Assembly: GCF_009467825.1 (NCBI RefSeq)
Contig: NZ_WIOK01000009.1
Location: 124,001-188,000, forward strand
DNA: 64,000 nucleotides
Direction: 5' to 3'
Source of the DNA: Cyclobacterium xiamenense
GTDB taxonomy: Bacteria; Bacteroidota; Bacteroidia; Cytophagales; Cyclobacteriaceae
Shown here: positions 1 to 64,000 of the stretch, one piece after another
How positions within the stretch are numbered: position 1 is the stretch's first letter
Layout: each line of letters begins with the position of its first letter
Notes under the pieces: model-generated
The model's database searches: none
What the model was told of the DNA's origin: nothing
Seen by the model: the letters and a program-made list of their open reading frames with translations, nothing else
Translations under genes and position numbers: made by a program

Positions 1-47
1 GTCCTGCGTGGTGTGGTCGGAGCCGTGTCGAGGAATATTCGTTTGCA

Positions 48-845
48 TCAGGGGTTTTCGATTCGTAGGTTGATGGTTGGCAGGGTTACCAGGCTGTCTG
101 CTTGGGTGCTCACCAAAAGGGTCGTATCGGCATAGCCTGCGGGTGCATCCACAAACAGCCGGTAATCGGTAGGCGACAGGCCTTTGAAATGAAATCCCCC
201 GGTATTCCCGGTCAACGTAGCCAGGGTATCGGTTGCGTTTATCGCAAAGACGTGTGGACGGATTCCCCGCGGCTGTATGGTCCCCCGGATGGCGGCGGTT
301 TGTTCCGTAACGAAGGCCCTGACTTTCGGTATGAGCTGAAATGTTTCCCCCGGCCCCTGCCGGATGGATTGGGCCAGGTCAAAATCGATGTACAGGTCAT
401 AGGAAAGCCCCGGCGCTACATCAAGGCGTACGTCCAGCTCCAGCAAAGCCTCCAGGTTGGGGGCTGGGCTCAGATCCGTTCGGGTTTCATCCCGAATCAG
501 GTACATTTCATCGCCCAATCGAAGCCGGATACCAGAAATCGTCCCCGATTGGAGCTCTGTTCGGCCGACCAATAGTCGTTGGTCGTCGACCAGATCACTT
601 ATGCGTACAGTATTGGTTGCTGCCTGGTAGGGTAGGCTTATCCAGTTGGCATTTTCGGCGCTGCCCCTGACCCCGGAAGGCAAGAGCTCCACGCCCAACA
701 CCTCAATCCAAACCTGATCAAAATCCCCCGGAGCGTCCACCAGCAATACATTTACCAGCGAGCGGTTTTCCGACGAGGCATCCTCGCATGCGGCCAGAAA
801 TCCCATAAGCATACTGAAGTAAACGATCCGTTTGATGGTAGCCAT
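48..845 (-). CDS. DUF4382 domain lipoprotein
   Basis: A 265-residue predicted lipoprotein. I chose the internal ATG at 845 rather than the longer frame starting at 875, because it gives a clean signal: positive residues, a hydrophobic stretch and a lipobox FLAAC with the lipidated Cys at residue 20. Residues about 30-180 resemble DUF4382, a beta-sandwich domain of exported bacterial proteins; the opening VNVLLVDAPGDFDQVWIEV is typical. Residues about 190-265 look like a small carboxypeptidase-regulatory-like sandwich (AAIRGTIQP... FHFKGLSPTDYRLFV). No enzymatic residues are apparent, so a structural or binding role at the cell envelope is likely. It is followed at its 3' side only by 47 bases of unassigned sequence. 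The family assignment is good; the function is unknown. Confidence 0.75.
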   Translation of the reverse strand: MATIKRIVYFSMLMGFLAACEDASSENRSLVNVLLVDAPGDFDQVWIEVLGVELLPSGVRGSAENANWISLPYQAATNTVRISDLVDDQRLLVGRTELQSGTISGIRLRLGDEMYLIRDETRTDLSPAPNLEALLELDVRLDVAPGLSYDLYIDFDLAQSIRQGPGETFQLIPKVRAFVTEQTAAIRGTIQPRGIRPHVFAINATDTLATLTGNTGGFHFKGLSPTDYRLFVDAPAGYADTTLLVSTQADSLVTLPTINLRIENP

Positions 846-911
846 ACCGGTATATTTTGCGCCTAAAACCGCCATCTTATTGTTTTGGTTCCCGGTAACT
901 AAGGTTTTGCA

Positions 912-1979
912 TCACATCTTCCATATTCTGCCGTCTTCGGTAATGTACCACCGCTGCGCCGCATTCACCCGGGAGGGGGAGGAAATTTTAAATCGCGTTG
1001 CGCTCACTTCAAAATGTAGTTCTTGTAAATCACTTTCGACCTGCAATGCTTCCAGGCTGCTTCCGTAACGGCTTTCCTCGGCGTACAGTTTTCGTTGGGC
1101 ATCGTAAAGCTTCCGTAAGGCGCGTTTTACGTTTTCGTCCGGATTGGGGATGAAGGTATCGGTGCCTGTTCCCACAGGAATATCTGAAAACTGCACAATG
1201 CCCCATCGGTCGGGCAGGTGCATGTTGACCAGCCCCATGGGGGACCACACCCAATTGTCCTCCGGAAAGGATTTCCCGGTAGCCGGATTGATTTTCTTTT
1301 TGTATCCGGTCTCATCCGGCTCAATTTGCCACTGTACCCGCGAAAAATTTATTTTCCATTGGCTTCCAGACTCCGGAGCCCGGTAGTTACCACCGGACTG
1401 GGAGAGGCTTTTCCAGGGGATGGCCATTTCTACCGACCAATACGCGTCCGTATCGGAGGGATCGTTCAGCGTGCCTTCCAGGTGCAGGGCATGCCGAAAG
1501 TCGTTGATGTTCCATCCGTTAATTGGTTTTCCGCCGTCCTTGTAGGGACGGGTAAGCATCAAGTCCCAGACGGTGCCCAGCGCGTTGATTTCCAGTTCGT
1601 AGTAATGGTGGGTATCGCCGTCCGGGTCAATAAAAACCTCAATGTCATTTTCCTGAAAAATCACCGATTCCCGTTCGGTATACGTGGCCCATAAATCGGT
1701 TTCTTCCAGGTGTACGCCTATGTACAGAAATTCCTTGTCCCAAAGCATTTTCATCCGGGTAGCCTGCCGGGGTGTTGGATGGTCGGCGCCCTGTATGTCC
1801 TGAAAAAATTCAGACCAAGGCGCTTGCTCCCAGGAATTTTCGGACAACTTTCCATCCATGGTAAGCGGTTCCGATACAAAATAAGCCAGGTAGTGCTTCG
1901 GATCGGGAAGGGACTGGGAAAGGGTTTCCCCAAACGAGGTACTCAGAATAAGAAGCGCGGTAGCGAACATTTTTTCCAT
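912..1979 (-). CDS. Secreted carbohydrate-binding family 9-like protein
   Basis: A 355-residue exported protein. The start at 1979 puts a signal peptide at the N-terminus (MEKMFATALLILSTSFGET); an ATG at 2084 would add 35 residues without obvious homology. Residues about 20-245 match the CBM9-like fold found in many Bacteroidota secreted proteins: PLTMDGKLSENSWEQAPW, then LWDKEFLYIGVHLEE, then NDIEVFIDPDGDTHHYYELE and W...EMAIPWKSL. Such domains bind sugar ends, but in this subfamily they often stand alone with no tested ligand. The C-terminal 90 residues are predicted helical (KRALRKLYDAQRKLYAEES). It points away from the DUF481 gene across a 400-bp divergent gap. The fold call is firm; the ligand is unknown. 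Confidence 0.75.
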   Translation of the reverse strand: MEKMFATALLILSTSFGETLSQSLPDPKHYLAYFVSEPLTMDGKLSENSWEQAPWSEFFQDIQGADHPTPRQATRMKMLWDKEFLYIGVHLEETDLWATYTERESVIFQENDIEVFIDPDGDTHHYYELEINALGTVWDLMLTRPYKDGGKPINGWNINDFRHALHLEGTLNDPSDTDAYWSVEMAIPWKSLSQSGGNYRAPESGSQWKINFSRVQWQIEPDETGYKKKINPATGKSFPEDNWVWSPMGLVNMHLPDRWGIVQFSDIPVGTGTDTFIPNPDENVKRALRKLYDAQRKLYAEESRYGSSLEALQVESDLQELHFEVSATRFKISSPSRVNAAQRWYITEDGRIWKM

Positions 1980-2381
1980 AAGAATTTTGGTGTTTGGTGG
2001 CAGGTGGAAGCGTGAATCGGTTACAAAAATAGAATAAATCCAGTGGGGTTGGGAGAAAAAATGAATCAGGGACGAATAATTCAATCGTTATGCAAGCAAA
2101 ATCCTTCGTGTTTACGGCCATTTTGGCAGGACTCCCTGCGGTTTTCGATCCACCTCAGGCAGGAGTTTTCGGCAAACAAACAGCGGTTAGCTAAAAGTTG
2201 CCCGCTTTTCTTCCCGAGATAGCTGCGATTTTTGGTAGATTATTCTTAACTAGCAATACTCAATCTGGCCAATCCGCTTACAAAAAAACGATCAGCAGTT
2301 TTTTCTGAGTTGTTGCCAGGCATAGCCGGACTTTCTAGGCGAAATAGACCAAAAAAACTGTTGACCTAACCTTCAGCTTTT
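1980..2381. other. Divergent intergenic region, no gene seen
   Basis: About 400 bases lie between the divergent CBM9-like and DUF481 genes. I see no tRNA-like fold, no coding frame with recognisable content and no convincing TAnnTTTG promoter element close to either start. Two similar GGCAGGA(C/G)T-type words around 2133 and 2158 are too short to interpret. It presumably carries both promoters. Confidence 0.5.
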
Positions 2382-3440
2382 ATGAGTGAACTTTCAACAC
2401 AACACAAAAGCCCAGGTACAGCCTACGTATGGTTGCCAATCTTACTCTTGGTTTCGGTCCTATACTCCCAAGCTACAGCCCAGGTAGATACGCTAGGGCT
2501 CCGGAATGGAAACGTACTTCACGGGGAAATCAAAAGCATGGACAAGGGAGTCTTGAAGATGGAGACCGATTATAGCGACGAAGACTTCAAAATCGAGTGG
2601 GAGAAGATTGCCTTCATCCAGACGACCACACAGTTCATCATCATGAGTAAGAACAAAAACCGGTTTGTAGGCACCCTGCTGAGTCCGGATTCGGCCAGGG
2701 TGCATGTGGTAAGCAACCGCGATACCCTTGCCACGCTTCCCTACGAGGAAGTTATTTACCTGAACTCCCTGAAAACCAAATTCCTGGATCGGCTGTCTGC
2801 GTCCATCGGTTTGTCGTATAATTTCACCCGTGCCAATGACCTCCGGCAGTTTAATGTGCGAAGTACACTAGGGTACCGCGCAAAAAAATGGTCGGCGACA
2901 GGAAGCTACAATGACCTGCGTTCCTTTCAGGAGGGTTCCACGCCCATACGTCGGCTAAATGCCGATACTCGGGTCAGTTATTTCCTAAAGAAGAATTGGT
3001 TTGGTTTGGCCGCCATAAACTTGCTATCCAATACAGAGCAGTTGATTGAGCTTCGGACCGTAAGTAAACTAGGTTTAGGAAAATACATCGTTCGAACAAA
3101 TCGTACTTATTGGGGATTTACCGGCGGTATCTCGTTCAACAACGAAGTATTTTCCCTGCCCGGAAGCAACCCAAGAAACAGGAGCGGAGAAGGATTTATT
3201 GGATCGGAGCTAAACCTATATGGGTTGGATGACCTAAGCTTGATTTCCCATGTCGTGGCGTATCCCAGCCTGACGGAGAGCGGACGATGGCGGATCGACT
3301 ATTCATTTGACGTCAAATACGATCTGCCTTTGAACCTGTATTTTGGGCTGGGATTCACGGTGAATTTTGACAACCGACCCAGAGAAAATGCCAGCAGGTC
3401 CGATTACGTTTTTCAAACTTCCTTCGGCTGGAAGCTTTAG
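2382..3440 (+). CDS. DUF481 family outer membrane protein
   Basis: A 352-residue exported protein with a hydrophobic signal at residues 16-34 ending near TAQ. Residues about 36-130 form a small N-terminal unit (DTLGLRNGNVLHGEIKSMD) often seen before DUF481 in Bacteroidota. Residues about 135-352 have alternating hydrophobic strands with aromatic belts, ending in VFQTSFGWKL, as expected for a beta-barrel of the DUF481 (YdiY-like) family. Members are outer-membrane proteins of unknown role, some induced by salt. It lies upstream of the efflux operon but is separated from it by 230 bases, so co-transcription is uncertain. Confidence 0.7.
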   Translation: MSELSTQHKSPGTAYVWLPILLLVSVLYSQATAQVDTLGLRNGNVLHGEIKSMDKGVLKMETDYSDEDFKIEWEKIAFIQTTTQFIIMSKNKNRFVGTLLSPDSARVHVVSNRDTLATLPYEEVIYLNSLKTKFLDRLSASIGLSYNFTRANDLRQFNVRSTLGYRAKKWSATGSYNDLRSFQEGSTPIRRLNADTRVSYFLKKNWFGLAAINLLSNTEQLIELRTVSKLGLGKYIVRTNRTYWGFTGGISFNNEVFSLPGSNPRNRSGEGFIGSELNLYGLDDLSLISHVVAYPSLTESGRWRIDYSFDVKYDLPLNLYFGLGFTVNFDNRPRENASRSDYVFQTSFGWKL

Positions 3441-3671
3441 GAGGGAAGGAAAGGCTGTTCCCCGGTTCCTTTTTGAAAAAAGACGGTAAAACTGACCCGA
3501 TTCCGGGTGGATGTTCATCTGGGATATTCTCCGTTAATCGATTCAATAGGGGCTTCGGACATTTTTTTGCTTGGTTTGAAAAATTAATTGTACTAATTAG
3601 GAAAGATTTAAAAGGTCGAATTGTCTAAAAAGCGATGGCGCCAAGTAGGTAACTCAGTAGGAGAAGCGGTA

Positions 3672-4850
3672 ATGAAAAGAAGTAAAATGAAAGGAGTCGG
3701 AATCGTTTTTTTCCTATCCGCATGCAGTGTTATTTTTTCATGTAGCGAAAAAGAAAAGTCGGTTACCGGTACAGCGGCGATCAAGGAATTTCCGGTGATT
3801 CAGGTGGTGGCAAAAGATACGATCCTTCACCGTGATTACGTAGCAGATATCAAAGCCATACAAAACGTGGAATTGAGAGCACGGGTGGAGGGTTTTCTCG
3901 AACGGGTATTTGTAGACGAAGGCAAGGAAGTAAAAAAGGGTCAGATCCTCTTTAAAACCAACGATCAGGAATACAAAGCGGACCTGGCCAAAGCGAAGGC
4001 AAATTTGGAAAGCGCCAAAGCAGAGGCGAAGGTGATGGAATTTGAAGTGGAGCGGCTAAAAATCATGGTGGACAATAACGTGATTTCGGAGTCCGAGTTG
4101 AACCTGACGCGTGCCAAGTACGATGCGGTGATGGCCAAGATAGAGGAAGCCAAATCGGCAGAAGCCAATGCGGCGGTGCAGCTATCCTACACCGAAATCC
4201 GCGCCCCTTTCGATGGCACCACGGACAGGATTCCGTTACGAACGGGGAGTTTGATCGATCAGGGAAGTTTGCTGACCACGGTATCCGATGTGAGTTCGGT
4301 TCACGTGTATTTCAATGTTTCGGAACGCGAATACCTGGAATACATCAAGTCCAAGGACGAAACAGCGGAGAATAACGTGGTGGAGTTGGTGTTGGCGGAT
4401 GGTTCTCCCTATCCGTTTAAGGGGATGATCGAAACCATGGAAGGCGAGTTTAACGCGAATACCGGTTCCATAGCCTTTCGGGCCCGCTTTCCCAATCCGA
4501 ACAAGATTTTAAAGCACGGTTCTACCGGGAAGATTATTTTAACAAACCGCATACGGAACGCCATTATCATTCCGCAGAAAGCGGTGTTCGAGATTCAGGA
4601 CCGAAGTTTTGTGTACGTGGTGGACGACAATAACCAGGTAGAAATGAGAAGTTTTGTACCGCGGGCACGGTTTTCCCATTATTATATTGTGGAATCCGGA
4701 TTGGAGGCCGGCGAACGCCTGGTGTTTGAAGGCATTCAAAACATCAAAAATGGGATGACCATCCAGCCTAAAATAATGGCTTCGGATGAGGAAGCAGGCG
4801 AACCCGTACAGGACGAAAATGGCCTGGCCGAAGTAGTACACACCCCTTAA
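3672..4850 (+). CDS. RND efflux periplasmic adaptor (membrane fusion protein)
   Basis: A 392-residue HlyD/AcrA-type adaptor linking the inner-membrane pump to the outer-membrane channel. The ATG at 3672 is preferred over a TTG at 3621: an AGGAGA sequence sits about 8 bases upstream, and the N-terminus becomes a lipoprotein signal (FLSACSVIFSC). Visible parts are the first half lipoyl motif (VELRARVEGFLERVFVDEGK), a coiled-coil hairpin at about residues 100-165 (rich in AKA/EAK), the second lipoyl half with YTEIRAPFDGTTDR, and beta-barrel and membrane-proximal domains to the end. It is 12 bases upstream of the pump gene, so the two are surely one operon. The substrate cannot be read from sequence. 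Confidence 0.92.
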   Translation: MKRSKMKGVGIVFFLSACSVIFSCSEKEKSVTGTAAIKEFPVIQVVAKDTILHRDYVADIKAIQNVELRARVEGFLERVFVDEGKEVKKGQILFKTNDQEYKADLAKAKANLESAKAEAKVMEFEVERLKIMVDNNVISESELNLTRAKYDAVMAKIEEAKSAEANAAVQLSYTEIRAPFDGTTDRIPLRTGSLIDQGSLLTTVSDVSSVHVYFNVSEREYLEYIKSKDETAENNVVELVLADGSPYPFKGMIETMEGEFNANTGSIAFRARFPNPNKILKHGSTGKIILTNRIRNAIIIPQKAVFEIQDRSFVYVVDDNNQVEMRSFVPRARFSHYYIVESGLEAGERLVFEGIQNIKNGMTIQPKIMASDEEAGEPVQDENGLAEVVHTP

Positions 4851-4862
4851 GCGAAAACCGTC

Positions 4863-7800
4863 ATGTTCAAGTTATTTATCAAGCGGCCGGTTTTATCCCT
4901 GGTCATTTCTCTTTTTTTCGTGCTGCTGGGACTCTTGTCTTTCTTTACCCTGCCCGTAGAATTGTTTCCGGACATTGCCCCTCCATCGGTAGCCATACGA
5001 GCAAAATACCGGGGTGCGAACGCAGAGGTGGCTGCGAAGACGGTTGCCACCCCTTTGGAAAAAGTAGTTAACGGGGTTCCGGGTATGACTTACATGACCT
5101 CAGTAAGCAGCAATCGCGGTACGGTGATAATCAAAGTGTATTTTGAAGCCGGAACCGACCCTGACCTGGCTGCGGTAGAGATACAAAACCGTATCTCTAC
5201 CGTGGTAAACGAATTGCCCGAGGAAGCGATCCAAGCGGGCGTGACGGTGGAAAAGCAGGTGGAGGGATTGCTCATGTACATCAATGTAGCCAGTGAGGAC
5301 ACGTCGCTGGACGAAGCCTTTATTTATAACTTTACTGATCTGAATGTGCTGCAGGAATTGCGACGGGTGGACGGAGTTGGTTTGGCGGAAATAATGAGTA
5401 CGAAGGATTATTCCATGCGGATCTGGCTGAAACCAGACCGGATGACAGCGTATAAAGTGTCGACTGACGATGTGGTGCAGGCCATTCGGGATCAGAACGT
5501 GGAGGCTGCTCCAGGGCAACTGGGCATCAGTTCCGGTAAGGACATGCAGATGCTGCAGTACGTCTTGAAATACACTGGAAAGTTTTATGAACCCAAGCAA
5601 TACGAAAACCTGGTCATCCGAGCCAATCCAGATGGTTCTATCCTACGCTTGAAGGACATCGCGGATATTGAATTCGGAAACCTGAATTATGGCAGGATCG
5701 CCAAACTGGACGGCAAGCCAGCTGCCTCCATCATGGTGATCCAACGTCCTGGGTCCAATGCAAGTGAAGTAATCGCGAACGTGAAAAAGAAAGTTGCGGA
5801 AATAAAAGACACTACCTTTCCTGCAGGAATGGATTACAAAATTTCCTACGACGTGTCGCGCTTTCTGAACGCTTCGATTCAAGAGGTGTTGGTGACCTTG
5901 GTGGAAGCCTTTATTTTGGTATTTATCGTGGTTTTTATTTTCCTCCAGGATTTTCGATCCACGCTTATTCCTACCCTGGCGGTACCGGTAGCCCTGATAG
6001 GCACCTTGTTTTTCATGCAGTGGCTGGGATTTTCCATCAATCTGCTGACCTTATTTGCCCTTGTTTTGGCCATCGGTATCGTGGTCGACAATGCCATCGT
6101 GGTGGTAGAAGCGGTGCATGCGAAGATGGAAAAAGAGGGCTTGGCTCCTCGCGCAGCGACCTTCGCTGCCATGAAGGAGATTAGCGGGGCCATTATTGCC
6201 ATCACCATGGTGATGTCGGCGGTATTTATCCCGGTGGCCTTCATGTCTGGCCCGGTGGGGATCTTCTACCGGCAGTTTTCCCTGACCCTGGCTTTTGCGA
6301 TTTTTATCTCAGGAATCAATGCCTTGACACTGACCCCGGCGCTCTGTGCGATACTCCTGCAAAATCACTACGGTAAGGAAAAGAAACATACACTGTTGCA
6401 GCGGTTCTTTGACTGGTTTAACCGTACGTATACCTTTTTCGAGGGGAAATACTACCAGTACATCACGTACATCGTTCCGCGGCGGGGAGTGACCACGCTA
6501 ATCCTGGTGTTTTTCTTTGCAGCGACCTGGGGTATCAGTAAAATACTGCCCACCGGCTTTATCCCCACGGAGGATCAAAGCATGGTCTACGTCAACGTAA
6601 CAACTCCCGTGGGTGCCACCGTGGAACGAACCGAAAAGGTACTTGATGAACTGGTTTCGAAACTGGAAGGCAACGAAGCGGTGGAATCGGTCTCCAGTTT
6701 GGCAGGCTATTCCCTGGGTAACGGCCTTTCCGGCGCTTCCTACGGAATGGCCATGGTCAACCTGAAATCCTGGGATGAACGTAAAGATTTGCCCATACAA
6801 GAGACACTTGATCAATTCAGGGGCTTGTCGGAAGGCGTGTCCGATGCAAAAATCGATTTCTTTTTGCCACCAACAGTTTCGGGCTTTGGCAATTCCAGCG
6901 GATTTCAAATGAAGGTGCTCGATCAGACGGGAACGGGAAACCTGGACCGTCTCGCAACGATTACCAACGAATTGATCGAGGAACTTGAAGCAGCTCCGGA
7001 AATCAGCAATGCATTTACGGATTTTGACCCAACTTTCCCCCAGTTTGTCGTACATATTGATCAAGACATGGCGGCTAAAAATGGCGTTACCATCGCCAAG
7101 GCGCTCAGCACCATGCAGGTATTGCTGGGAGGGATGTACGTGTCGGATTTTGTCCGTTTTGAGCAGATGTACGATGTGATGCTTCAGGCTGGGCCTCAGT
7201 ACCGGGCCAGACCGGAAGACGTCATGAATTTGCAAGTGAAGAATAATGTAGGGGAGATGGTGCCTATTTCCTCCTTTCTTACGATGGAAAAAGCCTACGG
7301 TCCCGAACAGCTCACCCGCTTTAATATGTACAATTCGTCCACTGTTAAGGGAGCGGCTGCTCCGGGTTACAGTAGCGGGGACGTCATTGCGGCGATCGAA
7401 CGAATAGCGGCGGAAAAATTGCCTCAAGGCTATGGACACGACTGGTACGGCATGTCCCGGGAAGAGGTAGGATCTGGAAACCAGGCCATCGTTATTTTCC
7501 TGATCTGTTTGTTGTTCGTGTACTTGATCCTGTCTGCCCAATACGAGAGCTTTTTGCTTCCCCTGCCAGTGATCCTCTCCCTTCCCGTTGGGGTGTTTGG
7601 CGCCTTTTTCGCCTTGTATGTGCTCGGATTGCAAAACAACATTTACGCACAGGTAGCACTGATCATGCTGATCGGGCTATTGGGCAAAAATGCCATTTTG
7701 ATTGTGGAGTTTGCCATACAAAAAAGAGAAGCCGGGCATACGGTGGTGCAGGCTGCGGTAGAGGGAGCGGTCACCCGACTTCGGCCCATTTTGATGACCT

Positions 7801-8039
7801 CTTTTGCTTTTATCGCAGGGCTGCTTCCCCTGGCGATGGCGACGGGTGCCGGGGCCTTGGGCAACCGATCCATTGGTACGGCAGCCGCCGGAGGGATGTT
7901 GATCGGAACCATCTTCGGCTTGATCATTATTCCCGGACTTTACGTGATCTTTGCTCATTTCACCTTTAAAACAAGTGATCCCGAACCCGAAACAGCCCTG
8001 AAAGAAGAAGCGCCTTCGGTATCCTTTTCGAATAATTGA
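4863..8039 (+). CDS. RND multidrug efflux pump, HAE1 family
   Basis: A 1058-residue inner-membrane proton/drug antiporter of the AcrB type. It has TM1 at about residues 8-30, a first porter loop to about 335, six helices to about 540, a second porter loop at about 560-865 and TM8-12 to about 1035. The TM4 proton-relay motif reads GIVVDNAIVVVE, with Asp409 kept but the second Asp of AcrB replaced by Asn410. This variant is, as I recall, common in Bacteroidota HAE1 pumps. The TM10 Lys is present (Lys942 in LLGKNAILIVE). Its stop lies 14 bases before the ATG of the outer-membrane factor. Long antisense frames here are shadows. Confidence 0.95.
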   Translation: MFKLFIKRPVLSLVISLFFVLLGLLSFFTLPVELFPDIAPPSVAIRAKYRGANAEVAAKTVATPLEKVVNGVPGMTYMTSVSSNRGTVIIKVYFEAGTDPDLAAVEIQNRISTVVNELPEEAIQAGVTVEKQVEGLLMYINVASEDTSLDEAFIYNFTDLNVLQELRRVDGVGLAEIMSTKDYSMRIWLKPDRMTAYKVSTDDVVQAIRDQNVEAAPGQLGISSGKDMQMLQYVLKYTGKFYEPKQYENLVIRANPDGSILRLKDIADIEFGNLNYGRIAKLDGKPAASIMVIQRPGSNASEVIANVKKKVAEIKDTTFPAGMDYKISYDVSRFLNASIQEVLVTLVEAFILVFIVVFIFLQDFRSTLIPTLAVPVALIGTLFFMQWLGFSINLLTLFALVLAIGIVVDNAIVVVEAVHAKMEKEGLAPRAATFAAMKEISGAIIAITMVMSAVFIPVAFMSGPVGIFYRQFSLTLAFAIFISGINALTLTPALCAILLQNHYGKEKKHTLLQRFFDWFNRTYTFFEGKYYQYITYIVPRRGVTTLILVFFFAATWGISKILPTGFIPTEDQSMVYVNVTTPVGATVERTEKVLDELVSKLEGNEAVESVSSLAGYSLGNGLSGASYGMAMVNLKSWDERKDLPIQETLDQFRGLSEGVSDAKIDFFLPPTVSGFGNSSGFQMKVLDQTGTGNLDRLATITNELIEELEAAPEISNAFTDFDPTFPQFVVHIDQDMAAKNGVTIAKALSTMQVLLGGMYVSDFVRFEQMYDVMLQAGPQYRARPEDVMNLQVKNNVGEMVPISSFLTMEKAYGPEQLTRFNMYNSSTVKGAAAPGYSSGDVIAAIERIAAEKLPQGYGHDWYGMSREEVGSGNQAIVIFLICLLFVYLILSAQYESFLLPLPVILSLPVGVFGAFFALYVLGLQNNIYAQVALIMLIGLLGKNAILIVEFAIQKREAGHTVVQAAVEGAVTRLRPILMTSFAFIAGLLPLAMATGAGALGNRSIGTAAAGGMLIGTIFGLIIIPGLYVIFAHFTFKTSDPEPETALKEEAPSVSFSNN

Positions 8040-8053
8040 ACCACGCACGATTC

Positions 8054-9475
8054 ATGTTTTTTTCCAATAAGTCATTCTTACTTCAGCTGTTAGCGGCAGT
8101 CGCATTGGCTGTGACGTATTCCTGCAAGAGCATCGAAGTTCCGGTGTTGCCCGAAATGGAACCAGTGCCCGAAACGTTTCTGGATATAGCGGATTCCTCC
8201 AGCATTGGAGACATTTCCTGGGAGGCCTTTTTCAATGACCCCAACCTGGTACAGTTGATAGAAGCGGGTTTGGAAAATAACCTGGACCTGCGGATGGCAC
8301 TCGAGCGCATCGAGATTGCCCGGACCCAGTTTCGGATCAGCAAGGGAGCCATTTACCCGACCATGGACGGCATTGTGCGGTACCGCTCGGGAGACATTCG
8401 CCCCAACCTGTTGGGAGGCACCATCAATGGTGACCGAAATGTGGTCAACCGCCTGGAAAATAATTTTATCGGGTTTCAAAGTACCTGGGAGATTGACGTA
8501 TGGGGCAAGCTTCGGGACCGGAAAGAAGCCTCTTTTGAGCAATTTCTGGCAACCGAAAATGGACGGCATGTGGTGGTGACCAATATGGTGGCTGAAATAG
8601 CCAAGTTGTATTACGAACTACTGGGCATGGATATCGAATTGGAAACTATTGAACGAAACATTGAATTTCAGGAAATGGCGCTGGAGCTGATAAAGATCCA
8701 GAAAATGGCCGGTCGTGCCACAGAGCTGGCGGTACAGCAGTTTTCTGCCCAATTGCTCTCCACGAAAAGTCTAGCGATCGAAAAGCGACAGGAAATTATC
8801 GAAACGGAAAACAACCTGAATTTTATTCTGGGCCGGTTTCCGGCGCCCATTTCCCGGGCGTCCTCCTTGCTGGAAATCAAGTTGCCCTACGCGATGGATG
8901 TGGGGCTGCCTTCCGATATGTTATTGCGTCGGCCCGATATTCAGCAAGCGGAGCACGAACTACGTGCAGCAAATTACAACGTGGAGGCAGCACGAAAGGA
9001 ATTTTTGCCTTCGTTTAGTTTTACGCCCTATGTGGGGCTAAACGACCGCAGTCTTCCGGCAGCATTCGAAATGCCCGGCGGGCTGACGATCGGCCTTTTG
9101 GGTGGACTGACGGCTCCGATTTTTGCCCAAAACAGGATTCAGGCAGGCTTTGACCGGGAAATAGCCTCTAACAAAATAGCCTTGTACAATTACCAGCAAC
9201 GAATCCTGGACGGATACCGGGAAGTGATGAATCAGCTGCAACGCATCGAAAACCTCCGTACCGTGTACAGCCTCCGGGATGAAGAAACCGCCGTGCTCTT
9301 GAACGCGGTCTCTACTTCTAACGAGCTGTTTCGTGGAGGATACGCCACCTATCTGGAGGTCATTACGGCGCAGTCCCGGGTTTTGGAGGCGGAACTGAGT
9401 AAAACCAACACCCGTATCGAGATGTTTCTCACGGTGGTGGATTTGTACCGGGCGTTGGGCGGCGGTTGGAAATAG
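8054..9475 (+). CDS. TolC/NodT-type outer membrane efflux lipoprotein
   Basis: A 473-residue outer-membrane channel completing the tripartite pump. The start at ATG 8054 is chosen over a TTG at 8036 that would overlap the pump gene; it gives a lipoprotein signal ending in TYSC. Two OEP repeats are visible: ISWEAFFNDPNLVQLIEAGL with NNLDLRMALERIEIA near the N-terminus, and the second half with LRRPDIQQAEHELRAANYNV, the hallmark of the NodT subfamily. The long amphipathic helices around residues 190-260 and 370-450 would build the periplasmic tunnel. It ends the operon; dgt follows after 46 bases with its own candidate promoter. Confidence 0.92.
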   Translation: MFFSNKSFLLQLLAAVALAVTYSCKSIEVPVLPEMEPVPETFLDIADSSSIGDISWEAFFNDPNLVQLIEAGLENNLDLRMALERIEIARTQFRISKGAIYPTMDGIVRYRSGDIRPNLLGGTINGDRNVVNRLENNFIGFQSTWEIDVWGKLRDRKEASFEQFLATENGRHVVVTNMVAEIAKLYYELLGMDIELETIERNIEFQEMALELIKIQKMAGRATELAVQQFSAQLLSTKSLAIEKRQEIIETENNLNFILGRFPAPISRASSLLEIKLPYAMDVGLPSDMLLRRPDIQQAEHELRAANYNVEAARKEFLPSFSFTPYVGLNDRSLPAAFEMPGGLTIGLLGGLTAPIFAQNRIQAGFDREIASNKIALYNYQQRILDGYREVMNQLQRIENLRTVYSLRDEETAVLLNAVSTSNELFRGGYATYLEVITAQSRVLEAELSKTNTRIEMFLTVVDLYRALGGGWK

Positions 9476-9507
9476 GAAATTTTCTTTTTCCCCATTCCCG
9501 GGCTTCG

Positions 9508-9515
9508 TATTTTTG
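9508..9515 (+). promoter_or_regulatory. Candidate -7 element of dgt (TATTTTTG)
   Basis: TATTTTTG matches the Bacteroidota -7 consensus TAnnTTTG and ends 6 bases before the dgt ATG at 9522, which would make the transcript leaderless or nearly so. There is no good TTTG at the usual -33 distance (only a T-rich TTTTTC), so support is partial. Confidence 0.35.
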
Positions 9516-9521
9516 GGCCCT

Positions 9522-10850
9522 ATGATGAACTGGGAAAAACTTTTACTACCGGAGGGCTTTCAAGCCGCAGCTGCCGGGCGGCAACGCAGCCAATTTGAAA
9601 AAGACTACGACCGGATCATTTTTTCTGCACCTTTCCGCAACCTGCAGGATAAGACCCAGGTATTTCCCTTGCCGGAGCAGGATTTTGTGCATACGCGCCT
9701 GACGCATAGCCTGGAAGTTTCCAGCGTGGGACGCTCCTTGGGAAAATCTGCTGGCACCTTTCTGCTGGAAAAATACCCCGCATTGAAAAACACCCAGTTG
9801 CAATCGTTTGACATTGGGGGCATTGTAGCCGCTGCGGCACTGGCTCATGATATTGGAAACCCTCCCTTTGGTCATGCCGGAGAGGAAGCTATCTCCGATT
9901 TTTTCCGGTTTCATCCTACCGGTCAGCGTTGGCGGGAAGAATGTTCGGACCAGGAGTGGGAGGACCTGACGAGTTTTGAAGGAAATGCCCAGGGGTTTCG
10001 GATGCTACTGGATCGAAAAAACGGGATTAACATTTCTTTACCCACCCTGGCAGCATTTACCAAATACCCCAGGCCTTCCTGGGCTTCGGCTGCTGACCAA
10101 AAACGCCGCAGTCAGAAGAAATTCGGGTTTTTCACCAACAACCTATCCGATTACCGTACGCTGGCGGATAGGATGGCCATTCCCCAGCTAGCCGAAAACT
10201 GCTGGATGCGGCATCCATTGGCCTTTCTGGTGGAAGCAGCAGACGACATCTGCTACAACATCATCGATTTGGAAGACGGATGTACGATGGGATTGGTTTC
10301 GCAGGAAAAGACCATTTCCTTACTCGCTGCCATTATTGGCGACAGGTTTTCTCCGCAGAAGTTGGAGAAATACCCGGGAAACCGTCAGAAGCTAGCCATT
10401 TTACGGGCCATGGCCATCAATCAACTCATAGAAGAGACCGATCGGGTGTTTCGGGATAGCGAGCCGCTGCTGCTTACGGGCGCCTTTGATCAGGCATTGA
10501 CCGATCGCATTCCTTCGGCAGCAGCGCTGCAAGAGATTAGCCGCTTGTCCATTCAGAAAATTTACCGTTCGCAGCCGGTCCTGGAAAAGGAAGCGGCCGG
10601 ATACCAGGTTTTGGAGGGACTGCTGGAAACATTTGGCACTGCCTTGTACCACCACCACTTCTGTAAGGAACGATTCTCCGGCCAAAATAGAAGCATTCTC
10701 CGCCTGCTTCCGGAGGAGTTGGCTCTGTTGTCGAGCCAGTCTGCTTATCCCTTGCTGCGGGGCTTGTTGGACTTTGTCTCTGGCATGACCGATAAATACG
10801 CGCTTTCCTTGTACCGGCGGGTGAAAGGAATTTCACTTCCGAATACCTGA
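9522..10850 (+). CDS. dgt: Deoxyguanosinetriphosphate triphosphohydrolase (dGTPase)
   Basis: A 442-residue HD-superfamily enzyme that cuts dGTP to deoxyguanosine and triphosphate, trimming the dNTP pool. The metal-binding series H...HD...D is present: HTRLTHSLEVSSVGR, then AHDIGNPPFGHAG with His109/Asp110, then EAADDICYNIIDLEDG. The N-terminal NLQDKTQVFPL motif is also typical. Length is in the family range. I place the start at the ATG pair at 9522; an in-frame TTG at 9513 is less likely. It stands between the efflux operon and the candidate replication origin. dGTPase and a related dNTPase can be hard to separate by eye, so substrate range is inferred. Confidence 0.92.
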   Translation: MMNWEKLLLPEGFQAAAAGRQRSQFEKDYDRIIFSAPFRNLQDKTQVFPLPEQDFVHTRLTHSLEVSSVGRSLGKSAGTFLLEKYPALKNTQLQSFDIGGIVAAAALAHDIGNPPFGHAGEEAISDFFRFHPTGQRWREECSDQEWEDLTSFEGNAQGFRMLLDRKNGINISLPTLAAFTKYPRPSWASAADQKRRSQKKFGFFTNNLSDYRTLADRMAIPQLAENCWMRHPLAFLVEAADDICYNIIDLEDGCTMGLVSQEKTISLLAAIIGDRFSPQKLEKYPGNRQKLAILRAMAINQLIEETDRVFRDSEPLLLTGAFDQALTDRIPSAAALQEISRLSIQKIYRSQPVLEKEAAGYQVLEGLLETFGTALYHHHFCKERFSGQNRSILRLLPEELALLSSQSAYPLLRGLLDFVSGMTDKYALSLYRRVKGISLPNT

Positions 10851-11301
10851 GCGGGGTAGCCGTATTTTTTCCGGAGCGGGTAGTCGTTTTGCGTTTTTTT
10901 TTCACGATAGGTGAGAACCGGATCAGACCGTCCACTGGTATCGGTTTGGCGTAACTCATATTCCTCAAAACAGCAATGTAGTTGCTATGAATCGGGCTTT
11001 ATTGGACTTTGAACGGGCAATCCTTATTGATTTTTCACCTCACTTTGAATAATTGGGGTAAAACTGTTTTTGTAGCAACTATAATGGCCTTATCTGCTCA
11101 ATAGGGCACGTTTTTCGGAATTTGAGGTAAGCCTGGTAACAAAAAAATAAAGCGCATTTTTTTACAGGCAAACAACTTTTTTATTTGGATGGAAAAATCG
11201 CTCCCGGCTAACTTACGGTTCGCTGACTAATTTGTGGATAAACTAGTGGATAAACTACCGAAAACAGGTTTAAGAGCGAGGGTATCCGGTAATGATGGGA
11301 T
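10851..11301. other. 450-bp non-coding region, part of origin candidate
   Basis: There is no convincing gene here. Bases about 11030-11200 are strikingly A/T-rich with several A and T tracts, and 11233-11253 carry two DnaA-box sequences. The region between the convergent ends of dgt and yjbQ is much longer than most gaps in this window, so it probably has a non-coding function. Confidence 0.55.
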
Positions 11302-11653
11302 TTAGATACCGAAGAGCGTGAGCACCAATTTTCTGGTGCCGCCGTGGTCCCGGAATTCTCCCAGGTAAATTCCCTGCCAGGTTCCGAGATTAAGTTTTCC
11401 CCCGGAAACGGGAATTTGTACGGAAACACCGAAAATACTTGCTTTCAGGTGCGCAGGCATGTCATCTGGGCCTTCATAGGTGTGGATAAAGTGTGGATAA
11501 TTCTCCGGGATCAGGTCATTGGCAAACGTCTCAAAGTCTTGACGAACAGTGGGGTCGGCATTTTCATTGATGGTCAATCCGGCGGAGGTATGTTTGATCC
11601 ATACCTGCAGCATACCCGCGTTGATTTTGGCCAGCTCGGGAAAGTTATCCACA
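11030..11653. other. Candidate replication origin: DnaA-box cluster plus AT-rich tract
   Basis: Four exact 9-mer DnaA boxes and one with a single mismatch lie within 421 bases. TGTGGATAA occurs at 11233-11241, 11481-11489 and 11492-11500; AGTGGATAA (one mismatch) at 11245-11253; and the opposite orientation TTATCCACA at 11645-11653. Two pairs are spaced 11-12 bases start to start, about one helical turn, as expected for DnaA multimers. An A/T-rich stretch at about 11030-11200 could be the unwinding element. By chance an exact 9-mer on either strand is expected about once per 130 kb. Caveat: three boxes fall inside yjbQ, and one pair partly encodes its conserved HTYEG region. No dnaA gene is in the window, though origins are often separate from dnaA. 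Confidence 0.5.
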
Positions 11654-11724
11654 ATATTCCGGGTGATGAGATGAAATCCCCGATTAAAGGCGGGCAATTG
11701 CATTTCTTTTTGGAAAATTTTCAT
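11302..11724 (-). CDS. yjbQ: YjbQ/UPF0047 family protein (secondary thiamine-phosphate synthase type)
   Basis: A 140-residue compact protein of the UPF0047 family, some members of which show weak thiamine-phosphate synthase activity; the physiological role is unsettled. Family signatures are all here: IKHTSAGLTINENADPTVR, the His/Asp cluster HTYEGPDDMPAHLKAS, and the C-terminal GTWQGIYLGEFRDHGGTRK. Full family length. A minus-strand TATATTTG at 11750-11757, matching the TAnnTTTG -7 element, lies about 25 bases before the ATG. The gene body carries three of the DnaA boxes described separately. The family call is firm; the catalytic role is less so. Confidence 0.9.
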   Translation of the reverse strand: MKIFQKEMQLPAFNRGFHLITRNIVDNFPELAKINAGMLQVWIKHTSAGLTINENADPTVRQDFETFANDLIPENYPHFIHTYEGPDDMPAHLKASIFGVSVQIPVSGGKLNLGTWQGIYLGEFRDHGGTRKLVLTLFGI

Positions 11725-11831
11725 CGTTTTTTTTCAATTGGTGGAATCTCAAATATAAAACATTTAAGAATACCCATTAATTCTTTATCTTTAAAGACGA
11801 AGTGAATCCTCAACCTAAATAAAACGTACGC

Positions 11832-12293
11832 ATGAAACAGTTCTTTTCAACAATTTGCCTGGCGCTGGTTCTTGGACTAAGCCTGCCAGCCATTGGGCAG
11901 CAGTCGGTCCGTCTGCTTAGCCTGGAGGATGCCCAGCGCATATCGGATGCTGCTGAGGCCCGTGCCCGGCAGGACAATTGGAATGTCGTCATTGCTATTC
12001 TGGACGCCGGTGGACACCTGTTAGCCCTGCGCAGGATGGATGGTACCCAAATTGGGAGTGTGGACGTAGCGCTCCAAAAGGCAGGTACCGCAGTTAAGTT
12101 TAAAAGACCCACCAAAGTGTTTGAAGATGGGGTCAAGGCCGGGAACGTACACTTCCTTAGTCTGGGCATAGCCGCCGTGGAGGGGGGGCTGCCCATCCGG
12201 GATGGAGACCATGTGATCGGTTCCATTGGTGTGAGTGGCGTGACTTCAGCTCAAGATGGCATTATCGCCGCGGCCGGAGTAGAGGCATTTTAA
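11832..12293 (+). CDS. Secreted HbpS/GlcG-like (heme-degrading family) protein
   Basis: A 153-residue protein with a clear signal peptide (MKQFFSTICLALVLGLSLPA, cleavage near GQQ). The mature part is the GlcG/HbpS fold: LEDAQRISDAAEARARQDNW, then VVIAILDAGGHLLALRRMDG, then GGLPIRDGDHVIGSIGVSG. Relatives bind heme or cobalamin-like ligands, or are of unknown role near glycolate genes; export suggests a periplasmic ligand binder. It is followed by an intrinsic terminator at 12313-12342, so it appears monocistronic. Confidence 0.8.
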   Translation: MKQFFSTICLALVLGLSLPAIGQQSVRLLSLEDAQRISDAAEARARQDNWNVVIAILDAGGHLLALRRMDGTQIGSVDVALQKAGTAVKFKRPTKVFEDGVKAGNVHFLSLGIAAVEGGLPIRDGDHVIGSIGVSGVTSAQDGIIAAAGVEAF

Positions 12294-12312
12294 TCCTACG
12301 TGTACCAACGAA

Positions 12313-12342
12313 GGACCGGGAATTCGTTTCCGGTCCCTTTTT
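12313..12342 (+). terminator. Rho-independent terminator
   Basis: The arms GGACCGG (12313-12319) and CCGGTCC (12330-12336) pair over a 10-base loop and are followed by CTTTTT. The hairpin begins 20 bases after the stop of the HbpS-like gene. Because it lies just before the ATG at 12348, it also argues against the aminotransferase starting upstream at 12300. Confidence 0.8.
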
Positions 12343-12347
12343 ATTTT

Positions 12348-13502
12348 ATGCAGAAAGAAAAACTACTTCCTTCCAAGTTGCCCTACGTTGGGACGACCAT
12401 ATTTACCGTGATGTCCGGGTTGGCTACCCAGGAGGGGGCCTACAATTTGTCTCAGGGGTTCCCGAGTTTTGACTGCTCTCCCCGGCTAAGCGAATTGGTA
12501 AGCCATTACGTAAAAAACGGTTACAATCAATACGCCCCAATGAGCGGGGTGCCGGCTTTCAGGGAAAGCCTGGCCGAAAAAACCAGCCGCGTGTACGGGG
12601 TCGATTACGATCCCGAAACCGAGGTCACCATCACCTCCGGTGCTACCGAGGCTATTTTTTGTGCCGTCACAGCGGTGGTGTATCCGGGCGATGAAGTCAT
12701 TGTATTGGAGCCAGCTTACGACAGCTACGTTCCGGCCATCGATTTGAACGGAGGCGTTGCCGTGTACGTCACCCTGGATTCGCCGGAGTTTAAAATCGAT
12801 TGGCAACGGGTAAAGGAGAAGATTTCACCGAAAACCAAAGCCATCATGGTCAATACGCCCCACAATCCGGTAGGGACTGTTTTTAGCAAAGAGGACCTGG
12901 AAGCGTTGGCGGAACTGGTGCGCGATACGGATAGTTACATTATCAGCGATGAGGTATACGAACACATCGTCTTCGACGGGGCGGTGCACCATTCTATGAT
13001 GACGCACCCGGTATTGCAGGAACGGACCTTTGTCTGCGGCTCTCTTGGAAAGACCTACCATACCACCGGATGGAAAATTGGCTACTGCCTGGCGCCAAAA
13101 GCCCTCTCAAAGGAATTTCGACGAATTCATCAGTACATCACCTTTAGTACCGTTACGCCCATGCAGTATGCGCTGGCTGATTTTCTAAAATTGCCAGAGC
13201 ATTACGAGCAGTTGGGGGCTTTTTACCAGCGGAAACGGGATCGGTTCAACGAGGCCTTGAAAGCCTCCCGGTTTACGTTCACCCCATCCAAGGGAAGTTT
13301 TTTTCAAATCGTTTCGTACCGAGCGATTACGGACGAATACGATTACGATCTGGCAATCCGCCTGACAAAAGAAATCAAGGTTGCCTCGGTGCCCGTTTCC
13401 GTGTTTTATGCAGATAAAAAAGACGACAAATTACTTCGGTTTTGTTTTGCCAAGGACGATGAGATACTGGATAAGGCCGGAGAGATACTTTCCAAACTTT
13501 AA
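12348..13502 (+). CDS. PLP-dependent aminotransferase, methionine aminotransferase type (YbdL-like)
   Basis: A 384-residue fold-type I aminotransferase. The PLP Lys is Lys235 in SLGKTYHTTGWKIGY, a segment that closely matches E. coli YbdL, a methionine/phenylalanine/histidine aminotransferase. Other landmarks are NLSQGFPSFDC near the N-terminus, ITSGATEAIF for cofactor phosphate, NTPHNPVGTVF and ISDEVYEHIVFDG. The ATG at 12348 is chosen over an upstream in-frame codon at 12300 because a terminator hairpin occupies the extra sequence. It is followed after 11 bases by a sugar isomerase and probably co-transcribed. It could also serve as a kynurenine-type or methionine-salvage transaminase. Confidence 0.85.
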   Translation: MQKEKLLPSKLPYVGTTIFTVMSGLATQEGAYNLSQGFPSFDCSPRLSELVSHYVKNGYNQYAPMSGVPAFRESLAEKTSRVYGVDYDPETEVTITSGATEAIFCAVTAVVYPGDEVIVLEPAYDSYVPAIDLNGGVAVYVTLDSPEFKIDWQRVKEKISPKTKAIMVNTPHNPVGTVFSKEDLEALAELVRDTDSYIISDEVYEHIVFDGAVHHSMMTHPVLQERTFVCGSLGKTYHTTGWKIGYCLAPKALSKEFRRIHQYITFSTVTPMQYALADFLKLPEHYEQLGAFYQRKRDRFNEALKASRFTFTPSKGSFFQIVSYRAITDEYDYDLAIRLTKEIKVASVPVSVFYADKKDDKLLRFCFAKDDEILDKAGEILSKL

Positions 13503-13513
13503 CGATTGATTGC

Positions 13514-14437
13514 ATGCTCAAATTAGGTTTTGTAAGCGCCATTTTGGCGGAAAATAGTTTTGAAGAAGTCATTGATTTTGCTGCGGCAGCCGATTTTTCC
13601 TGCGTGGAAATCATGTGTTGGCCTAAAGGAAAGGCGGAAAGGCGCTACGCCGGGGTCACGCATATCGATGTGGCGGCCCTGGACGAATCGCAAATCGACC
13701 ACCTGCGGACCTACCAGCGGGAAAAGGGCGTTTTTGTATCCGGACTCGGCTATTATCCCAACCCATTGGATCCGGATGATCGCAAAGCGGAAGTAGCACT
13801 TTCGCATATTCTGGCGGTGATCGACGGGGCGGAAAAGCTGGGAATCCCCGTGGTAAACACCTTCGTCGGTCGGAATCCATCGCTTACGATCGAGGATAAT
13901 CTGAAACTATTTGCCGAACGGTTTCCTGCGGTCGTTCGTCATGCTTCCAAAAAAGGTATTCGCATTGGGATTGAAAATTGTCCCATGTTTTTCACAAACG
14001 ATGAATGGCCCGGTGGGAAAAACCTGGCTATTTCTCCTGCCGTTTGGGAGAAAATGTTTACCCATATTCCCGATCCGAATTTCGGATTGAATTACGATCC
14101 GTCCCATTTGGTGTGGATGCAAATGGATCCCGTTCAGCCGATTTACGAGTTTCGGGAGCGCTTGCATCACATTCACTTAAAGGATGTCAAACTCTATCCG
14201 GAGAAACTTAATCGCGTCGGCATTCTGGCGAATCCATTGGAGTACCATTCTCCCAAAATCCCAGGTCTGGGAGATGTTCCCTGGGGAAGGTTTTTTGCAG
14301 CGTTGACCGACGTGGGTTATCGGGGGCCTTGTTGCATTGAGGTGGAAGACAAGGCGTACGAAAAATCCCGCGAAGACATGCGAATGGCTATTTTAACGGC
14401 AAGGAATTACCTCCGGCAATACATCCCGTTCGATTAA
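13514..14437 (+). CDS. Sugar phosphate isomerase/epimerase (TIM barrel)
   Basis: A 307-residue cytoplasmic TIM-barrel protein of the xylose-isomerase-like (AP endonuclease 2) superfamily. Metal-site segments are seen at IGIENCPMF (Glu), NYDPSHLVWMQMD (Asp and His), HIHLKDVKLYP (His, Asp) and CIEVEDKAY (Glu). There is no export signal, unlike the second isomerase at 25037. Its stop abuts the stop of the convergent EEP gene with no gap. The family converts or epimerises sugars and sugar acids; the substrate cannot be predicted. Confidence 0.85.
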   Translation: MLKLGFVSAILAENSFEEVIDFAAAADFSCVEIMCWPKGKAERRYAGVTHIDVAALDESQIDHLRTYQREKGVFVSGLGYYPNPLDPDDRKAEVALSHILAVIDGAEKLGIPVVNTFVGRNPSLTIEDNLKLFAERFPAVVRHASKKGIRIGIENCPMFFTNDEWPGGKNLAISPAVWEKMFTHIPDPNFGLNYDPSHLVWMQMDPVQPIYEFRERLHHIHLKDVKLYPEKLNRVGILANPLEYHSPKIPGLGDVPWGRFFAALTDVGYRGPCCIEVEDKAYEKSREDMRMAILTARNYLRQYIPFD

Positions 14438-15523
14438 TTAAATGGTGAGTATGCGTGGGTTTGCCTCATCGATTGTCTCTCGGGTCCACTCCTTTTCGTC
14501 CTGATCCAGTTTTTCTTTCTCATTTTCCTGACCGTTTGCGGGGCTCAGTTCAAACCGGGCGTACATGGGAAAATGGTCGGAAGAGATTGAGGGAAGGCGT
14601 TTGATTTGTTTCAATACGAAATGCCTGGAAAGAAATATGTGGTCCAATGGCCACCGGAGCATCGGGTGTTTTGCGTGGAAGGTGTTAAAAAATCCCCTAC
14701 CCTTTCGGGGGTCTAGCAGGCCGCTGATCTTTTGGAAAAGCCGGGTAGTGCGGGACCAGGCCACGTCGTTGAGGTCACCAAAGACCAAAACCGGCAGTTC
14801 CGCGTTTTTCACGTTTTTCCCGACGATCAGTAATTCCGCATCCCGTGGTACAGAAGTGTCGCTTTCACTGGGACTTGGGGGTTCCGGATGCAGGCAATGA
14901 ATTTGGACTTTTTTCCCGGAGGGAAGGACTGCTTCCGCGTGAATCGAAGGAATGTCGGCTTTTACCAGGTAGTGTACCTTTACGTTTTCCAGGGCCAGGT
15001 TGGCATACAAATGCATGCCATATTGATTGTCCAGCGGAATTTTGACCTGTTGGGGATATTCGGGTTGCAAAACCTCCAGCTGCTTTTCCCACCAGGCATC
15101 TGACTCCAGGGTTAAAACGAGGTTGGGTTCGTAGCGACGAACCAGTGAGATCAGCTTATCCGCCTCCCGGTTCGGCGTATATACATTACTAACCAGGAGG
15201 GAAATTTCGTCTTTGGTAGCTTGCTTGGTACTGCTCTGAACCTCTTTACCTGAAAAAACGGTGTAAGGGAAGATTTTTCGCGCCTGAAAGAAAAAACTGG
15301 CGACCACTCCGGAGAGTAAGAGTAAGTTCCAGAGATCGGTGTTCAGGTAGGGAATGAAAAACAGGACCAGGGTAACAAACGCGAGGAATAGCAATTGCAA
15401 CCGAGGGAAGTCAAACATGCGTACCGACCAGTGGCCCAGTTTCAGTTTGCTGGCAATCACGGCCACCATACCAAAGGCGGCGAGGAAGATTTTGATAAGA
15501 TTCAGGGCTAGTTCCATGCTCAA
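14438..15523 (-). CDS. Membrane-anchored endonuclease/exonuclease/phosphatase family protein
   Basis: A 361-residue protein with about three N-terminal membrane helices (residues 5-95) and a C-terminal EEP catalytic domain facing outward. Catalytic signatures are SNVYTPNREADKL, the metal Glu in LTLESDAWW, the active-site His region (QIHCLHPEPPSP), VFGDLNDVAWS (Asp and Asn), DHIFLSRHF and the final SSDHFPMYARF (Asp-His). Such proteins cut nucleic acids or dephosphorylate phospholipids and other phosphate esters; the extracellular placement argues for the latter or for extracellular DNA. A second ATG two codons in (15517) is an equally possible start. Confidence 0.85.
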   Translation of the reverse strand: MSMELALNLIKIFLAAFGMVAVIASKLKLGHWSVRMFDFPRLQLLFLAFVTLVLFFIPYLNTDLWNLLLLSGVVASFFFQARKIFPYTVFSGKEVQSSTKQATKDEISLLVSNVYTPNREADKLISLVRRYEPNLVLTLESDAWWEKQLEVLQPEYPQQVKIPLDNQYGMHLYANLALENVKVHYLVKADIPSIHAEAVLPSGKKVQIHCLHPEPPSPSESDTSVPRDAELLIVGKNVKNAELPVLVFGDLNDVAWSRTTRLFQKISGLLDPRKGRGFFNTFHAKHPMLRWPLDHIFLSRHFVLKQIKRLPSISSDHFPMYARFELSPANGQENEKEKLDQDEKEWTRETIDEANPRILTI

Positions 15524-15635
15524 AAGTAGTTTAACTAATCCGGTGGCGAGAACTTTATTTCCAAATAAAACACAATATATACGAAAGGGGTAGATTTATT
15601 TCTAATTTTAAGCAAGAAATCAACGAAAAAATCCG

Positions 15636-17228
15636 ATGACTTTTTTGAAAGCTTTTTTCAGGCGGGAGTTCGAAGCCCGTGGCCTGGACATGTCCAACGA
15701 ACCGTTTATTCAGGCGCTTGAAATTGCCTTGCATACAAACAAATCGCTGTTTCTCACCGGAAGGGCAGGTACCGGAAAGACCACATTTTTGCATACGCTG
15801 CGGCGGATCAACACTAGCAAAAACACAGTAGTGGTAGCACCTACCGGGGTAGCTGCCATTAATGCCAAGGGAAAAACCATCCACAGTTTTTTTAAGATTG
15901 ACCCAAGACAGCTGTTTTTACCGGGGGACCCCCGGTTACAGCCAAAAGCCAGCGGCTCCAGTGGGTCAATTTTCGATACTTTTCGGTATTCCAAGAGCCG
16001 GCTCAGCCTCATCAAAAACCTGGACCTACTCGTCATCGATGAAATATCCATGGTACGGGTAGAATTACTAGACGTGCTGGATCAGGTGCTGCGCCTGTTC
16101 CGAAGGAAAAGGCATCTGCCCTTCGGTGGCGTTCAGTTGCTCCTGATAGGGGATCCGTTCCAACTACCTCCGGTGGTTAGGGAAAACGATTGGTCCCTGC
16201 TTTCTTCTCACTACGAGACGCGTTTTTTTTTCAGTTCGCATGCGTTTCAACAGTTGCAGCCCTACCACATCTCCCTGAAAAAAATCTACCGACAGAAGGA
16301 CGAGGTTTTCAAGGATTTGCTGAACCGGATTCGGGAAAGCCGGCATACCTACGAAGACATCACATTCTTAAACCAGCGGGCCGCGGCGTATCGGTTCGAC
16401 CTACTTGACGAGGGTTACATCATGTTGGGTACCCACAACCACTCCATTCGCCAAATCAATCAACAAAAACTGGACATGCTAGAAACGGAAGAGCGCCTGT
16501 ATTCGGCAAGTCTGGAAGGGGATTTTCCGCCTACCATGGCCCCTTTTGATCCCATCGACCTTACACTCAAAGTGGGGGCGCAGGTGATTTTCATGAAAAA
16601 CAACCCGGAGAAAAAGTACTTCAACGGGATGATCGGTAAGGTGGTCGAAATGGAGGAAAACAAAGTCACGGTAGAAAACAACGAGGGGGCCCTACTGGAA
16701 GTGGAGCGGGAAGTCTGGGAACACGTGGATTTTACCTTTGATGAAAAAGAGGGCAGGGTTCACGCGGAGGTGATCGGCAAGTTTACCCAGTTTCCGCTGA
16801 AGCTTGCCTGGGCCATTACGGTTCACAAAAGCCAGGGACTTACCTTTGACAAATGCATCGTTGACATCGGACGCTCCTTTGAAGCCGGACAAGTTTATGT
16901 AGCCCTCAGCCGTTGTACCAGCCTGGAGGGCCTGGTATTGCGGGCACCTATAGGCATGCAGAGTGTAAAAGTAAGTCAGGACAGCTTGAATTTTAGCTTG
17001 CAGCGGCAGGAGGAGTCGCAGATTGAAGAAGAGTTGAAAGAGCAACGGGCCTTTGCTTCCCTCCCCTTTGCCTTTGATGCCTACAGAAAGGGAGATCTTT
17101 CGACAGCAAAGGCCATTTTCCAGGAAGTACAACGGATTCATGATATCACGGTGTATGCGAAATGGAAGCAATTTCAACAACTTAGACCCTGGCTGGACAT
17201 GCGTCAAACGCAAAAAAAGTCGTCCTAA
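15636..17228 (+). CDS. PIF1-like superfamily 1B DNA helicase
   Basis: A 530-residue ATP-dependent helicase related to PIF1/RecD. Walker A is GRAGTGKT at residues 42-49, followed by VVVAPTGVAAINAKGKTIHS (motif Ia). Walker B is VIDEISMV, then LLIGDPFQLPPV (motif III), and near the C-terminus AWAITVHKSQGLTFDK and YVALSRCTSLEGLVL (motifs V/VI). A tail of about 90 residues beyond the helicase core (rich in charged residues, ending LDMRQTQKKSS) has no match I know. The ATG at 15690, giving MSNEPFIQ..., is an alternative start 18 codons in and better matches the usual short N-terminus. It is probably involved in replication or repair of structured DNA. Confidence 0.88.
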   Translation: MTFLKAFFRREFEARGLDMSNEPFIQALEIALHTNKSLFLTGRAGTGKTTFLHTLRRINTSKNTVVVAPTGVAAINAKGKTIHSFFKIDPRQLFLPGDPRLQPKASGSSGSIFDTFRYSKSRLSLIKNLDLLVIDEISMVRVELLDVLDQVLRLFRRKRHLPFGGVQLLLIGDPFQLPPVVRENDWSLLSSHYETRFFFSSHAFQQLQPYHISLKKIYRQKDEVFKDLLNRIRESRHTYEDITFLNQRAAAYRFDLLDEGYIMLGTHNHSIRQINQQKLDMLETEERLYSASLEGDFPPTMAPFDPIDLTLKVGAQVIFMKNNPEKKYFNGMIGKVVEMEENKVTVENNEGALLEVEREVWEHVDFTFDEKEGRVHAEVIGKFTQFPLKLAWAITVHKSQGLTFDKCIVDIGRSFEAGQVYVALSRCTSLEGLVLRAPIGMQSVKVSQDSLNFSLQRQEESQIEEELKEQRAFASLPFAFDAYRKGDLSTAKAIFQEVQRIHDITVYAKWKQFQQLRPWLDMRQTQKKSS

Positions 17229-17274
17229 TTCCCTGACGCTAAGCAGGTCGGATAAAATTTTTTTCCAAAACCTC

Positions 17275-17305
17275 TTGTTAAATACATTTTAAATATATAA
17301 ATTTG
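17275..17305 (+). promoter_or_regulatory. Candidate Bacteroidota promoter of the T9SS cargo gene
   Basis: TTG at 17275-17277 lies 20 bases before TAAATTTG at 17298-17305, which fits the -33 TTTG / -7 TAnnTTTG layout. The surrounding 60 bases are strongly A/T-rich. Transcription would start about 45 bases before the TTG start codon, leaving room for the Shine-Dalgarno sequence. Confidence 0.55.
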
Positions 17306-17343
17306 TATTTGACAGCAATAAAAATGTTTTTAGATATTTTTAA

Positions 17344-17358
17344 AAAGGAGGGGCTTTG
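17344..17358 (+). promoter_or_regulatory. Strong ribosome binding site before a TTG start
   Basis: AAGGAGGGG ends at 17353, directly before TTG at 17356. This is unusual here because most genes in the window lack a clear Shine-Dalgarno sequence. An in-frame TAA at 17341-17343 excludes any upstream start and no in-frame ATG precedes the signal peptide, so TTG must be the initiation codon. Confidence 0.7.
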
Positions 17359-19473
17359 GAACGGTTTAAACAGCGAAAAAAGTTTTTGGTAGGCGTATTG
17401 TTATTCGCAATAGGGTTGGTTTTTTTTAACCCAGGCGAAGGCTTGGCGCAATTGGCCTGCGAGGGCACGCTGCCGGTTAATTTTGGCAGACCTTGGGTTC
17501 GGCCGCCCGACAACTGGGATGGGTACGTTTTTCAATTGGATACGGCGTACCGGCCACAAAATGACTGGAACAGGGATTTCAGGGGACTTTCCGGCGCTAA
17601 CCGTAAATACAAAGGCTATTTGCTACGCGATGGAACGCACTTTTTGTCTACCGCAAGTCTTGCTTTTGATACGCAGTTTTCGGACTATAGCGTGGATGGT
17701 TTCAGCAGGGACCTTGATTTTTTTCCAACGGGTATCAGCCAAACAGTCGGTGGAGGCTGTGACACGCAGCTTTCCTATTTTGGCGTAATTCTGCGTAGCA
17801 GAAAGACGATCTCTGAGCCCGGAATTTACCGGGTACGCGTGGGAAGCGACGACGGTTCCTTTTTTCGCATGTTTGAAAATGGAACGGTTTCGGATCTGAC
17901 CCCCGACGTCAATGGAGACCCGGTGACACATGACAACTGGTACAAGGACGGCAGCGACGGTTTGTACAATTTTGTCTATTCCCAAAACATCCGGAATTAC
18001 TACATTCCCTTCGAGGGAGGCGAATCCGTGTGGATGGACCTGCATTATTACGAGAAAGAGGGGAACAACCGGCTAAGTTTTGATTTTGAATTGTATTTTG
18101 GTCCGGGAGAGATTGCCAATCCCGGGAATGCAGCCGGAGTGCGGTCGTATTGCGGCATCGCGCCTGATCCGGAGGCGTTTGAATCGCTGGGTCCGGCCGT
18201 ATTTGCCGAAGGATCTGAGCCAACCTATCAATGGGAATACACGACTATTGCCAACCCGACGGAATCCGATTGGATTCCCATACCGGGCGCCACGGGTCTT
18301 ACCTACGACATCCCCCAATACGATATGTCTACTCCAGCCAATGCCTGGACAGGTACCCGGTATTTTCGCCGGAGGGCAGAGAACGAGGTGATTGATGGTG
18401 AGGGAAATACACAGGTGAATGCCTTTGCCTCCAATGTACTGGAGGTAACCATCGACATAATCGCTGATTTGGATCAGGAGGAATACGGTATCAATGAATG
18501 GATCGGACACATTTATTCCGGCATCAAAAATTACGATTCTCAGGACTACCTGGGCCGAATGACGGAAAATGCGGTATTCGTACAGGACTTTGATTTCAAT
18601 GGCTTACCCTCCTCTCCGGTTACATTCACGCCCGATTACGGTTGTCCTTTTCTGACCGATCGGTTTTCGGTGCGGTACAAGATGCGGTTGGACGTAGAAC
18701 CGGGGACGTTGAATTTCGCTGTGCGGGCGGACGATGGGTTTCGGTTGAGTCTGGATGGTGGCCTGACCTGGATGCTATCCGGGCAGTGGGAATCCGGTGG
18801 AAGCACGGCCATGGAATACACTGCGCAAGTTGATATTCTGGCAGGTATCGACCAGTTGGAAATGGTACTGGAATACTACGAGAATACCGGGGCGAATACC
18901 CTTGATTTTGAGTACGAATTCGTGAGTTTGGTTTTGCCTTTGCACTGGGGTCGGTTTGAAGGCAACGCTTGCGGACAAAGTAACTGCCTAACATGGGAAA
19001 CCCTGCAGGAAAAGAACACCAGTCATTTTATCATTGAGCGTTCGGCTGACGGTGCTGACTGGACGGCGCTGGAAGAAACGGTCCCCTCCAGGGGCAACTC
19101 GAATGGACGTGTGCAGTACCGGGCGACGGATACTGCGTTTGCGTCCGAGTGGACGTATTACCGAATCAAGCAGGTGGATAACGATGGCGCATTTGGGTAT
19201 TCCGAGGTGATTCGCGTGGCCAATAGCCCGGAAAGCAGAATTATCCGTCCATTTCCGAATCCCACGGTAGATTTTATACATGTCGGGCTGCCCGGAGAAG
19301 TGTACCAGGTTACGTTGAGCAGCAAAGATCAGCGGATTCACCAGGGTGCACCGTTGATGGAACGCACCGAAGAGGGCTACGTCATCGACATGCGCATGTA
19401 TCCAGGAGGCATGTATTTTCTGACCTTTCAGACCGATACTGGCGCAAAGACCTTCAAAGTAATCAAACGGTAG
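17356..19473 (+). CDS. Secreted T9SS cargo protein with PA14-like modules
   Basis: A 705-residue protein exported by Sec and then the type IX system. A TTG start is forced by an in-frame stop just upstream. The signal peptide covers about residues 8-33 ([15 protein letters not shown]). Residues about 55-225 and 365-500 are two similar modules resembling PA14/fibronectin-type sandwiches ([33 protein letters not shown]). Between them is an Ig-like spacer ([15 protein letters not shown]). Residues about 505-615 look like a T9SS-associated sandwich ([10 protein letters not shown]... [12 protein letters not shown]). The last 80 residues are a type A sorting domain ([14 protein letters not shown] to KTFKVIKR). 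It is likely surface-attached and adhesive or glycan-binding; no catalytic residues are seen. Confidence 0.85.
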
Positions 19474-19505
19474 GTCGATATCGGGAACGGATTTTATCCG
19501 AACAT

Positions 19506-19538
19506 TTTGTCATTTGTGGGGTTGGGTTGGTATCTTTG
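19506..19538 (+). promoter_or_regulatory. Candidate promoter of uvrA, leaderless layout
   Basis: TTTG at 19506-19509 lies 21 bases before TATCTTTG at 19531-19538, an excellent fit to TTTG-N-TAnnTTTG. The -7 element ends only 6 bases before the ATG at 19545, so transcription would start at or next to the initiation codon. No SOS-type operator was recognised. Confidence 0.6.
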
Positions 19539-19544
19539 CAAGTT

Positions 19545-22373
19545 ATGGGAGCAAGCAGTACCGAGAACACTTCTACACTGGAGAATCTAGATCCGAAGTC
19601 CTTTATCATCATAAAAAATGCCCGGGTTAATAACCTCAAAAGCCTGAGTCTGGCCATCCCAAGAAACAAGCTGGTGGTGGTCACTGGGCTATCTGGCTCC
19701 GGAAAATCCTCCCTGGCGTTCGATACGCTTTTTGCAGAAGGGCAGCGCATGTATGTAGAGAGCCTAAGCTCTTATGCGCGGCAGTTTTTGGGCCGCATGG
19801 AAAAACCGGAAGTTGAGTACATCAAGGGGGTATCACCGGCGATTGCGATTCAGCAAAGCGTAAACACCAAAAACCCCCGGTCGACTGTGGGTACCACCAC
19901 CGAAATATACGATTACCTGAAATTGCTGTTTAGTAGAATCGGGAAAACCTATTCTCCCGTCAGCGGTGAGGAGGTAAAACACCACACAGTCACCGATGTG
20001 GTGGATTACATCCATTCCTTTGCGGAAGGTACGCGTGTACTAATCAGTTGCCCACTACACCTGGTATTTGGGAGGGACACGGGAAAAGAGTTGGAAATTC
20101 TACTCCAGAAAGGGTTCACCCGGGTGCTGATTGATGGAGAAGCTTTTTTCGTGGAAGAATTGCTGGAAAAGGAGGCCTTACCCGAGGGGGCGTACGAGAT
20201 CCTCATAGACCGGATATCCGTCTATCTGGACGACGAAGACAACCAATTCCGGATAGCGGATAGCGTGCAGACCGCATTCTTTGAGGGACACGGCAGTTGT
20301 GTGGTGATGGTTCCCGAACAGGGGCGAAGGACTTTCAGCGATAAGTTTGAGTTGGATGGCATTCGATTTGAGTTGCCCTCGGTTAATTTTTTCAGTTTTA
20401 ATAACCCTTACGGTGCTTGCCGGACCTGTGAGGGGTTTGGCTCGGTGCTCGGAATCGACCCAGATTTGGTCATTCCGGACAAGAGCCTGTCGGTTTTTGA
20501 GGGAGCGATTGCTCCCTGGAGGGGCGAGACGACCAAAAAGTGGGTAGAACCGCTTTTAAAAAACGGGATTAAATTTGATTTCCCGATTCATCGGCCTTAC
20601 GAAGATTTAGACGAAAGGGATAAGGCGCTTTTATGGACCGGAAATTCTTATTTTCAAGGGTTAAACGATTTTTTTGCCTTCATCGAAAGTAAGCTGCACA
20701 AAATCCAGTACCGGGTAATGCTGTCCAGATTCAGAGGACGGACCACCTGCCCGGACTGCAAAGGTACCCGCATACGCAAGGATGCTTCGTATGTAAAAAT
20801 CAGCGGTAAGTCCATTACCGATCTGGTTTTGCTGCCCATAGACAAGTGTCTGACATTTTTTGAGGAGCTGAAATTGGACGAGAGCGATCAACAGGTAGCA
20901 CAGCGCCTGCTGAAAGAAATTTCTAACCGGCTTCATTACCTGGATCAGGTAGGTCTGGGATACCTTACGCTAAACCGGTTAACCGGATCGCTTTCCGGAG
21001 GTGAATACCAGCGAATCAAGCTGGCCACTTCGCTGGGCAGTGCGCTAGTTGGTTCGATGTACATTCTGGATGAGCCCAGCATAGGGTTGCATCCCAGGGA
21101 CACAGAACGCCTCATTGCTGTACTAAAGTCGCTTCGGGATTTGGGCAATACCGTGATTGTGGTGGAGCACGAAGAGAAAATCATTCGTGCAGCCGATCAG
21201 GTAATTGATATCGGTCCGGATGCCGGTGTGCATGGGGGCGAATTGGTTTTTCAGGGCAATTTGGACGAACTGTTGGCCGCCGGAAACACCCACACTTCCC
21301 GCTACATCAGTGGTCTGGAATCCATCAGTCACAAGACGGAAAACAGAACATGGAAGGAATATATTTTAATCCGGGGTGCGAGGGAAAACAACCTGAATAA
21401 CATCACCGTAAAGGTCCCGCTTGGGGTATTGACCGTAGTAACCGGGGTTAGTGGTTCTGGAAAGTCCACATTGGTGAAAAAAGTGCTGTATCCTGCTTTG
21501 GGAAAAATCCTGGGGACGGTATCGGACGAATCGGGTAAGTTTGAAAAATTGGAGGGCGATTTTCGAAAGATAACCCGGGTGGAGTTTGTCGACCAGAATC
21601 CCATTGGGAAATCTTCCCGGTCCAATCCGGTGACCTATGTAAAAGCATACGACGGTATCCGGGCCTTGTTTGCGGATCTGCCGCTTTCCCGCCAACGAGG
21701 TTACAAACCAGCGTTTTTTAGTTTTAACGTAGATGGAGGTAGGTGTGAAGCCTGTCAGGGAGAAGGGACACAAAAGATTGAGATGCAGTTCATGGCGGAT
21801 ATCTACCTGACCTGTGAGTCCTGTAAGGGAAAACGTTTCAAAAATGAGATCCTGGATGTGACTTACCAGGAAAAAAACATAGCGGATGTATTGGCGATGA
21901 GCATCGACGAAGCCATGGATTTTTTTGAAGGGAAAACCGCCATCATTCAGAAATTGCAACCCCTGCAGGAAGTGGGCTTGGGTTACATCGGTCTGGGGCA
22001 ATCTTCCAATACCCTAAGCGGGGGCGAGGCACAACGCGTAAAGTTAGCCTCCTTTTTAGGAAAGGGGGAAACGAAGGCCAAAGATCGTATCTTATTTATT
22101 TTTGATGAGCCCACCACTGGGCTTCATTTTCACGACATCAAAAAGCTGTTGCATTCGATTAATGCGTTAATTGATCAGGGACATACGGTATTGATCATCG
22201 AGCACAATACCGAAGTGATCATGGCTGCAGATTGGGTGATTGACCTGGGTCCGGAAGGTGGAGACAAAGGCGGAACGGTCACCTTTGAGGGCGTACCCGA
22301 AAAATTGATGCAGGAAATTGAAAATCATACCGGACGGTATCTGTCCCAGCTGAATAAGGAATCCCGGGTATAA
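19545..22373 (+). CDS. uvrA: Excinuclease ABC subunit A
   Basis: A 942-residue damage-recognition ATPase of nucleotide excision repair, acting with UvrB and UvrC. Both ABC modules are complete: Walker A GLSGSGKS at about residue 48 and GVSGSGKST in the second half, signature motifs [20 protein letters not shown] and [15 protein letters not shown], and Walker [12 protein letters not shown] and [11 protein letters not shown]. Zinc-finger Cys pairs are visible at [24 protein letters not shown] and CESCKGKR. The ATG at 19545 is used rather than a TTG at 19527. Bacteroidota often carry more than one UvrA; length and motifs here fit the canonical one. Confidence 0.95.
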
Positions 22374-22712
22374 ATTCGGTCTTGGTTTATTTTCAGACGT
22401 TTTCGATTCCCTGACTACTGCCCCACTGCAGGATTGCTTTTTTTCCGCAGCAGTGATTCAACCAGTAGGTTGGCAACGACTTTCAAATCCCAACGGTACT
22501 AGCGTGCATCCCGATCCGGGGCTGCTTTTTGCCGAGAGATTTTTTGTGCGTATTCCTACACCGTTTTAACCGGGTGCGGCAACTATCTACCTTCTCTGGT
22601 ATTGGGCTTTCAATTATTAAAAAATAAAAGTAATTTACCGATTCGAATGGTATACCGAGTCGGTGTACCGCCGAATTACATACACTAATTGTAGCTATTC
22701 TTAGCAAGTTCC
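22374..22712. other. Intergenic region holding an operator candidate
   Basis: About 340 bases without a gene lie between uvrA and the SUMF1-fold operon. There is no tRNA-like structure. The only notable element is the near-palindrome at 22649-22669, listed separately; the flanking sequence (22600-22640) is A/T-rich and could hold the operon promoter, although no good TAnnTTTG is present. Confidence 0.5.
22649..22669. promoter_or_regulatory. 21-bp near-perfect palindrome, operator candidate
   Basis: GGTATACCGA-G-TCGGTGTACC has two 10-base arms matching at 9 positions around a single central base. It ends 43 bases before the ATG of the first gene of the operon at 22713, a normal place for a dimeric repressor or activator. 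The regulator is unknown and is not encoded next door. Confidence 0.5.
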
Positions 22713-23693
22713 ATGGTAGATAGAGTAAGGAGAATCACTTTTTTGGGCGCCATCGTTGCCGTGCTTGTTATCGGCAGTGCCTATCAGGTAGAAGAAGCGT
22801 TTGAGCCGTATACGCAGGAAATCCCCGGTACGGGAAAGTCCTTTTCCCTGGTTCCGATCCCGGAAGGATCCTTTCGGATGGGAAGCAATGCGGGAGATCC
22901 GGACGAAAGCCCGGTGCATGAAGTAAAAATTGATCCATTTTGGATGGCCTCACACGAGGTCACCTGGGACTTGTTTGAATTGTTTTTGGACAAGGGATTT
23001 GAGGCGTCGACCAGTGAAGGTCCCCTGACTCCTGAGGTAGACGGACTTACCAGGCCCTCCATTCCCTACCTGGACATGACCTTTGGCATGGGGAAGGAAA
23101 ACAAACCGGCCATTGCCATGACGCAATACGGAGCGATTCAGTTTTGCCGCTGGCTGTATCTGAAGACCGGTGTCTTTTTCCGTCTCCCTACAGAGGCAGA
23201 ATGGGAGTACGCTGCGAGAGCGGGTACTGAAACGGACTATTTTTTCGGAGACGACCCGGCCGCATTGGGTACCTATGCCTGGTACGCAGGCAACAGTGAG
23301 GGCGTGACCCATACCGTAGGACAGAAGGAGCCAAACCCCTGGGGCCTGTACGACATCTTGGGCAATGTAAACGAGTGGACACAGGATCATTACCAGGCCG
23401 ATGCCTACGACGCCCGGCAGAAACCGGCCGATAATCCCCTGATTGAATCCGAGGAATTGTATCCCAAAGTGATTCGGGGTGGCAGTTATGACAGCGAGGC
23501 CTCGCAGCTGAAAAGTAGCAAACGCTTTGCCAGTACGCCCGAATGGAAACGCATCGATCCGCAAATTCCAAAAAGTCAATGGTGGTTCCCGGAGGCCCCC
23601 TTTCTGGGGATGCGGGTCGTACGTCCACTCAATCCTCCAAGTCCGGAGGAAATCGCAGAATATTTCGGTAAATTACCAGAAGAAGACTATTAA
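22713..23693 (+). CDS. SUMF1/formylglycine-generating-enzyme-fold protein, catalytic Cys absent
   Basis: A 326-residue protein with an N-terminal hydrophobic segment (residues 8-23, signal or anchor) and a FGE-sulfatase (SUMF1) fold. Family landmarks are IPEGSFRMGSNAGDPDESP, the EVTWDLFELF helix, RLPTEAEWEYAARAGTET, GLYDILGNVNEWTQDHY, IRGGSYDSEASQLKS and the closing LGMRVVRPL. True formylglycine-generating enzymes use two Cys after the RGGSY segment; none is present there, so sulfatase activation is unlikely. It is probably a binding or structural subunit. It starts a three-gene operon: 19 bases to the oxidoreductase, then 4 bases to the isomerase. Confidence 0.85.
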   Translation: MVDRVRRITFLGAIVAVLVIGSAYQVEEAFEPYTQEIPGTGKSFSLVPIPEGSFRMGSNAGDPDESPVHEVKIDPFWMASHEVTWDLFELFLDKGFEASTSEGPLTPEVDGLTRPSIPYLDMTFGMGKENKPAIAMTQYGAIQFCRWLYLKTGVFFRLPTEAEWEYAARAGTETDYFFGDDPAALGTYAWYAGNSEGVTHTVGQKEPNPWGLYDILGNVNEWTQDHYQADAYDARQKPADNPLIESEELYPKVIRGGSYDSEASQLKSSKRFASTPEWKRIDPQIPKSQWWFPEAPFLGMRVVRPLNPPSPEEIAEYFGKLPEEDY

Positions 23694-23712
23694 TAATCTA
23701 ACTCAAAATGCA

Positions 23713-25032
23713 ATGAAAGTCAAGAATACCAACCAAAGAAGGGATTTCATCAAAACGTCCGCCGTTCTTACCGGTGGAGCCATGCTCAGTCCATTCAGCC
23801 TTCCAGGCGCCTACGCCGCTGGGGAAGACGCCATCAAGATTGCTGTTATCGGTTGTGGTGGCCGGGGTACCGGAGCCGTTTTCCAGGCCTTCGAGACGGG
23901 ACACAACATCAAACTAGTCGCCATGGCCGATGCCTTCAAAGATCGGTTGGACCAAAGTTACGAGCGAATTTTCAAGAAATACGGCAAGGACAAAGTAGTG
24001 GTGCCGGAAGAAATGAAGTTTGTGGGTTTTGACGGATACAAACATGCCATGAAAGAGGCCGATGTGGTCATCATCGCCACGCCTCCCGGTTTTCGTCCCG
24101 ATCACTTTGAGGAGGCCGTCAAACAAGAAAAGCAGATATTCATGGAAAAACCCGTCGCAACCGATGCGGTCGGCATTCGACGGGTATTGGCCGCAGCAGA
24201 AATCGCTAAAGCCAAAAAGCTAAACGTGGTCGTGGGCCTGCAGCGGCATTACCAGGACAACTACATTCAAACCATCGAACGCATTCACAACGGGGCCATT
24301 GGCGACATTATCGGTGGCCAGGTGTTTTGGAACGATGGGGGTGTCTGGGTACGCGAGCGACAGCCCGGACAGACTGAAATGGAATACCAAATGCGAAACT
24401 GGTATTATTTTAATTGGCTTTGTGGCGATCACATTACCGAGCAGCACGTGCACAACATCGATGTAGCCAACTGGGTAAAAAATGGCTACCCCGTGAAGGC
24501 CGAGGGAACTGGCGGAAGAACCGTTCGTAGAGGAAAAGATCACGGAGAAATTTTTGACCACCACGTGGTCTTGTTTACCTACGAAGATGGGACCGTTATT
24601 CACAGCGAATGCCGTCATTTTCCAGGGGCAACCAACAGAGTAGACGAGAGTTTTCAGGGGACTTCTGGTAAAGCATACATGAACGCCGGGCATGTGGGAA
24701 GGCTGAGTGACTACAAAGGCAATAGCTTGTACGACCACGATGGAAAAGGAAACGCCAATCCCTACCAGGTAGAGCACGACCTGTTGTTTGCCGCCATTGT
24801 CAAGGGTGAATACAAGTTTGCCGACGCGGAAAACGCCGCCAAGAGTACCATGAGTTCCATTCTCGGGAGGTACGCCACCTATTCTGGAAAAGTGGTGACC
24901 TGGGATGAAGCAATTAATTCGAACATTAATCTCATGCCGGAAACGCTGGCCTGGGATGCCACACCCAAGGTGGTGCCTAACGAGGATGGGTACTACGCAT
25001 TTGCTGTTCCTGGACAAACCAATGTAGTATAA
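23713..25032 (+). CDS. Tat-exported Gfo/Idh/MocA oxidoreductase
   Basis: A 439-residue NAD(P)-dependent sugar oxidoreductase. The real start is the ATG at 23713; the longer open frame overlaps the previous gene. A twin-arginine signal is seen (QRRDFIKTSAVLTGGAM), indicating folding with cofactor before export. The Rossmann domain (about residues 45-175) has IAVIGCGGRGTGAV and the conserved EKPVATDAVGIRRVL. The C-terminal substrate domain includes GDHITEQHVHNIDVANW, carrying the usual catalytic His/Asp region. Relatives oxidise or reduce sugars, often at C3. Together with the downstream exported TIM barrel it suggests periplasmic oxidation followed by isomerisation or elimination on a glycoside; that pathway is inference. 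Confidence 0.88.
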   Translation: MKVKNTNQRRDFIKTSAVLTGGAMLSPFSLPGAYAAGEDAIKIAVIGCGGRGTGAVFQAFETGHNIKLVAMADAFKDRLDQSYERIFKKYGKDKVVVPEEMKFVGFDGYKHAMKEADVVIIATPPGFRPDHFEEAVKQEKQIFMEKPVATDAVGIRRVLAAAEIAKAKKLNVVVGLQRHYQDNYIQTIERIHNGAIGDIIGGQVFWNDGGVWVRERQPGQTEMEYQMRNWYYFNWLCGDHITEQHVHNIDVANWVKNGYPVKAEGTGGRTVRRGKDHGEIFDHHVVLFTYEDGTVIHSECRHFPGATNRVDESFQGTSGKAYMNAGHVGRLSDYKGNSLYDHDGKGNANPYQVEHDLLFAAIVKGEYKFADAENAAKSTMSSILGRYATYSGKVVTWDEAINSNINLMPETLAWDATPKVVPNEDGYYAFAVPGQTNVV

Positions 25033-25036
25033 GCCG

Positions 25037-25957
25037 ATGAAACGAAGGAAATTCATACAAAACGTATCGCTGGGAACAGCCGCTGCCGGCCTGACGGGCA
25101 TGGGAACATTGAACGCTGCACAGTCCGGTTTTCGGGAGGCTGACGAACCCTTTAACCTGGACTATGCGCCCCATTTCGGCATGTTTAAACAGCACGCGGG
25201 AGAGGATCTTTTGGATCAAATAACCTTCATGCACGAAAGGGGTTTTCGAAGCCTGGAAGACAACGGCATGATGGGCAGAACGCCCGAGATGCAGGAGAAG
25301 ATCGGTAATCATTTGGCCAAATTGGGCATGACCATGGGGGTTTTTGTACTAAACAAAGGCGGAAATGGGGCCAACACACTGGCTGCAGGGAAAAAGGAAC
25401 ACGTAGATATCTTTTTGGAAGGTTGTAGAAAAGCGGTGGAAGTAGCCAAAAGGGTCAATGCGAAATGGACGACCGTGGTACCGGGGGATTACCAGCGAAA
25501 CCTGCCCCTGGACATTCAGACGGCCAACGTCATCGAGGCCCTCCGAAAAGGAGCGGAGATTTTGGAGCCACACGGCTTGACCATGGTTCTCGAGCCTTTG
25601 AGTGATACCCCAAACTTGTTTTTACGGTATTCTCCACAGACTTACATGATTTGCAAAGGCGTGAATAGTCCGAGTTGCAAGATCCTCTACGATATTTACC
25701 ATCAGCAAAAAAACGAGGGGCACCTGATTACCCTTATGGACATGTGCTGGGAGGAAATCGCCTACATTCAGATCGGTGACAACCCGGGTAGAAAAGAACC
25801 GGGAACCGGAGAGATCAATTACCAGAACGTATTTAAATTTATCTACGATAAAGGATTTAAAGGTGTTTGCGGGATGGAACACGGCAATTCCATGCCGGGT
25901 AAAGAGGGGGAAGCAGCGGTAATTGCTGCCTACCGGAAAGCGGACAGCTTTCTTTAA
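25037..25957 (+). CDS. Tat-exported TIM-barrel sugar isomerase/epimerase-like protein
   Basis: A 306-residue xylose-isomerase-like TIM barrel, nearest to hydroxypyruvate-isomerase-like proteins, with a twin-arginine signal at its N-terminus (KRRKFIQNVSLGTAAAG). Metal-site segments: MVLEPLSDTPNLF (Glu), CKILYDIYHQQKNEG (Asp, His), YIQIGDNPGRKEPGTGEI and VCGMEHGNSMPG (Glu). It starts 4 bases after the oxidoreductase stop and precedes a strong terminator, so it ends the operon. Exported members of this fold next to Gfo/Idh/MocA enzymes have been linked to oxidise-then-eliminate glycoside cleavage; whether that applies here is untested. Confidence 0.85.
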   Translation: MKRRKFIQNVSLGTAAAGLTGMGTLNAAQSGFREADEPFNLDYAPHFGMFKQHAGEDLLDQITFMHERGFRSLEDNGMMGRTPEMQEKIGNHLAKLGMTMGVFVLNKGGNGANTLAAGKKEHVDIFLEGCRKAVEVAKRVNAKWTTVVPGDYQRNLPLDIQTANVIEALRKGAEILEPHGLTMVLEPLSDTPNLFLRYSPQTYMICKGVNSPSCKILYDIYHQQKNEGHLITLMDMCWEEIAYIQIGDNPGRKEPGTGEINYQNVFKFIYDKGFKGVCGMEHGNSMPGKEGEAAVIAAYRKADSFL

Positions 25958-25986
25958 GTGATAGAGCACCGAAAAAAATAAAAAAA

Positions 25987-26016
25987 GGGCAGCCGTTAAG
26001 ACGCTGCCCTTTTTTT
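25987..26016. terminator. Bidirectional rho-independent terminator
   Basis: GGGCAGC (25987-25993) pairs with GCTGCCC (26003-26009) over a 9-base loop. A 7-T run follows on the plus strand and an A run precedes it, giving a T run on the minus strand. It separates the convergent isomerase gene and YcxB-like gene and should serve both. Confidence 0.9.
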
Positions 26017-26017
26017 A

Positions 26018-26491
26018 TTAGGCCACCAGGCCCTTTCGTTTTAAGATGGTTTCAACGAATTTGATTTCGTTTTGGGAATTAAATATTTTGAAGGGCAAAT
26101 GAATGAATTGTGCCTTGGATAAGACCAGGATGTACGCCTGATCCTTTATTTGGGCTTTTTTTATCATTTCCCATTTAATGGGCATCCCTTGTTTGCTGTT
26201 TATTTTCATCATCACCTGCCGGCTGTCAATCTCGTAGGAAAGTTTTTCAAACATCACTTTGTTTTGTTCCATTTGGGTGACTCCGGCAAACTGGATCACC
26301 CAAAAAAGCCAATACAAGGCATAGGCAAGCAGGGCCATGCTGATCCACCACCAGGAAGCAATCCAAAAATACCCGCAAGCGATAGCAACCGCAATCAGTG
26401 CCACCCACCATTGTTCCTTGAATATGTTTACCAATCCTTGCTTGATATAGGTACCTGTTTCCAGTTTGTATTTCTTAGTTTTGACAATCAT
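26018..26491 (-). CDS. YcxB-like membrane protein
   Basis: A 157-residue protein with two adjacent membrane helices (about residues 28-70, Trp-rich: WWVALIAVAIACGYFWIASW) and a C-terminal soluble domain of the YcxB-like type (KLSYEIDSRQVMMKINSKQG... IKWEMIKKAQIKDQAYILVLS). In this family the C-terminal part resembles a bacterial PH domain. Function is unknown. It ends against the bidirectional terminator and has a 170-bp A/T-rich gap upstream. Confidence 0.7.
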   Translation of the reverse strand: MIVKTKKYKLETGTYIKQGLVNIFKEQWWVALIAVAIACGYFWIASWWWISMALLAYALYWLFWVIQFAGVTQMEQNKVMFEKLSYEIDSRQVMMKINSKQGMPIKWEMIKKAQIKDQAYILVLSKAQFIHLPFKIFNSQNEIKFVETILKRKGLVA

Positions 26492-26660
26492 GTTATGCTT
26501 TTACTTTTTGATCCGCAAATATCCTATGTTATCACTTAGATAGCAAGTTAATTTGGTTTCCCTTTCTATTTTTATTTTTTTCCAACATTGCCCCCAATCT
26601 CATGGTTAACTTGTTGATTTATTAAAATTTATATTGTAATTTGATTGGAAATCTTTGGAT

Positions 26661-26891
26661 ATGATGAGTAGCCTGGTAATCGATTTGGTCTTGTGCGGTG
26701 TGGCCTACGTAGTGTTAATTTATTTCGTTGCCACCTTAACCAAAGCCAAAATCAACAAAAACCGAAGAAATAACGACGATGATGGAGACGGTGGCGTGGA
26801 AGATTTCACCCCGCCAAAAATCGACCTACCCCCAGGGATCGTGTGGCCCTCCGAGGACAAGGATAAAACGAAAAAACCGGTTGTCTTTTAG
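26661..26891 (+). CDS. Small single-pass membrane protein, unrecognised
   Basis: A 76-residue protein starting at an ATG pair at 26661; a TTG two codons upstream is less likely. It has one hydrophobic helix (about residues 5-25, IDLVLCGVAYVVLIYFVATL), then a basic patch (KAKINKNRRN), an acidic run (DDDGDGG) and a Pro-rich tail (FTPPKIDLPPGIVWPSEDKD). The topology rule predicts N-out, C-in. Its stop abuts the stop of the convergent Fur-family gene with no gap. I know no family for it. Coding reality is supported by its codon use and compact, sensible organisation, not by homology. Confidence 0.6.
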   Translation: MMSSLVIDLVLCGVAYVVLIYFVATLTKAKINKNRRNNDDDGDGGVEDFTPPKIDLPPGIVWPSEDKDKTKKPVVF

Positions 26892-27317
26892 TTAGTCTGC
26901 TGGGCTGCAGTTCTTGCAGGTCCCCTGAATAAGCAAGCTCATTTCCCGAGGCTTGTATCCTTTCGGTAAATTTAACTTTGGTAGAGCGATTTCTTCCAGA
27001 CAGTTGGTGTCGCCGCATACCTCGCATTTAAAATGTACGTGCTCGTGATCGTGGTGGGGCAATGCGGGACTGTGGTTGCACAGGGCATATTTTGCCGCGC
27101 CGGTATCGTCCAGCACTTTGTGGATCAGGTCATTTTCTAAAAACGTTTTTAAGGTGCGGTAAATCGTTACCCGGTCAAAGTTTTCCTTAAGGGCCTCCTC
27201 CAAGTCGGAATGAGAAAGGGCAACCTGTCTCCCGAGAAACGTATCCAGCACATCCCGCCTGCAACTCGTTACGCGCAAATTATTTTCCTTTAATATTTCT
27301 GCTGTCTTCAGTGTCAT
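26892..27317 (-). CDS. Fur-family metal-responsive repressor
   Basis: A 141-residue winged-helix regulator. The N-terminal DNA-binding domain shows LRVTSCRRDVLDTFL and FDRVTIYRTLKTFLENDLIH, the classic Fur recognition helix. The dimerisation domain has a His/Cys-rich segment (HHDHEHVHFKCEVCGDTNCLE) and a second Cys pair near the C-terminus (GTCKNC), giving the structural zinc site. Whether it senses iron, zinc or peroxide cannot be decided; the short His-rich stretch is compatible with Zur or Fur. A codon GTG precedes the ATG used here. The repeat-rich element at 27341-27390 lies 24-73 bases upstream and could be an autoregulatory site. Confidence 0.88.
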   Translation of the reverse strand: MTLKTAEILKENNLRVTSCRRDVLDTFLGRQVALSHSDLEEALKENFDRVTIYRTLKTFLENDLIHKVLDDTGAAKYALCNHSPALPHHDHEHVHFKCEVCGDTNCLEEIALPKLNLPKGYKPREMSLLIQGTCKNCSPAD

Positions 27318-27340
27318 CACTTCCGGATTGATGCAATTTA

Positions 27341-27390
27341 ATTTTTCTAAGCGGTTTCTAGCTGTAGAACCGCGGTTTTCTAAGAAAAAT
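27341..27390. promoter_or_regulatory. Repeat-rich imperfect palindrome upstream of the Fur-family gene
   Basis: The word GCGGTTTCTA (27351-27360) recurs directly as GCGGTTTTCTA (27372-27382) and inverted as TAGAACCGC (27365-27373). Outer arms ATTTTTCT (27341-27348) and AGAAAAAT (27383-27390) are perfect inverted copies. It lies between the Fur-family start and the end of the symporter gene, so it could be an operator of the former or a stem after the latter; no T run follows the hairpin, which disfavours a terminator. Confidence 0.45.
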
Positions 27391-27426
27391 TCCCAATCTC
27401 TCGCGGCGCTACCTGGGATTTTGGAC

Positions 27427-29202
27427 TCATTTCATTTTTTTCCAACCCCTAAATACCAAAACACCTCCAATGACAGAAACAACGGTTGCGGTGACTGCGG
27501 GTAGCGTCTCGCCGTATATCCAAAATCCAGCCGCAAACAACGCAGCGTATACCATAATGGAACCGATGAGCATTAATCCGATTTCCATGGGGAGTTGACC
27601 GACCTCTTCTTTCTCCTCGGGGTATTTGGCCAGTAGGTTTTTCCAGCCCCAGCTTGCGGGACGTACCTTCCTGTAAAATGCAAGCAGTACCGTATCGTCT
27701 TCCGGCTTGGTCAACAAGGTGACCGACACCCAGGTGATGGTGGTCAGGGTGACGCCAAATAGCAATTTCAGGTAAGCCATGTCATCCGGAATGGGCCAAT
27801 AGCCTAGTTTGTTGTGGATGGACTCAAAATAGATGGCCACCAGGAAAGAAACAACCATGGCGGAAATTTCGGTATAGGCATTTATCCTCCACCAAAACCA
27901 GCGAAGGATAAATATTAGACCGGTACCCGCACCAATCTGCAATAAGATGTTGAATGCCTCCAGGGCATTGGAAAGGACGGTGGCCAGCAAGGCTGCCAGC
28001 ACCATCAGGCCCACCGTAGAAAGCCGACCTACGGCCACCAATTCTTTGTCGGAGGCGGTGGGTTTTACAAAACGAGCGTAAAAATCATTTACCACATAGG
28101 AAGACCCCCAGTTCAAGTGGGTGGAAAGGGTGGACATGACCGCCGCAATCAACGAAGCCAGCACCACACCAATGAGTCCGGTAGGCAGGAAGGTCAGCAT
28201 CGCTGAGTAGGCCAAATCATCACCGAGTTTCCCGGCTTCGATGTTGGGAAAGGCCTCTTGCATGTCGCTCAATTGTGGAAATATAATCAGCGAAGAAAGG
28301 GCAATGATAATCCAGGGCCAGGGTCGTATGGCATAATGGGTGATGTTGAATAGCAATGTCGCTCCTATCGCGTTCTTCTCGTCTTTGGCAGAAAGCATCC
28401 GCTGGGCAATGTAGCCCCCTCCTCCCGGCTCAGCTCCGGGATACCAGGTCGCCCACCACTGCACCGCCAGGGGCATGATAAACAGTGGGATCAACAAGTT
28501 CCAGTCACTGAAGTCCGGAATAATGTTTAGTTTGTCGGATACATTGGGGTGGGTAAGTAAGTTGTTTAAACTACCGATTTCGGGCAGGTTGACCACATAG
28601 ATGGCCGCTCCAAACGCTCCCGCCATGGCGATGAAAAACTGAAAAAAATCGGTTAATAAAACGCCCTTCAAACCGCCAAGGGAACTGTAAATTACGGTTA
28701 CTACCGAGACAATCAATAGTGTTTCCCAGGAGCTGAGTCCCAGCATCACGCCAAATATTTTAATGGCTGCCAGGGAGACCGTGGCCATGATGACCACGTT
28801 GAAAAAGACACCCAGGTATAAAGCCCGGAATGCCCTCAAAAAGGCAGCGCCCTTTCCCCCGTACCGCAATTCATAAAATTCCAAATCCGTGGTTACCTCC
28901 GACCTTCTCCACAACTTCGCATAGACAAACACCGTCAGCATACCGGTCAATAAAAAGGCCCACCAGACCCAGTTACCCGAAACCCCGTTTTTCCGGACGA
29001 TGTCGGTCACCAGATTGGGTGTGTCGGCCGAAAAGGTGGTTGCGACCATACTTACCCCCAACAGCCACCAGGGCATGTTTCTTCCGGAAAGAAAAAATTC
29101 CTTGGCATTCTTTCCCGCTGTTTTGGAGGCAAAGACGCCGATTAGCATGGATATGACAAAAAATGAAATGATTATTGCCCAATCGATGATTGAAATATTC
29201 AT
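27427..29202 (-). CDS. Sodium:solute symporter (SSS family)
   Basis: A 591-residue transporter with about 14 membrane helices, taking up a solute with Na+. N-terminal signatures are IIDWAIIISFFVISMLIGVF, EFFLSGRNMPWWLLGVSM and the Na+-site helix VATTFSADTPNLV. Later parts include SSLGGLKGVLLTDFFQFF and LIAAVMSTLSTHLNWGSSY, typical of the family. The substrate may be a sugar, amino acid or other organic solute. It is divergent from the N-acetylhexosamine-kinase-like gene across 260-290 bases, and this pairing hints at amino-sugar uptake and phosphorylation, which is inference. Confidence 0.9.
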   Translation of the reverse strand: MNISIIDWAIIISFFVISMLIGVFASKTAGKNAKEFFLSGRNMPWWLLGVSMVATTFSADTPNLVTDIVRKNGVSGNWVWWAFLLTGMLTVFVYAKLWRRSEVTTDLEFYELRYGGKGAAFLRAFRALYLGVFFNVVIMATVSLAAIKIFGVMLGLSSWETLLIVSVVTVIYSSLGGLKGVLLTDFFQFFIAMAGAFGAAIYVVNLPEIGSLNNLLTHPNVSDKLNIIPDFSDWNLLIPLFIMPLAVQWWATWYPGAEPGGGGYIAQRMLSAKDEKNAIGATLLFNITHYAIRPWPWIIIALSSLIIFPQLSDMQEAFPNIEAGKLGDDLAYSAMLTFLPTGLIGVVLASLIAAVMSTLSTHLNWGSSYVVNDFYARFVKPTASDKELVAVGRLSTVGLMVLAALLATVLSNALEAFNILLQIGAGTGLIFILRWFWWRINAYTEISAMVVSFLVAIYFESIHNKLGYWPIPDDMAYLKLLFGVTLTTITWVSVTLLTKPEDDTVLLAFYRKVRPASWGWKNLLAKYPEEKEEVGQLPMEIGLMLIGSIMVYAALFAAGFWIYGETLPAVTATVVSVIGGVLVFRGWKKMK

Positions 29203-29489
29203 GGTGAATTTGGATTAAGATGGTTTGTTGGTCCGGGTTCCGAACCGAAGTTCGACCACAAAAGGTTTTGGTAAAATTTTTCTAAATAAATAAAACTTTT
29301 TCAATTATTTTAAATAATCAGGGAAAATTTTCGCTTGGATGAAAATCAATCCCTTTTCCGGTACGGATGCGCCCGGTCGGGTAAATATAATCTCTTTCGT
29401 GTATATATAGCTAAAAGAATTGTAATTTTACCCCTATAAACTGGAAAAATCGGTAAAATAAATCGGTGAATACCGAACCAAAAACGACT

Positions 29490-30563
29490 ATGAATGAATC
29501 GGTATTGGATGCGTTGAAAGCAGCCTACGGATGGGAAACGGATCAAATCAAACATCGCAGATTCGGATCGGGTCACATTCACAAGACCTATCTGCTCACT
29601 GTAGACGGTCAGGTCTATATTTTGCAGGAGTTTAACGACAAGGTATTTTCCCTTCCGGAACGCATCTCAGGTAACCTGGCCTACCTCATGGAGCAGTTTG
29701 ATCCAGGCCAACTCCCCTTTGCGCTGCCCATGCCCGTTACCAACCGGGAAGGTAGTTTCCTCACCCGGCTGGACGGAGGCCTCTTTCGCCTATTCCCCTT
29801 TGTGAGTGGCATTACCCGGGATGCCATCGATCAACGGGGACAAGCAAAAATTGCCGCCGAGGCGTTTGCACGTTTTATTCAGGTCTTTCTTCCGGCAGAC
29901 GCCGGACAACTCAAAGATACCATTCCCCATTTTCATGATTTGGAAAAACGGTATCGGCAGTTTGATACCGCACTGCTGCACCCGAAGGTGTCCCTGGATC
30001 GCGTTACCAAAGAAATGATTGATTTTTACCGGGAAAAGAGCGAGCTGGTGGATAAATACCTGTACTACCGTTCCCAACTTCCCCTACGCGTCACGCATAA
30101 CGACACAAAAATCAACAATTTGATATTTGCCGAAAACCTAGAACGGGTAAATGCGCTTATAGATTTGGACACCATCATGGCCGGGTTTGTGTTTTTTGAT
30201 TTTGGCGATCTGGTGCGGACGGTAGCCTGTACCCGGGATGAATCCTCGATGGAATGGGACACTATCGACGTGGATATGGTAAAATACGAGGGGCTTCTGG
30301 AAGGGTTTTATACGGTGTTGGCTGGAGAAATCGGGAGTGAGGAATTGGAATCCTTGCCTTTTGGCGGGGAAATGATGACCTTGATCATGGGCGTTCGTTT
30401 TTTGACCGATCACCTAAATGGAAACGTCTACTACCAGGTGCAGTACCCCGAGCAGAACCTGCACCGGGCACAAAACCAGGCAGCATTGCTTGATGCGTTG
30501 ATCGGAAAACGAGCGGCCATAAACGCTCTGGAAGAAAAGTTAAGGAATGAATTATCGTTGTAA
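29490..30563 (+). CDS. APH-family sugar kinase, N-acetylhexosamine 1-kinase-like
   Basis: A 357-residue phosphotransferase of the aminoglycoside-phosphotransferase fold (365 if the upstream GTG at 29466 is used). The N-lobe has FGSGHIHKTYLLTVDGQVYI. The catalytic loop THNDTKINNLIF and metal motif ALIDLDTIMAGFVFFDFGD strongly resemble NahK-type N-acetylhexosamine 1-kinases rather than antibiotic kinases. Such enzymes make GlcNAc/GalNAc-1-phosphate for salvage. It sits 23 bases upstream of recG, on the same strand, and divergent from a Na+/solute symporter. Alternative: a kinase for another small sugar or choline-like alcohol. Confidence 0.75.
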   Translation: MNESVLDALKAAYGWETDQIKHRRFGSGHIHKTYLLTVDGQVYILQEFNDKVFSLPERISGNLAYLMEQFDPGQLPFALPMPVTNREGSFLTRLDGGLFRLFPFVSGITRDAIDQRGQAKIAAEAFARFIQVFLPADAGQLKDTIPHFHDLEKRYRQFDTALLHPKVSLDRVTKEMIDFYREKSELVDKYLYYRSQLPLRVTHNDTKINNLIFAENLERVNALIDLDTIMAGFVFFDFGDLVRTVACTRDESSMEWDTIDVDMVKYEGLLEGFYTVLAGEIGSEELESLPFGGEMMTLIMGVRFLTDHLNGNVYYQVQYPEQNLHRAQNQAALLDALIGKRAAINALEEKLRNELSL

Positions 30564-30586
30564 CCACCTGCCAAACCGCGTAAACC

Positions 30587-32680
30587 TTGTCCGGATTTTT
30601 TGATACCAAAATCGAATTCCTGAAGGGAGTAGGACCTCAAAAAGCAGCTTTGCTGAATTCGGAGCTGAATATCTTCACTTTTGGTGAACTGCTTCAACAC
30701 TATCCGTTTCGGTACGAGGATCGAACCCGGTTTTACAAAATTAGGGAAATTCAGGCGGACCTTCCACTGGTGCAGGTCGTCGGGAAGGTTCTGTCGGTTC
30801 AGTCTATTGGTGAGGGAAGGAAAAAACGGCTTGTGGCCCAGTTTGCCGATGAAACAGGGATCATCGAACTCACCTGGTTTAAGGGACTGAGTTGGGTCAG
30901 CAAGAAATTAGTAAAGGGAGTTCCCCTGGTGGCCTTTGGAAAGCCGCAGCGCTTTGGTAGCAAGTTCAGCATGGCACATCCGGATTTGGAGCCGCTAGGT
31001 GGGACTGTGGATCAGGCGCCGTTTTTTCAGCCGGTCTATCCCACCACCGAGAAGCTCAGGCACCGCTTTCTGGATAGCAAAGGCCTCTCGCGAATGTTAA
31101 AAGGGCTGCTTCCCCTTGCCCTGCCCAAACTCCCGGAAACCCTTCCTGCAGCCCTCATTGAGTCGCTGGCATTGCTACCAAAGAGGGACGCGATCCGTGA
31201 GATTCATTTTCCCTCCGGAAGCGATTCCTTACGAAAGGCCATGCACCGGTTGAAATTCGAAGAGTTTTTCTTTTTGCAGTTGCGCCTATTAAAGCTTAAG
31301 CTGGCTCGAACCGAAAAATACAAGGGAAGGGTTTTGGATCAAACGCGGTTGCTTACCCGTTTTTACCACGATATTCTGCCCTTTCAGCTTACCAACGCGC
31401 AGAAGAAGGTGATCCGCGAAATATACAACGACTTGAAATCCGGCTTGCAGATGAACCGGTTGGTGCAGGGAGACGTGGGTTCCGGCAAAACCATTGTGGC
31501 ATTTATTTGCCTATTGGTGGCGGTGGATTCCGGGTACCAGACCTGCCTGATGGCCCCTACCGAAATTCTCGCCAATCAGCACTACGAGGGCTTGATGCCC
31601 TATGCCCAACAAATGGGGCTGAAGATTGCCTTGCTGACTGGGTCGAGCAGTAAAAAAAAGCGGGAGGAGATACATCGGGACCTGGCCTCGGGAGCATTGC
31701 ATTTACTGGTGGGCACCCATGCGCTGCTGGAAGATGTGGTAAAGTTTCACCGGCTAGGCTTGGCCATTATTGACGAGCAACACCGGTTTGGAGTCGCACA
31801 GCGGGCAAAATTATGGGCAAAAAACGAAGATTTTTATCCCCATGTCCTGGTGATGACGGCCACGCCCATTCCCCGGACCCTTGCCATGACCTTGTATGGA
31901 GATTTGGATATCTCGGTGATAGACGAGCTACCGGCCGGACGTAAAGCGATTCAGACCCTGCACCGGTACGACAAGGATCGGCTTCGGGTTTTCGGGTTTT
32001 TAAAAAAGCAGATCGAACAGGGCCGGCAGGTGTACATCGTTTACCCGCTGATAGAGGAGTCCGAAAAGAGCGACCTGAAAAGCCTGATGGATGGTTACGA
32101 AAGTGTATGCCGGGCTTTTCCCGGATACCCCATCGGGATATTGCATGGCAACATGAAATCGGCTGACAAGGAATACGAAATGAACCGTTTTGTAACGGGC
32201 GAAACCAAAATAATGGTGGCTACCACCGTGATCGAAGTGGGTGTCAACGTACCCAATGCCACGGTAATGGTGATCGAAAACGCCGAACGATTTGGATTGT
32301 CTCAGTTGCACCAGTTGCGGGGACGGGTTGGCCGGGGAGCCGAGCAATCCTACTGCATCCTGATGAGCAGGTACGAACTGGGCAAGGACAGCCGGCTGCG
32401 TTTGGAAACGATGGTTCGGACTTCCAACGGTTTTGAAATTGCCGACGTGGATTTGCGAATTCGGGGTCCGGGGGACCTTTCCGGAACCCAGCAGTCCGGT
32501 ATAACGGACCTGAAGGTGGCTGATTTGGCCAGGGATGGAGCCATCCTCTCTCAAGCAAGGGAGGCAGCCCGAACGGTATTGGAAAAAGATCCCTATTTAC
32601 GTTTTCCGGAAAACAAGCCTATTGCCGATCAGCTAGCTCGATTGCGAAAAAATGAGTTGAATTGGAGCAGAATTTCGTAA
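30587..32680 (+). CDS. recG: ATP-dependent DNA helicase RecG
   Basis: A 697-residue branched-DNA translocase that regresses stalled forks and processes recombination intermediates. The TTG at 30587 must be the start: an in-frame TAA lies one codon before it and the frame opens with the family's FFDTKIEFLKGVGPQKAA. The wedge domain (about residues 60-150) is an OB fold. Helicase motifs are GDVGSGKT (about 295-302), LMAPTEILANQHYE, IIDEQHRFGVAQR (DExH), VMTATPIPRTLAMTLYGD, LHGNMKSADKEYEM, VATTVIEVGVNVPNA and QLHQLRGRVGRG. Length matches the family. It may be co-transcribed with the upstream kinase. Confidence 0.95.
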   Translation: MSGFFDTKIEFLKGVGPQKAALLNSELNIFTFGELLQHYPFRYEDRTRFYKIREIQADLPLVQVVGKVLSVQSIGEGRKKRLVAQFADETGIIELTWFKGLSWVSKKLVKGVPLVAFGKPQRFGSKFSMAHPDLEPLGGTVDQAPFFQPVYPTTEKLRHRFLDSKGLSRMLKGLLPLALPKLPETLPAALIESLALLPKRDAIREIHFPSGSDSLRKAMHRLKFEEFFFLQLRLLKLKLARTEKYKGRVLDQTRLLTRFYHDILPFQLTNAQKKVIREIYNDLKSGLQMNRLVQGDVGSGKTIVAFICLLVAVDSGYQTCLMAPTEILANQHYEGLMPYAQQMGLKIALLTGSSSKKKREEIHRDLASGALHLLVGTHALLEDVVKFHRLGLAIIDEQHRFGVAQRAKLWAKNEDFYPHVLVMTATPIPRTLAMTLYGDLDISVIDELPAGRKAIQTLHRYDKDRLRVFGFLKKQIEQGRQVYIVYPLIEESEKSDLKSLMDGYESVCRAFPGYPIGILHGNMKSADKEYEMNRFVTGETKIMVATTVIEVGVNVPNATVMVIENAERFGLSQLHQLRGRVGRGAEQSYCILMSRYELGKDSRLRLETMVRTSNGFEIADVDLRIRGPGDLSGTQQSGITDLKVADLARDGAILSQAREAARTVLEKDPYLRFPENKPIADQLARLRKNELNWSRIS

Positions 32681-32766
32681 GGTATTCTTTCTAATGGTGC
32701 ATATTTAATTGTATTCACTGTAAATTGGTACGTTTTTGGTGTTTTTGTCATAAAGTCAGCTAAGCG

Positions 32767-33603
32767 ATGAAGATAAAAGTAATAATTGGCAGTTTTTTAA
32801 TTGGGGTTTCGGTGATCGGTTCCTGTGTGCCACAGAAGAAATACCACGAAGTAAACATAAGGAATGCCGAAATGATGCGTTCCTTGAGAGATACCGAAGA
32901 TCAACTGGATAGTGCGTTCCAAAAACTGGCAGACATGCGGCAGTCGAACGCAGAACTGGAGGAGAATTTGGTAGCCGAACGGCAGGAAAAAGCAGAACTG
33001 GAAGCGCGGCTGGATCGGGCCATGTCCACGTCCTCCTCCGTTAGGCAGGAGTTGACAGAAAAGGAGCAGCGCCTGTCGGAGCAGCAACAGCGATTGGATT
33101 TGCTCCAAAACCTATTGGACGAGCAGCGTTCGGTGATGGAAAATTTGAAAGCTACGATCGATAAGGCCCTGGTGCAATACCGTTCGGATGAGCTTCAGAT
33201 CAACGAGCAGGATGGGAAATTGTACGTGTCCTTGCAGGATAAGCTGCTTTTTTCATCGGGTAGTGCTACGGTAAATCAGGATGGGAAGGAAGCACTGGCA
33301 AAACTGGCGGTGGTTTTGAACAACAGCCCGGAGATCCAGATTATGGTGGAAGGCCACACGGATTCGGTACCGATACGTGGAAGGTTTGAAGACAACTGGG
33401 AATTGAGCACTGCCCGAGCTACGGCGATTGTCCGGCTTCTCACAGGAACCCTCAGTGTGGCGCCCGAGCGGGTCATTGCAGCGGGAAGAAGTTTTTATGA
33501 ACCCAAGGCATCCAACGAATCGGCAGACGGCCGGGCAAAAAACAGGCGGACAGAAATCATACTGACACCTCGACTGAACGAGTTGTTCCAGCTTCTAAAC
33601 TAA
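32767..33603 (+). CDS. OmpA-family lipoprotein with coiled coil
   Basis: A 278-residue envelope protein. The signal ends in a lipobox (VIGSC). Residues about 25-150 are heptad-like and highly charged, a long coiled coil. Residues about 160-275 are an OmpA/MotB peptidoglycan-binding domain: LLFSSGSATVNQDGKEAL, IMVEGHTDSVPI (the conserved Asp), NWELSTARATAIVRLL and RAKNRRTEIILTP. It should tether the outer membrane to the cell wall. It is followed 15 bases later by the pseudouridine synthase gene. Confidence 0.88.
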   Translation: MKIKVIIGSFLIGVSVIGSCVPQKKYHEVNIRNAEMMRSLRDTEDQLDSAFQKLADMRQSNAELEENLVAERQEKAELEARLDRAMSTSSSVRQELTEKEQRLSEQQQRLDLLQNLLDEQRSVMENLKATIDKALVQYRSDELQINEQDGKLYVSLQDKLLFSSGSATVNQDGKEALAKLAVVLNNSPEIQIMVEGHTDSVPIRGRFEDNWELSTARATAIVRLLTGTLSVAPERVIAAGRSFYEPKASNESADGRAKNRRTEIILTPRLNELFQLLN

Positions 33604-33618
33604 CGAAATCTAAGGCCC

Positions 33619-34239
33619 ATGGACTACAGGTATTACGTGCTGTACAAGCCCTATGGTGTGTTGAGTCAGTTTAGCGGAGAAGGCGAAACCCTGGCTGCAC
33701 TTGGGGACTTTCCATCCGACGTGTACCCGGTAGGGAGACTGGATAAAGATAGCGAAGGGCTGTTGCTGCTTACCAACGATCCCAGGTTAAACCACCAGCT
33801 TTTGGACCCGGTGCACGCGCATGCCCGCACGTACTGGGTTCAGGTGGAAGGGGAAATTTCGGCGCATGCGTTGGAGCAACTGGAGCAGGGGCCATCCATC
33901 CGAGTCAAAGGGAAGCGAGTCAAAACAGCGAAAGCGACCGTAAGGCTTCATCCCGAAGCGGGTACCTTATTGCCGGAGCGTCTTCCTCCGATCCGGTACC
34001 GCAAGCAAGTTCCCGATACCTGGATAGCCCTTACCCTGACCGAGGGAAAAAACAGGCAGGTACGGAAAATGACCGCAGCGGTGGGGTTTCCTACGCTGCG
34101 CCTTGCGAGGTGGGCCATAGAGGGGCTCACGGTGGAGGGCTTTCGGTCGGGAGAGGTAAGGGCCTTTAACGAGGAAGAAGTGTATGCCTTGCTGGGAATT
34201 TCCCGGTCTCGGCCGGGTTCCTTTCCAAAAAAACAGTAA
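33619..34239 (+). CDS. rluE: 23S rRNA pseudouridine synthase, RluE type
   Basis: A 206-residue enzyme of the RsuA/RluB/E/F family with no S4 domain, which matches RluE in size and makes a pseudouridine in 23S rRNA (position 2457 in E. coli numbering). Catalytic motif VGRLDKDSEGLLLLTND contains the essential Asp. Other landmarks: YVLYKPYGVLSQF, LTEGKNRQVRKMTAAVGFP and TLRLARWAIEGL. It lies close behind the OmpA-like gene. Confidence 0.88.
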   Translation: MDYRYYVLYKPYGVLSQFSGEGETLAALGDFPSDVYPVGRLDKDSEGLLLLTNDPRLNHQLLDPVHAHARTYWVQVEGEISAHALEQLEQGPSIRVKGKRVKTAKATVRLHPEAGTLLPERLPPIRYRKQVPDTWIALTLTEGKNRQVRKMTAAVGFPTLRLARWAIEGLTVEGFRSGEVRAFNEEEVYALLGISRSRPGSFPKKQ

Positions 34240-34362
34240 TATTTGATTCGGGTAGAAAATAAGAAAAGGTTCTGAATTGGGATAAACCATGAATTATTCT
34301 AATTTAGGCTTCTATTTTAGCCGGTAGACTTAACCAATTAATTATAACCATAACATATCAGC

Positions 34363-35334
34363 ATGCATCAGGAGAAGATACAGGAAGTCATTCAAGAAGT
34401 GAAAAAGATAGTTGTCGGTCAGGACAAGATGGTCAACCGGCTCCTGATCGGCCTGTTTACCAACGGCCACATCTTGCTGGAGGGGGTTCCGGGCCTCGCG
34501 AAGACGCTCACGGTAAATACCTTGTCCAAAGTGCTTCATTTGGATTTTAAACGCATACAGTTTACGCCGGATCTTTTGCCTTCCGACCTGGTGGGTACGA
34601 TGATTTACAACCAGCTTAATGCGGATTTTGAAGTTAAAAAGGGCCCGATATTTTCAAACATTATCCTGGCGGATGAGGTAAACCGGTCTCCGGCCAAGGT
34701 GCAATCGGCGTTATTGGAAGCCATGCAGGAAAAGCAGGTAACCATTGGGGAGACCACCTATTTACTGGACAAGCCCTTTCTGGTACTGGCTACCCAAAAT
34801 CCCGTGGACCAGGAGGGTACCTATCCGCTTCCGGAAGCGCAGGTGGATCGGTTTATGATGAAGGTAAACATCGATTATCCTTCGCGTTCGGACGAGTTGG
34901 AGGTGATGCGTCGGATGACGAACGCTCATTTTGCTTCGGAGGTACGCCCGATCCTGGATAAAGAAGACATCTTTGCCATCCGAAATGCGATCAATGAGGT
35001 GCAAATCGCCGAGGCACTGGAGAATTACATCATCGAACTGGTTTTTTCTACCCGGTTTCCAGAGAAATACGGCATGCAGGAAGAGGCCAAATACATACAA
35101 TTTGGTGCGTCGCCCCGCGCGTCCATCAATTTGAATTTAGGAGCAAAAGCACTTGCCTTTATGGACGGGAGGGACTATGTGTTGCCGGAAGATATTAAGG
35201 GCATTGCCGAAGACGTGTTGAATCACCGAATCATTCTCAATTACGAGGCAGAAGCAGACAATGTCAGTACCCGAGATTTGATCCACAAGATACTCGACAA
35301 GATACCTTTGAACAAGGTAGCGGGCATCCGTTAG
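34363..35334 (+). CDS. MoxR-family AAA+ ATPase
   Basis: A 323-residue AAA+ ATPase thought to act as a chaperone with von Willebrand A-domain partners. Walker A EGVPGLAKT, Walker B ILADEVNRSPAKVQSALLEA, the presensor segment VLATQNPVDQEGTYPLPEAQ and VDRFMMKVNIDYPS are all present; the lid domain runs from about 215 to 323. The usual companions (DUF58 and VWA proteins) are not next to it: the following gene is a histidine kinase 31 bases downstream. Its partner must be encoded elsewhere or be unlike the usual ones. Confidence 0.92.
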   Translation: MHQEKIQEVIQEVKKIVVGQDKMVNRLLIGLFTNGHILLEGVPGLAKTLTVNTLSKVLHLDFKRIQFTPDLLPSDLVGTMIYNQLNADFEVKKGPIFSNIILADEVNRSPAKVQSALLEAMQEKQVTIGETTYLLDKPFLVLATQNPVDQEGTYPLPEAQVDRFMMKVNIDYPSRSDELEVMRRMTNAHFASEVRPILDKEDIFAIRNAINEVQIAEALENYIIELVFSTRFPEKYGMQEEAKYIQFGASPRASINLNLGAKALAFMDGRDYVLPEDIKGIAEDVLNHRIILNYEAEADNVSTRDLIHKILDKIPLNKVAGIR

Positions 35335-35365
35335 TCGCAGGCGGGTTTGGAGAGAAGGGCGTTGA

Positions 35366-36415
35366 ATGGATAAACACAAATTATATTGGCTGTTACAAAT
35401 ATTTGGTTGGCTGTGTTTTGCGCTGGTCAACCTGTTTTTTGTATCGCTGGCCAGAGGGATTACTCCGATACAGATTGGCGCCTATTTTTCGCTGGCCATT
35501 TTCTATTTTTTGTCTACCCATTTTTTCCGGTTTCTGATAAAAAATAACAATTGGCTAAGTTTTGAACTTACCCGCCTGATCAGCCACGTCTTGATCGCCG
35601 TGTTGATCCTGAGTTTTTTGAACACGCTTGTACAAGTGTTGATCAATTGGATTTTTGGCACCTTGCACCTGATGGATGATTTTCGGCCGCTGGTGTTGTT
35701 GGCCAATTTATTTACCAGTTTTCTGTTTTATTCGCTTTGGTCACTGCTGTACTTCCTTTTTTATTTTCTGGATAATTACAACTCCAGCTTGAAATACCAG
35801 GCGAGGATCAACGAAATCAAGCTAATCCATTTGCGCAACCAGCTCAATCCGCATTTTATCTTCAACGCATTGAATAGTGTCCGGGCGCTGGTAGACGAAA
35901 ATCCGGTGAAAGCCAAATCTGCCATCACTCAGCTCTCCAATATTCTGAGGTATTCGCTGATCATGGACAAGCACAAAACCATTCCGTTGGCCGAGGAGAT
36001 GAACACCGTCAAGGATTACCTGAATTTGGAAAGCATACGTTTTGAGGAGCGGCTAAAGGTAATCTACGATGTCGAAAAAAAAGCCTACGACTACAAAATA
36101 CCCCCAATGATGCTGCAGACCATCGTGGAAAATGGGATCAAACATGGCATTTCCAATTTGATGAAAGGCGGATTAATAGAAATAAAATGCACGATAGGTC
36201 TCTTGGATGATTTGTATATTTGGGTCAGAAACAGCGGCCACCTAAAGCAGGACAAATCGCCCAAAAAGAAAGGGGAAGGGCATGGCTTAGCCAACACCAT
36301 ACAGCGGTTAAAATTGATTTATGGTAATCGGGCTAGCTTCAAAATATTTAATTACGGGAACGAATTTGTCGTTACAGAAATTAAAATACCAAAACAAAAC
36401 GTTAATTTAGAATAA
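35366..36415 (+). CDS. LytS-type sensor histidine kinase
   Basis: A 349-residue membrane kinase. Four membrane helices occupy about residues 8-135. The His_kinase domain follows with LRNQLNPHFIFNALNSVRAL, where the His is the phosphorylation site, then QLSNILRYSLIMDKHKTIPL and an ATPase domain with PPMMLQTIVENGIKHGIS (N box) and GEGHGLANTIQRLKLIYG (G box). No extracellular sensor domain is evident, so the membrane part probably senses. The start of its response regulator gene is 13 bases downstream, making a classic pair. Confidence 0.92.
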   Translation: MDKHKLYWLLQIFGWLCFALVNLFFVSLARGITPIQIGAYFSLAIFYFLSTHFFRFLIKNNNWLSFELTRLISHVLIAVLILSFLNTLVQVLINWIFGTLHLMDDFRPLVLLANLFTSFLFYSLWSLLYFLFYFLDNYNSSLKYQARINEIKLIHLRNQLNPHFIFNALNSVRALVDENPVKAKSAITQLSNILRYSLIMDKHKTIPLAEEMNTVKDYLNLESIRFEERLKVIYDVEKKAYDYKIPPMMLQTIVENGIKHGISNLMKGGLIEIKCTIGLLDDLYIWVRNSGHLKQDKSPKKKGEGHGLANTIQRLKLIYGNRASFKIFNYGNEFVVTEIKIPKQNVNLE

Positions 36416-36428
36416 AATTTGTAGAGAT

Positions 36429-37163
36429 ATGCGTGTATTAGTAGTAGATGATGAACGATTGGCGAGGAAGGAACTCATTAATTTATTAAATCAAAACGAT
36501 AATGTAGAGGTATTGGGGGAGGCAACGAATGTAGACGATGCCAAAGAGAAGATCGAAGAATTGCAACCAGAGGTACTTTTTCTGGACATTCAAATGCCCG
36601 AAAAAACCGGTTTTGATTTACTGGAAGAACTTGATTTTGTTCCATTGGTCGTATTTATTACCGCTTACGATGAGTTTGCACTGCAGGCTTTTCAGGTAAA
36701 TGCCCTGGATTATTTGTTGAAACCCATCGAGCCCGAGCGCTTGACCGACACGCTGAAAAAGTTGGAGAAAAAGTTGGAAGACCTGAAAAAGGAGGAGGAA
36801 TCCGCCTCAAAGAGCCCCAAGAGTAAACTTTCCCTTAGCGATCAGGTCTTTGTCAAAGACGGCGACAAATGCTGGTTTGTCAAGCTTTCTGATGTACGCT
36901 TGTTTGAGTCGGATGGGAACTACATCAAGGTGTATTTTGAAACCAACAAACCCATGATTCATAAATCACTGAATGCATTGGATGAGCGATTGGACGAGAA
37001 GTCTTTTTTCCGGGCAAGCCGAAAGCACATCATCAACCTGAGTTGGGTAGAATCCATCGAACCCTGGTTTAACGGTGGCTTGGTGGTGACGTTGAAGGGG
37101 GGCGAGCGGATTGAAGTAAGCCGAAGGCAAGCAGCCCGATTTAAAGATTTGATGAGTCTTTGA
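36429..37163 (+). CDS. LytTR response regulator, partner of the LytS kinase
   Basis: A 244-residue regulator. The receiver domain (residues 1-118) has MRVLVVDDERLARKEL, the phospho-acceptor Asp53 in VLFLDIQMPEKTG, and conserved Thr and Lys in FITAYDEFALQAF and DYLLKPIEPERL. A charged linker (about 118-138) leads to the LytTR DNA-binding domain (about 140-242) with DVRLFESDGNYIKVYFETN and SFFRASRKHIINLSWVESIE. It lies 13 bases after the kinase gene and is the cognate partner by position. Confidence 0.93.
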   Translation: MRVLVVDDERLARKELINLLNQNDNVEVLGEATNVDDAKEKIEELQPEVLFLDIQMPEKTGFDLLEELDFVPLVVFITAYDEFALQAFQVNALDYLLKPIEPERLTDTLKKLEKKLEDLKKEEESASKSPKSKLSLSDQVFVKDGDKCWFVKLSDVRLFESDGNYIKVYFETNKPMIHKSLNALDERLDEKSFFRASRKHIINLSWVESIEPWFNGGLVVTLKGGERIEVSRRQAARFKDLMSL

Positions 37164-37290
37164 TTTGGATAGGCCCAATCATTTATCTTTTTTGCGCATT
37201 TTATTGCGGTATCGCTGCATTAAATTGTGTTTTAATTTGTAAATTCGGCGAAACAGCTTTTATTTAAATTTTTCCCTTAAAAAACAGACC

Positions 37291-38046
37291 ATGAAAGAAG
37301 AACGGATACTTATCGTTGAAGACGATGTAAATATTTCCGAAAATATTGAGGAAATTCTGCAGCTTTTAGGTTATGTAAACATCGACATAGCCAATTCGGC
37401 AAATCAGGCCATCAAAGTAGTCAAGAAATACCGTCCCGACATGGTCTTTATGGATATCAAGCTGAAGGGCGATAAGGACGGAATCGAACTTGGGGAAATC
37501 ATCCAGCAGATGGTGGATGCACCCATCGTATACGTCACTTCCTACAGCGATCCGGCCATCATCGAGCGCGCAAAAAGGACGCATCCCGCGGGGTTTATTG
37601 TAAAGCCTTTCAACAGCAACGATATCCATGCCATGGTGGAAATCGTGCTGTACAACCAACGAACCAGACCGGCCCTTTCAGAAGGGGCAAGCGCCAAGAT
37701 CGCGGAAAGTCCCTACCTGGTAGTAGATGCCGTGTATATCAAAGCAGATAATAGCTTTGAACGGGTAGATTATTCGGATATCTATTATGTGGAGGCCAAC
37801 GGCAACATGGTGACCATTTTCACGAAAAACAGGAATTTTACCATCCGAAAATCGATGAAAGACATGGAGGAAAAATTACCATCCAACCTTTTTCTGCGGG
37901 TGCAAAAATCCTACATCGTCCAGTTGGGACAAATTGAGAGTTTCAATACCAAGGAGATTAACCTGAAGACGGGGGACGTGGTGCAGGTAGGCCGGCAATA
38001 TTACAATAGCTTCCTGGCCAAGCTCAATACCATTACAGAAAGCTAA
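37291..38046 (+). CDS. Second LytTR response regulator, orphan by position
   Basis: A 251-residue regulator. The receiver (residues 1-125) carries RILIVEDDVNISENIEEI, phospho-acceptor Asp55 in VFMDIKLKGDKDGIELGE and the switch segment YVTSYSDPAIIERAKRTH with Lys in FIVKPFNSND. This receiver type (KLKGDKDGIE, TSYSDPA) is usual with PAS-containing sensor kinases rather than LytS. The LytTR domain covers about 150-250 (DIYYVEANGNMVTIFTKN). It is 127 bases after the first regulator, so probably a separate transcript, and no second kinase is nearby. Its stop is 2 bases from the stop of phoH on the other strand. Confidence 0.9.
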   Translation: MKEERILIVEDDVNISENIEEILQLLGYVNIDIANSANQAIKVVKKYRPDMVFMDIKLKGDKDGIELGEIIQQMVDAPIVYVTSYSDPAIIERAKRTHPAGFIVKPFNSNDIHAMVEIVLYNQRTRPALSEGASAKIAESPYLVVDAVYIKADNSFERVDYSDIYYVEANGNMVTIFTKNRNFTIRKSMKDMEEKLPSNLFLRVQKSYIVQLGQIESFNTKEINLKTGDVVQVGRQYYNSFLAKLNTITES

Positions 38047-38048
38047 AC

Positions 38049-39410
38049 CTACAACAAATCGTTTGCCAGATTGGCCAATTCGGACCGTTCTCCTTTTTCC
38101 AGTTTGATGTGGGCGTACAGAGGGTGGTTTCGTACCCGGTCGATCAGATAGGACAGCCCGTTACTTTGGCTGTCCAGGTAGGGTGTGTCAATCTGAAAGA
38201 CATCTCCGGTGAAGACGATCTTCGTGTTTTCTCCAGCCCTGCTGATAATGGTTTTCACCTCATGGGGGGTCAGGTTCTGTGCCTCGTCCACGATAAAAAA
38301 GATATTGGAAAGGGAGCGACCACGAATATAGGCCAGGGGCTGAATGACTAACTTTTCCTGGTTTACCATGTCGGAAATCCGCTGGTATTCTTTGTCGCTC
38401 TCTTTGTATTGGTTTTGGATAAACTTCAGATTATCCCAAAGCGGCTCCATGTACGGATTCAGCTTCGATTTGATGTCTCCCGGTAGGTATCCTATATCTT
38501 TGTTGCTCAGGGGCACAATGGGGCGGGCCAGGAAAATCTGTTTGTAATTACTGCGTTGTTCCAGCGCCCCTGCCAATGCCAACAGGGTTTTGCCCGTTCC
38601 GGCCACACCCTGAATACTCACCAACTTGATCGCCGGGTCCATGATGGCGTGCAGGGCAAATGCCTGTTCGGCATTTTTTGGGCTAATATTGTAGGCTTTT
38701 GACTTGGAAATTTTTTGAAAAGACTTCTCTTGCGCCTGATAAAACGCCAGGATGGATGCGTTGGGGGTGCTTCCTTTTAGAATATAAAAGGTGTTGTTGG
38801 CGGGAATGGTTTTGCGGCGTTTGCCAAAAATGGCGGCCCCTTCCAGCCTGCTTTTTTCGTACAGGTCATTGATGGTGTCCTGGCTGACGTTTTCAATGAC
38901 ATCCTTGCCCGTATTTTCAATTTCTGAAATGTTTTTGATTTTACCGGTTTCGTAGTCCTCTGCCAGAATGTCCAGTGATTTGGCCTTAAGCCGGAGGTTG
39001 ATGTCCTTGCTGACCAGGATTACTTTGCGCTTTTTTTCGGTTTGCCGCACACTAAGTGCTGCATTCAGTATTTTGTGGTCGTTTTTTTCTTCGCCGAAGA
39101 TTTCGTTGGCGTTGAGTGCGTTGTCCGGATTCATCATCACCTTAAAGGAACCTTTGGTTTTCCCGTTAAGCGGCGTCCAATGCTGAATCATCTGATCCTT
39201 TGACAGCCGGTCCAGTAGGCGAATGAACTCTCTGGCTTCGAAATTTTTGGTGTCATTGCCCTTTTTAAATTGATCGAGCTCTTCCAGTACCGTAATTGGA
39301 ATCACTACGTCGTGTTCGGCAAAATTCATGATGGAGTGATGGTCATACAAAATGACAGAAGTATCCAGAACAAAAATCTTCTTTTCCTGAGTCGATGCTT
39401 TCTTCACCAT
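38049..39410 (-). CDS. PhoH-family protein with N-terminal PIN domain
   Basis: A 453-residue fusion of a PIN ribonuclease domain (about residues 10-150: FVLDTSVILYDHHSIMNF, VIPITVLEELDQFKKGN, with acidic metal-binding residues) and a PhoH ATPase domain (about 240-453). The ATPase has IQGVAGTGKTLLALAGA (Walker A), FIVDEAQNLTPHEVKTIIS (Walker B) and KIVFTGDVFQIDTPYLDS. PIN-PhoH proteins unwind and cut RNA, and related ones act in stress. About 200 bases separate it from aroE; that gap contains only a 10-bp palindrome GCTAATTAGC near 39529. Confidence 0.92.
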   Translation of the reverse strand: MVKKASTQEKKIFVLDTSVILYDHHSIMNFAEHDVVIPITVLEELDQFKKGNDTKNFEAREFIRLLDRLSKDQMIQHWTPLNGKTKGSFKVMMNPDNALNANEIFGEEKNDHKILNAALSVRQTEKKRKVILVSKDINLRLKAKSLDILAEDYETGKIKNISEIENTGKDVIENVSQDTINDLYEKSRLEGAAIFGKRRKTIPANNTFYILKGSTPNASILAFYQAQEKSFQKISKSKAYNISPKNAEQAFALHAIMDPAIKLVSIQGVAGTGKTLLALAGALEQRSNYKQIFLARPIVPLSNKDIGYLPGDIKSKLNPYMEPLWDNLKFIQNQYKESDKEYQRISDMVNQEKLVIQPLAYIRGRSLSNIFFIVDEAQNLTPHEVKTIISRAGENTKIVFTGDVFQIDTPYLDSQSNGLSYLIDRVRNHPLYAHIKLEKGERSELANLANDLL

Positions 39411-39606
39411 ACAAACAAAATTGGAGTGGAATGACTACTAATAATACTTATTTTAATCGAAAAAGCGGTAAGAATTCGCTGAAATATATCCCTTGAATTT
39501 GACAGAAAAAAACGATAAATGCTAACCGGCTAATTAGCTGTGAATTACAAGCAAGAGGGCAATACGGCTCGGGGTATGGCGCCAGGATAATTTGGACGGA
39601 AAACGA

Positions 39607-40359
39607 TCAATCGACTTCGTTCCAAATTTCCCAGGCTGCCTCCGCCTGTAGGTGCAGCATCTCCATCCCATTTTTGGTCTTGGCCCCTCTTCGAGCGGCT
39701 TCGCGCATCAGGCTTGTTTCCTCCGGGTTATACACCAGGTCGTAATACCACTGTTCCGGTCCGAGCCCGGCAAGTGGGATTGGCGGCAGGTCGGCGGTAT
39801 TGGGATAGGTGCCAAGCGGTGTAGTATTGATAATCAAGGGATATTCCTGCAGCAATTGAGGGGAAGCGGTGAGGTCTTCATACGATCGCGTGGTACCCGA
39901 ATCCGGGTTGGGACTTCTGGAAATCCGTAAAAAGGAGATGTTCAGGTCTTTTAAGGCCTGTGCAACTGCCCTGGAGGCACCTCCCGTTCCCAGGATTAGC
40001 GCCCCGGGCCGCTCGGTTCCGAGCCAGTTTGAAAGCGAGGTTTTAAAACCAAAATAATCGGTATTGAAGCCAATTAATTCCAGTGGAGTGATTTTAATGC
40101 AGTTGACCGCCCCAATCTCTTTACATGCGGGATCCAATCGATCCAGGTAAGGAATGACTTGTTGTTTGTAGGGAATGGTGACATTTAACCCTACCAGTTC
40201 GGGTTCATTCACCAATACTGCCGGTAAGGCTTGTATCTCCGGGAGTTCATACAGTTCGTATTGGCAATCCACGATGCCTTCTCTCCGAAACTTTTCCGCA
40301 AAATAGCTTTTCGAAAAGGAGTGTGTCAGGGGAAATCCAATAAGTCCGTATTTTTTCAT
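39607..40359 (-). CDS. aroE: Shikimate dehydrogenase
   Basis: A 250-residue NADP-dependent enzyme reducing 3-dehydroshikimate to shikimate. Shikimate-site signatures are KKYGLIGFPLTHSFSKSYF, GLNVTIPYKQQVIPYLD (catalytic Lys) and GAVNCIK. The conserved Asp is in LIGFNTDYFGFKTSL. The Rossmann motif is LGTGGASRAVAQAL. The terminal GMEMLHLQAEAAWEIW is typical. It overlaps the DUF368 stop by 4 bases (ATGA), so the two are translationally coupled at the end of a minus-strand operon. Confidence 0.95.
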   Translation of the reverse strand: MKKYGLIGFPLTHSFSKSYFAEKFRREGIVDCQYELYELPEIQALPAVLVNEPELVGLNVTIPYKQQVIPYLDRLDPACKEIGAVNCIKITPLELIGFNTDYFGFKTSLSNWLGTERPGALILGTGGASRAVAQALKDLNISFLRISRSPNPDSGTTRSYEDLTASPQLLQEYPLIINTTPLGTYPNTADLPPIPLAGLGPEQWYYDLVYNPEETSLMREAARRGAKTKNGMEMLHLQAEAAWEIWNEVD

Positions 40360-41291
40360 TCTCTAGTAAAATTATGAGCCAGCCGGTCGATCCCTACCAC
40401 CAAAATTACTCCGATTAAGAATGCAAAAATGGCAAAAAGAAAGGCGGGTTCTTCCCCCGTCTCTACCAGGTAAACGTGTGGAAGGATGTTTTCGGTAAGG
40501 AGTGGTTTTTGCAAACCGGAACTGGATATCCGGTACGAAAGCACTTTTTTCCAGGGCCATATTTTGTTGATCGAACCGATCATAAAACCCGAAAGAAAGG
40601 ACAGGGTCAATGCGTGATAGTTTTTCAAAAACCAGGAAATGACCCGGCTGAACAGCAACAGACCACCGATACACCCCAGAGCAAAGGTAGCGAGGATAAG
40701 GATATTTCGATCGTTGACGGCAGCCAGGATAAACTCGTATTTGCCAAGGATGAGCAGCAGGAAGCTTCCCGAAATTCCCGGCAAAATCATGGCGCAAATG
40801 GCAATGGCGCCTGCAATGAAGGTAAACCAAAGGTTATTCGGTAAGGCCATTAGGGGAAGTTCGGTGATAAAATAAGCCAATACCGCGCCCAGGGGAAACA
40901 TTAGGATTGCCAGTAGGTTCCAGCGCTTGATATCCCGCAAAATAACGATGGCACTGATGAGAATCAGCCCGCAGAAAAACGACCAGAGTGGGATAGGATG
41001 GGTTTCGATGAAGTAGGTAATGGCTTTTGAGAAAGCGAAAATACTCGTGAAAATGCCCATAAATAGGACCAATAAAAAGCCACCATTGACGTGTTGCCAG
41101 AATGAAACGAACTGCAGACGTCGGAGTAGCTGTAGGGCTTCCAGATCGAATGAATTGATACTTTCCAGTAGTTCTTCGTAGATCCGCGTCACCAAAGCGA
41201 TGGAGCCTCCTGAAACCCCCGGCACGATATCCGCACTTCCCATACCCATTCCCTTAAGGAACAAAATTATCCAATCGCCTAATCGCTTCAT
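40356..41291 (-). CDS. DUF368 membrane protein (polyprenyl-phosphate transporter family)
   Basis: A 311-residue membrane protein with about 8-9 helices. The N-terminal signature GMGMGSADIVPGVSGGSIAL and the repeat-like AICAMILPGISGSFLLLILG mark DUF368. Some members recycle undecaprenyl phosphate across the membrane for cell-wall and glycan synthesis. The stop overlaps the aroE start by 4 bases; comA ends 42 bases upstream. The transport role is by family, not shown here. Confidence 0.88.
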   Translation of the reverse strand: MKRLGDWIILFLKGMGMGSADIVPGVSGGSIALVTRIYEELLESINSFDLEALQLLRRLQFVSFWQHVNGGFLLVLFMGIFTSIFAFSKAITYFIETHPIPLWSFFCGLILISAIVILRDIKRWNLLAILMFPLGAVLAYFITELPLMALPNNLWFTFIAGAIAICAMILPGISGSFLLLILGKYEFILAAVNDRNILILATFALGCIGGLLLFSRVISWFLKNYHALTLSFLSGFMIGSINKIWPWKKVLSYRISSSGLQKPLLTENILPHVYLVETGEEPAFLFAIFAFLIGVILVVGIDRLAHNFTRE

Positions 41292-41333
41292 TGTGTGGCC
41301 TTGTTTTAGTTGATCCGATGAAAAACAGCTCGT

Positions 41334-42095
41334 TCAGAGATTTAAAAAGAAATCAAAGGTATCTCCTCTCAGGCCTAATCGCAATGTTTCCAGCGGGATG
41401 ATTTCATTGGGAGCGATGTTGCCAAGGTTTACATTTGAACCGAGCAGTTTGATAAACCAGACTTGCTGCTCTTTTTGGGGAGCTTCCCAGATGATTTGTT
41501 CCTCCGGAATCTGCGTGAGAATTTCCTCCACCAGGCCCTGCCGTACTTCTCCGGAGTCCCGGAAAAGGCCCACGGTACCACCTTCCCGGGCTTCGCCGAT
41601 TACTTTCCATGCGCCAGCGTCCAGTTCTTTTCGCATTTGTTCGATCCACTTATAAGGGGGGATGATTTTGGCGGCATCTTTTGAACCTACCTCGGACAAG
41701 ACAGTCACCTGCTTGGCCAGTGTTTCGATGTAGCGGCATTTTTGGCCGTGATCCAGGGTGATGGATCCATCGGATACTTCAGCGAATGAGAGTTGGTATT
41801 CGTCCAAAAGACGAACGTAATCGTCGAATTGATTTCGGATTACAAATGCTTCAAAAAGCGTACCGCCAAAGTAGACGGGAATGTCTGCAGACCGATAGAT
41901 ATCAATTTTCTCCCTTAATTTTTTGGTTACAAAAGAAGTTGCCCAACCTAGTTTTACAATGTCCACATAATCCCCACTTACTTCAATAAAATCTTCTACC
42001 TCTCTTAGACTGAGCCCTTTGTCCATGGCCATGGTAAATCCGGAGTTTCGGGGCTTCACAGTCCGTGAAGGAATGCTCTTAAGAACGTAATTCAT
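41334..42095 (-). CDS. comA: Phosphosulfolactate synthase (ComA type)
   Basis: A 253-residue TIM-barrel enzyme adding sulfite to phosphoenolpyruvate to give phosphosulfolactate. Signatures are PRNSGFTMAMDKGLSLREVE, GDYVDIVKLGWATSFV, IPVYFGGTLFEAF, AEVSDGSITL, and IIPPYKWIEQMRKELDAGAW. In methanogens it opens coenzyme M synthesis; in Bacteroidota it is more likely to feed sulfolactate or cysteate, possibly toward sulfonolipids. The partners ComB and ComC are not in the window. It lies 36 bases behind a TPR gene and 42 bases before DUF368. Confidence 0.88.
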   Translation of the reverse strand: MNYVLKSIPSRTVKPRNSGFTMAMDKGLSLREVEDFIEVSGDYVDIVKLGWATSFVTKKLREKIDIYRSADIPVYFGGTLFEAFVIRNQFDDYVRLLDEYQLSFAEVSDGSITLDHGQKCRYIETLAKQVTVLSEVGSKDAAKIIPPYKWIEQMRKELDAGAWKVIGEAREGGTVGLFRDSGEVRQGLVEEILTQIPEEQIIWEAPQKEQQVWFIKLLGSNVNLGNIAPNEIIPLETLRLGLRGDTFDFFLNL

Positions 42096-42131
42096 TCAAC
42101 GATATTTTGATAGTAGCGACAAAAAAGAATC

Positions 42132-43544
42132 TTATCTTTTAAAATCCTCTCTGTACTGATTGATGATTTTATAAATTGCTTTTTGCTGCTCGAGTTCGGG
42201 CATCAGATCGTAAAGCAACTCGTGTTTTTCGAAGTCCAAAGTTAATGCATTTTCCAAAATTGAAAAGGCTTCTTTGTATTTACCTGTCTTGATCAGGTAG
42301 ACCACCAGCCGGTAATACAACTCGGCCTCTTCGGGTAATTCTTCCATGCCTTCTTTGATGACATCCTCGGCTTCCTCAAACCGGTTCTGATCAAAATAAA
42401 TCAGCGAAAGGTTGATATAGGTTTCGATGATGCCGGGCTCCAGGTTGATGGCCTCTTCGTAGGCCTCCGAGCTCGCCTGCAGGTTGCCCAGTTCGTATTC
42501 GGCACCTGCCAGTCCGACCCAATAGTTGGCGTTTTCAGCCGTAAGTTTCAATGCCTTTTTGAAATAGTGGATGGCTTCGAAATACTTTTTCTTCTTCATC
42601 ATGCACATGCCCAGCCCAAACCAGGCATCGTCGTATTCAGGATCCAGTTTTGCCGACTTTTTGAAATACTTGAAGGCCATGTCGATTTGATCCAGTTTCT
42701 CATAGGAGGCGGCCATGTAGCAGCAGTTTTCTGCGTTGCTGCCTTCGCAGTGTATGGTGTTCTGATAGGCTTCCAGCGCTTTTTCGTACTGATGGGTGTT
42801 CATCAGTGCATTTCCCAGGTTGAAATAGGCCGAAGCAAAGGTGTCGTCGATGAGCAGGGCATAATCGTAGGCGTCGATCGCTTCTGTAAATTTTCCCAAT
42901 CGGTTGTAGACCACTCCCAAATTATACCAGGCGTTGGCATTGTACGGGTCCTGATCGATAAACTCCTGGTAAAAATCCAGTATTTCATCGAAGGAACCTT
43001 CCTCTTCGGTCATCATGGCCAGTTGGAAAAGTGCGTCCTCGTGGTTGATTTTCAATTTTACCACCTCTTTGAAACAGGTGATGGCCTCTTCCATTTTTTT
43101 CTCATTGCGGTAAAAATTACCCAATAGGTAGTAGACCTCTGCCTTGTCTTCTGCCAGGGGGAGAAATCCATTTAGCAACTGAATCGCTTCTTCCGATTGA
43201 TCCAGTAGTGAGAGGGCGTTCGCCATGGTCAGGACGATTTCCTCATTGTTAGGAGAAAGGTTATTCAGGTTTTCCAACAACTCCAGACTTTCTTCAAGCT
43301 CGTCCAGAAAAAGCAGCGATTGGGCCATCAACAGCTTTAATTCCACCGAAAACGGGAATTTTTGCAGGGCCCACTCACAGGTTTTGAGGGCTTTTTTGTA
43401 CGTTAAATGGTCATGATAGTACCTGATGATATCCTCCAGTTCTTCTTCACCAAAAAATAGGTCCAGATTAGATTTAAGGGAATTCTCAAACCGCTGTACC
43501 AATTCCTTCTCCTGATCCGAATGATTGTCAAAATCTCCTGTCAT
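42132..43544 (-). CDS. TPR-repeat protein
   Basis: A 470-residue protein without signal peptide, built nearly throughout of tetratricopeptide repeats (about 11-12 units from residue 50 onward). Good examples are AEVYYLLGNFYRNEKKMEE, PYNANAWYNLGVVYNRLGK and AYFNLGNALMNTHQYEKALE, ending with ELPEEAELYYRLVVYLIKTG. It should be a cytoplasmic scaffold for protein contacts; the partners are not known. It sits between the epimerase and comA in the same minus-strand run. Confidence 0.92.
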   Translation of the reverse strand: MTGDFDNHSDQEKELVQRFENSLKSNLDLFFGEEELEDIIRYYHDHLTYKKALKTCEWALQKFPFSVELKLLMAQSLLFLDELEESLELLENLNNLSPNNEEIVLTMANALSLLDQSEEAIQLLNGFLPLAEDKAEVYYLLGNFYRNEKKMEEAITCFKEVVKLKINHEDALFQLAMMTEEEGSFDEILDFYQEFIDQDPYNANAWYNLGVVYNRLGKFTEAIDAYDYALLIDDTFASAYFNLGNALMNTHQYEKALEAYQNTIHCEGSNAENCCYMAASYEKLDQIDMAFKYFKKSAKLDPEYDDAWFGLGMCMMKKKKYFEAIHYFKKALKLTAENANYWVGLAGAEYELGNLQASSEAYEEAINLEPGIIETYINLSLIYFDQNRFEEAEDVIKEGMEELPEEAELYYRLVVYLIKTGKYKEAFSILENALTLDFEKHELLYDLMPELEQQKAIYKIINQYREDFKR

Positions 43545-43637
43545 AGGTTTGATATATATTTTACGTTTAAGATACCAATTATTTTTATTGCAGGGAATAT
43601 TCCGTAAATAAATTCACTTCCGATTTGCTACTGCTCC

Positions 43638-44612
43638 TCATGTTTGATCCTGTTCCGAAAGGGCCCATTGAAACGTTTCTTGCAGGGGGGTAAACACGAA
43701 GCCGGTTTCGGCTCGCACTTTGCTGCTGTCGTAGCCCACCCGCGTCTGGGCTGCCCGAACGGATTGGCGGCTGATCGGAAGTTTGGTTCGGGAAAATAGA
43801 TTGTGCAACCGAGACCAACGGACTACCCATCCTGCCAGCCAATCGCTGAGGGGAAGGGACGGTGGATTTTTTTGGAAAACCCGTGCCATTTCCGCAAAAA
43901 ATTCGCGGTAGGAAAGGCTCTCGTTACTGACGATGTACCGTTCATTCCAACGGCCCGACTCCATTAGCTGCAGCATGATGTGTACCGCATCCCGTATATC
44001 GATGTAGTTGACGTTGCCTTTGGGATAATAGCGGTTGCCTTCCAATACATAGCGGTAAATTTGGCTGCTGCTTCGTTCGTCGGAAATTTTCCCAAGCAGC
44101 ACGGAGGGGTTGAAAACCATGACCTCCAGGCCTTCCTGCGCTCCCCGCCAGACTTCTAATTCAGCCAGGTGTTTGGAAATGGCGTAGGGAGTGTTCAGTT
44201 CGGAATTGATCCATTTTTGCTCTTCGGAAATGGACAATTGGTTTTCCTGCCTCCCAAGGGCTGCTACCGAACTAATGAAGACCAACTTTCCGGCCCCCAG
44301 GGAAAGCATGGCATCCACCAGACAGGCGGTTCCATACGCATTGGTTTTTAGCAGGGCTTCCTTTTGGGAATCGTCAAAGGATACCAAACCGGCCGCATGC
44401 ACCACCAGGTCCTGCCCCTTACAGGCCTCGGCCAGCATTTCCACATCGGTGATTTCTCCTTCAAACCAGGCGATGTCGTTTGCCAGATTTCCCAACAAGG
44501 AGGTACTACTTCCGGTCCTCTTCGTACCGGAAATGACCGCTTTCCCGACCAGACCCTTTGCGAGGTAACTGCCTAGCAAACCTGTAATGCCCGTAATGAG
44601 TATCTTTTTCAA
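43638..44612 (-). CDS. NAD-dependent epimerase/dehydratase family protein
   Basis: A 324-residue extended short-chain dehydrogenase. It has the N-terminal cofactor motif ILITGITGLLGSYLAKGL, DLVVHAAGLVSFDDSQ, and the substrate-side YxxxK in PYAISKHLAELEVW. The sequence resembles 3-beta-HSD/dihydroflavonol-reductase-like members rather than a dTDP-sugar enzyme, but the activity cannot be named. It is 21 bases downstream of the PHP-phosphatase gene and 93 bases upstream of the TPR gene, so it may share their transcript. Confidence 0.82.
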   Translation of the reverse strand: MKKILITGITGLLGSYLAKGLVGKAVISGTKRTGSSTSLLGNLANDIAWFEGEITDVEMLAEACKGQDLVVHAAGLVSFDDSQKEALLKTNAYGTACLVDAMLSLGAGKLVFISSVAALGRQENQLSISEEQKWINSELNTPYAISKHLAELEVWRGAQEGLEVMVFNPSVLLGKISDERSSSQIYRYVLEGNRYYPKGNVNYIDIRDAVHIMLQLMESGRWNERYIVSNESLSYREFFAEMARVFQKNPPSLPLSDWLAGWVVRWSRLHNLFSRTKLPISRQSVRAAQTRVGYDSSKVRAETGFVFTPLQETFQWALSEQDQT

Positions 44613-44633
44613 TGCCTTAGCTTTATCCGGTAC

Positions 44634-45389
44634 TTACAATTGTTGGTTCCAAAGGTCCAATGCCTGCAACTTTTCGTAGTATTTTTCCTGTGGGAGCCTT
44701 TCCAACGCATCAAGGTATTTTTCGTTGTGGCAGTCGGTTCCGGCAAGTTTTACCAATCCCCGGTCCACAATTTTTTCGGCAAATTTCTTCACCGCTTTGG
44801 AGTAATACCCTGTAAGCGAAAGGAGGTTTAGCTGAAAAGGAATGTTTCGATCCGCCAGCGCTTCCAGTGTGCTACTCTCCTGATGCAGGTACATGTACCG
44901 TTCGGGATGTGCGAAGACCGGCTGATAGCCCGACATTTCCATGCGAAAAAACGTTTCCAACAGGATGTGGGGCTTACTCATAAAACCCGTTTCAACGAGT
45001 ACCAGCTTATTTGCCCCAAAACTCAGCAGGGGTTCGTTTTTTTCGACCTTTTCAAAGAAAATTTCGTCCAGGTAGTATTCCGCAGCGGCTTCCAATTCAA
45101 TGGGAATACCGGTATCTGCAACCGCAGTCTGCAGCTTTTTGAGTCCGGGCAGGATGGTTTCCGGGGTATTCTTGAAAAACTCACTCATGATATGCGGAGT
45201 GATGATGAGTTTCTTTAGCCCGTACGATGCCAGACGTTCAATCAAAACCAGGGATTCTTCGATGGATTGCGCTCCGTCATCGATTCCCGGAATCAGGTGA
45301 CTGTGCATGTCTGCGTGCAGCCAGCTCAGGTCCAGGGCCTGGTTTTCGGGTGATTTTTTTAATTTGATAAATAAATCAAATATAGACAT
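44634..45389 (-). CDS. CpsB/YwqE-like PHP phosphatase
   Basis: A 251-residue PHP-fold metal-dependent tyrosine-protein phosphatase of the capsule type. The metal-binding series is HADMHSHLIPGIDDG, then LIITPHIMSEFF, VLVETGFMSKPH, VFAHPERYMYLH and TDCHNEKYL. These proteins dephosphorylate the tyrosine kinase that controls exopolysaccharide export. The gene overlaps the rfbC stop by one base (TAATG), implying translational coupling, and the pair hints at surface polysaccharide formation. Confidence 0.88.
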   Translation of the reverse strand: MSIFDLFIKLKKSPENQALDLSWLHADMHSHLIPGIDDGAQSIEESLVLIERLASYGLKKLIITPHIMSEFFKNTPETILPGLKKLQTAVADTGIPIELEAAAEYYLDEIFFEKVEKNEPLLSFGANKLVLVETGFMSKPHILLETFFRMEMSGYQPVFAHPERYMYLHQESSTLEALADRNIPFQLNLLSLTGYYSKAVKKFAEKIVDRGLVKLAGTDCHNEKYLDALERLPQEKYYEKLQALDLWNQQL

Positions 45390-45940
45390 TAAAGTCCTCC
45401 TCTGCTTATTTCTTCGAATTTCTCCAGATCAGGCCAGGTTTGGTCCTTTTCGGATAGAAGCGGATGGTCCACTCCCCAATCAATGTCTAACTGCTTATCG
45501 TTCCAAATAATTCCACCTTCACTTTCTTTGTTATATAGGTTGGAGCATTTGTACGTAAACACGGCATCTTTCCAAACGGCAAAGCCATGCGCAAAACCGG
45601 TGGGTACATAGAGCATGTTTTGGAGTTTTTCATCCAGAACTACCGCATGGTATTTTCCAAAGGTAGGGGAGCCTTTGCGCAGGTCTACACACACATCCAG
45701 TACCTTACCGCTGATTACCCGTACGAGTTTGGCCTGGGCGTGGATTCCGCGCTGAAAGTGAAGTCCGCGCACAATACCCGCCTCCGAAAAAGACTGGTTG
45801 TCCTGAACCCACCGGGTACTCATACCGTGCTTCTCAAACAGGTCCTCCCGGTAACTTTCTAAAAAATAGCCCCTTGCATCTTTGAAGATTTTTGGATAGA
45901 TTTCGTACACATCTTTCAGGGCTGTCTCTCTGATTTCCAT
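45389..45940 (-). CDS. rfbC: dTDP-4-dehydrorhamnose 3,5-epimerase
   Basis: A 183-residue cupin epimerase of dTDP-L-rhamnose synthesis. Conserved parts: FKDARGYFLESYREDLFEK, WVQDNQSFSEAGIVRGLHFQ (with catalytic His), AKLVRVISGKVLDVCVDLRK, and PTGFAHGFAVWKDAVFTYKC. The other three rhamnose genes (rfbA, rfbB, rfbD) are not next to it. The stop overlaps the start of the CpsB-like gene by one base. Confidence 0.95.
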   Translation of the reverse strand: MEIRETALKDVYEIYPKIFKDARGYFLESYREDLFEKHGMSTRWVQDNQSFSEAGIVRGLHFQRGIHAQAKLVRVISGKVLDVCVDLRKGSPTFGKYHAVVLDEKLQNMLYVPTGFAHGFAVWKDAVFTYKCSNLYNKESEGGIIWNDKQLDIDWGVDHPLLSEKDQTWPDLEKFEEISRGGL

Positions 45941-46160
45941 AGCTTTGTAAGTTAATGTCTAAAAAACGATGCAATTTGGTGAATCCACTCTGAAAATATA
46001 TCACATAAAAACGAATTTTGCCATTTCCTGCTGCAAATGGGCGGCAATTCCGCCGAAAGAAAGAGCGCTCTTGGGCTAAAAAACCCAAATAGGTGAATCT
46101 ATTGCGCTAGTTTTGCGTTATAGATTCCCAGAATTAAGGCAATGTTTGAACATACAATGC

Positions 46161-47420
46161 ATGAGTAAATACACTAGAAAACTGGCAAAATTGGTAGATA
46201 CGGCGCCCAAGGAGGAAACGGCAGTGTTGATTGCCCTGATCCATCAGCACGAAACGGAGCAATTGGTGCAGGACCACCTGGACGAATTGGCCTTTTTGAC
46301 CGAGACGCTGGGGGCGAAAGCGATCCATCGGTTCACGCAGCGAATGGAAAAGCCAGATGCCCGTACCTTTGTTGGTTCCGGAAAATTGGAAGAAATCAAG
46401 TCGTATATCGAGTACTTTGCCGTGGATATGGCGATTTTTGACGAAGATTTGAGTCCTTCACAGGTGAAAATACTGGAAAACGAGTTGAAAATAAAGGTCT
46501 ACGATCGCTCCATGTTGATCCTCGATATTTTCCTGAGCCGTGCGCAGACTGCACAGGCGAAAACACAGGTGGAATTGGCACGGTACCAATACCTGCTGCC
46601 CCGACTGACGCGCATGTGGACACACCTGGAACGACAGCGGGGTGGAACAGCAACTCGGGGCGGCGCCGGAGAAAAAGAAATCGAAACGGATAAACGAGAC
46701 ATTCGGCAAAAAATCGATCTGCTGAAGGAAAAATTGAAGAAAATCGAAAAACAGGGGTATACCCAACGCAAAGGAAGAAAAGGCATTGTTCGCGTCGCCC
46801 TCGTCGGCTATACCAATGTGGGTAAAAGTACCCTCATGAACCTGCTGACCAAGGCAAATATCCTTGCCGAGAATAAGCTATTTGCAACGGTAGATTCCAC
46901 AGTGAGAAAAGTGGTTTTGGACAACATTCCTTTTCTGATTTCGGACACAGTAGGGTTTATTCGGAAGCTGCCTACCCATTTGATCGAGTCCTTCAAATCT
47001 ACCCTGGCGGAAATCGAGGAGGCTGATTTGCTGATTCACGTGGTGGACCTTTCCCATCCCAATTTTGAGGATCAGATCGCGGTGGTTAATCAGACCTTGA
47101 ACGAAATGGGCGCAGGAGACAAGCCGGTGATCATGGTATTCAATAAGATCGATGTGGCGCCAAAAATGCCCTCGGAAGAAGAACTGATGCTGATGTCTGC
47201 CCACGAAGTAGAAGAGGCCAACTTTATCGATTTTGAAAAGCTGGAGGAAAGCTATGCCAGAAAGTCCTCCATTACTCCGGTCTTTATGGCGGCAGGAAAT
47301 GGGACCAATATCGAAGGCTTCCGAAAGGTGGTTACGGCTGAAGTGAAGAAAATTCACCAGAAGATTTACCCACATTACCTGGAAGACGAGGTACTGGATT
47401 TGTCGCAGTACGAAGTATAG
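46161..47420 (+). CDS. hflX: Ribosome-associated GTPase HflX
   Basis: A 419-residue GTPase that splits or rescues stalled 70S ribosomes. The ATG at 46161 (MSKYTRKLAKL) is preferred over an upstream frame at 46113. The N-terminal HflX domain (to about 190) includes TFVGSGKLEEIKSYIEYFA, VLENELKIKVYDRSM-like sequence (ILENELKIKVYDRSM) and LPRLTRMWTHLERQRGG. The G domain has GYTNVGKST (G1), DTVGFIRKLPTHLIESFKST (G3) and VFNKID (G4). A minus-strand operon is divergent upstream across 220 bases. Confidence 0.95.
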   Translation: MSKYTRKLAKLVDTAPKEETAVLIALIHQHETEQLVQDHLDELAFLTETLGAKAIHRFTQRMEKPDARTFVGSGKLEEIKSYIEYFAVDMAIFDEDLSPSQVKILENELKIKVYDRSMLILDIFLSRAQTAQAKTQVELARYQYLLPRLTRMWTHLERQRGGTATRGGAGEKEIETDKRDIRQKIDLLKEKLKKIEKQGYTQRKGRKGIVRVALVGYTNVGKSTLMNLLTKANILAENKLFATVDSTVRKVVLDNIPFLISDTVGFIRKLPTHLIESFKSTLAEIEEADLLIHVVDLSHPNFEDQIAVVNQTLNEMGAGDKPVIMVFNKIDVAPKMPSEEELMLMSAHEVEEANFIDFEKLEESYARKSSITPVFMAAGNGTNIEGFRKVVTAEVKKIHQKIYPHYLEDEVLDLSQYEV

Positions 47421-47426
47421 ACATCC

Positions 47427-48815
47427 TCAGTCCATCCGAATACGCCATTCTTTCGGGTAATAATTGTTTGACCGATTTCCCAGGTTTTTGACCCATCCCA
47501 TACCCAAACCCTTGTAGTTAACCAACACCCATCCCCGATCCGCTTTGGAAAGGGTGATGGGTTCTTTTTTGAGGTAACGGATCGCTTCTTCGGTCGTTAG
47601 TTCCTCCACGGCATAGGATGGTTTGGGCAATAGGCTAAGCGCCCAGGCCGGCCCGGGCAGGAAGGTGTCCCGCGCCCAGTCGCCCAATTCCACGCCGAAA
47701 TACTGCACATTCATCCGGGTGGCGATGGTTTCAAACCAGGCAACCCAGCGTGCTGGAAGCGCAAAGAGGTGGTTGCTGTATTGGTAGTAGGCAAAGTTTT
47801 CAGCGAGGTCTAGCGTCGGAAAGGAGGGGTGGTTTCGGATCTTTCCCGGAAGTCGCTGCAGGTGAGGGTGCCTGAAGTCTTTGCCCATCTTTGCGGGTTT
47901 TCGGTAGTCCTCGGAAGGCGGGCGCTGAAGTACCGCCATGAAAAGCCCCTCTCCCGGTACCCGATGAGGGTAAAAGCGGTACACGGGGTACGCTCCTCGT
48001 TCCGTCTCGCAGGCGCTTTGGCTAATCCCCCAGGATGGATCAATCGGGATTTCTACCGGTTTGTAGCCAAAATTTGCTACAAGGAAACGAATATTTTCTT
48101 CGTTTTCCAACGAATTATAGGTGCAGGTGGAATAGATGAGGTAGCCCTCCGGTTTGGGCAAGGCAGCCGCTTCCTGCAAAATGCGGGACTGCCTGCCCTG
48201 GCAAAGGTGCACGTTTTCCGGAGACCACTCCTGAATGGACTGTGGATCCTTTCGAAACAGCCCCTCTCCCGAACAGGGAGCGTCCACCAGAACAAAATCA
48301 AAGGAATTGGACAGCTGCGCAAAATGCGCGGGGTCATTTTGGGTGATGACCGTATTGCCCAGTCCCCACTTGATCGTGTTTTCCTTCAGGACTAGATTTC
48401 TACTTTTGATTACTTCATTGGCCAGCAACAGCCCCTTTTCTCCCAAAAAACTGCTAATTAGGGTGGATTTCCCTCCCGGAGCGGCACACAGGTCGAGGGC
48501 CAGGGGAGCCTCTGGGAGCTCCAACTGGTTCAGTACATGATTTAAAAAACCGGAAGAGGCCTCCTGTACGTAGTAGGCACCGGCATGAAAGTATGGATCC
48601 AACGTGAAGCTTGGGCGGGATTGCAGCAGGAAGGCATGCGGAGACCAGCCAACGGGCTCACTTGCTGCCGGAGCCGACATTCCTTTGGAGGGGTTGAGCC
48701 GGATGCTTACCGGCGCCGGCTGCTGTAGTGCCTGCAGAAAAAGGTTCAGGTCTGATTCGCCCAACTGTTGCTTCATCGCTTCCAAAAAGTGTGAGGGGAG
48801 TGGGTATTCGTTCAT
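47427..48815 (-). CDS. rsmF: rRNA cytosine-C5 methyltransferase (RsmF/NOL1-NOP2-Sun family)
   Basis: A 462-residue SAM-dependent RNA m5C methyltransferase, likely modifying 16S rRNA. The SAM site is LALDLCAAPGGKSTLISSFL. The catalytic Cys pair is in VLVDAPCSGEGLFRKDP and IYSTCTYNSLENEENI. The C-terminal part (about 285-462) resembles the RsmF-type FAYYQYSNHLFALPARW and PUA-like extensions. It converges on hflX with 6 bases between stops. Confidence 0.88.
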   Translation of the reverse strand: MNEYPLPSHFLEAMKQQLGESDLNLFLQALQQPAPVSIRLNPSKGMSAPAASEPVGWSPHAFLLQSRPSFTLDPYFHAGAYYVQEASSGFLNHVLNQLELPEAPLALDLCAAPGGKSTLISSFLGEKGLLLANEVIKSRNLVLKENTIKWGLGNTVITQNDPAHFAQLSNSFDFVLVDAPCSGEGLFRKDPQSIQEWSPENVHLCQGRQSRILQEAAALPKPEGYLIYSTCTYNSLENEENIRFLVANFGYKPVEIPIDPSWGISQSACETERGAYPVYRFYPHRVPGEGLFMAVLQRPPSEDYRKPAKMGKDFRHPHLQRLPGKIRNHPSFPTLDLAENFAYYQYSNHLFALPARWVAWFETIATRMNVQYFGVELGDWARDTFLPGPAWALSLLPKPSYAVEELTTEEAIRYLKKEPITLSKADRGWVLVNYKGLGMGWVKNLGNRSNNYYPKEWRIRMD

Positions 48816-49066
48816 TGTTATTGGGTAGTGTTTCGATTATGAGGACGGATGCAGGTATGGGAAACCGCCGGTTTTGCTCGTTTCGTTCTGCGGCTTTCGT
48901 ACAGGACCGAAATACGGAAGTACTCCATATGGTAAAAATACGGGAAAAAATGCGTTGCCCGCAAAGGATTTCCGGAAAGGTAGGGTTTTAACCAAACGAG
49001 ACCGGCAACTTTTCCTCAGCGAAACCGTGAAAGGAATACCGCTGCGTTTCCTAATTCGATTTCCCC

Positions 49067-49759
49067 GTGAAAAGATTCTTCCTTTGGTCGGCCCGGATTT
49101 TTCTCGGTCTGTTTTTATTTTCCATTCTGGCCGTGATGGCGCTGGGAGTGTTACCGGTTTATTTTACCCCATTAATGGGTATCCGGGCTACCGAGCAACT
49201 TCTGGATAGGGAGCGGGAATTTCGCCTGGAAAAAGATTGGGTTCCCATGGAGAAGATTTCTCCCTTTCTTTACCGCGCCGTGATCGCATCGGAGGACCAG
49301 AAATTTTTGGATCACCATGGATTTGATTGGGAAGCTATTCGGGCAGCTATGGACGAAAACCGCAGCGGGAAACGGCTGAGGGGAGGAAGCACGATCACCA
49401 ACCAGACGGCAAAAAATGTGTTTTTATGGCCGGGGAGAAACCTGCTACGAAAAGGGCTGGAAGCGTATTTTACCTTACTTATTGAGTTTTTTTGGTCCAA
49501 AGAACGGATCCTGGAAGTGTACCTGAACGTCATTGAAATGGGAGATGGCATCTACGGTGCAGAGGCTGCGGCTCGGGTGTATTTTGGGAAAGCAGCCGTC
49601 GATCTGAACCGGCAGGAGGCGGCGTTGATCGCGGCCGTCTTACCGAATCCGCTTCGTTGGAGACCCGACCAGCCCAGTTCCTACCTGCGGCAACGGCAGG
49701 CCTGGATCCTACGCAACATGAGAAATCTCGGAGAGCTTCCTTTAAATGGAGCGCAATAG
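49067..49759 (+). CDS. mtgA: Monofunctional peptidoglycan glycosyltransferase
   Basis: A 230-residue membrane-anchored GT51 enzyme polymerising lipid II into glycan strands. A GTG start is required because an in-frame TAA lies at 49052-49054 and no ATG follows before the anchor. One N-terminal helix (about 8-30) precedes the GT51 domain: VIASEDQKFLDHHGFDW (catalytic Glu), LRGGSTITNQTAKNVFLWP and VYLNVIEMGDGIYGAEAAA. The stop lies one base before the first copy of the 46-bp repeat, so its natural 3' neighbour was probably the UPF0316-type gene now displaced to 52584. Confidence 0.93.
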   Translation: MKRFFLWSARIFLGLFLFSILAVMALGVLPVYFTPLMGIRATEQLLDREREFRLEKDWVPMEKISPFLYRAVIASEDQKFLDHHGFDWEAIRAAMDENRSGKRLRGGSTITNQTAKNVFLWPGRNLLRKGLEAYFTLLIEFFWSKERILEVYLNVIEMGDGIYGAEAAARVYFGKAAVDLNRQEAALIAAVLPNPLRWRPDQPSSYLRQRQAWILRNMRNLGELPLNGAQ

Positions 49760-49760
49760 A

Positions 49761-49806
49761 CCTATTTCCTGATGAGATTCCGCAGCCGGGTGGTAAACCG
49801 GGGTCG
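49761..49806. repeat. 46-bp direct repeat, copy 1 (att-like)
   Basis: This is an exact copy of 52583-52628. Read on the minus strand it is the last 14 codons plus stop (ending in NLIRK) of the UPF0316-type gene, here detached from the rest of that gene. Similarity stops abruptly on both sides. Inside, CCGG arms at 49786-49789 and 49798-49801 form an imperfect inverted repeat around GTGGTAAA, a layout seen in recombinase core sites. Confidence 0.85.
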
Positions 49807-50111
49807 ATACCGATGCCGGCAGTCCAAGGTTTATCAACCAATCGCCTGAATTTGGGCCGGGGTAGGGGTAAAAATGCAATAGAAGAAATTTGGTGCAACT
49901 AGTTGCGCCAGAACGTTTTACTTTTGGCCAAATTAGGAGAATTGTCTAAAGTACCTACCTGGAGGCCAGCTGCCATACATTGGTAAAATTCTTCGAAATC
50001 GCAATTCGGCTAGATCATTCCGAACCACTTGGCTAGTTTGAGAACAAGACGGACAAATACTGTTGTCATACTGGTAAAAACCTTATCTTTCGCTCTCACT
50101 TTCGTTACCAA
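49807..50111. other. Islet left flank with BCCT promoter candidate
   Basis: About 300 bases without a gene. A TTG at 50063-50065 lies 18 bases before TATCTTTC at 50084-50091, close to the TAnnTTTG promoter, and would start transcription shortly before the BCCT ATG at 50112. The palindrome-like GCAACTAGTTGC at about 49893-49904 is a perfect 12-base inverted repeat. No tRNA-like fold was seen. Confidence 0.4.
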
Positions 50112-51650
50112 ATGTCAGCGAAGCTAAAGCTTAAACCTTGGGTGTTTTTTCCGCCGGTAGTTATTCTAGGGATGACCCTGGCTTTTGGAGTCACCTACAG
50201 CGAACCCTTTCTTCGACTGGCTGAAAGAACCAAAGACGGAATGCTCAATCAGTTCGGTTGGCTTTTTTCCTGGAGTGCGTTTGCTTTCCTGATTCTATTA
50301 GGGACTGCCTACGTGCTTCCATTTGGCCGGACAAAAATTGGGGGGAAGGCAGCTGTTCCAATTTTAAGCAAATGGCGCTGGTTTGCCATTACACTCTGTA
50401 CTACCGTCGCCACGGGTATCCTGTTTTGGGGTATGGCTGAACCACTTCACCACCTCCACCGACCTCCACCGGCATTGTCGATTGAAAGTGGGTCCAGTTT
50501 GGCAGCGGTCTTTTCGCTGGCTACACTACACATGCATTGGTCGTTTACGCCCTACGGTGTGTATACGCTTGCAGGATTGGTTTTTGCACTTTCCTACTAC
50601 AATCTACATCAGCCTTTCAGTCTGACAGCTAGTATAGCTCCCCTCTCAACGAAACTCGCGGGTAATCGCTTCGGGAAGCTTATCGATGTCATTTGTTTAT
50701 ACGCGCTGGTTCTTGGAATGTCAGCATCGCTAGGTACCGGTATGTTTGCCATTACCGGAGGTCTGGATTTACTAATGGGTTGGACTAAATCGGCTGTGCT
50801 TTTAGCCATGATTGGATTTTTGATCGTTTTCAGCTTTGTGTTTTCTGCCATTAGCGGTCTGCATCGGGGCATAGCAATTCTTTCTGATGTCAATGTAAAG
50901 GCCTTCTTTGGCCTGGCAGTTTTTGTACTGATCACCGGGCCTACCCTCGATATTCTTAGCTTGGGTTGGGAAAGTGTTCAGGATTACGCGGTAAATTTTT
51001 TCCCCAGAAGCGTCAGTTTTGGTGATACGGTTGATCAGGAATGGGAGCAAGACTGGACCTTATTTTACCTCGCGAACTGGTACGCATGGGCGCCGGTCGC
51101 TGCATTATTTTTAGGTCGTATATCCGTCGGATACACTGTTCGAGACTTTATTTTGTTCAACCTGGTATTCCCCTCTCTGTTCACAATAATTTGGATGAGT
51201 ATTTTCGGGGGTACTTCGCTGACTTTCGACATGCAGGAAGGACAAAGCCTTTTTGACATAATGGAACTGAGAGGGGAAGAGATCGTTATGTTTCAGGTGT
51301 TAGGCAGTTTGCCCTTTGGACGGATAGTCAGCCTAGCCACGTTGGTTATGGTTTTTATCTCTTACGTGACCGCCGCCGATTCCAACGTCTCCGCCATGTC
51401 AGCGATCAGCACGCATGGAATCAGTCCCAATCAGCCCGAAGCACCGCTTTGGCTCAAACTCGTTTGGGGGTCAATTATTGGTATAACTGCCTGGTTAATG
51501 GTTTCTACTGCTGGTATTGAAGGGATTCGGATACTCTCCGTAATGGGGGGATTCCCAGCCTTATTTCTTGTGATTAGTGTTGCCGCAGGCCTCCTTAAAA
51601 TGATTCTAACCTCGGGGGCACGGCGGCTGGACGAGGAACTGCCTTCTTGA
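50112..51650 (+). CDS. BCCT-family betaine/carnitine/choline transporter
   Basis: A 512-residue transporter with about 12 helices, related to those importing glycine betaine, choline or carnitine. Family landmarks are ATGILFWGMAEPLHHLHRPP (the WGxxEP element), MHWSFTPYGVYTLAGLVFAL, GMSASLGTGMFAITGGLD, SGLHRGIAILSDVNVKAFF and VMVFISYVTAADSNVSAM. The usual charged C-terminal regulatory tail is short (ending RRLDEELPS), so osmotic gating may be limited. It lies inside the repeat-bounded islet. Its 3' end overlaps the convergent TIGR02117 gene by 56 bases. The ligand cannot be deduced. Confidence 0.9.
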   Translation: MSAKLKLKPWVFFPPVVILGMTLAFGVTYSEPFLRLAERTKDGMLNQFGWLFSWSAFAFLILLGTAYVLPFGRTKIGGKAAVPILSKWRWFAITLCTTVATGILFWGMAEPLHHLHRPPPALSIESGSSLAAVFSLATLHMHWSFTPYGVYTLAGLVFALSYYNLHQPFSLTASIAPLSTKLAGNRFGKLIDVICLYALVLGMSASLGTGMFAITGGLDLLMGWTKSAVLLAMIGFLIVFSFVFSAISGLHRGIAILSDVNVKAFFGLAVFVLITGPTLDILSLGWESVQDYAVNFFPRSVSFGDTVDQEWEQDWTLFYLANWYAWAPVAALFLGRISVGYTVRDFILFNLVFPSLFTIIWMSIFGGTSLTFDMQEGQSLFDIMELRGEEIVMFQVLGSLPFGRIVSLATLVMVFISYVTAADSNVSAMSAISTHGISPNQPEAPLWLKLVWGSIIGITAWLMVSTAGIEGIRILSVMGGFPALFLVISVAAGLLKMILTSGARRLDEELPS

Positions 51651-52314
51651 GCTGGTAAAAAATTCCTGCTCCCCCGTGGGACCAAATTGGCGCTCGTACG
51701 CCTATCTGAATCAGCCCCCGGTTGACCCAGAAATTGCATGTTCCGAAAGCGTGATACGATCCCATTGCCTCATAAAAATTATCGTTGGTGGTATAGCCTT
51801 TTCCGGGAAGAAGAATAACACCGTTTTCACGTTGCTTAAAAAAGCTGCAGATATAATCGCACAGTTGCAGGTACTGCTCGATGCTAAGGTGAATGGACTC
51901 CAGGCGCTTCTGGTTTTTGGGCAATTCGGGGTGTAGGGTTACATGCATGAGTGTGGGACTTGGAATTAGCATCGCCCGCGCTGCAACTTTAGGCTTTAGG
52001 TTGGCCCACTCGTCAACTTCCAGGTAGAAACCGCGGTCACCCCAGCCGATGCCAAGAAAATTGTTTTCGGCAAGGGGCGTTTCAAAATCGCGGCCGCCAA
52101 GTACTTTTTTCCAGTCGAAATAGGGAGAAATACTTGGAAGTATATAGTCCACGTGTACACCATTGGAAACGACAAAAATTTCAATATCCCGTTGAATGTT
52201 TAGAAACTGTTTATTTACGGGTATTAGGAAACAAAGCAAACCAGCCAGGCTGTATAAAAGGATGAATAAAACAAAACTGAACACTATTCCTCCTAAAATC
52301 GCCAGATAAACCAT
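51595..52314 (-). CDS. TIGR02117/DUF2459 family protein
   Basis: A 239-residue protein with an N-terminal membrane helix (about residues 5-33, IVFSFVLFILLYSLAGLLCF). The rest matches the DUF2459 family: IFVVSNGVHVDYILPS, FLGIGWGDRGFYLE, GYTTNDNFYEAMGSYHAFGT and CNFWVNRGLIQIGV. The conserved His and Cys suggest an NlpC/P60-like thiol peptidase-type fold, but no activity is known for the family. It converges with and overlaps the BCCT gene by 56 bases, and lies inside the islet. Confidence 0.82.
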   Translation of the reverse strand: MVYLAILGGIVFSFVLFILLYSLAGLLCFLIPVNKQFLNIQRDIEIFVVSNGVHVDYILPSISPYFDWKKVLGGRDFETPLAENNFLGIGWGDRGFYLEVDEWANLKPKVAARAMLIPSPTLMHVTLHPELPKNQKRLESIHLSIEQYLQLCDYICSFFKQRENGVILLPGKGYTTNDNFYEAMGSYHAFGTCNFWVNRGLIQIGVRAPIWSHGGAGIFYQLKKAVPRPAAVPPRLESF

Positions 52315-52582
52315 AAACGTGATGAATTTTCACAAAGTAAGGTTCCGTCTATGACTACATGGTATTCCAAACGCTATCTTTTTGTTATTTTTTTGAGAGG
52401 CTTTCCTTCCTTGTAAGAAGCTGCGTGCGATTTGAGCCGAAAGTTGACAGTTTCTGGTACGGCATTTCCATCCAACCCATTGTGATAGAGTCCAGAAGAT
52501 TCAGTTTTATCTCTGCCTGCGAAAGGCAGTAATCTTGCACACTTCGGGCAATTCGAGTGACTAATAGGTAAAAAGCAACATC
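52315..52582. other. Islet right flank, no gene seen
   Basis: About 270 bases precede the second repeat copy. I found no recognisable reading frame, tRNA-like fold or terminator. It likely contains the promoter of the TIGR02117 gene near 52330-52400 and otherwise degenerate sequence up to the islet edge. Confidence 0.45.
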
Positions 52583-52628
52583 CCTATTTCCTGATGAGAT
52601 TCCGCAGCCGGGTGGTAAACCGGGGTCG
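52583..52628. repeat. 46-bp direct repeat, copy 2 (att-like)
   Basis: This is the intact copy, covering the last 14 codons and stop of the UPF0316-type gene, whose TAG stop is at 52584-52586 on the minus strand. It is identical over 46 bases to 49761-49806 and marks the right end of the islet. Confidence 0.85.
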
Positions 52629-53186
52629 GTCTTCCATCACGTTGAGGTCATCTTCCGATATCCGCTTGACACTCTCGATGGTGTAAAATGCCTTTTCGTT
52701 ACTTTCTTTCAGCTTGCTGATAAATCCAGGAAGGAGTTCGCGCTTGATGACTGTAAACATGAGCATAACTTTGCCATACCGGCCCTCTGCACCCACGGAA
52801 GTAAAGCGGTATTCTTTTTCTTTCATGTATTCGACCAGTTCAGGCAAGGGTTCCGGGGTGATGATTCGTACCAGTACCCGACCCAGCGCGAGGCGTTCCT
52901 CGATTACCATGCCCACATAGGTGCCCATGGCGTAGCCGCCTGCGTAGGCGATGTAGGAAAGCGGGTTGTTGATGTTTTGGAAAATCTGTCCAATGGCCAG
53001 AAGCCAGATCAGCGCCTCAAAGAATCCAAGCACGGGTGCAACGGTCCGCTTTCCGTTTAATACAAACATGATGCGCAGTGTATTGATGGACACATCCACT
53101 ACCCGAGCCAAAAAGATGAACAAAGGCATGAACAGGTAGTCGAAAAGCGTTTGGGAAATGCCTATGGATTCCAGTAGTTCCTGCAT
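52584..53186 (-). CDS. UPF0316 (DUF2179/DUF5698) membrane protein
   Basis: A 200-residue membrane protein. It has about three N-terminal helices (residues 10-100; FIFLARVVDVSINTLRIMFV, VLGFFEALIWLLAIGQIF) and a C-terminal DUF2179-like regulatory domain (VGAEGRYGKVMLMFTVIKR; FYTIESVKRISEDD). Related proteins bind cyclic dinucleotides or are uncharacterised. Its last 14 codons form the 46-bp repeat at the islet border, and the coding sequence is complete, as expected if the insertion restored the target gene. Confidence 0.85.
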   Translation of the reverse strand: MQELLESIGISQTLFDYLFMPLFIFLARVVDVSINTLRIMFVLNGKRTVAPVLGFFEALIWLLAIGQIFQNINNPLSYIAYAGGYAMGTYVGMVIEERLALGRVLVRIITPEPLPELVEYMKEKEYRFTSVGAEGRYGKVMLMFTVIKRELLPGFISKLKESNEKAFYTIESVKRISEDDLNVMEDRPRFTTRLRNLIRK

Positions 53187-53267
53187 GAAAGAGATATGCG
53201 GTTCGTGAATTCGAAAGTAATGAAATTCGGGGAAAATTGATACTAGTTAGCCGGACTTTGCCTTGAA

Positions 53268-54455
53268 TCAGACGGTGCGGTTCCTTCCGGCAAAATACCC
53301 GAAGGTGATAAACAAAACAGAGGTTCCCAGCATCAGGTACACCAGCATGTTCCAGTCCTGCCATCGATCAAATGCCATGCCGAACAGCATGGGGCCAAAG
53401 GCAGCCAAAAAATAGCCGGCGGATTGAGCCATGCCGGAGAGGCCGGCGGTATACCGGTCATTCCTGGTCCGAAGTGCAATCAGCGTGTAGGCCAGGCTTA
53501 TGCTCGCCCCCATCCCCAGGCCCACGACGCCTATACCTACCGCGTTGAGCCAGATTACCGGAGAAAATAGGGTACTGAAACCGAATAAGTAGATGATGCC
53601 AATGGACACGGCCAGTCCGGATTGCTGGGTAAATCGCGTAGCTACCACCGGAGCCAGGAGGGTGCCCAACAAGCCCACCACTTGCATCATGGAGGCCAGC
53701 AAGCCCGCGTGGGTAGGACTGAGTCCTTTATCGATCATCATGTCTGGAAGCCAGGTAATCAGCGTAAAAAACAGCAAGGATTGCATGCCCATAAACAAGG
53801 TTACCTGCCATGCCAGGCGGGAACTCCAGACGGATTTCCCGGGCTCGGCTTCCTGTTTTGCAGGTTTTGGGGAGAGTTTTAGCTGCGGCCACCATACGAG
53901 TAATGCCAGAAAAAGAAACGCACTCCAAAAAAGCAGGGAGCCTCTCCAGCCCCAACCCAGGTCCTGGGCAAGTGGCACACTTACGGCGGTGGCGATGGCT
54001 GCTAGCATGGACATGCCGGTGCTAAACATGCCCATGACCGTTCCGGTTCTGGAGGGCATGCGGGATTTTACCAAAGGGATTAAGAGCACGTTGCATACGA
54101 CAATACCTATTCCGGTCAGCGCAGTTCCCAGGTACAAGGCAACGGGACCTGCCGAAACCCGTAGCACGGACCCTGCACCCAATACAAGTAGACCTGCAAA
54201 GATAGCCTTTGCCTTACCCATATAGGTACCGATAGCTGCGGCGAATAACGAAAAAGTAGCAAAGGTAAGGAGCGGCAAGGTAGTCAGAAACCCCGCCAAT
54301 CCGTTGGAAAGGTTCATGTCCTCGCGGATAAATGGAATCAGGGGACCCACCGCCGTAATGGAGGGACGAAGATTAAAAGACACCAGCAAAATGCCTAAAA
54401 TCAGCCAGCTATTGCTGGATTTGTCTTTCCAATCAATCATAAAAGTGTTTCGCAA
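53268..54455 (-). CDS. MFS transporter, CynX/NimT type
   Basis: A 395-residue transporter with 12 predicted helices. The opening LILGILLVSFNLRPSITAVG and LSNGLAGFLTTLPLLTFATF mark the CynX/NimT (cyanate or nitroimidazole) branch of the major facilitator superfamily; the MGMFSTGMSMLAAIATAV segment fits helix 5. The substrate is unknown; export or uptake of small anions or drugs is possible. The ATG five codons in (54440) is an alternative start. It follows the APC-permease gene on the same strand after 28 bases. Confidence 0.88.
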   Translation of the reverse strand: MRNTFMIDWKDKSSNSWLILGILLVSFNLRPSITAVGPLIPFIREDMNLSNGLAGFLTTLPLLTFATFSLFAAAIGTYMGKAKAIFAGLLVLGAGSVLRVSAGPVALYLGTALTGIGIVVCNVLLIPLVKSRMPSRTGTVMGMFSTGMSMLAAIATAVSVPLAQDLGWGWRGSLLFWSAFLFLALLVWWPQLKLSPKPAKQEAEPGKSVWSSRLAWQVTLFMGMQSLLFFTLITWLPDMMIDKGLSPTHAGLLASMMQVVGLLGTLLAPVVATRFTQQSGLAVSIGIIYLFGFSTLFSPVIWLNAVGIGVVGLGMGASISLAYTLIALRTRNDRYTAGLSGMAQSAGYFLAAFGPMLFGMAFDRWQDWNMLVYLMLGTSVLFITFGYFAGRNRTV

Positions 54456-54483
54456 GAAGATAAACGACCACTACCCCACACGC

Positions 54484-56625
54484 TTAGGCGTCTTTGGTCA
54501 GGGTGTCGGCTTCGTATTGGCTGCGAATTTCATCAATTTCCTGCTTTTCTCCTATGATTGACAATTCATCTTTCGCTTTAAGGATGGAATTGCCATGGGG
54601 AAAAATGATTTTCCCCTCCCGTTTGATCACTGTAATCAGTGATTTCTCGGGTAGTTTTAATTCGTGTATCATTTTTCCGATCAGCACACTGGAAGGCTTT
54701 CCGTGTTCGAGACGTATGTTGATAAAGCGCTCGTCCCGCAGCAGGATTTGCCGCAACTCGCCTTCATCGCTGGCTTGCAGCCATCGTTTTGGAAAGGTTT
54801 CATTATCTGTAATTTCCGCCAAATGGGCCAGCATGCGCAGGTGCTGCCCGGAATGCTTTTTTGAGCTAATTAAAAAAAGCACGGCGTGTAACTTTTTGCT
54901 CCAATTCTTTTTCTTGCCCTTGAATAATTCGAAGTAGTCAAACTTCACCGGCACTCCTTCCCGAAAGCGGGCAATGGCGACTTCCGATTCCATGTCTTCC
55001 TCAAACCGCACATGCTTTAGGGCGGTGGTTTTCCCAATGGCAATCAGGCCCTCTTCTTTTTCATCCACAAACGCAGACAGCAGTGCTTTCTTTTTTAAGC
55101 CGGTCTTTTCGGAAAAATGTGCAGCGACGGCATCCAGCAGTTGTTCGTAGCTGAGCTTTCCAGCATCCGCATCCAGTATGAGTGCACGGCTGATTACTTT
55201 CTCGTAGGGGTCTTCGGCCCGTAGCCCCTTCTCTTTCATCATGGACCACAGCTCCATTTCAAGTCCGTCGTACCGCCGTTGCCCCAGTTTACTGTAGACG
55301 TGAAACATGGCGCCTTCCCGCTTGACTTTGTCCTTGGCATAACTGAAATACCAGAAGATACTGGCGCCAATGATGAGAAAGGTAAAAATCAACGAAAGGA
55401 AGCCCATTTCAATGATCAGAAATATGGAAAACAACAGCCCCGTAATCTGTACCCAGGGATAATACGGGGAGCGGAATCCCGGATCGTAGCCCTTTAATTC
55501 GCTTTCGCGCATGACGATCACGCAAATATTCAAGAGGCCAAAGAGCAGGAGTTGAAAGGTACTTGCAATTTTCGCGACCGATTCCACGTTGAAAACCAAC
55601 AACAAAAACACCATTAGCCCCGTCGTGGCAAGGGTGGCGTAAAAGGGCGTTTGGAATTTCCCCAATTTCCCGAAGTAGGCAGGAATTAGCTTGTCCCGGG
55701 CCATTCCCAGGGGATACCGGGCAGCCGACATGATTCCCGCATTGGCCGTAGACGCAAAAGCGGCTATAGCAGCAACGACCACCAGAATCAAGCCCGTCTT
55801 TCCTGGTAGCCATGTCATAAAAACCTCACCGGCAGTAGCCACCGGGGTCAAATCCGAAAAAAACACGTCTTTGTCCAGTAGCGACACCATGATAAAAACG
55901 CCCACCACGTAGATGCTGGTGGCCGTAGCCAGGGATAGAAACATGGCTAAGGGAATGTTCTTGTCCGGATTATGCACCTCCTCCGCCACGCTCGCCACTT
56001 TGGTGAGGCCAGCGTACGAGACAAAAACCAGGCCGATGGAGCCAAAGAAGCCCTGTGTACCATTCAGAAAGAAGACATCGTATTCTTGCCGGAGGTGATT
56101 AAAAAAATCAAATTGAAACACACGGGCTAAGCCTTGCACCGTGTAGAACGTTAGGATTACCACAAGCGTGGCTACCAAAACTTTTTGCAACCAACCCGCT
56201 TCTTTTGATCCAATGATATTGGTGAATCCAAACGTCAATGTCAGCCCGATGGCTACGGGGGTAATGGGTACGTCGATGAAAATGGACACATAGGCACCCA
56301 TTCCTATCAAAGCAAATGCACTTTTGAATACCAACGCAAACCAGGAACCAATGCCGCCAATCGTGCCAAACAAGGGCCCCAAACTCCGGTCAATGAAATA
56401 ATAGGCTCCTCCCGCCCTGGGCATAGCAGTTGCTAGTTCGGCCACGCTAAGCATGGTGGGATACATCATGAAGCCGGCCACCAAATAAGCCAATACCACA
56501 GAAGGACCCGTCATCGCAGCTGCCAGACCGGGCAACAAAAAGAACCCCGAGCTAAACATGGCTCCCGTGCTGATGGCGTACACATCAAATAGCTTTAAGG
56601 TTTTTTTCAATCGTTTTCCGGACAT
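54484..56625 (-). CDS. APC-family amino acid permease with EIIA-like and TrkA-C-like domains
   Basis: A 713-residue fusion protein. Residues about 1-430 are a 12-helix amino-acid/polyamine permease: FDVYAISTGAMFSSGFFLLP, AELATAMPRAGGAYYFIDR and LVFVSYAGLTKVASVAEEVH. Residues about 460-610 resemble a PTS EIIA type-2 domain, including a conserved-looking His in TTALKHVRFEED. Residues about 630-705 look like a TrkA-C domain (SVLIGKMIHELKLPEKSLIT; DELSIIGEKQEIDEI). Such C-terminal parts in channels and permeases gate transport with phosphorylation state or nucleotides. It heads a minus-strand pair with the MFS gene. Substrate unknown. Confidence 0.85.
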   Translation of the reverse strand: MSGKRLKKTLKLFDVYAISTGAMFSSGFFLLPGLAAAMTGPSVVLAYLVAGFMMYPTMLSVAELATAMPRAGGAYYFIDRSLGPLFGTIGGIGSWFALVFKSAFALIGMGAYVSIFIDVPITPVAIGLTLTFGFTNIIGSKEAGWLQKVLVATLVVILTFYTVQGLARVFQFDFFNHLRQEYDVFFLNGTQGFFGSIGLVFVSYAGLTKVASVAEEVHNPDKNIPLAMFLSLATATSIYVVGVFIMVSLLDKDVFFSDLTPVATAGEVFMTWLPGKTGLILVVVAAIAAFASTANAGIMSAARYPLGMARDKLIPAYFGKLGKFQTPFYATLATTGLMVFLLLVFNVESVAKIASTFQLLLFGLLNICVIVMRESELKGYDPGFRSPYYPWVQITGLLFSIFLIIEMGFLSLIFTFLIIGASIFWYFSYAKDKVKREGAMFHVYSKLGQRRYDGLEMELWSMMKEKGLRAEDPYEKVISRALILDADAGKLSYEQLLDAVAAHFSEKTGLKKKALLSAFVDEKEEGLIAIGKTTALKHVRFEEDMESEVAIARFREGVPVKFDYFELFKGKKKNWSKKLHAVLFLISSKKHSGQHLRMLAHLAEITDNETFPKRWLQASDEGELRQILLRDERFINIRLEHGKPSSVLIGKMIHELKLPEKSLITVIKREGKIIFPHGNSILKAKDELSIIGEKQEIDEIRSQYEADTLTKDA

Positions 56626-56923
56626 CTTTCCTGGCTTAAGTTGAGGCTAGCCCTTAGGGACAGCTAGTTTTTTTAATAAAACCGGGTTTGGGATAAAAAT
56701 AACTAAAAAAAGTAATACTTGACCCTTTTCCCTCGGCAAAAAAACGCCTCAATGCCCTTTACTGTTTTCAGTTTTTGGAATCCGTGCCGGCCACCTCAGC
56801 TCCCATACTGACATCGTTTTATGCACCAAAAAAAATTTAACATCTAAATATTTGCTATTCACATAAATAATACTGTACTTTGAAGCAGTGAATGATATTG
56901 TTTGATGTTTAATAGAAAGCAAG
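56626..56923. other. Divergent intergenic region, no gene seen
   Basis: About 300 A/T-rich bases lie between the APC permease and a secreted protein. Reading frames on either strand are short and without recognisable content. TACTTTG near 56875 lacks one base of the TAnnTTTG motif, so no promoter is claimed. No RNA-like fold was noticed. Confidence 0.45.
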
Positions 56924-58297
56924 ATGAGGGGACTGATAATTTTTACACTGATTTTTCTATTGATTAGCGGTTCCGGGCTTATTGCCCGGCAAAATGCCTG
57001 CCCGGTAAAGCAGGAAGAAAATCCACGCCGCGTACTGGACCTGGGAGACAAGGGTTTGGTAGAAGGCGTTCGTACCGCAAAGCGGCAGTACACCGTCACC
57101 CGCTTTGGCACATCCCGACAGAAACGGTGGGAAATCACCCTGCCGGTAAATACTTCCCATGCGCAAACCGCGCTGGTTGCTTCTCCGGATGGAGAAGCGG
57201 TATTTTTGATGGAGTTTTCTGCAGCACTGAAAGGTCCAGGCACCGCGTTGATTCAGTACATTCGGGGGGGGAAATTGGTCCGCAGCCTTTCCTTTGAAGA
57301 CCAGCAAAAGTTGATGGGGGCTTCGTTACACGCGGTATTTGCCGATGAGGCGTACCTGTATTTCCTGGCAGCAGACGAAGATCCGGATAAATTTAGGCTG
57401 GGAAAGAATCCAAAACTCACCTTTTTATTGAATCGATTTCGGCTTTCCGATTTTCGCTTCGATCAGGTGGAGGTAATGCTGCCGCAAACGCCGGATAGCG
57501 AATGGAATCCACAATGGACGTTTGCCGGACAGGTAGGTGCAGAAAAATACATGGTATTGAAGGACGCCGATTTGGCAGCCAACACCTTGCATTGCCAGGT
57601 GGTCAGTTTTGATCCGGAAGGTCGGCTTGTTCGAAATTTTGCGCTGGATTATGCACCGGAAGGGCAGGCGATCCGTCCCTCCTTTCACGTGGACGAAAAT
57701 GACCGCAGTTTTTTGCTAGCGGCGGATTACAACTACCTGGATTATTCCCCTTTTGGACCCAATCCTTCGGGAAGCGCTTACCGAATCGGTGCGTTTTTTG
57801 GACTGTCTCTTGACGAAAACAGCGGGGACTTTTACCTAAGTGGCCTTTCCGGCAGAGAATCCTTTGGAAAAAACCCCTTTCGCTTTAAGGCGCAAGCCTA
57901 TGATGGCTTTTTTCTCAGCAAGTTTGATGCATCCGGAGCGCTTCTTTGGGAATCCGGACACCTGGCGGATGGGGAGTTAATTTCCGAGCGGGATTATCTG
58001 CGCAGGTACGCGCCGGTCTACAAGCATTCCGGCATTGCATTTGACAGTGAATCGGAGGAGGTAAGTTACCGGATACGCGTCGGGTCAAACGAGTTCAAAT
58101 TTGTACTGGGTCAGGAAGGAAAACTGCTGAGCATGGGCAAAAATGGCCTGGTGGTTTCCAATCGGGGAACAGAGTGGACCCCAGTTACCAGCTTTCTCCA
58201 AACTCCTACGGACGGGCCTTTGCAGTCGGCCGCTGTTATTGCTTCCTCAAACGAAGACGAGCAGAAGTCTCCCATCAAACCTGCCCTGGCATTTTAA
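56924..58297 (+). CDS. Secreted protein of unknown function
   Basis: A 457-residue protein with a signal peptide (LIIFTLIFLLISGSGLIA, cut near RQN). The mature part is beta-rich with repeated patterns of about 50-60 residues (VASPDGEAVFLMEFS; AYLYFLAADEDPD; RSFLLAADYNYLDY; FFLSKFDASGALLWES), which suggests a beta-propeller, but I cannot name the family. No sorting domain or lipobox is visible. It is convergent with the DUF1501 gene, stops 23 bases apart. Probably periplasmic or extracellular. Confidence 0.6.
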   Translation: MRGLIIFTLIFLLISGSGLIARQNACPVKQEENPRRVLDLGDKGLVEGVRTAKRQYTVTRFGTSRQKRWEITLPVNTSHAQTALVASPDGEAVFLMEFSAALKGPGTALIQYIRGGKLVRSLSFEDQQKLMGASLHAVFADEAYLYFLAADEDPDKFRLGKNPKLTFLLNRFRLSDFRFDQVEVMLPQTPDSEWNPQWTFAGQVGAEKYMVLKDADLAANTLHCQVVSFDPEGRLVRNFALDYAPEGQAIRPSFHVDENDRSFLLAADYNYLDYSPFGPNPSGSAYRIGAFFGLSLDENSGDFYLSGLSGRESFGKNPFRFKAQAYDGFFLSKFDASGALLWESGHLADGELISERDYLRRYAPVYKHSGIAFDSESEEVSYRIRVGSNEFKFVLGQEGKLLSMGKNGLVVSNRGTEWTPVTSFLQTPTDGPLQSAAVIASSNEDEQKSPIKPALAF

Positions 58298-58320
58298 GTT
58301 GGCCACGGCTTAAATGGGGC

Positions 58321-59781
58321 CTAGGAAAGAATCTCCCGAATCACCTTTCCGTGCACATCCGTCAACCGGAAGTTTCTGCCTTGAAATTCGTAAGTTAGTT
58401 TTTCATGATCAAAACCCAGCCGTTCCAGAATGGTGGCTTGTAAGTCGTGTACGTGCGTGCGTCCGTCAATGCCATAATAGCCGATCTCATCGGTTGTGCC
58501 GTGTACCATTCCCTTTTTTACGCCTGCACCAGCCATCCACATGGTAAAGGCCTCCAGGTGGTGGTCTCTTCCATCGAAGCCCTCACCGGTCCGTGCTTCC
58601 ATCATGGGCGTTCGCCCAAATTCTCCTCCCCAGACCACCAATGTCTCTTCGAGAAGGCCGCGCTGTTTCAGGTCCTTGAGCAGTGCAGCGATGGGCTGGT
58701 CGATGGCTTTGCAGGAGCGGCGCATGCCGGATCCGACCCCATTGCCTGCGCCGACGCCGTGGGTGTCCCAGCGATTGTCAAATAGCTGAATAAACCGCAC
58801 CCCTTTCTCCACCAGCCTTCGTGCCAGCAGGCAATTGTTTGCAAAGGAAGCCTTGCCGGGTTCGGTGCCGTACATCTGGTGAATGTGGGCGGGTTCGTCG
58901 TTGATATTCATGGTTTCCGGCACCGAGGTTTGCATGCGGAAGGCCAGTTCGTACTGCGATATGCGCGTTAGAATTTCCGGATCGCCGGCTTCTTCGTATT
59001 CGAGCTGATTGATTTGGTTGATGGCATCGATGGATTTCTTCCGGAGTCGTTCGTCAATGGAAGCGGGGTTGGATAAAAACAACACCGGGTCGCCCTGCGA
59101 GCGGCATTGGACTCCCTGATACACCGTGGGGAGAAAACCGCTGCCCCAGGCGCTTTTGCCAGCACTGATGGCGCCTCCTCCGGAGGTAAGCACGACGTAG
59201 CCCGGCAGGTCTTTGTTTTCCGAGCCCAGCCCATAAACGGACCAGGCACCCATGCTGGGTTTACCCAGTCGGGGGCTCCCTGTATGCATAAAGAGCTGCG
59301 CGGGGGCATGGTTAAATTCATTGGTATGCATGGCTTTCAGGAAGCTCACCTCGTCTACCATTTGGGCAAACTCGGGAAGGTAGTCGGAGACAAAGGCACC
59401 CGATTCCCCATATTGCGCAAAGTTTGCCTGAGGGCCGAGCAGTTTGGGCGTACCTTTAAGGAAGGCAAATTCCTTTCCCTCCATCAGCGAAGCCGGGGTG
59501 TCTTTTCCGTGTAGTTTTTGCAAGGTAGGTTTAAAGTCAAAGAGCTCCAGGTGCGAGGGGCCTCCCGCCATGTGCAGGAAAATAACGCTTTTGGCTTTCG
59601 GGGCAAAGTGAGGTCCCTGCCCCGGGATAAAGGCATTTTCCATGCCCGAGCGGCTTTGATTTCCGCAGCCCATCAGCGAGCCCAACGCCAATGCTCCCAG
59701 GCCAGAGGTGCATTTTTTTAGAAAATGGCGGCGGCTGTTGTAATGCGCTTTCCGTAGGTACGCTTCTTCCCAAATACTCAT
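58321..59781 (-). CDS. DUF1501 protein with Tat signal
   Basis: A 486-residue exported protein. It has a twin-arginine motif SRRHFLKK (Arg17-Arg18) followed by a hydrophobic stretch with LMGC at residues 36-39, suggesting a Tat-exported lipoprotein. The body resembles the DUF1501/sulfatase-like alkaline-phosphatase fold: KSVIFLHMAGGPSHLELFDF, VWGGEFGRTPMMEARTGEG and GRDHHLEAFTMWMAGAGVK. It is separated by one base from the stop of the DUF1553 gene, the classic pairing in Planctomycetes and Bacteroidota. The enzymatic role is unknown. Confidence 0.85.
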   Translation of the reverse strand: MSIWEEAYLRKAHYNSRRHFLKKCTSGLGALALGSLMGCGNQSRSGMENAFIPGQGPHFAPKAKSVIFLHMAGGPSHLELFDFKPTLQKLHGKDTPASLMEGKEFAFLKGTPKLLGPQANFAQYGESGAFVSDYLPEFAQMVDEVSFLKAMHTNEFNHAPAQLFMHTGSPRLGKPSMGAWSVYGLGSENKDLPGYVVLTSGGGAISAGKSAWGSGFLPTVYQGVQCRSQGDPVLFLSNPASIDERLRKKSIDAINQINQLEYEEAGDPEILTRISQYELAFRMQTSVPETMNINDEPAHIHQMYGTEPGKASFANNCLLARRLVEKGVRFIQLFDNRWDTHGVGAGNGVGSGMRRSCKAIDQPIAALLKDLKQRGLLEETLVVWGGEFGRTPMMEARTGEGFDGRDHHLEAFTMWMAGAGVKKGMVHGTTDEIGYYGIDGRTHVHDLQATILERLGFDHEKLTYEFQGRNFRLTDVHGKVIREILS

Positions 59782-59782
59782 T

Positions 59783-62527
59783 CTATCTTCTGGTTACAAA
59801 TTCATCCAAATTGAACATGGCATTACTGACCAGCCGCATGGCGGCCAGTTTTGGATCTTCATCCAGGTGTGCGCCTTCTTCCTGGTAATAGGCCAGCGAC
59901 TCTTCGTATAGCCGGTGCAATACCGCAACTTTTTTCTCGTCGGGTTCCTGCGCCGTGATCAATTGCAGGTTTTTCTCAATCCCCGTTTTGACGTCCGTTT
60001 CGTACTCGTCCAATATTCTTTCGGCCCAGGCGGTGGCTGCTTCCAGGAAAACCGGGTCATTTAACAGCACCAGGGACTGCAGCGGGGTATTCGTACGGAT
60101 CCTGCGGGAGGTACACACTTCCCGGCTGGGATTATCGAAGGTGACCATGGACGGATACGGATGGGTGCGTTTCCAGTAGGTATACACGGCACGCCGATAG
60201 GCAGCATCTCCCTCGCTTTTGTTCCAGAATTTTCCTCCAAAACTGATGATGTGTTCGGGTTGGTAGGGCATGACACTGGGTCCCTTGAGGGCAGGATTCA
60301 GTAATCCACTGATGGCAAGCGCCTGGTCGCGGATGGTTTCGGCGGGGAGTCGGGTTCGGGATCCCCTGGACAGGTAATGGTTATAGGGGTCTTTTTTTAG
60401 CTTTTCATCGCTTACCGTCGACTGCTGCCGATAGGTGGTGGACAGGACGATTGTTTTGATCAGGGATTTCACCGACCAATTCAGCTCATCCCGAAAGGTG
60501 ACAGCGAGCCAGTCCAGCAGTTCGGGATGGGTGGGTGGGATGCCCTGGCTTCCGAAGTCTTCCAGACTTTCTACCAGCCCAAAACCGAAGAGTTGTTCCC
60601 AGATTCGATTGACCATGACCCGGGCGGTCAGCGGATTTTCATCGCCGACCAGCCAGGTTGCCAAGTCCATTCGGTCTGGGTTGGCTTCAGAGAGGGTACC
60701 CATGATTTCGGGAATACCGGCTTGCACCTCGGCCCCTTTGGTTCTCCAGTCTCCGCGTTCAAAGACGTTCGTTTTTCGGGCCTGGTTTTCCGGTAATTCG
60801 CGAAGTATGGGGGTTTCAATTGGCTTTACATGTTGAAGGGCGTTCAGTTTTTCCTGTAGCTCTCTGGGATAGCGGTCCTTTCGGGGCGATTTTTCCTGGT
60901 AATACAGCCAATCCACCCGCACCAGGTCCTGGGCAAAAATGCGGTCCTTTTTAAAATAGTAGTACAGGTCTCGCTTTCCGTCCACATGCTGAATGGGCAC
61001 CGTCAGGGTTTTCCATTGCTCTGGCCGGTTGGCAGGAAAGCCGCTGCCGGTCACGCCAAACGTGCCTTCCCCGATCTTTTTACCCAGGATGGAATCCAGC
61101 CGGATCTCTACTTTTGCTCCCGTAAGGGAGGCATATCCGAGCGAGATGCTGGAGACATTTGACAAATCCACCTGCTCAAACATGATCCAGGAACTGTCCT
61201 GAACCTGCCAGATGGAGGCCTGATCGTGGCCGACCAATTCGATAAAGCGGCTTTTGTCCTGAAATTCTTCAGCCTCTACCCGTCGTAAGCCCAGGTTGTA
61301 CAACAGGTCTTCCTTTTGCCGGTGCAGAAACTGTTCGGAAATTTCCGGCAGACGATCATCGGGATCGAGTCGCTCGTTTATCCACTTCAGCAGCTGCCCC
61401 ACCTTCTCCCGGTCTTCGGGTTCGTAGGTAAAAATCTTGGGTTGTTCGTTGTAAAGGTCCTTATCGCGGGTATTGTTAAAAAACGCCAGGGACTTGTAAA
61501 AATCTTCGTGTCGGATCGGATCGTAGGGATGGCTGTGGCACTGCACGCAGGCCATGGTGGTGCCCTGCCATACCTCAAAGGTGGTGCCTACCCGCTCCAT
61601 GACCGCAGCGACGCGAAATTCCTCGTCGTTGGTGCCCCCCTCATCGTTGGCCATGGTGTTTCGGTGAAAGGCCGTGGCCAGTAGGTCCCGTTCGGTGGGG
61701 TTGGGCAGCAGGTCACCGGCAAGCTGTGCGATGGTGAATTTATCGAAAGGCATGTCCTGGTTGAAGGCTTCTATCAACCAGTCCCGGTATTTCCAAATTT
61801 CCCGGTGCAGGTCTTTTTCGTAGCCTTTTGAATCGGCGTATCGCGCCAGGTCCATCCAGAAAGCGGCCCATTTTTCTCCAAAATGTGGCGAATCCAGCAG
61901 CCGGTCAACAGCCTTTTCGTAGGCATCGGGGGAACGGTCCGCCTGAAAGGAGGCATAGTCTTCCAGCGAGGGAGGAATGCCCGTGATGTCCAGGGCCAAT
62001 CGGCGGAGCAGGATCTCTTTGGAGGCGGGGGGATTGGGAGCCAGATCCATTTCGGCCAATTTACCAAAGACAAAATGGTCGATGCCATTGGTAGGATGAA
62101 GATCGGGCGAAACGGTAGGAAGGGGAATGTTTTTATCCGGCGCAATATAGGCCCAGTGTTTTTCCCAGTTAGCCCCTTGATTGATCCATTTTTTTATCAG
62201 GTCAATTTCGGAGGGGGACAGTGGATCCTTCCCCAGGGGCATGCGCATTTCCGGATCCTCGTGAACGAGTCGACTGACCATTTCGGACGCATGGGCCTTA
62301 CCAGGTATAATTGCCGGTTTTCCCGATTCGGTGGGCATTTTTGCTTCGGATTCAAAAAGCAATGAAAACCCACCGGATTGCTTCACGCCTCCGTGGCAAG
62401 AGATGCATTTCTGGTTGATGATGGGCCGGATGTCCCGGTTGTAACTAACCTGCTCCTCTCCGTGCCAGGTCCAGAAAAAGAGACCTGCGGCGACAGGGAA
62501 AATAAACAGGAGCATGCGTTTTCTCAT
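59783..62527 (-). CDS. DUF1549/DUF1553 protein with N-terminal cytochrome c-like domain
   Basis: A 914-residue exported protein. After a short N-terminal hydrophobic segment, a planctomycete-type cytochrome c domain has the heme site CISCH at residues 41-45. DUF1549 follows (NGIDHFVFGKLAEMDLAPNP, LRRLALDITGIPPSLEDY, SPHFGEKWAAFWMDLARYAD). A second heme-like site lies in ACVQCHSHPYDPI. DUF1553 forms the C-terminus (LTARVMVNRIWEQLFGFGLV, RLPAETIRDQALAISGLLNP). It forms an operon with the DUF1501 gene. Electron transfer coupled to breakdown of a surface substrate is a common guess, not established. Confidence 0.9.
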   Translation of the reverse strand: MRKRMLLFIFPVAAGLFFWTWHGEEQVSYNRDIRPIINQKCISCHGGVKQSGGFSLLFESEAKMPTESGKPAIIPGKAHASEMVSRLVHEDPEMRMPLGKDPLSPSEIDLIKKWINQGANWEKHWAYIAPDKNIPLPTVSPDLHPTNGIDHFVFGKLAEMDLAPNPPASKEILLRRLALDITGIPPSLEDYASFQADRSPDAYEKAVDRLLDSPHFGEKWAAFWMDLARYADSKGYEKDLHREIWKYRDWLIEAFNQDMPFDKFTIAQLAGDLLPNPTERDLLATAFHRNTMANDEGGTNDEEFRVAAVMERVGTTFEVWQGTTMACVQCHSHPYDPIRHEDFYKSLAFFNNTRDKDLYNEQPKIFTYEPEDREKVGQLLKWINERLDPDDRLPEISEQFLHRQKEDLLYNLGLRRVEAEEFQDKSRFIELVGHDQASIWQVQDSSWIMFEQVDLSNVSSISLGYASLTGAKVEIRLDSILGKKIGEGTFGVTGSGFPANRPEQWKTLTVPIQHVDGKRDLYYYFKKDRIFAQDLVRVDWLYYQEKSPRKDRYPRELQEKLNALQHVKPIETPILRELPENQARKTNVFERGDWRTKGAEVQAGIPEIMGTLSEANPDRMDLATWLVGDENPLTARVMVNRIWEQLFGFGLVESLEDFGSQGIPPTHPELLDWLAVTFRDELNWSVKSLIKTIVLSTTYRQQSTVSDEKLKKDPYNHYLSRGSRTRLPAETIRDQALAISGLLNPALKGPSVMPYQPEHIISFGGKFWNKSEGDAAYRRAVYTYWKRTHPYPSMVTFDNPSREVCTSRRIRTNTPLQSLVLLNDPVFLEAATAWAERILDEYETDVKTGIEKNLQLITAQEPDEKKVAVLHRLYEESLAYYQEEGAHLDEDPKLAAMRLVSNAMFNLDEFVTRR

Positions 62528-62853
62528 TTTTTCTATTTGGTTTGGCCATTGAATCAGCTGTCTAAAAGTAGTAATTTATCGGATCATTTTCAAAACCCAA
62601 TCCTGTACTGTCCGGTGCTGTTCATAAAAAACTATTTGGGTTTCCGATCCAATTTCCGTATTTTTTCATAAAAAAGCAGGATAGTACAGGGTAGTATTCC
62701 CAACGGATTTATATAGACTTGTAAAGTAGGTGCGTTCTGAAAATAATGCCAGAAGCGAATGCATAATTTTTGCGCCGAAACGACGGGGCAACAAACTGAT
62801 TATCCGGAGGCTACTGATACACGGGGTGCTTGACGCACAAGAACGATGCACGA
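62528..62853. promoter_or_regulatory. Divergent promoter region with inverted and direct repeats
   Basis: About 325 bases lie between two divergent cytochrome-type genes. CCTGTACTGTCC (62602-62613) is repeated inverted as GGATAGTACAGG (62679-62690), 11 of 12 bases matching. Between them TTCATAAAAAA occurs twice in direct order (62621-62631 and 62665-62675). This may be an operator pair controlling both genes, or the ends of a small non-coding repeat element. No gene is seen. Confidence 0.45.
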
Positions 62854-64000
62854 ATGATTATGACACGTAAAAATAGAAACAAAGGAGTTGTTTTCGCAGG
62901 AATGCTTGGCCTGTTGGTCCTGGCTTTTCCGGCGGGCCTGATGGCTGCTACCTTGCAAAATGCGGGGGAAACCTTTTGGCTATGGCGGTTTTTAGGTAGG
63001 CTCCATCCGCTAGCGGTTCATTTTCCGGTGAGCCTTTTGCTTTTCGCAGCATTGCTCGAACTGTTTACCTTACGAAATTATGCCCATAAACTACGGCCCG
63101 GCATCGACCTGTTGGTTTGGGCCGGCGTGGCCGGCGCGCTGGTTGCAGCCGTGTTGGGCTGGTTATTGGCGACCGTGGAGGATTACGGAGGAAGTACCGT
63201 CGATATTCATCAATGGACAGGGGTAGCGACTGCGGTATTAGGTTTGGGCTTGCTTTATTTTCTTCGGAAGACGGATGGTGGTACCAATCCGGCTGCGGTG
63301 AAAGCCTTTCGTTCCCTGCTGTTTTTTTCTGCGCTGGGGGTATCCCTGGCAGGCCATTTCGGCGCGTCCCTTACCCATGGGGAAGATTACCTGAGCAGTA
63401 CGCTTCCCTGGAATGAAGCGGAATACGAATACACCGGGGAAGCCATTTCAGCGAACCTGGCGGCGTACGAAGGAACGGAAGCACTAAGCGAACAAAAACA
63501 AGTGGAATTGGTCGGGAAAGTACGGGCGGTATTCGCGCACAATTGCTACAAATGCCACGGGGAGGCAAAAATAAAAGGAGAGCTGCGGTTGGACGAGAAG
63601 GAATTTGTTTTTGCCGGCGGTGAATCCGGTCCCGCAATCGTTCCCGGTGAATCGGGTAGAAGTGAATTGGTGCGGCGCATAAAATTGCCCAAGGATCACA
63701 AAGAGGCCATGCCTTCGAAAGGAAAACTGTTGTCCCCGGACGAAATTGCGTTGATATCCTTGTGGGTGGACAAGGGAGCGCCCTGGCCGGATGCTGCCAA
63801 TGAAGTCAGTGAATTCCGGGTAGCCGAATTGGCGCCCCGTCGGCCCAACCTACCCGCGGCGCGGAAAGGACTTTCGCAGCCCATCGATATTTGGGTGGAT
63901 GAATACTTTGAAACCCAATCCATTTCCTGGAAAGAACCGGTAGATGACAAGACCTATTTGCGGCGAATTTACCTGGACATCATTGGTTTACTTCCAAGTC
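62854..64000 (+). CDS. DUF2231-like membrane/cytochrome c/DUF1549 protein (partial, cut by window end)
   Basis: The frame is open from ATG 62854 (or the ATG two codons later, 62860) to the window edge, 382 residues so far. An N-terminal signal or helix (residues about 10-30) is followed by three to four membrane helices with RLHPLAVHFPVSLLLFAALL, a DUF2231-like arrangement. A cytochrome c domain has CYKCH at residues 231-235 and later EAMPSKGKLLSPDEIALISL. DUF1549 begins just before the edge (IDIWVDEYFETQS; YLRRIYLDIIGLLPS). It is divergent from the DUF1553 gene and probably a paralogue with an added membrane anchor. The 3' end is outside the window. Confidence 0.85.
   Translation, partial: MIMTRKNRNKGVVFAGMLGLLVLAFPAGLMAATLQNAGETFWLWRFLGRLHPLAVHFPVSLLLFAALLELFTLRNYAHKLRPGIDLLVWAGVAGALVAAVLGWLLATVEDYGGSTVDIHQWTGVATAVLGLGLLYFLRKTDGGTNPAAVKAFRSLLFFSALGVSLAGHFGASLTHGEDYLSSTLPWNEAEYEYTGEAISANLAAYEGTEALSEQKQVELVGKVRAVFAHNCYKCHGEAKIKGELRLDEKEFVFAGGESGPAIVPGESGRSELVRRIKLPKDHKEAMPSKGKLLSPDEIALISLWVDKGAPWPDAANEVSEFRVAELAPRRPNLPAARKGLSQPIDIWVDEYFETQSISWKEPVDDKTYLRRIYLDIIGLLPS

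Follow-up and report, generated by a model that had tools for sequence, protein, structure and literature searches.

Genes and repeats at the locus

The window, as we call the whole 64,000-nucleotide stretch of the Cyclobacterium xiamenense genome that was analysed, holds a small islet between two intact genes. On its left lies mtgA (49067-49759, + strand; TIGR02070 above cut-off, PF00912), encoding a monofunctional peptidoglycan transglycosylase, and on its right a UPF0316-type (DUF5698/DUF2179) gene encoding 200 amino acids (52584-53186, - strand; NF003191 above cut-off, PF18955, PF10035). The stop codon of mtgA occupies 49757-49759 and is followed by a single base and then by the left copy of an exact 46-bp direct repeat (49761-49806, + strand), which is a displaced 3' end of the UPF0316-type gene, stop codon included. 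Rightwards come 305 bp of non-coding DNA (49807-50111), the gene of a BCCT-family (betaine/carnitine/choline) transporter of 512 amino acids downstream of it (50112-51650, + strand; PF02028 with E 1.1e-117, recognised by NCBIfam too), the gene of a TIGR02117/DUF2459 protein of 239 amino acids (51595-52314, - strand; PF09601, TIGR02117 above cut-off), 268 bp of non-coding DNA upstream of the latter (52315-52582), and finally the right repeat copy (52583-52628, + strand), made of the in-gene UPF0316-type 3' end, which finishes at 52584, plus one base. A preliminary description of the locus had placed an exact 46-base repeat at both ends of the BCCT/TIGR02117 segment, the right copy being the true end of the UPF0316-type gene and the left one lying one base past the mtgA stop; coordinates and identity were confirmed on all these points.

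The two copies agree at 46 of 46 positions, with a spacing of 2822 bp. Similarity drops immediately in their flanks, except that five of the eight bases directly to the left agree, GCAA among them. Under a simple composition model, about 3e-15 such repeat pairs would be expected by chance in 5.78 Mb, and no other exact direct repeat in the 64-kb window reaches 20 bp. A search for further copies, suggested in the preliminary description, found the 45-base core (the 46-mer minus its first base) only twice in the 5,782,277 bases of the genome with up to three mismatches allowed, ruling out a dispersed repeat.

The assembly itself was surveyed over 2,303,154 bases (40%) for maximal two-copy repeats of at least 20 bp lying 0.3-40 kb apart. 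Nine of the 75 repeats found were sharp and otherwise unique, and the 46-bp pair was the longest of them. The other eight measured 20-35 bp, four being in contig C22 and four in C11. Three of those in C11 sit within stretches rich in intergenic repeats and the fourth (24 bp, spacing 339) lies outside such stretches, while the longest one in C22 is similar in wording to an intergenic repeat family of C97. Dense clusters of intergenic repeats were seen in C11 at about 1-9.5 kb and 19-22 kb (loci L128, which is C11:1-20000, and L137). No second case of the islet architecture was recognised among the 2.30 Mb surveyed.

The preliminary description had held that the islet carries no recombinase, and indeed a Pfam/NCBIfam scan of the two islet ORFs returned no such family and no further family-bearing gene. 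There was likewise no transposase family in these two genes and no exact inverted match of at least 7 bp between the 150 bases at one end of the islet and the 150 at the other, which does not fit insertion of a transposon or IS. Neither non-coding part holds a gene remnant among the loci compared: six-frame translated pieces of the islet ends, set against the fetched loci, gave no remnants of integration or transfer genes, with matches at chance level only (best E 0.039). A known RNA element was also rejected, nothing in Rfam matching these ends at gathering threshold. The left part contains a terminator-like hairpin at 49889-49912, the total of such sites not being above chance, and promoter and terminator scans in general returned chance numbers only.

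A lineage-specific insertion with an exact duplication

Of 59 genomes, 31 proved to carry a UPF0316-type gene, that of the window among them. We fetched the loci of 29 relatives with 1.5 kb on each side, taking one genome per species. At 12 of these loci mtgA and the UPF0316-type gene are convergent neighbours without the islet, separated by a few to about 100 bases. These comprise all 11 congeners that the searches gave (G001-G011) and one genome of another genus (G029); at the remaining 17 loci mtgA is absent within 1.5 kb of the UPF0316-type gene. The stretch homologous to the repeat is single at each empty junction and double in the window genome. Searched as DNA across 390 family genomes, the islet is absent from the other 389, save for short BCCT-coding patches (65-93% identity) in 14 of them. 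The empty junction in 11 of 11 congeners and the absence of the islet from their genomes indicate that it was gained after this lineage split from them, and an ancestral islet lost elsewhere was rejected on the same absence. The islet is thus a lineage-specific insertion between the two genes, flanked by an exact duplication, and it is strongly indicated that no target was visibly lost. The comparison of junctions in close relatives that the preliminary description had proposed hence bears out its insertion reading, with an uninterrupted convergent junction in every congener and in G029.

Its further suggestion that the site may be an insertion hot spot, or that gene 3' ends may serve a small class of cargo, fared worse. 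The 12 junctions are empty, and no copy of the UPF0316 3' end was found in the 1.5-kb flanks of the 29 loci, three of which have other exact repeats of at least 16 bp. Downstream of the UPF0316-type gene, no integrase was found among 20 ORFs tested from 16 loci outside the genus (drawn from 39 listed, at most three per locus; a seventeenth locus had too little sequence). We saw no reuse of the site in the relatives examined, and a hot spot was rejected. Two of the repeats observed near UPF0316-type genes are an AT-rich direct repeat of 43 bp that lies upstream of the gene in G031 (L015:2399-2441 and 2605-2647) and a 31-bp low-complexity direct repeat flanking it in G017 (L031:1127-1157 and 2076-2106).

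We then compared the last 45 bases of the UPF0316-type gene with those of the window genome. Agreement was 30-36 of 45 in ten congeners and 23 of 45 in the eleventh, and none of 15 relatives exceeded 36 of 45. A tail carried in by an element from a different species would be of that species' version; the two copies are identical (46/46) whereas congeners agree at 36 of 45 positions at best, so the second copy arose in this lineage. As judged from these sequences, its origin would lie in the insertion event or in an element that had resided in the species for a long time. Compared with the whole gene, the gene end is better conserved in three of the 11 congeners only and less conserved in the other eight, which speaks against an element tuned to a conserved target.

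Two identical copies would likewise be expected if the gene end had first been duplicated in tandem and the islet had then replaced, or been inserted into, what lay between the copies, an alternative raised in the preliminary description. We consider this very improbable: beyond the 46 bp nothing else is duplicated apart from the five agreeing bases out of eight, and upstream of the left copy the frame of the gene meets two stops within about eight codons and reveals no further gene sequence. Least probable of all the explanations we weighed is an assembly artefact joining a contaminant contig. The genome is a 97-contig draft, yet both ends of a contaminant would need to carry the host 46-mer, and contamination is estimated at 0.51%.

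Origin of the two cargo genes

In the 11 congeners the BCCT transporter has only paralogues at 25-33% identity, and the TIGR02117 protein has one weak partial match (31%, in G004), the other ten genomes lacking any. Relatives of the transporter were obtained by querying genome contigs with an alignment, a single-protein query having matched none; the following figures refer to the best 80 of 337 matches. The closest relatives show 55% identity, a Saprospiraceae MAG being among them. Of nine at 53-55%, seven carry a Saprospiraceae label (counting Aureispira) and the other two are labelled Bacteroidia. In a tree, too, the rows nearest to the islet transporter are mostly labelled Saprospiraceae, its exact placement on a long branch being without support.

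A TIGR02117 gene adjoins the BCCT gene in three (L176, L178 and L202) of 85 scanned BCCT loci, many with short flanks, that is, the 80 best of 337 plus five from the search for congener BCCT genes; the three include the relatives listed first and third. The pair in L202 has the convergent arrangement of the islet. The islet pair overlaps tail to tail by 56 nt at its 3' ends (51595-51650), and the pair in L202 by only 4 nt. L202 is a 3.9-kb metagenome contig that also contains a 42-bp repeat before and inside the BCCT gene (1955-1996 and 3046-3087), beside unread bases, which is probably a scaffolding artefact. In L176 two tandem TIGR02117/DUF2459 genes stand directly upstream of a BCCT gene (4477-5954), an arrangement suggestive of a functional connection between these families. 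A literature search on TIGR02117 returned no paper.

In the distance of its codon use from that of the host, the BCCT gene ranks at the 97th percentile (611 size-matched ORFs) and the TIGR02117 gene only at the 79th (456 ORFs). Taken together, a foreign origin of the cargo is strongly indicated, and the islet looks like a piece of ordinary chromosomal DNA from another organism. Phage and plasmid origins were tried and rejected. A 31-base core of the repeat had no exact match in viral contigs; a close-relative scan of these contigs gave no TIGR02117 relative, three weak matches (28-29%) being found in phage records. Plasmid relatives of both proteins were all below 60% identity.

Two possible mechanisms: capture by the host or decay of an integrase element

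The reading we prefer, to which we would give somewhat less than an even chance, is an insertion made by the host, with a long target duplication and no recombinase encoded by the incoming DNA. A foreign piece of 2776 bp, with two convergent genes and the region upstream of each, would have been inserted once and recently, and 46 bp of target would have been left in two copies, so that mtgA and the UPF0316-type gene both stayed whole. The duplication would have been made during insertion by host repair or replication. Staggered breaks could have been filled in; alternatively, a strand in the course of copying may have exited the chromosome, gone through a foreign fragment and returned to the chromosome 46 bp behind its point of exit. 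Several observations support this reading: the site is empty in all 11 congeners and in G029, the two copies agree completely while relatives reach 36 of 45 at most, neither a recombinase nor a remnant of one was found in the islet, the cargo is like ordinary chromosomal DNA, with BCCT and TIGR02117 genes adjacent elsewhere, and there is no sign of integrases using the site in other genomes.

Other observations count against host-made capture. The two stop codons are 2 bp apart, and it is within this gap that the repeat has its outer edge. By simple arithmetic, 49 placements of a 46-bp duplication would keep both genes whole, and only three of them put the edge in the gap or at a stop codon; an att site at the gene end would account for this more naturally. 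The failure to recognise a second such architecture in the 2.30 Mb surveyed also weighs against capture. As to the machinery, no Ku homologue was found in the genome, making classical end joining unlikely; ComEC is present, and nothing specific is shown by that. In the portions of the literature retrieved, template switching with target duplication came up in nothing beyond a fly genome paper.

We rank host-made capture only marginally above a decayed integrase element; sequence alone does not separate the two, and their ranking is a judgement, not a computation. Such an element would have entered the 3' end of the UPF0316-type gene site-specifically, bringing its own copy of the gene end, and would later have lost its integrase and transfer genes by deletion, leaving attL, two cargo genes and attR. 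In the excerpt available, a paper on tyrosine-integrase elements gives direct repeats of 8-60 bp and housekeeping-gene 3' ends as usual for them and names their decayed forms CIMEs (PMC5704250). The repeats of the islet, as putative att sites, fall within this range at 46 bp, and as in the CIMEs described in that excerpt there are direct repeats at both ends, one of which restores the 3' end of a gene, and no integrase or transfer genes. That the repeat has its edge immediately beyond the stop codon also speaks for this reading, as do seven integrase-family matches in the genome, six of them over cut-off.

Several features of the islet are nevertheless unlike a CIME. A foreign tail would be expected, yet the copies agree at 46 of 46 positions while congeners differ at no fewer than nine of 45; with copies identical to the lineage, an integrase element would need to have resided in the species for a long time. 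No related integrase-bearing element was found at the site, either at the 12 empty junctions, in the 1.5-kb flanks of the 29 UPF0316 loci or among the 20 downstream ORFs tested at 16 loci outside the genus, and the cargo resembles ordinary chromosomal DNA. The islet ends hold no integrase remnant in the comparison with the fetched loci, which makes decay somewhat less probable, though CIMEs may lose all remnants. The 46-mer shows no core-like inverted repeat above chance (58% of shuffles did equally well), and the lack of an exact match to the 31-base core in viral contigs counts on the same side.

The preliminary description had also suggested that the islet may be mobilised in trans. Other tyrosine recombinases do exist in the genome, and a small non-autonomous element still moved by one of them is conceivable; we find this quite unlikely. 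Within about 1.5 kb on each side of the seven integrase matches, the longest match to the 46-mer was 10 bases, a length attained by 86% of 400 random 46-mers from the window. Moreover, no second islet and no further copy of the 46-mer was found in the genome, and congeners lack the islet.

Place among known insertions and meaning

The minimal mobile elements of Neisseria consist of variable cargo between conserved neighbours and lack mobility genes of their own, as does the islet; unlike it, they are not known to need a flanking duplication, and their sites are used repeatedly. Insertion with long target duplication was named in Helicobacter pylori (Nobusato et al. 2000), frequently with restriction-modification genes, as far as the available excerpts of later papers go (PMC1643837, PMC3031569, PMC4978471). 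There too the segment is missing in a related genome, in which the long direct repeat that flanks it is single. The islet differs from these cases in its cargo (a transporter and a TIGR02117 gene), in its host, a member of the Bacteroidota, and in a duplicated stretch that ends just past a stop codon.

Small variable segments of Escherichia coli, Staphylococcus aureus and Streptococcus pyogenes are flanked by direct repeats in 10-18% of cases, 66-94% of these repeats being shorter than 30 bp according to the portion of the source at hand (PMC2884548). The islet is, like them, a small accessory segment, with a longer repeat of 46 bp. Among transposed non-transposon genes of Arabidopsis, direct repeats above 30 bp were reported in 18 of 126, mostly present also at the empty orthologous site, and the authors further propose excision of a circle and reintegration by homology (PMC2869330, as excerpted). 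As described there, these cases differ in being eukaryotic and in involving movement within one genome.

We consider the islet a further, clean but isolated case of the known pattern of long target duplication, with other cargo and in another bacterial group, and see no sign of a class of its own. A repeat of a gene end around an islet does not by itself prove an integrase. Little documentation exists of how single foreign genes reach chromosomes when no mobile element carries them, and the clean pair of states found here, empty in relatives and filled in this genome, together with exact edges, makes the mechanism of insertion testable. More broadly, and as a generalisation that we regard as doubtful on present evidence, free-living Bacteroidota may acquire pairs of intact foreign genes from distant chromosomes and integrate them although the incoming DNA carries no recombinase, duplicating tens of base pairs of target and so sparing both neighbours; closely spaced convergent gene ends would be preferred sites, as a duplication there would cost nothing.
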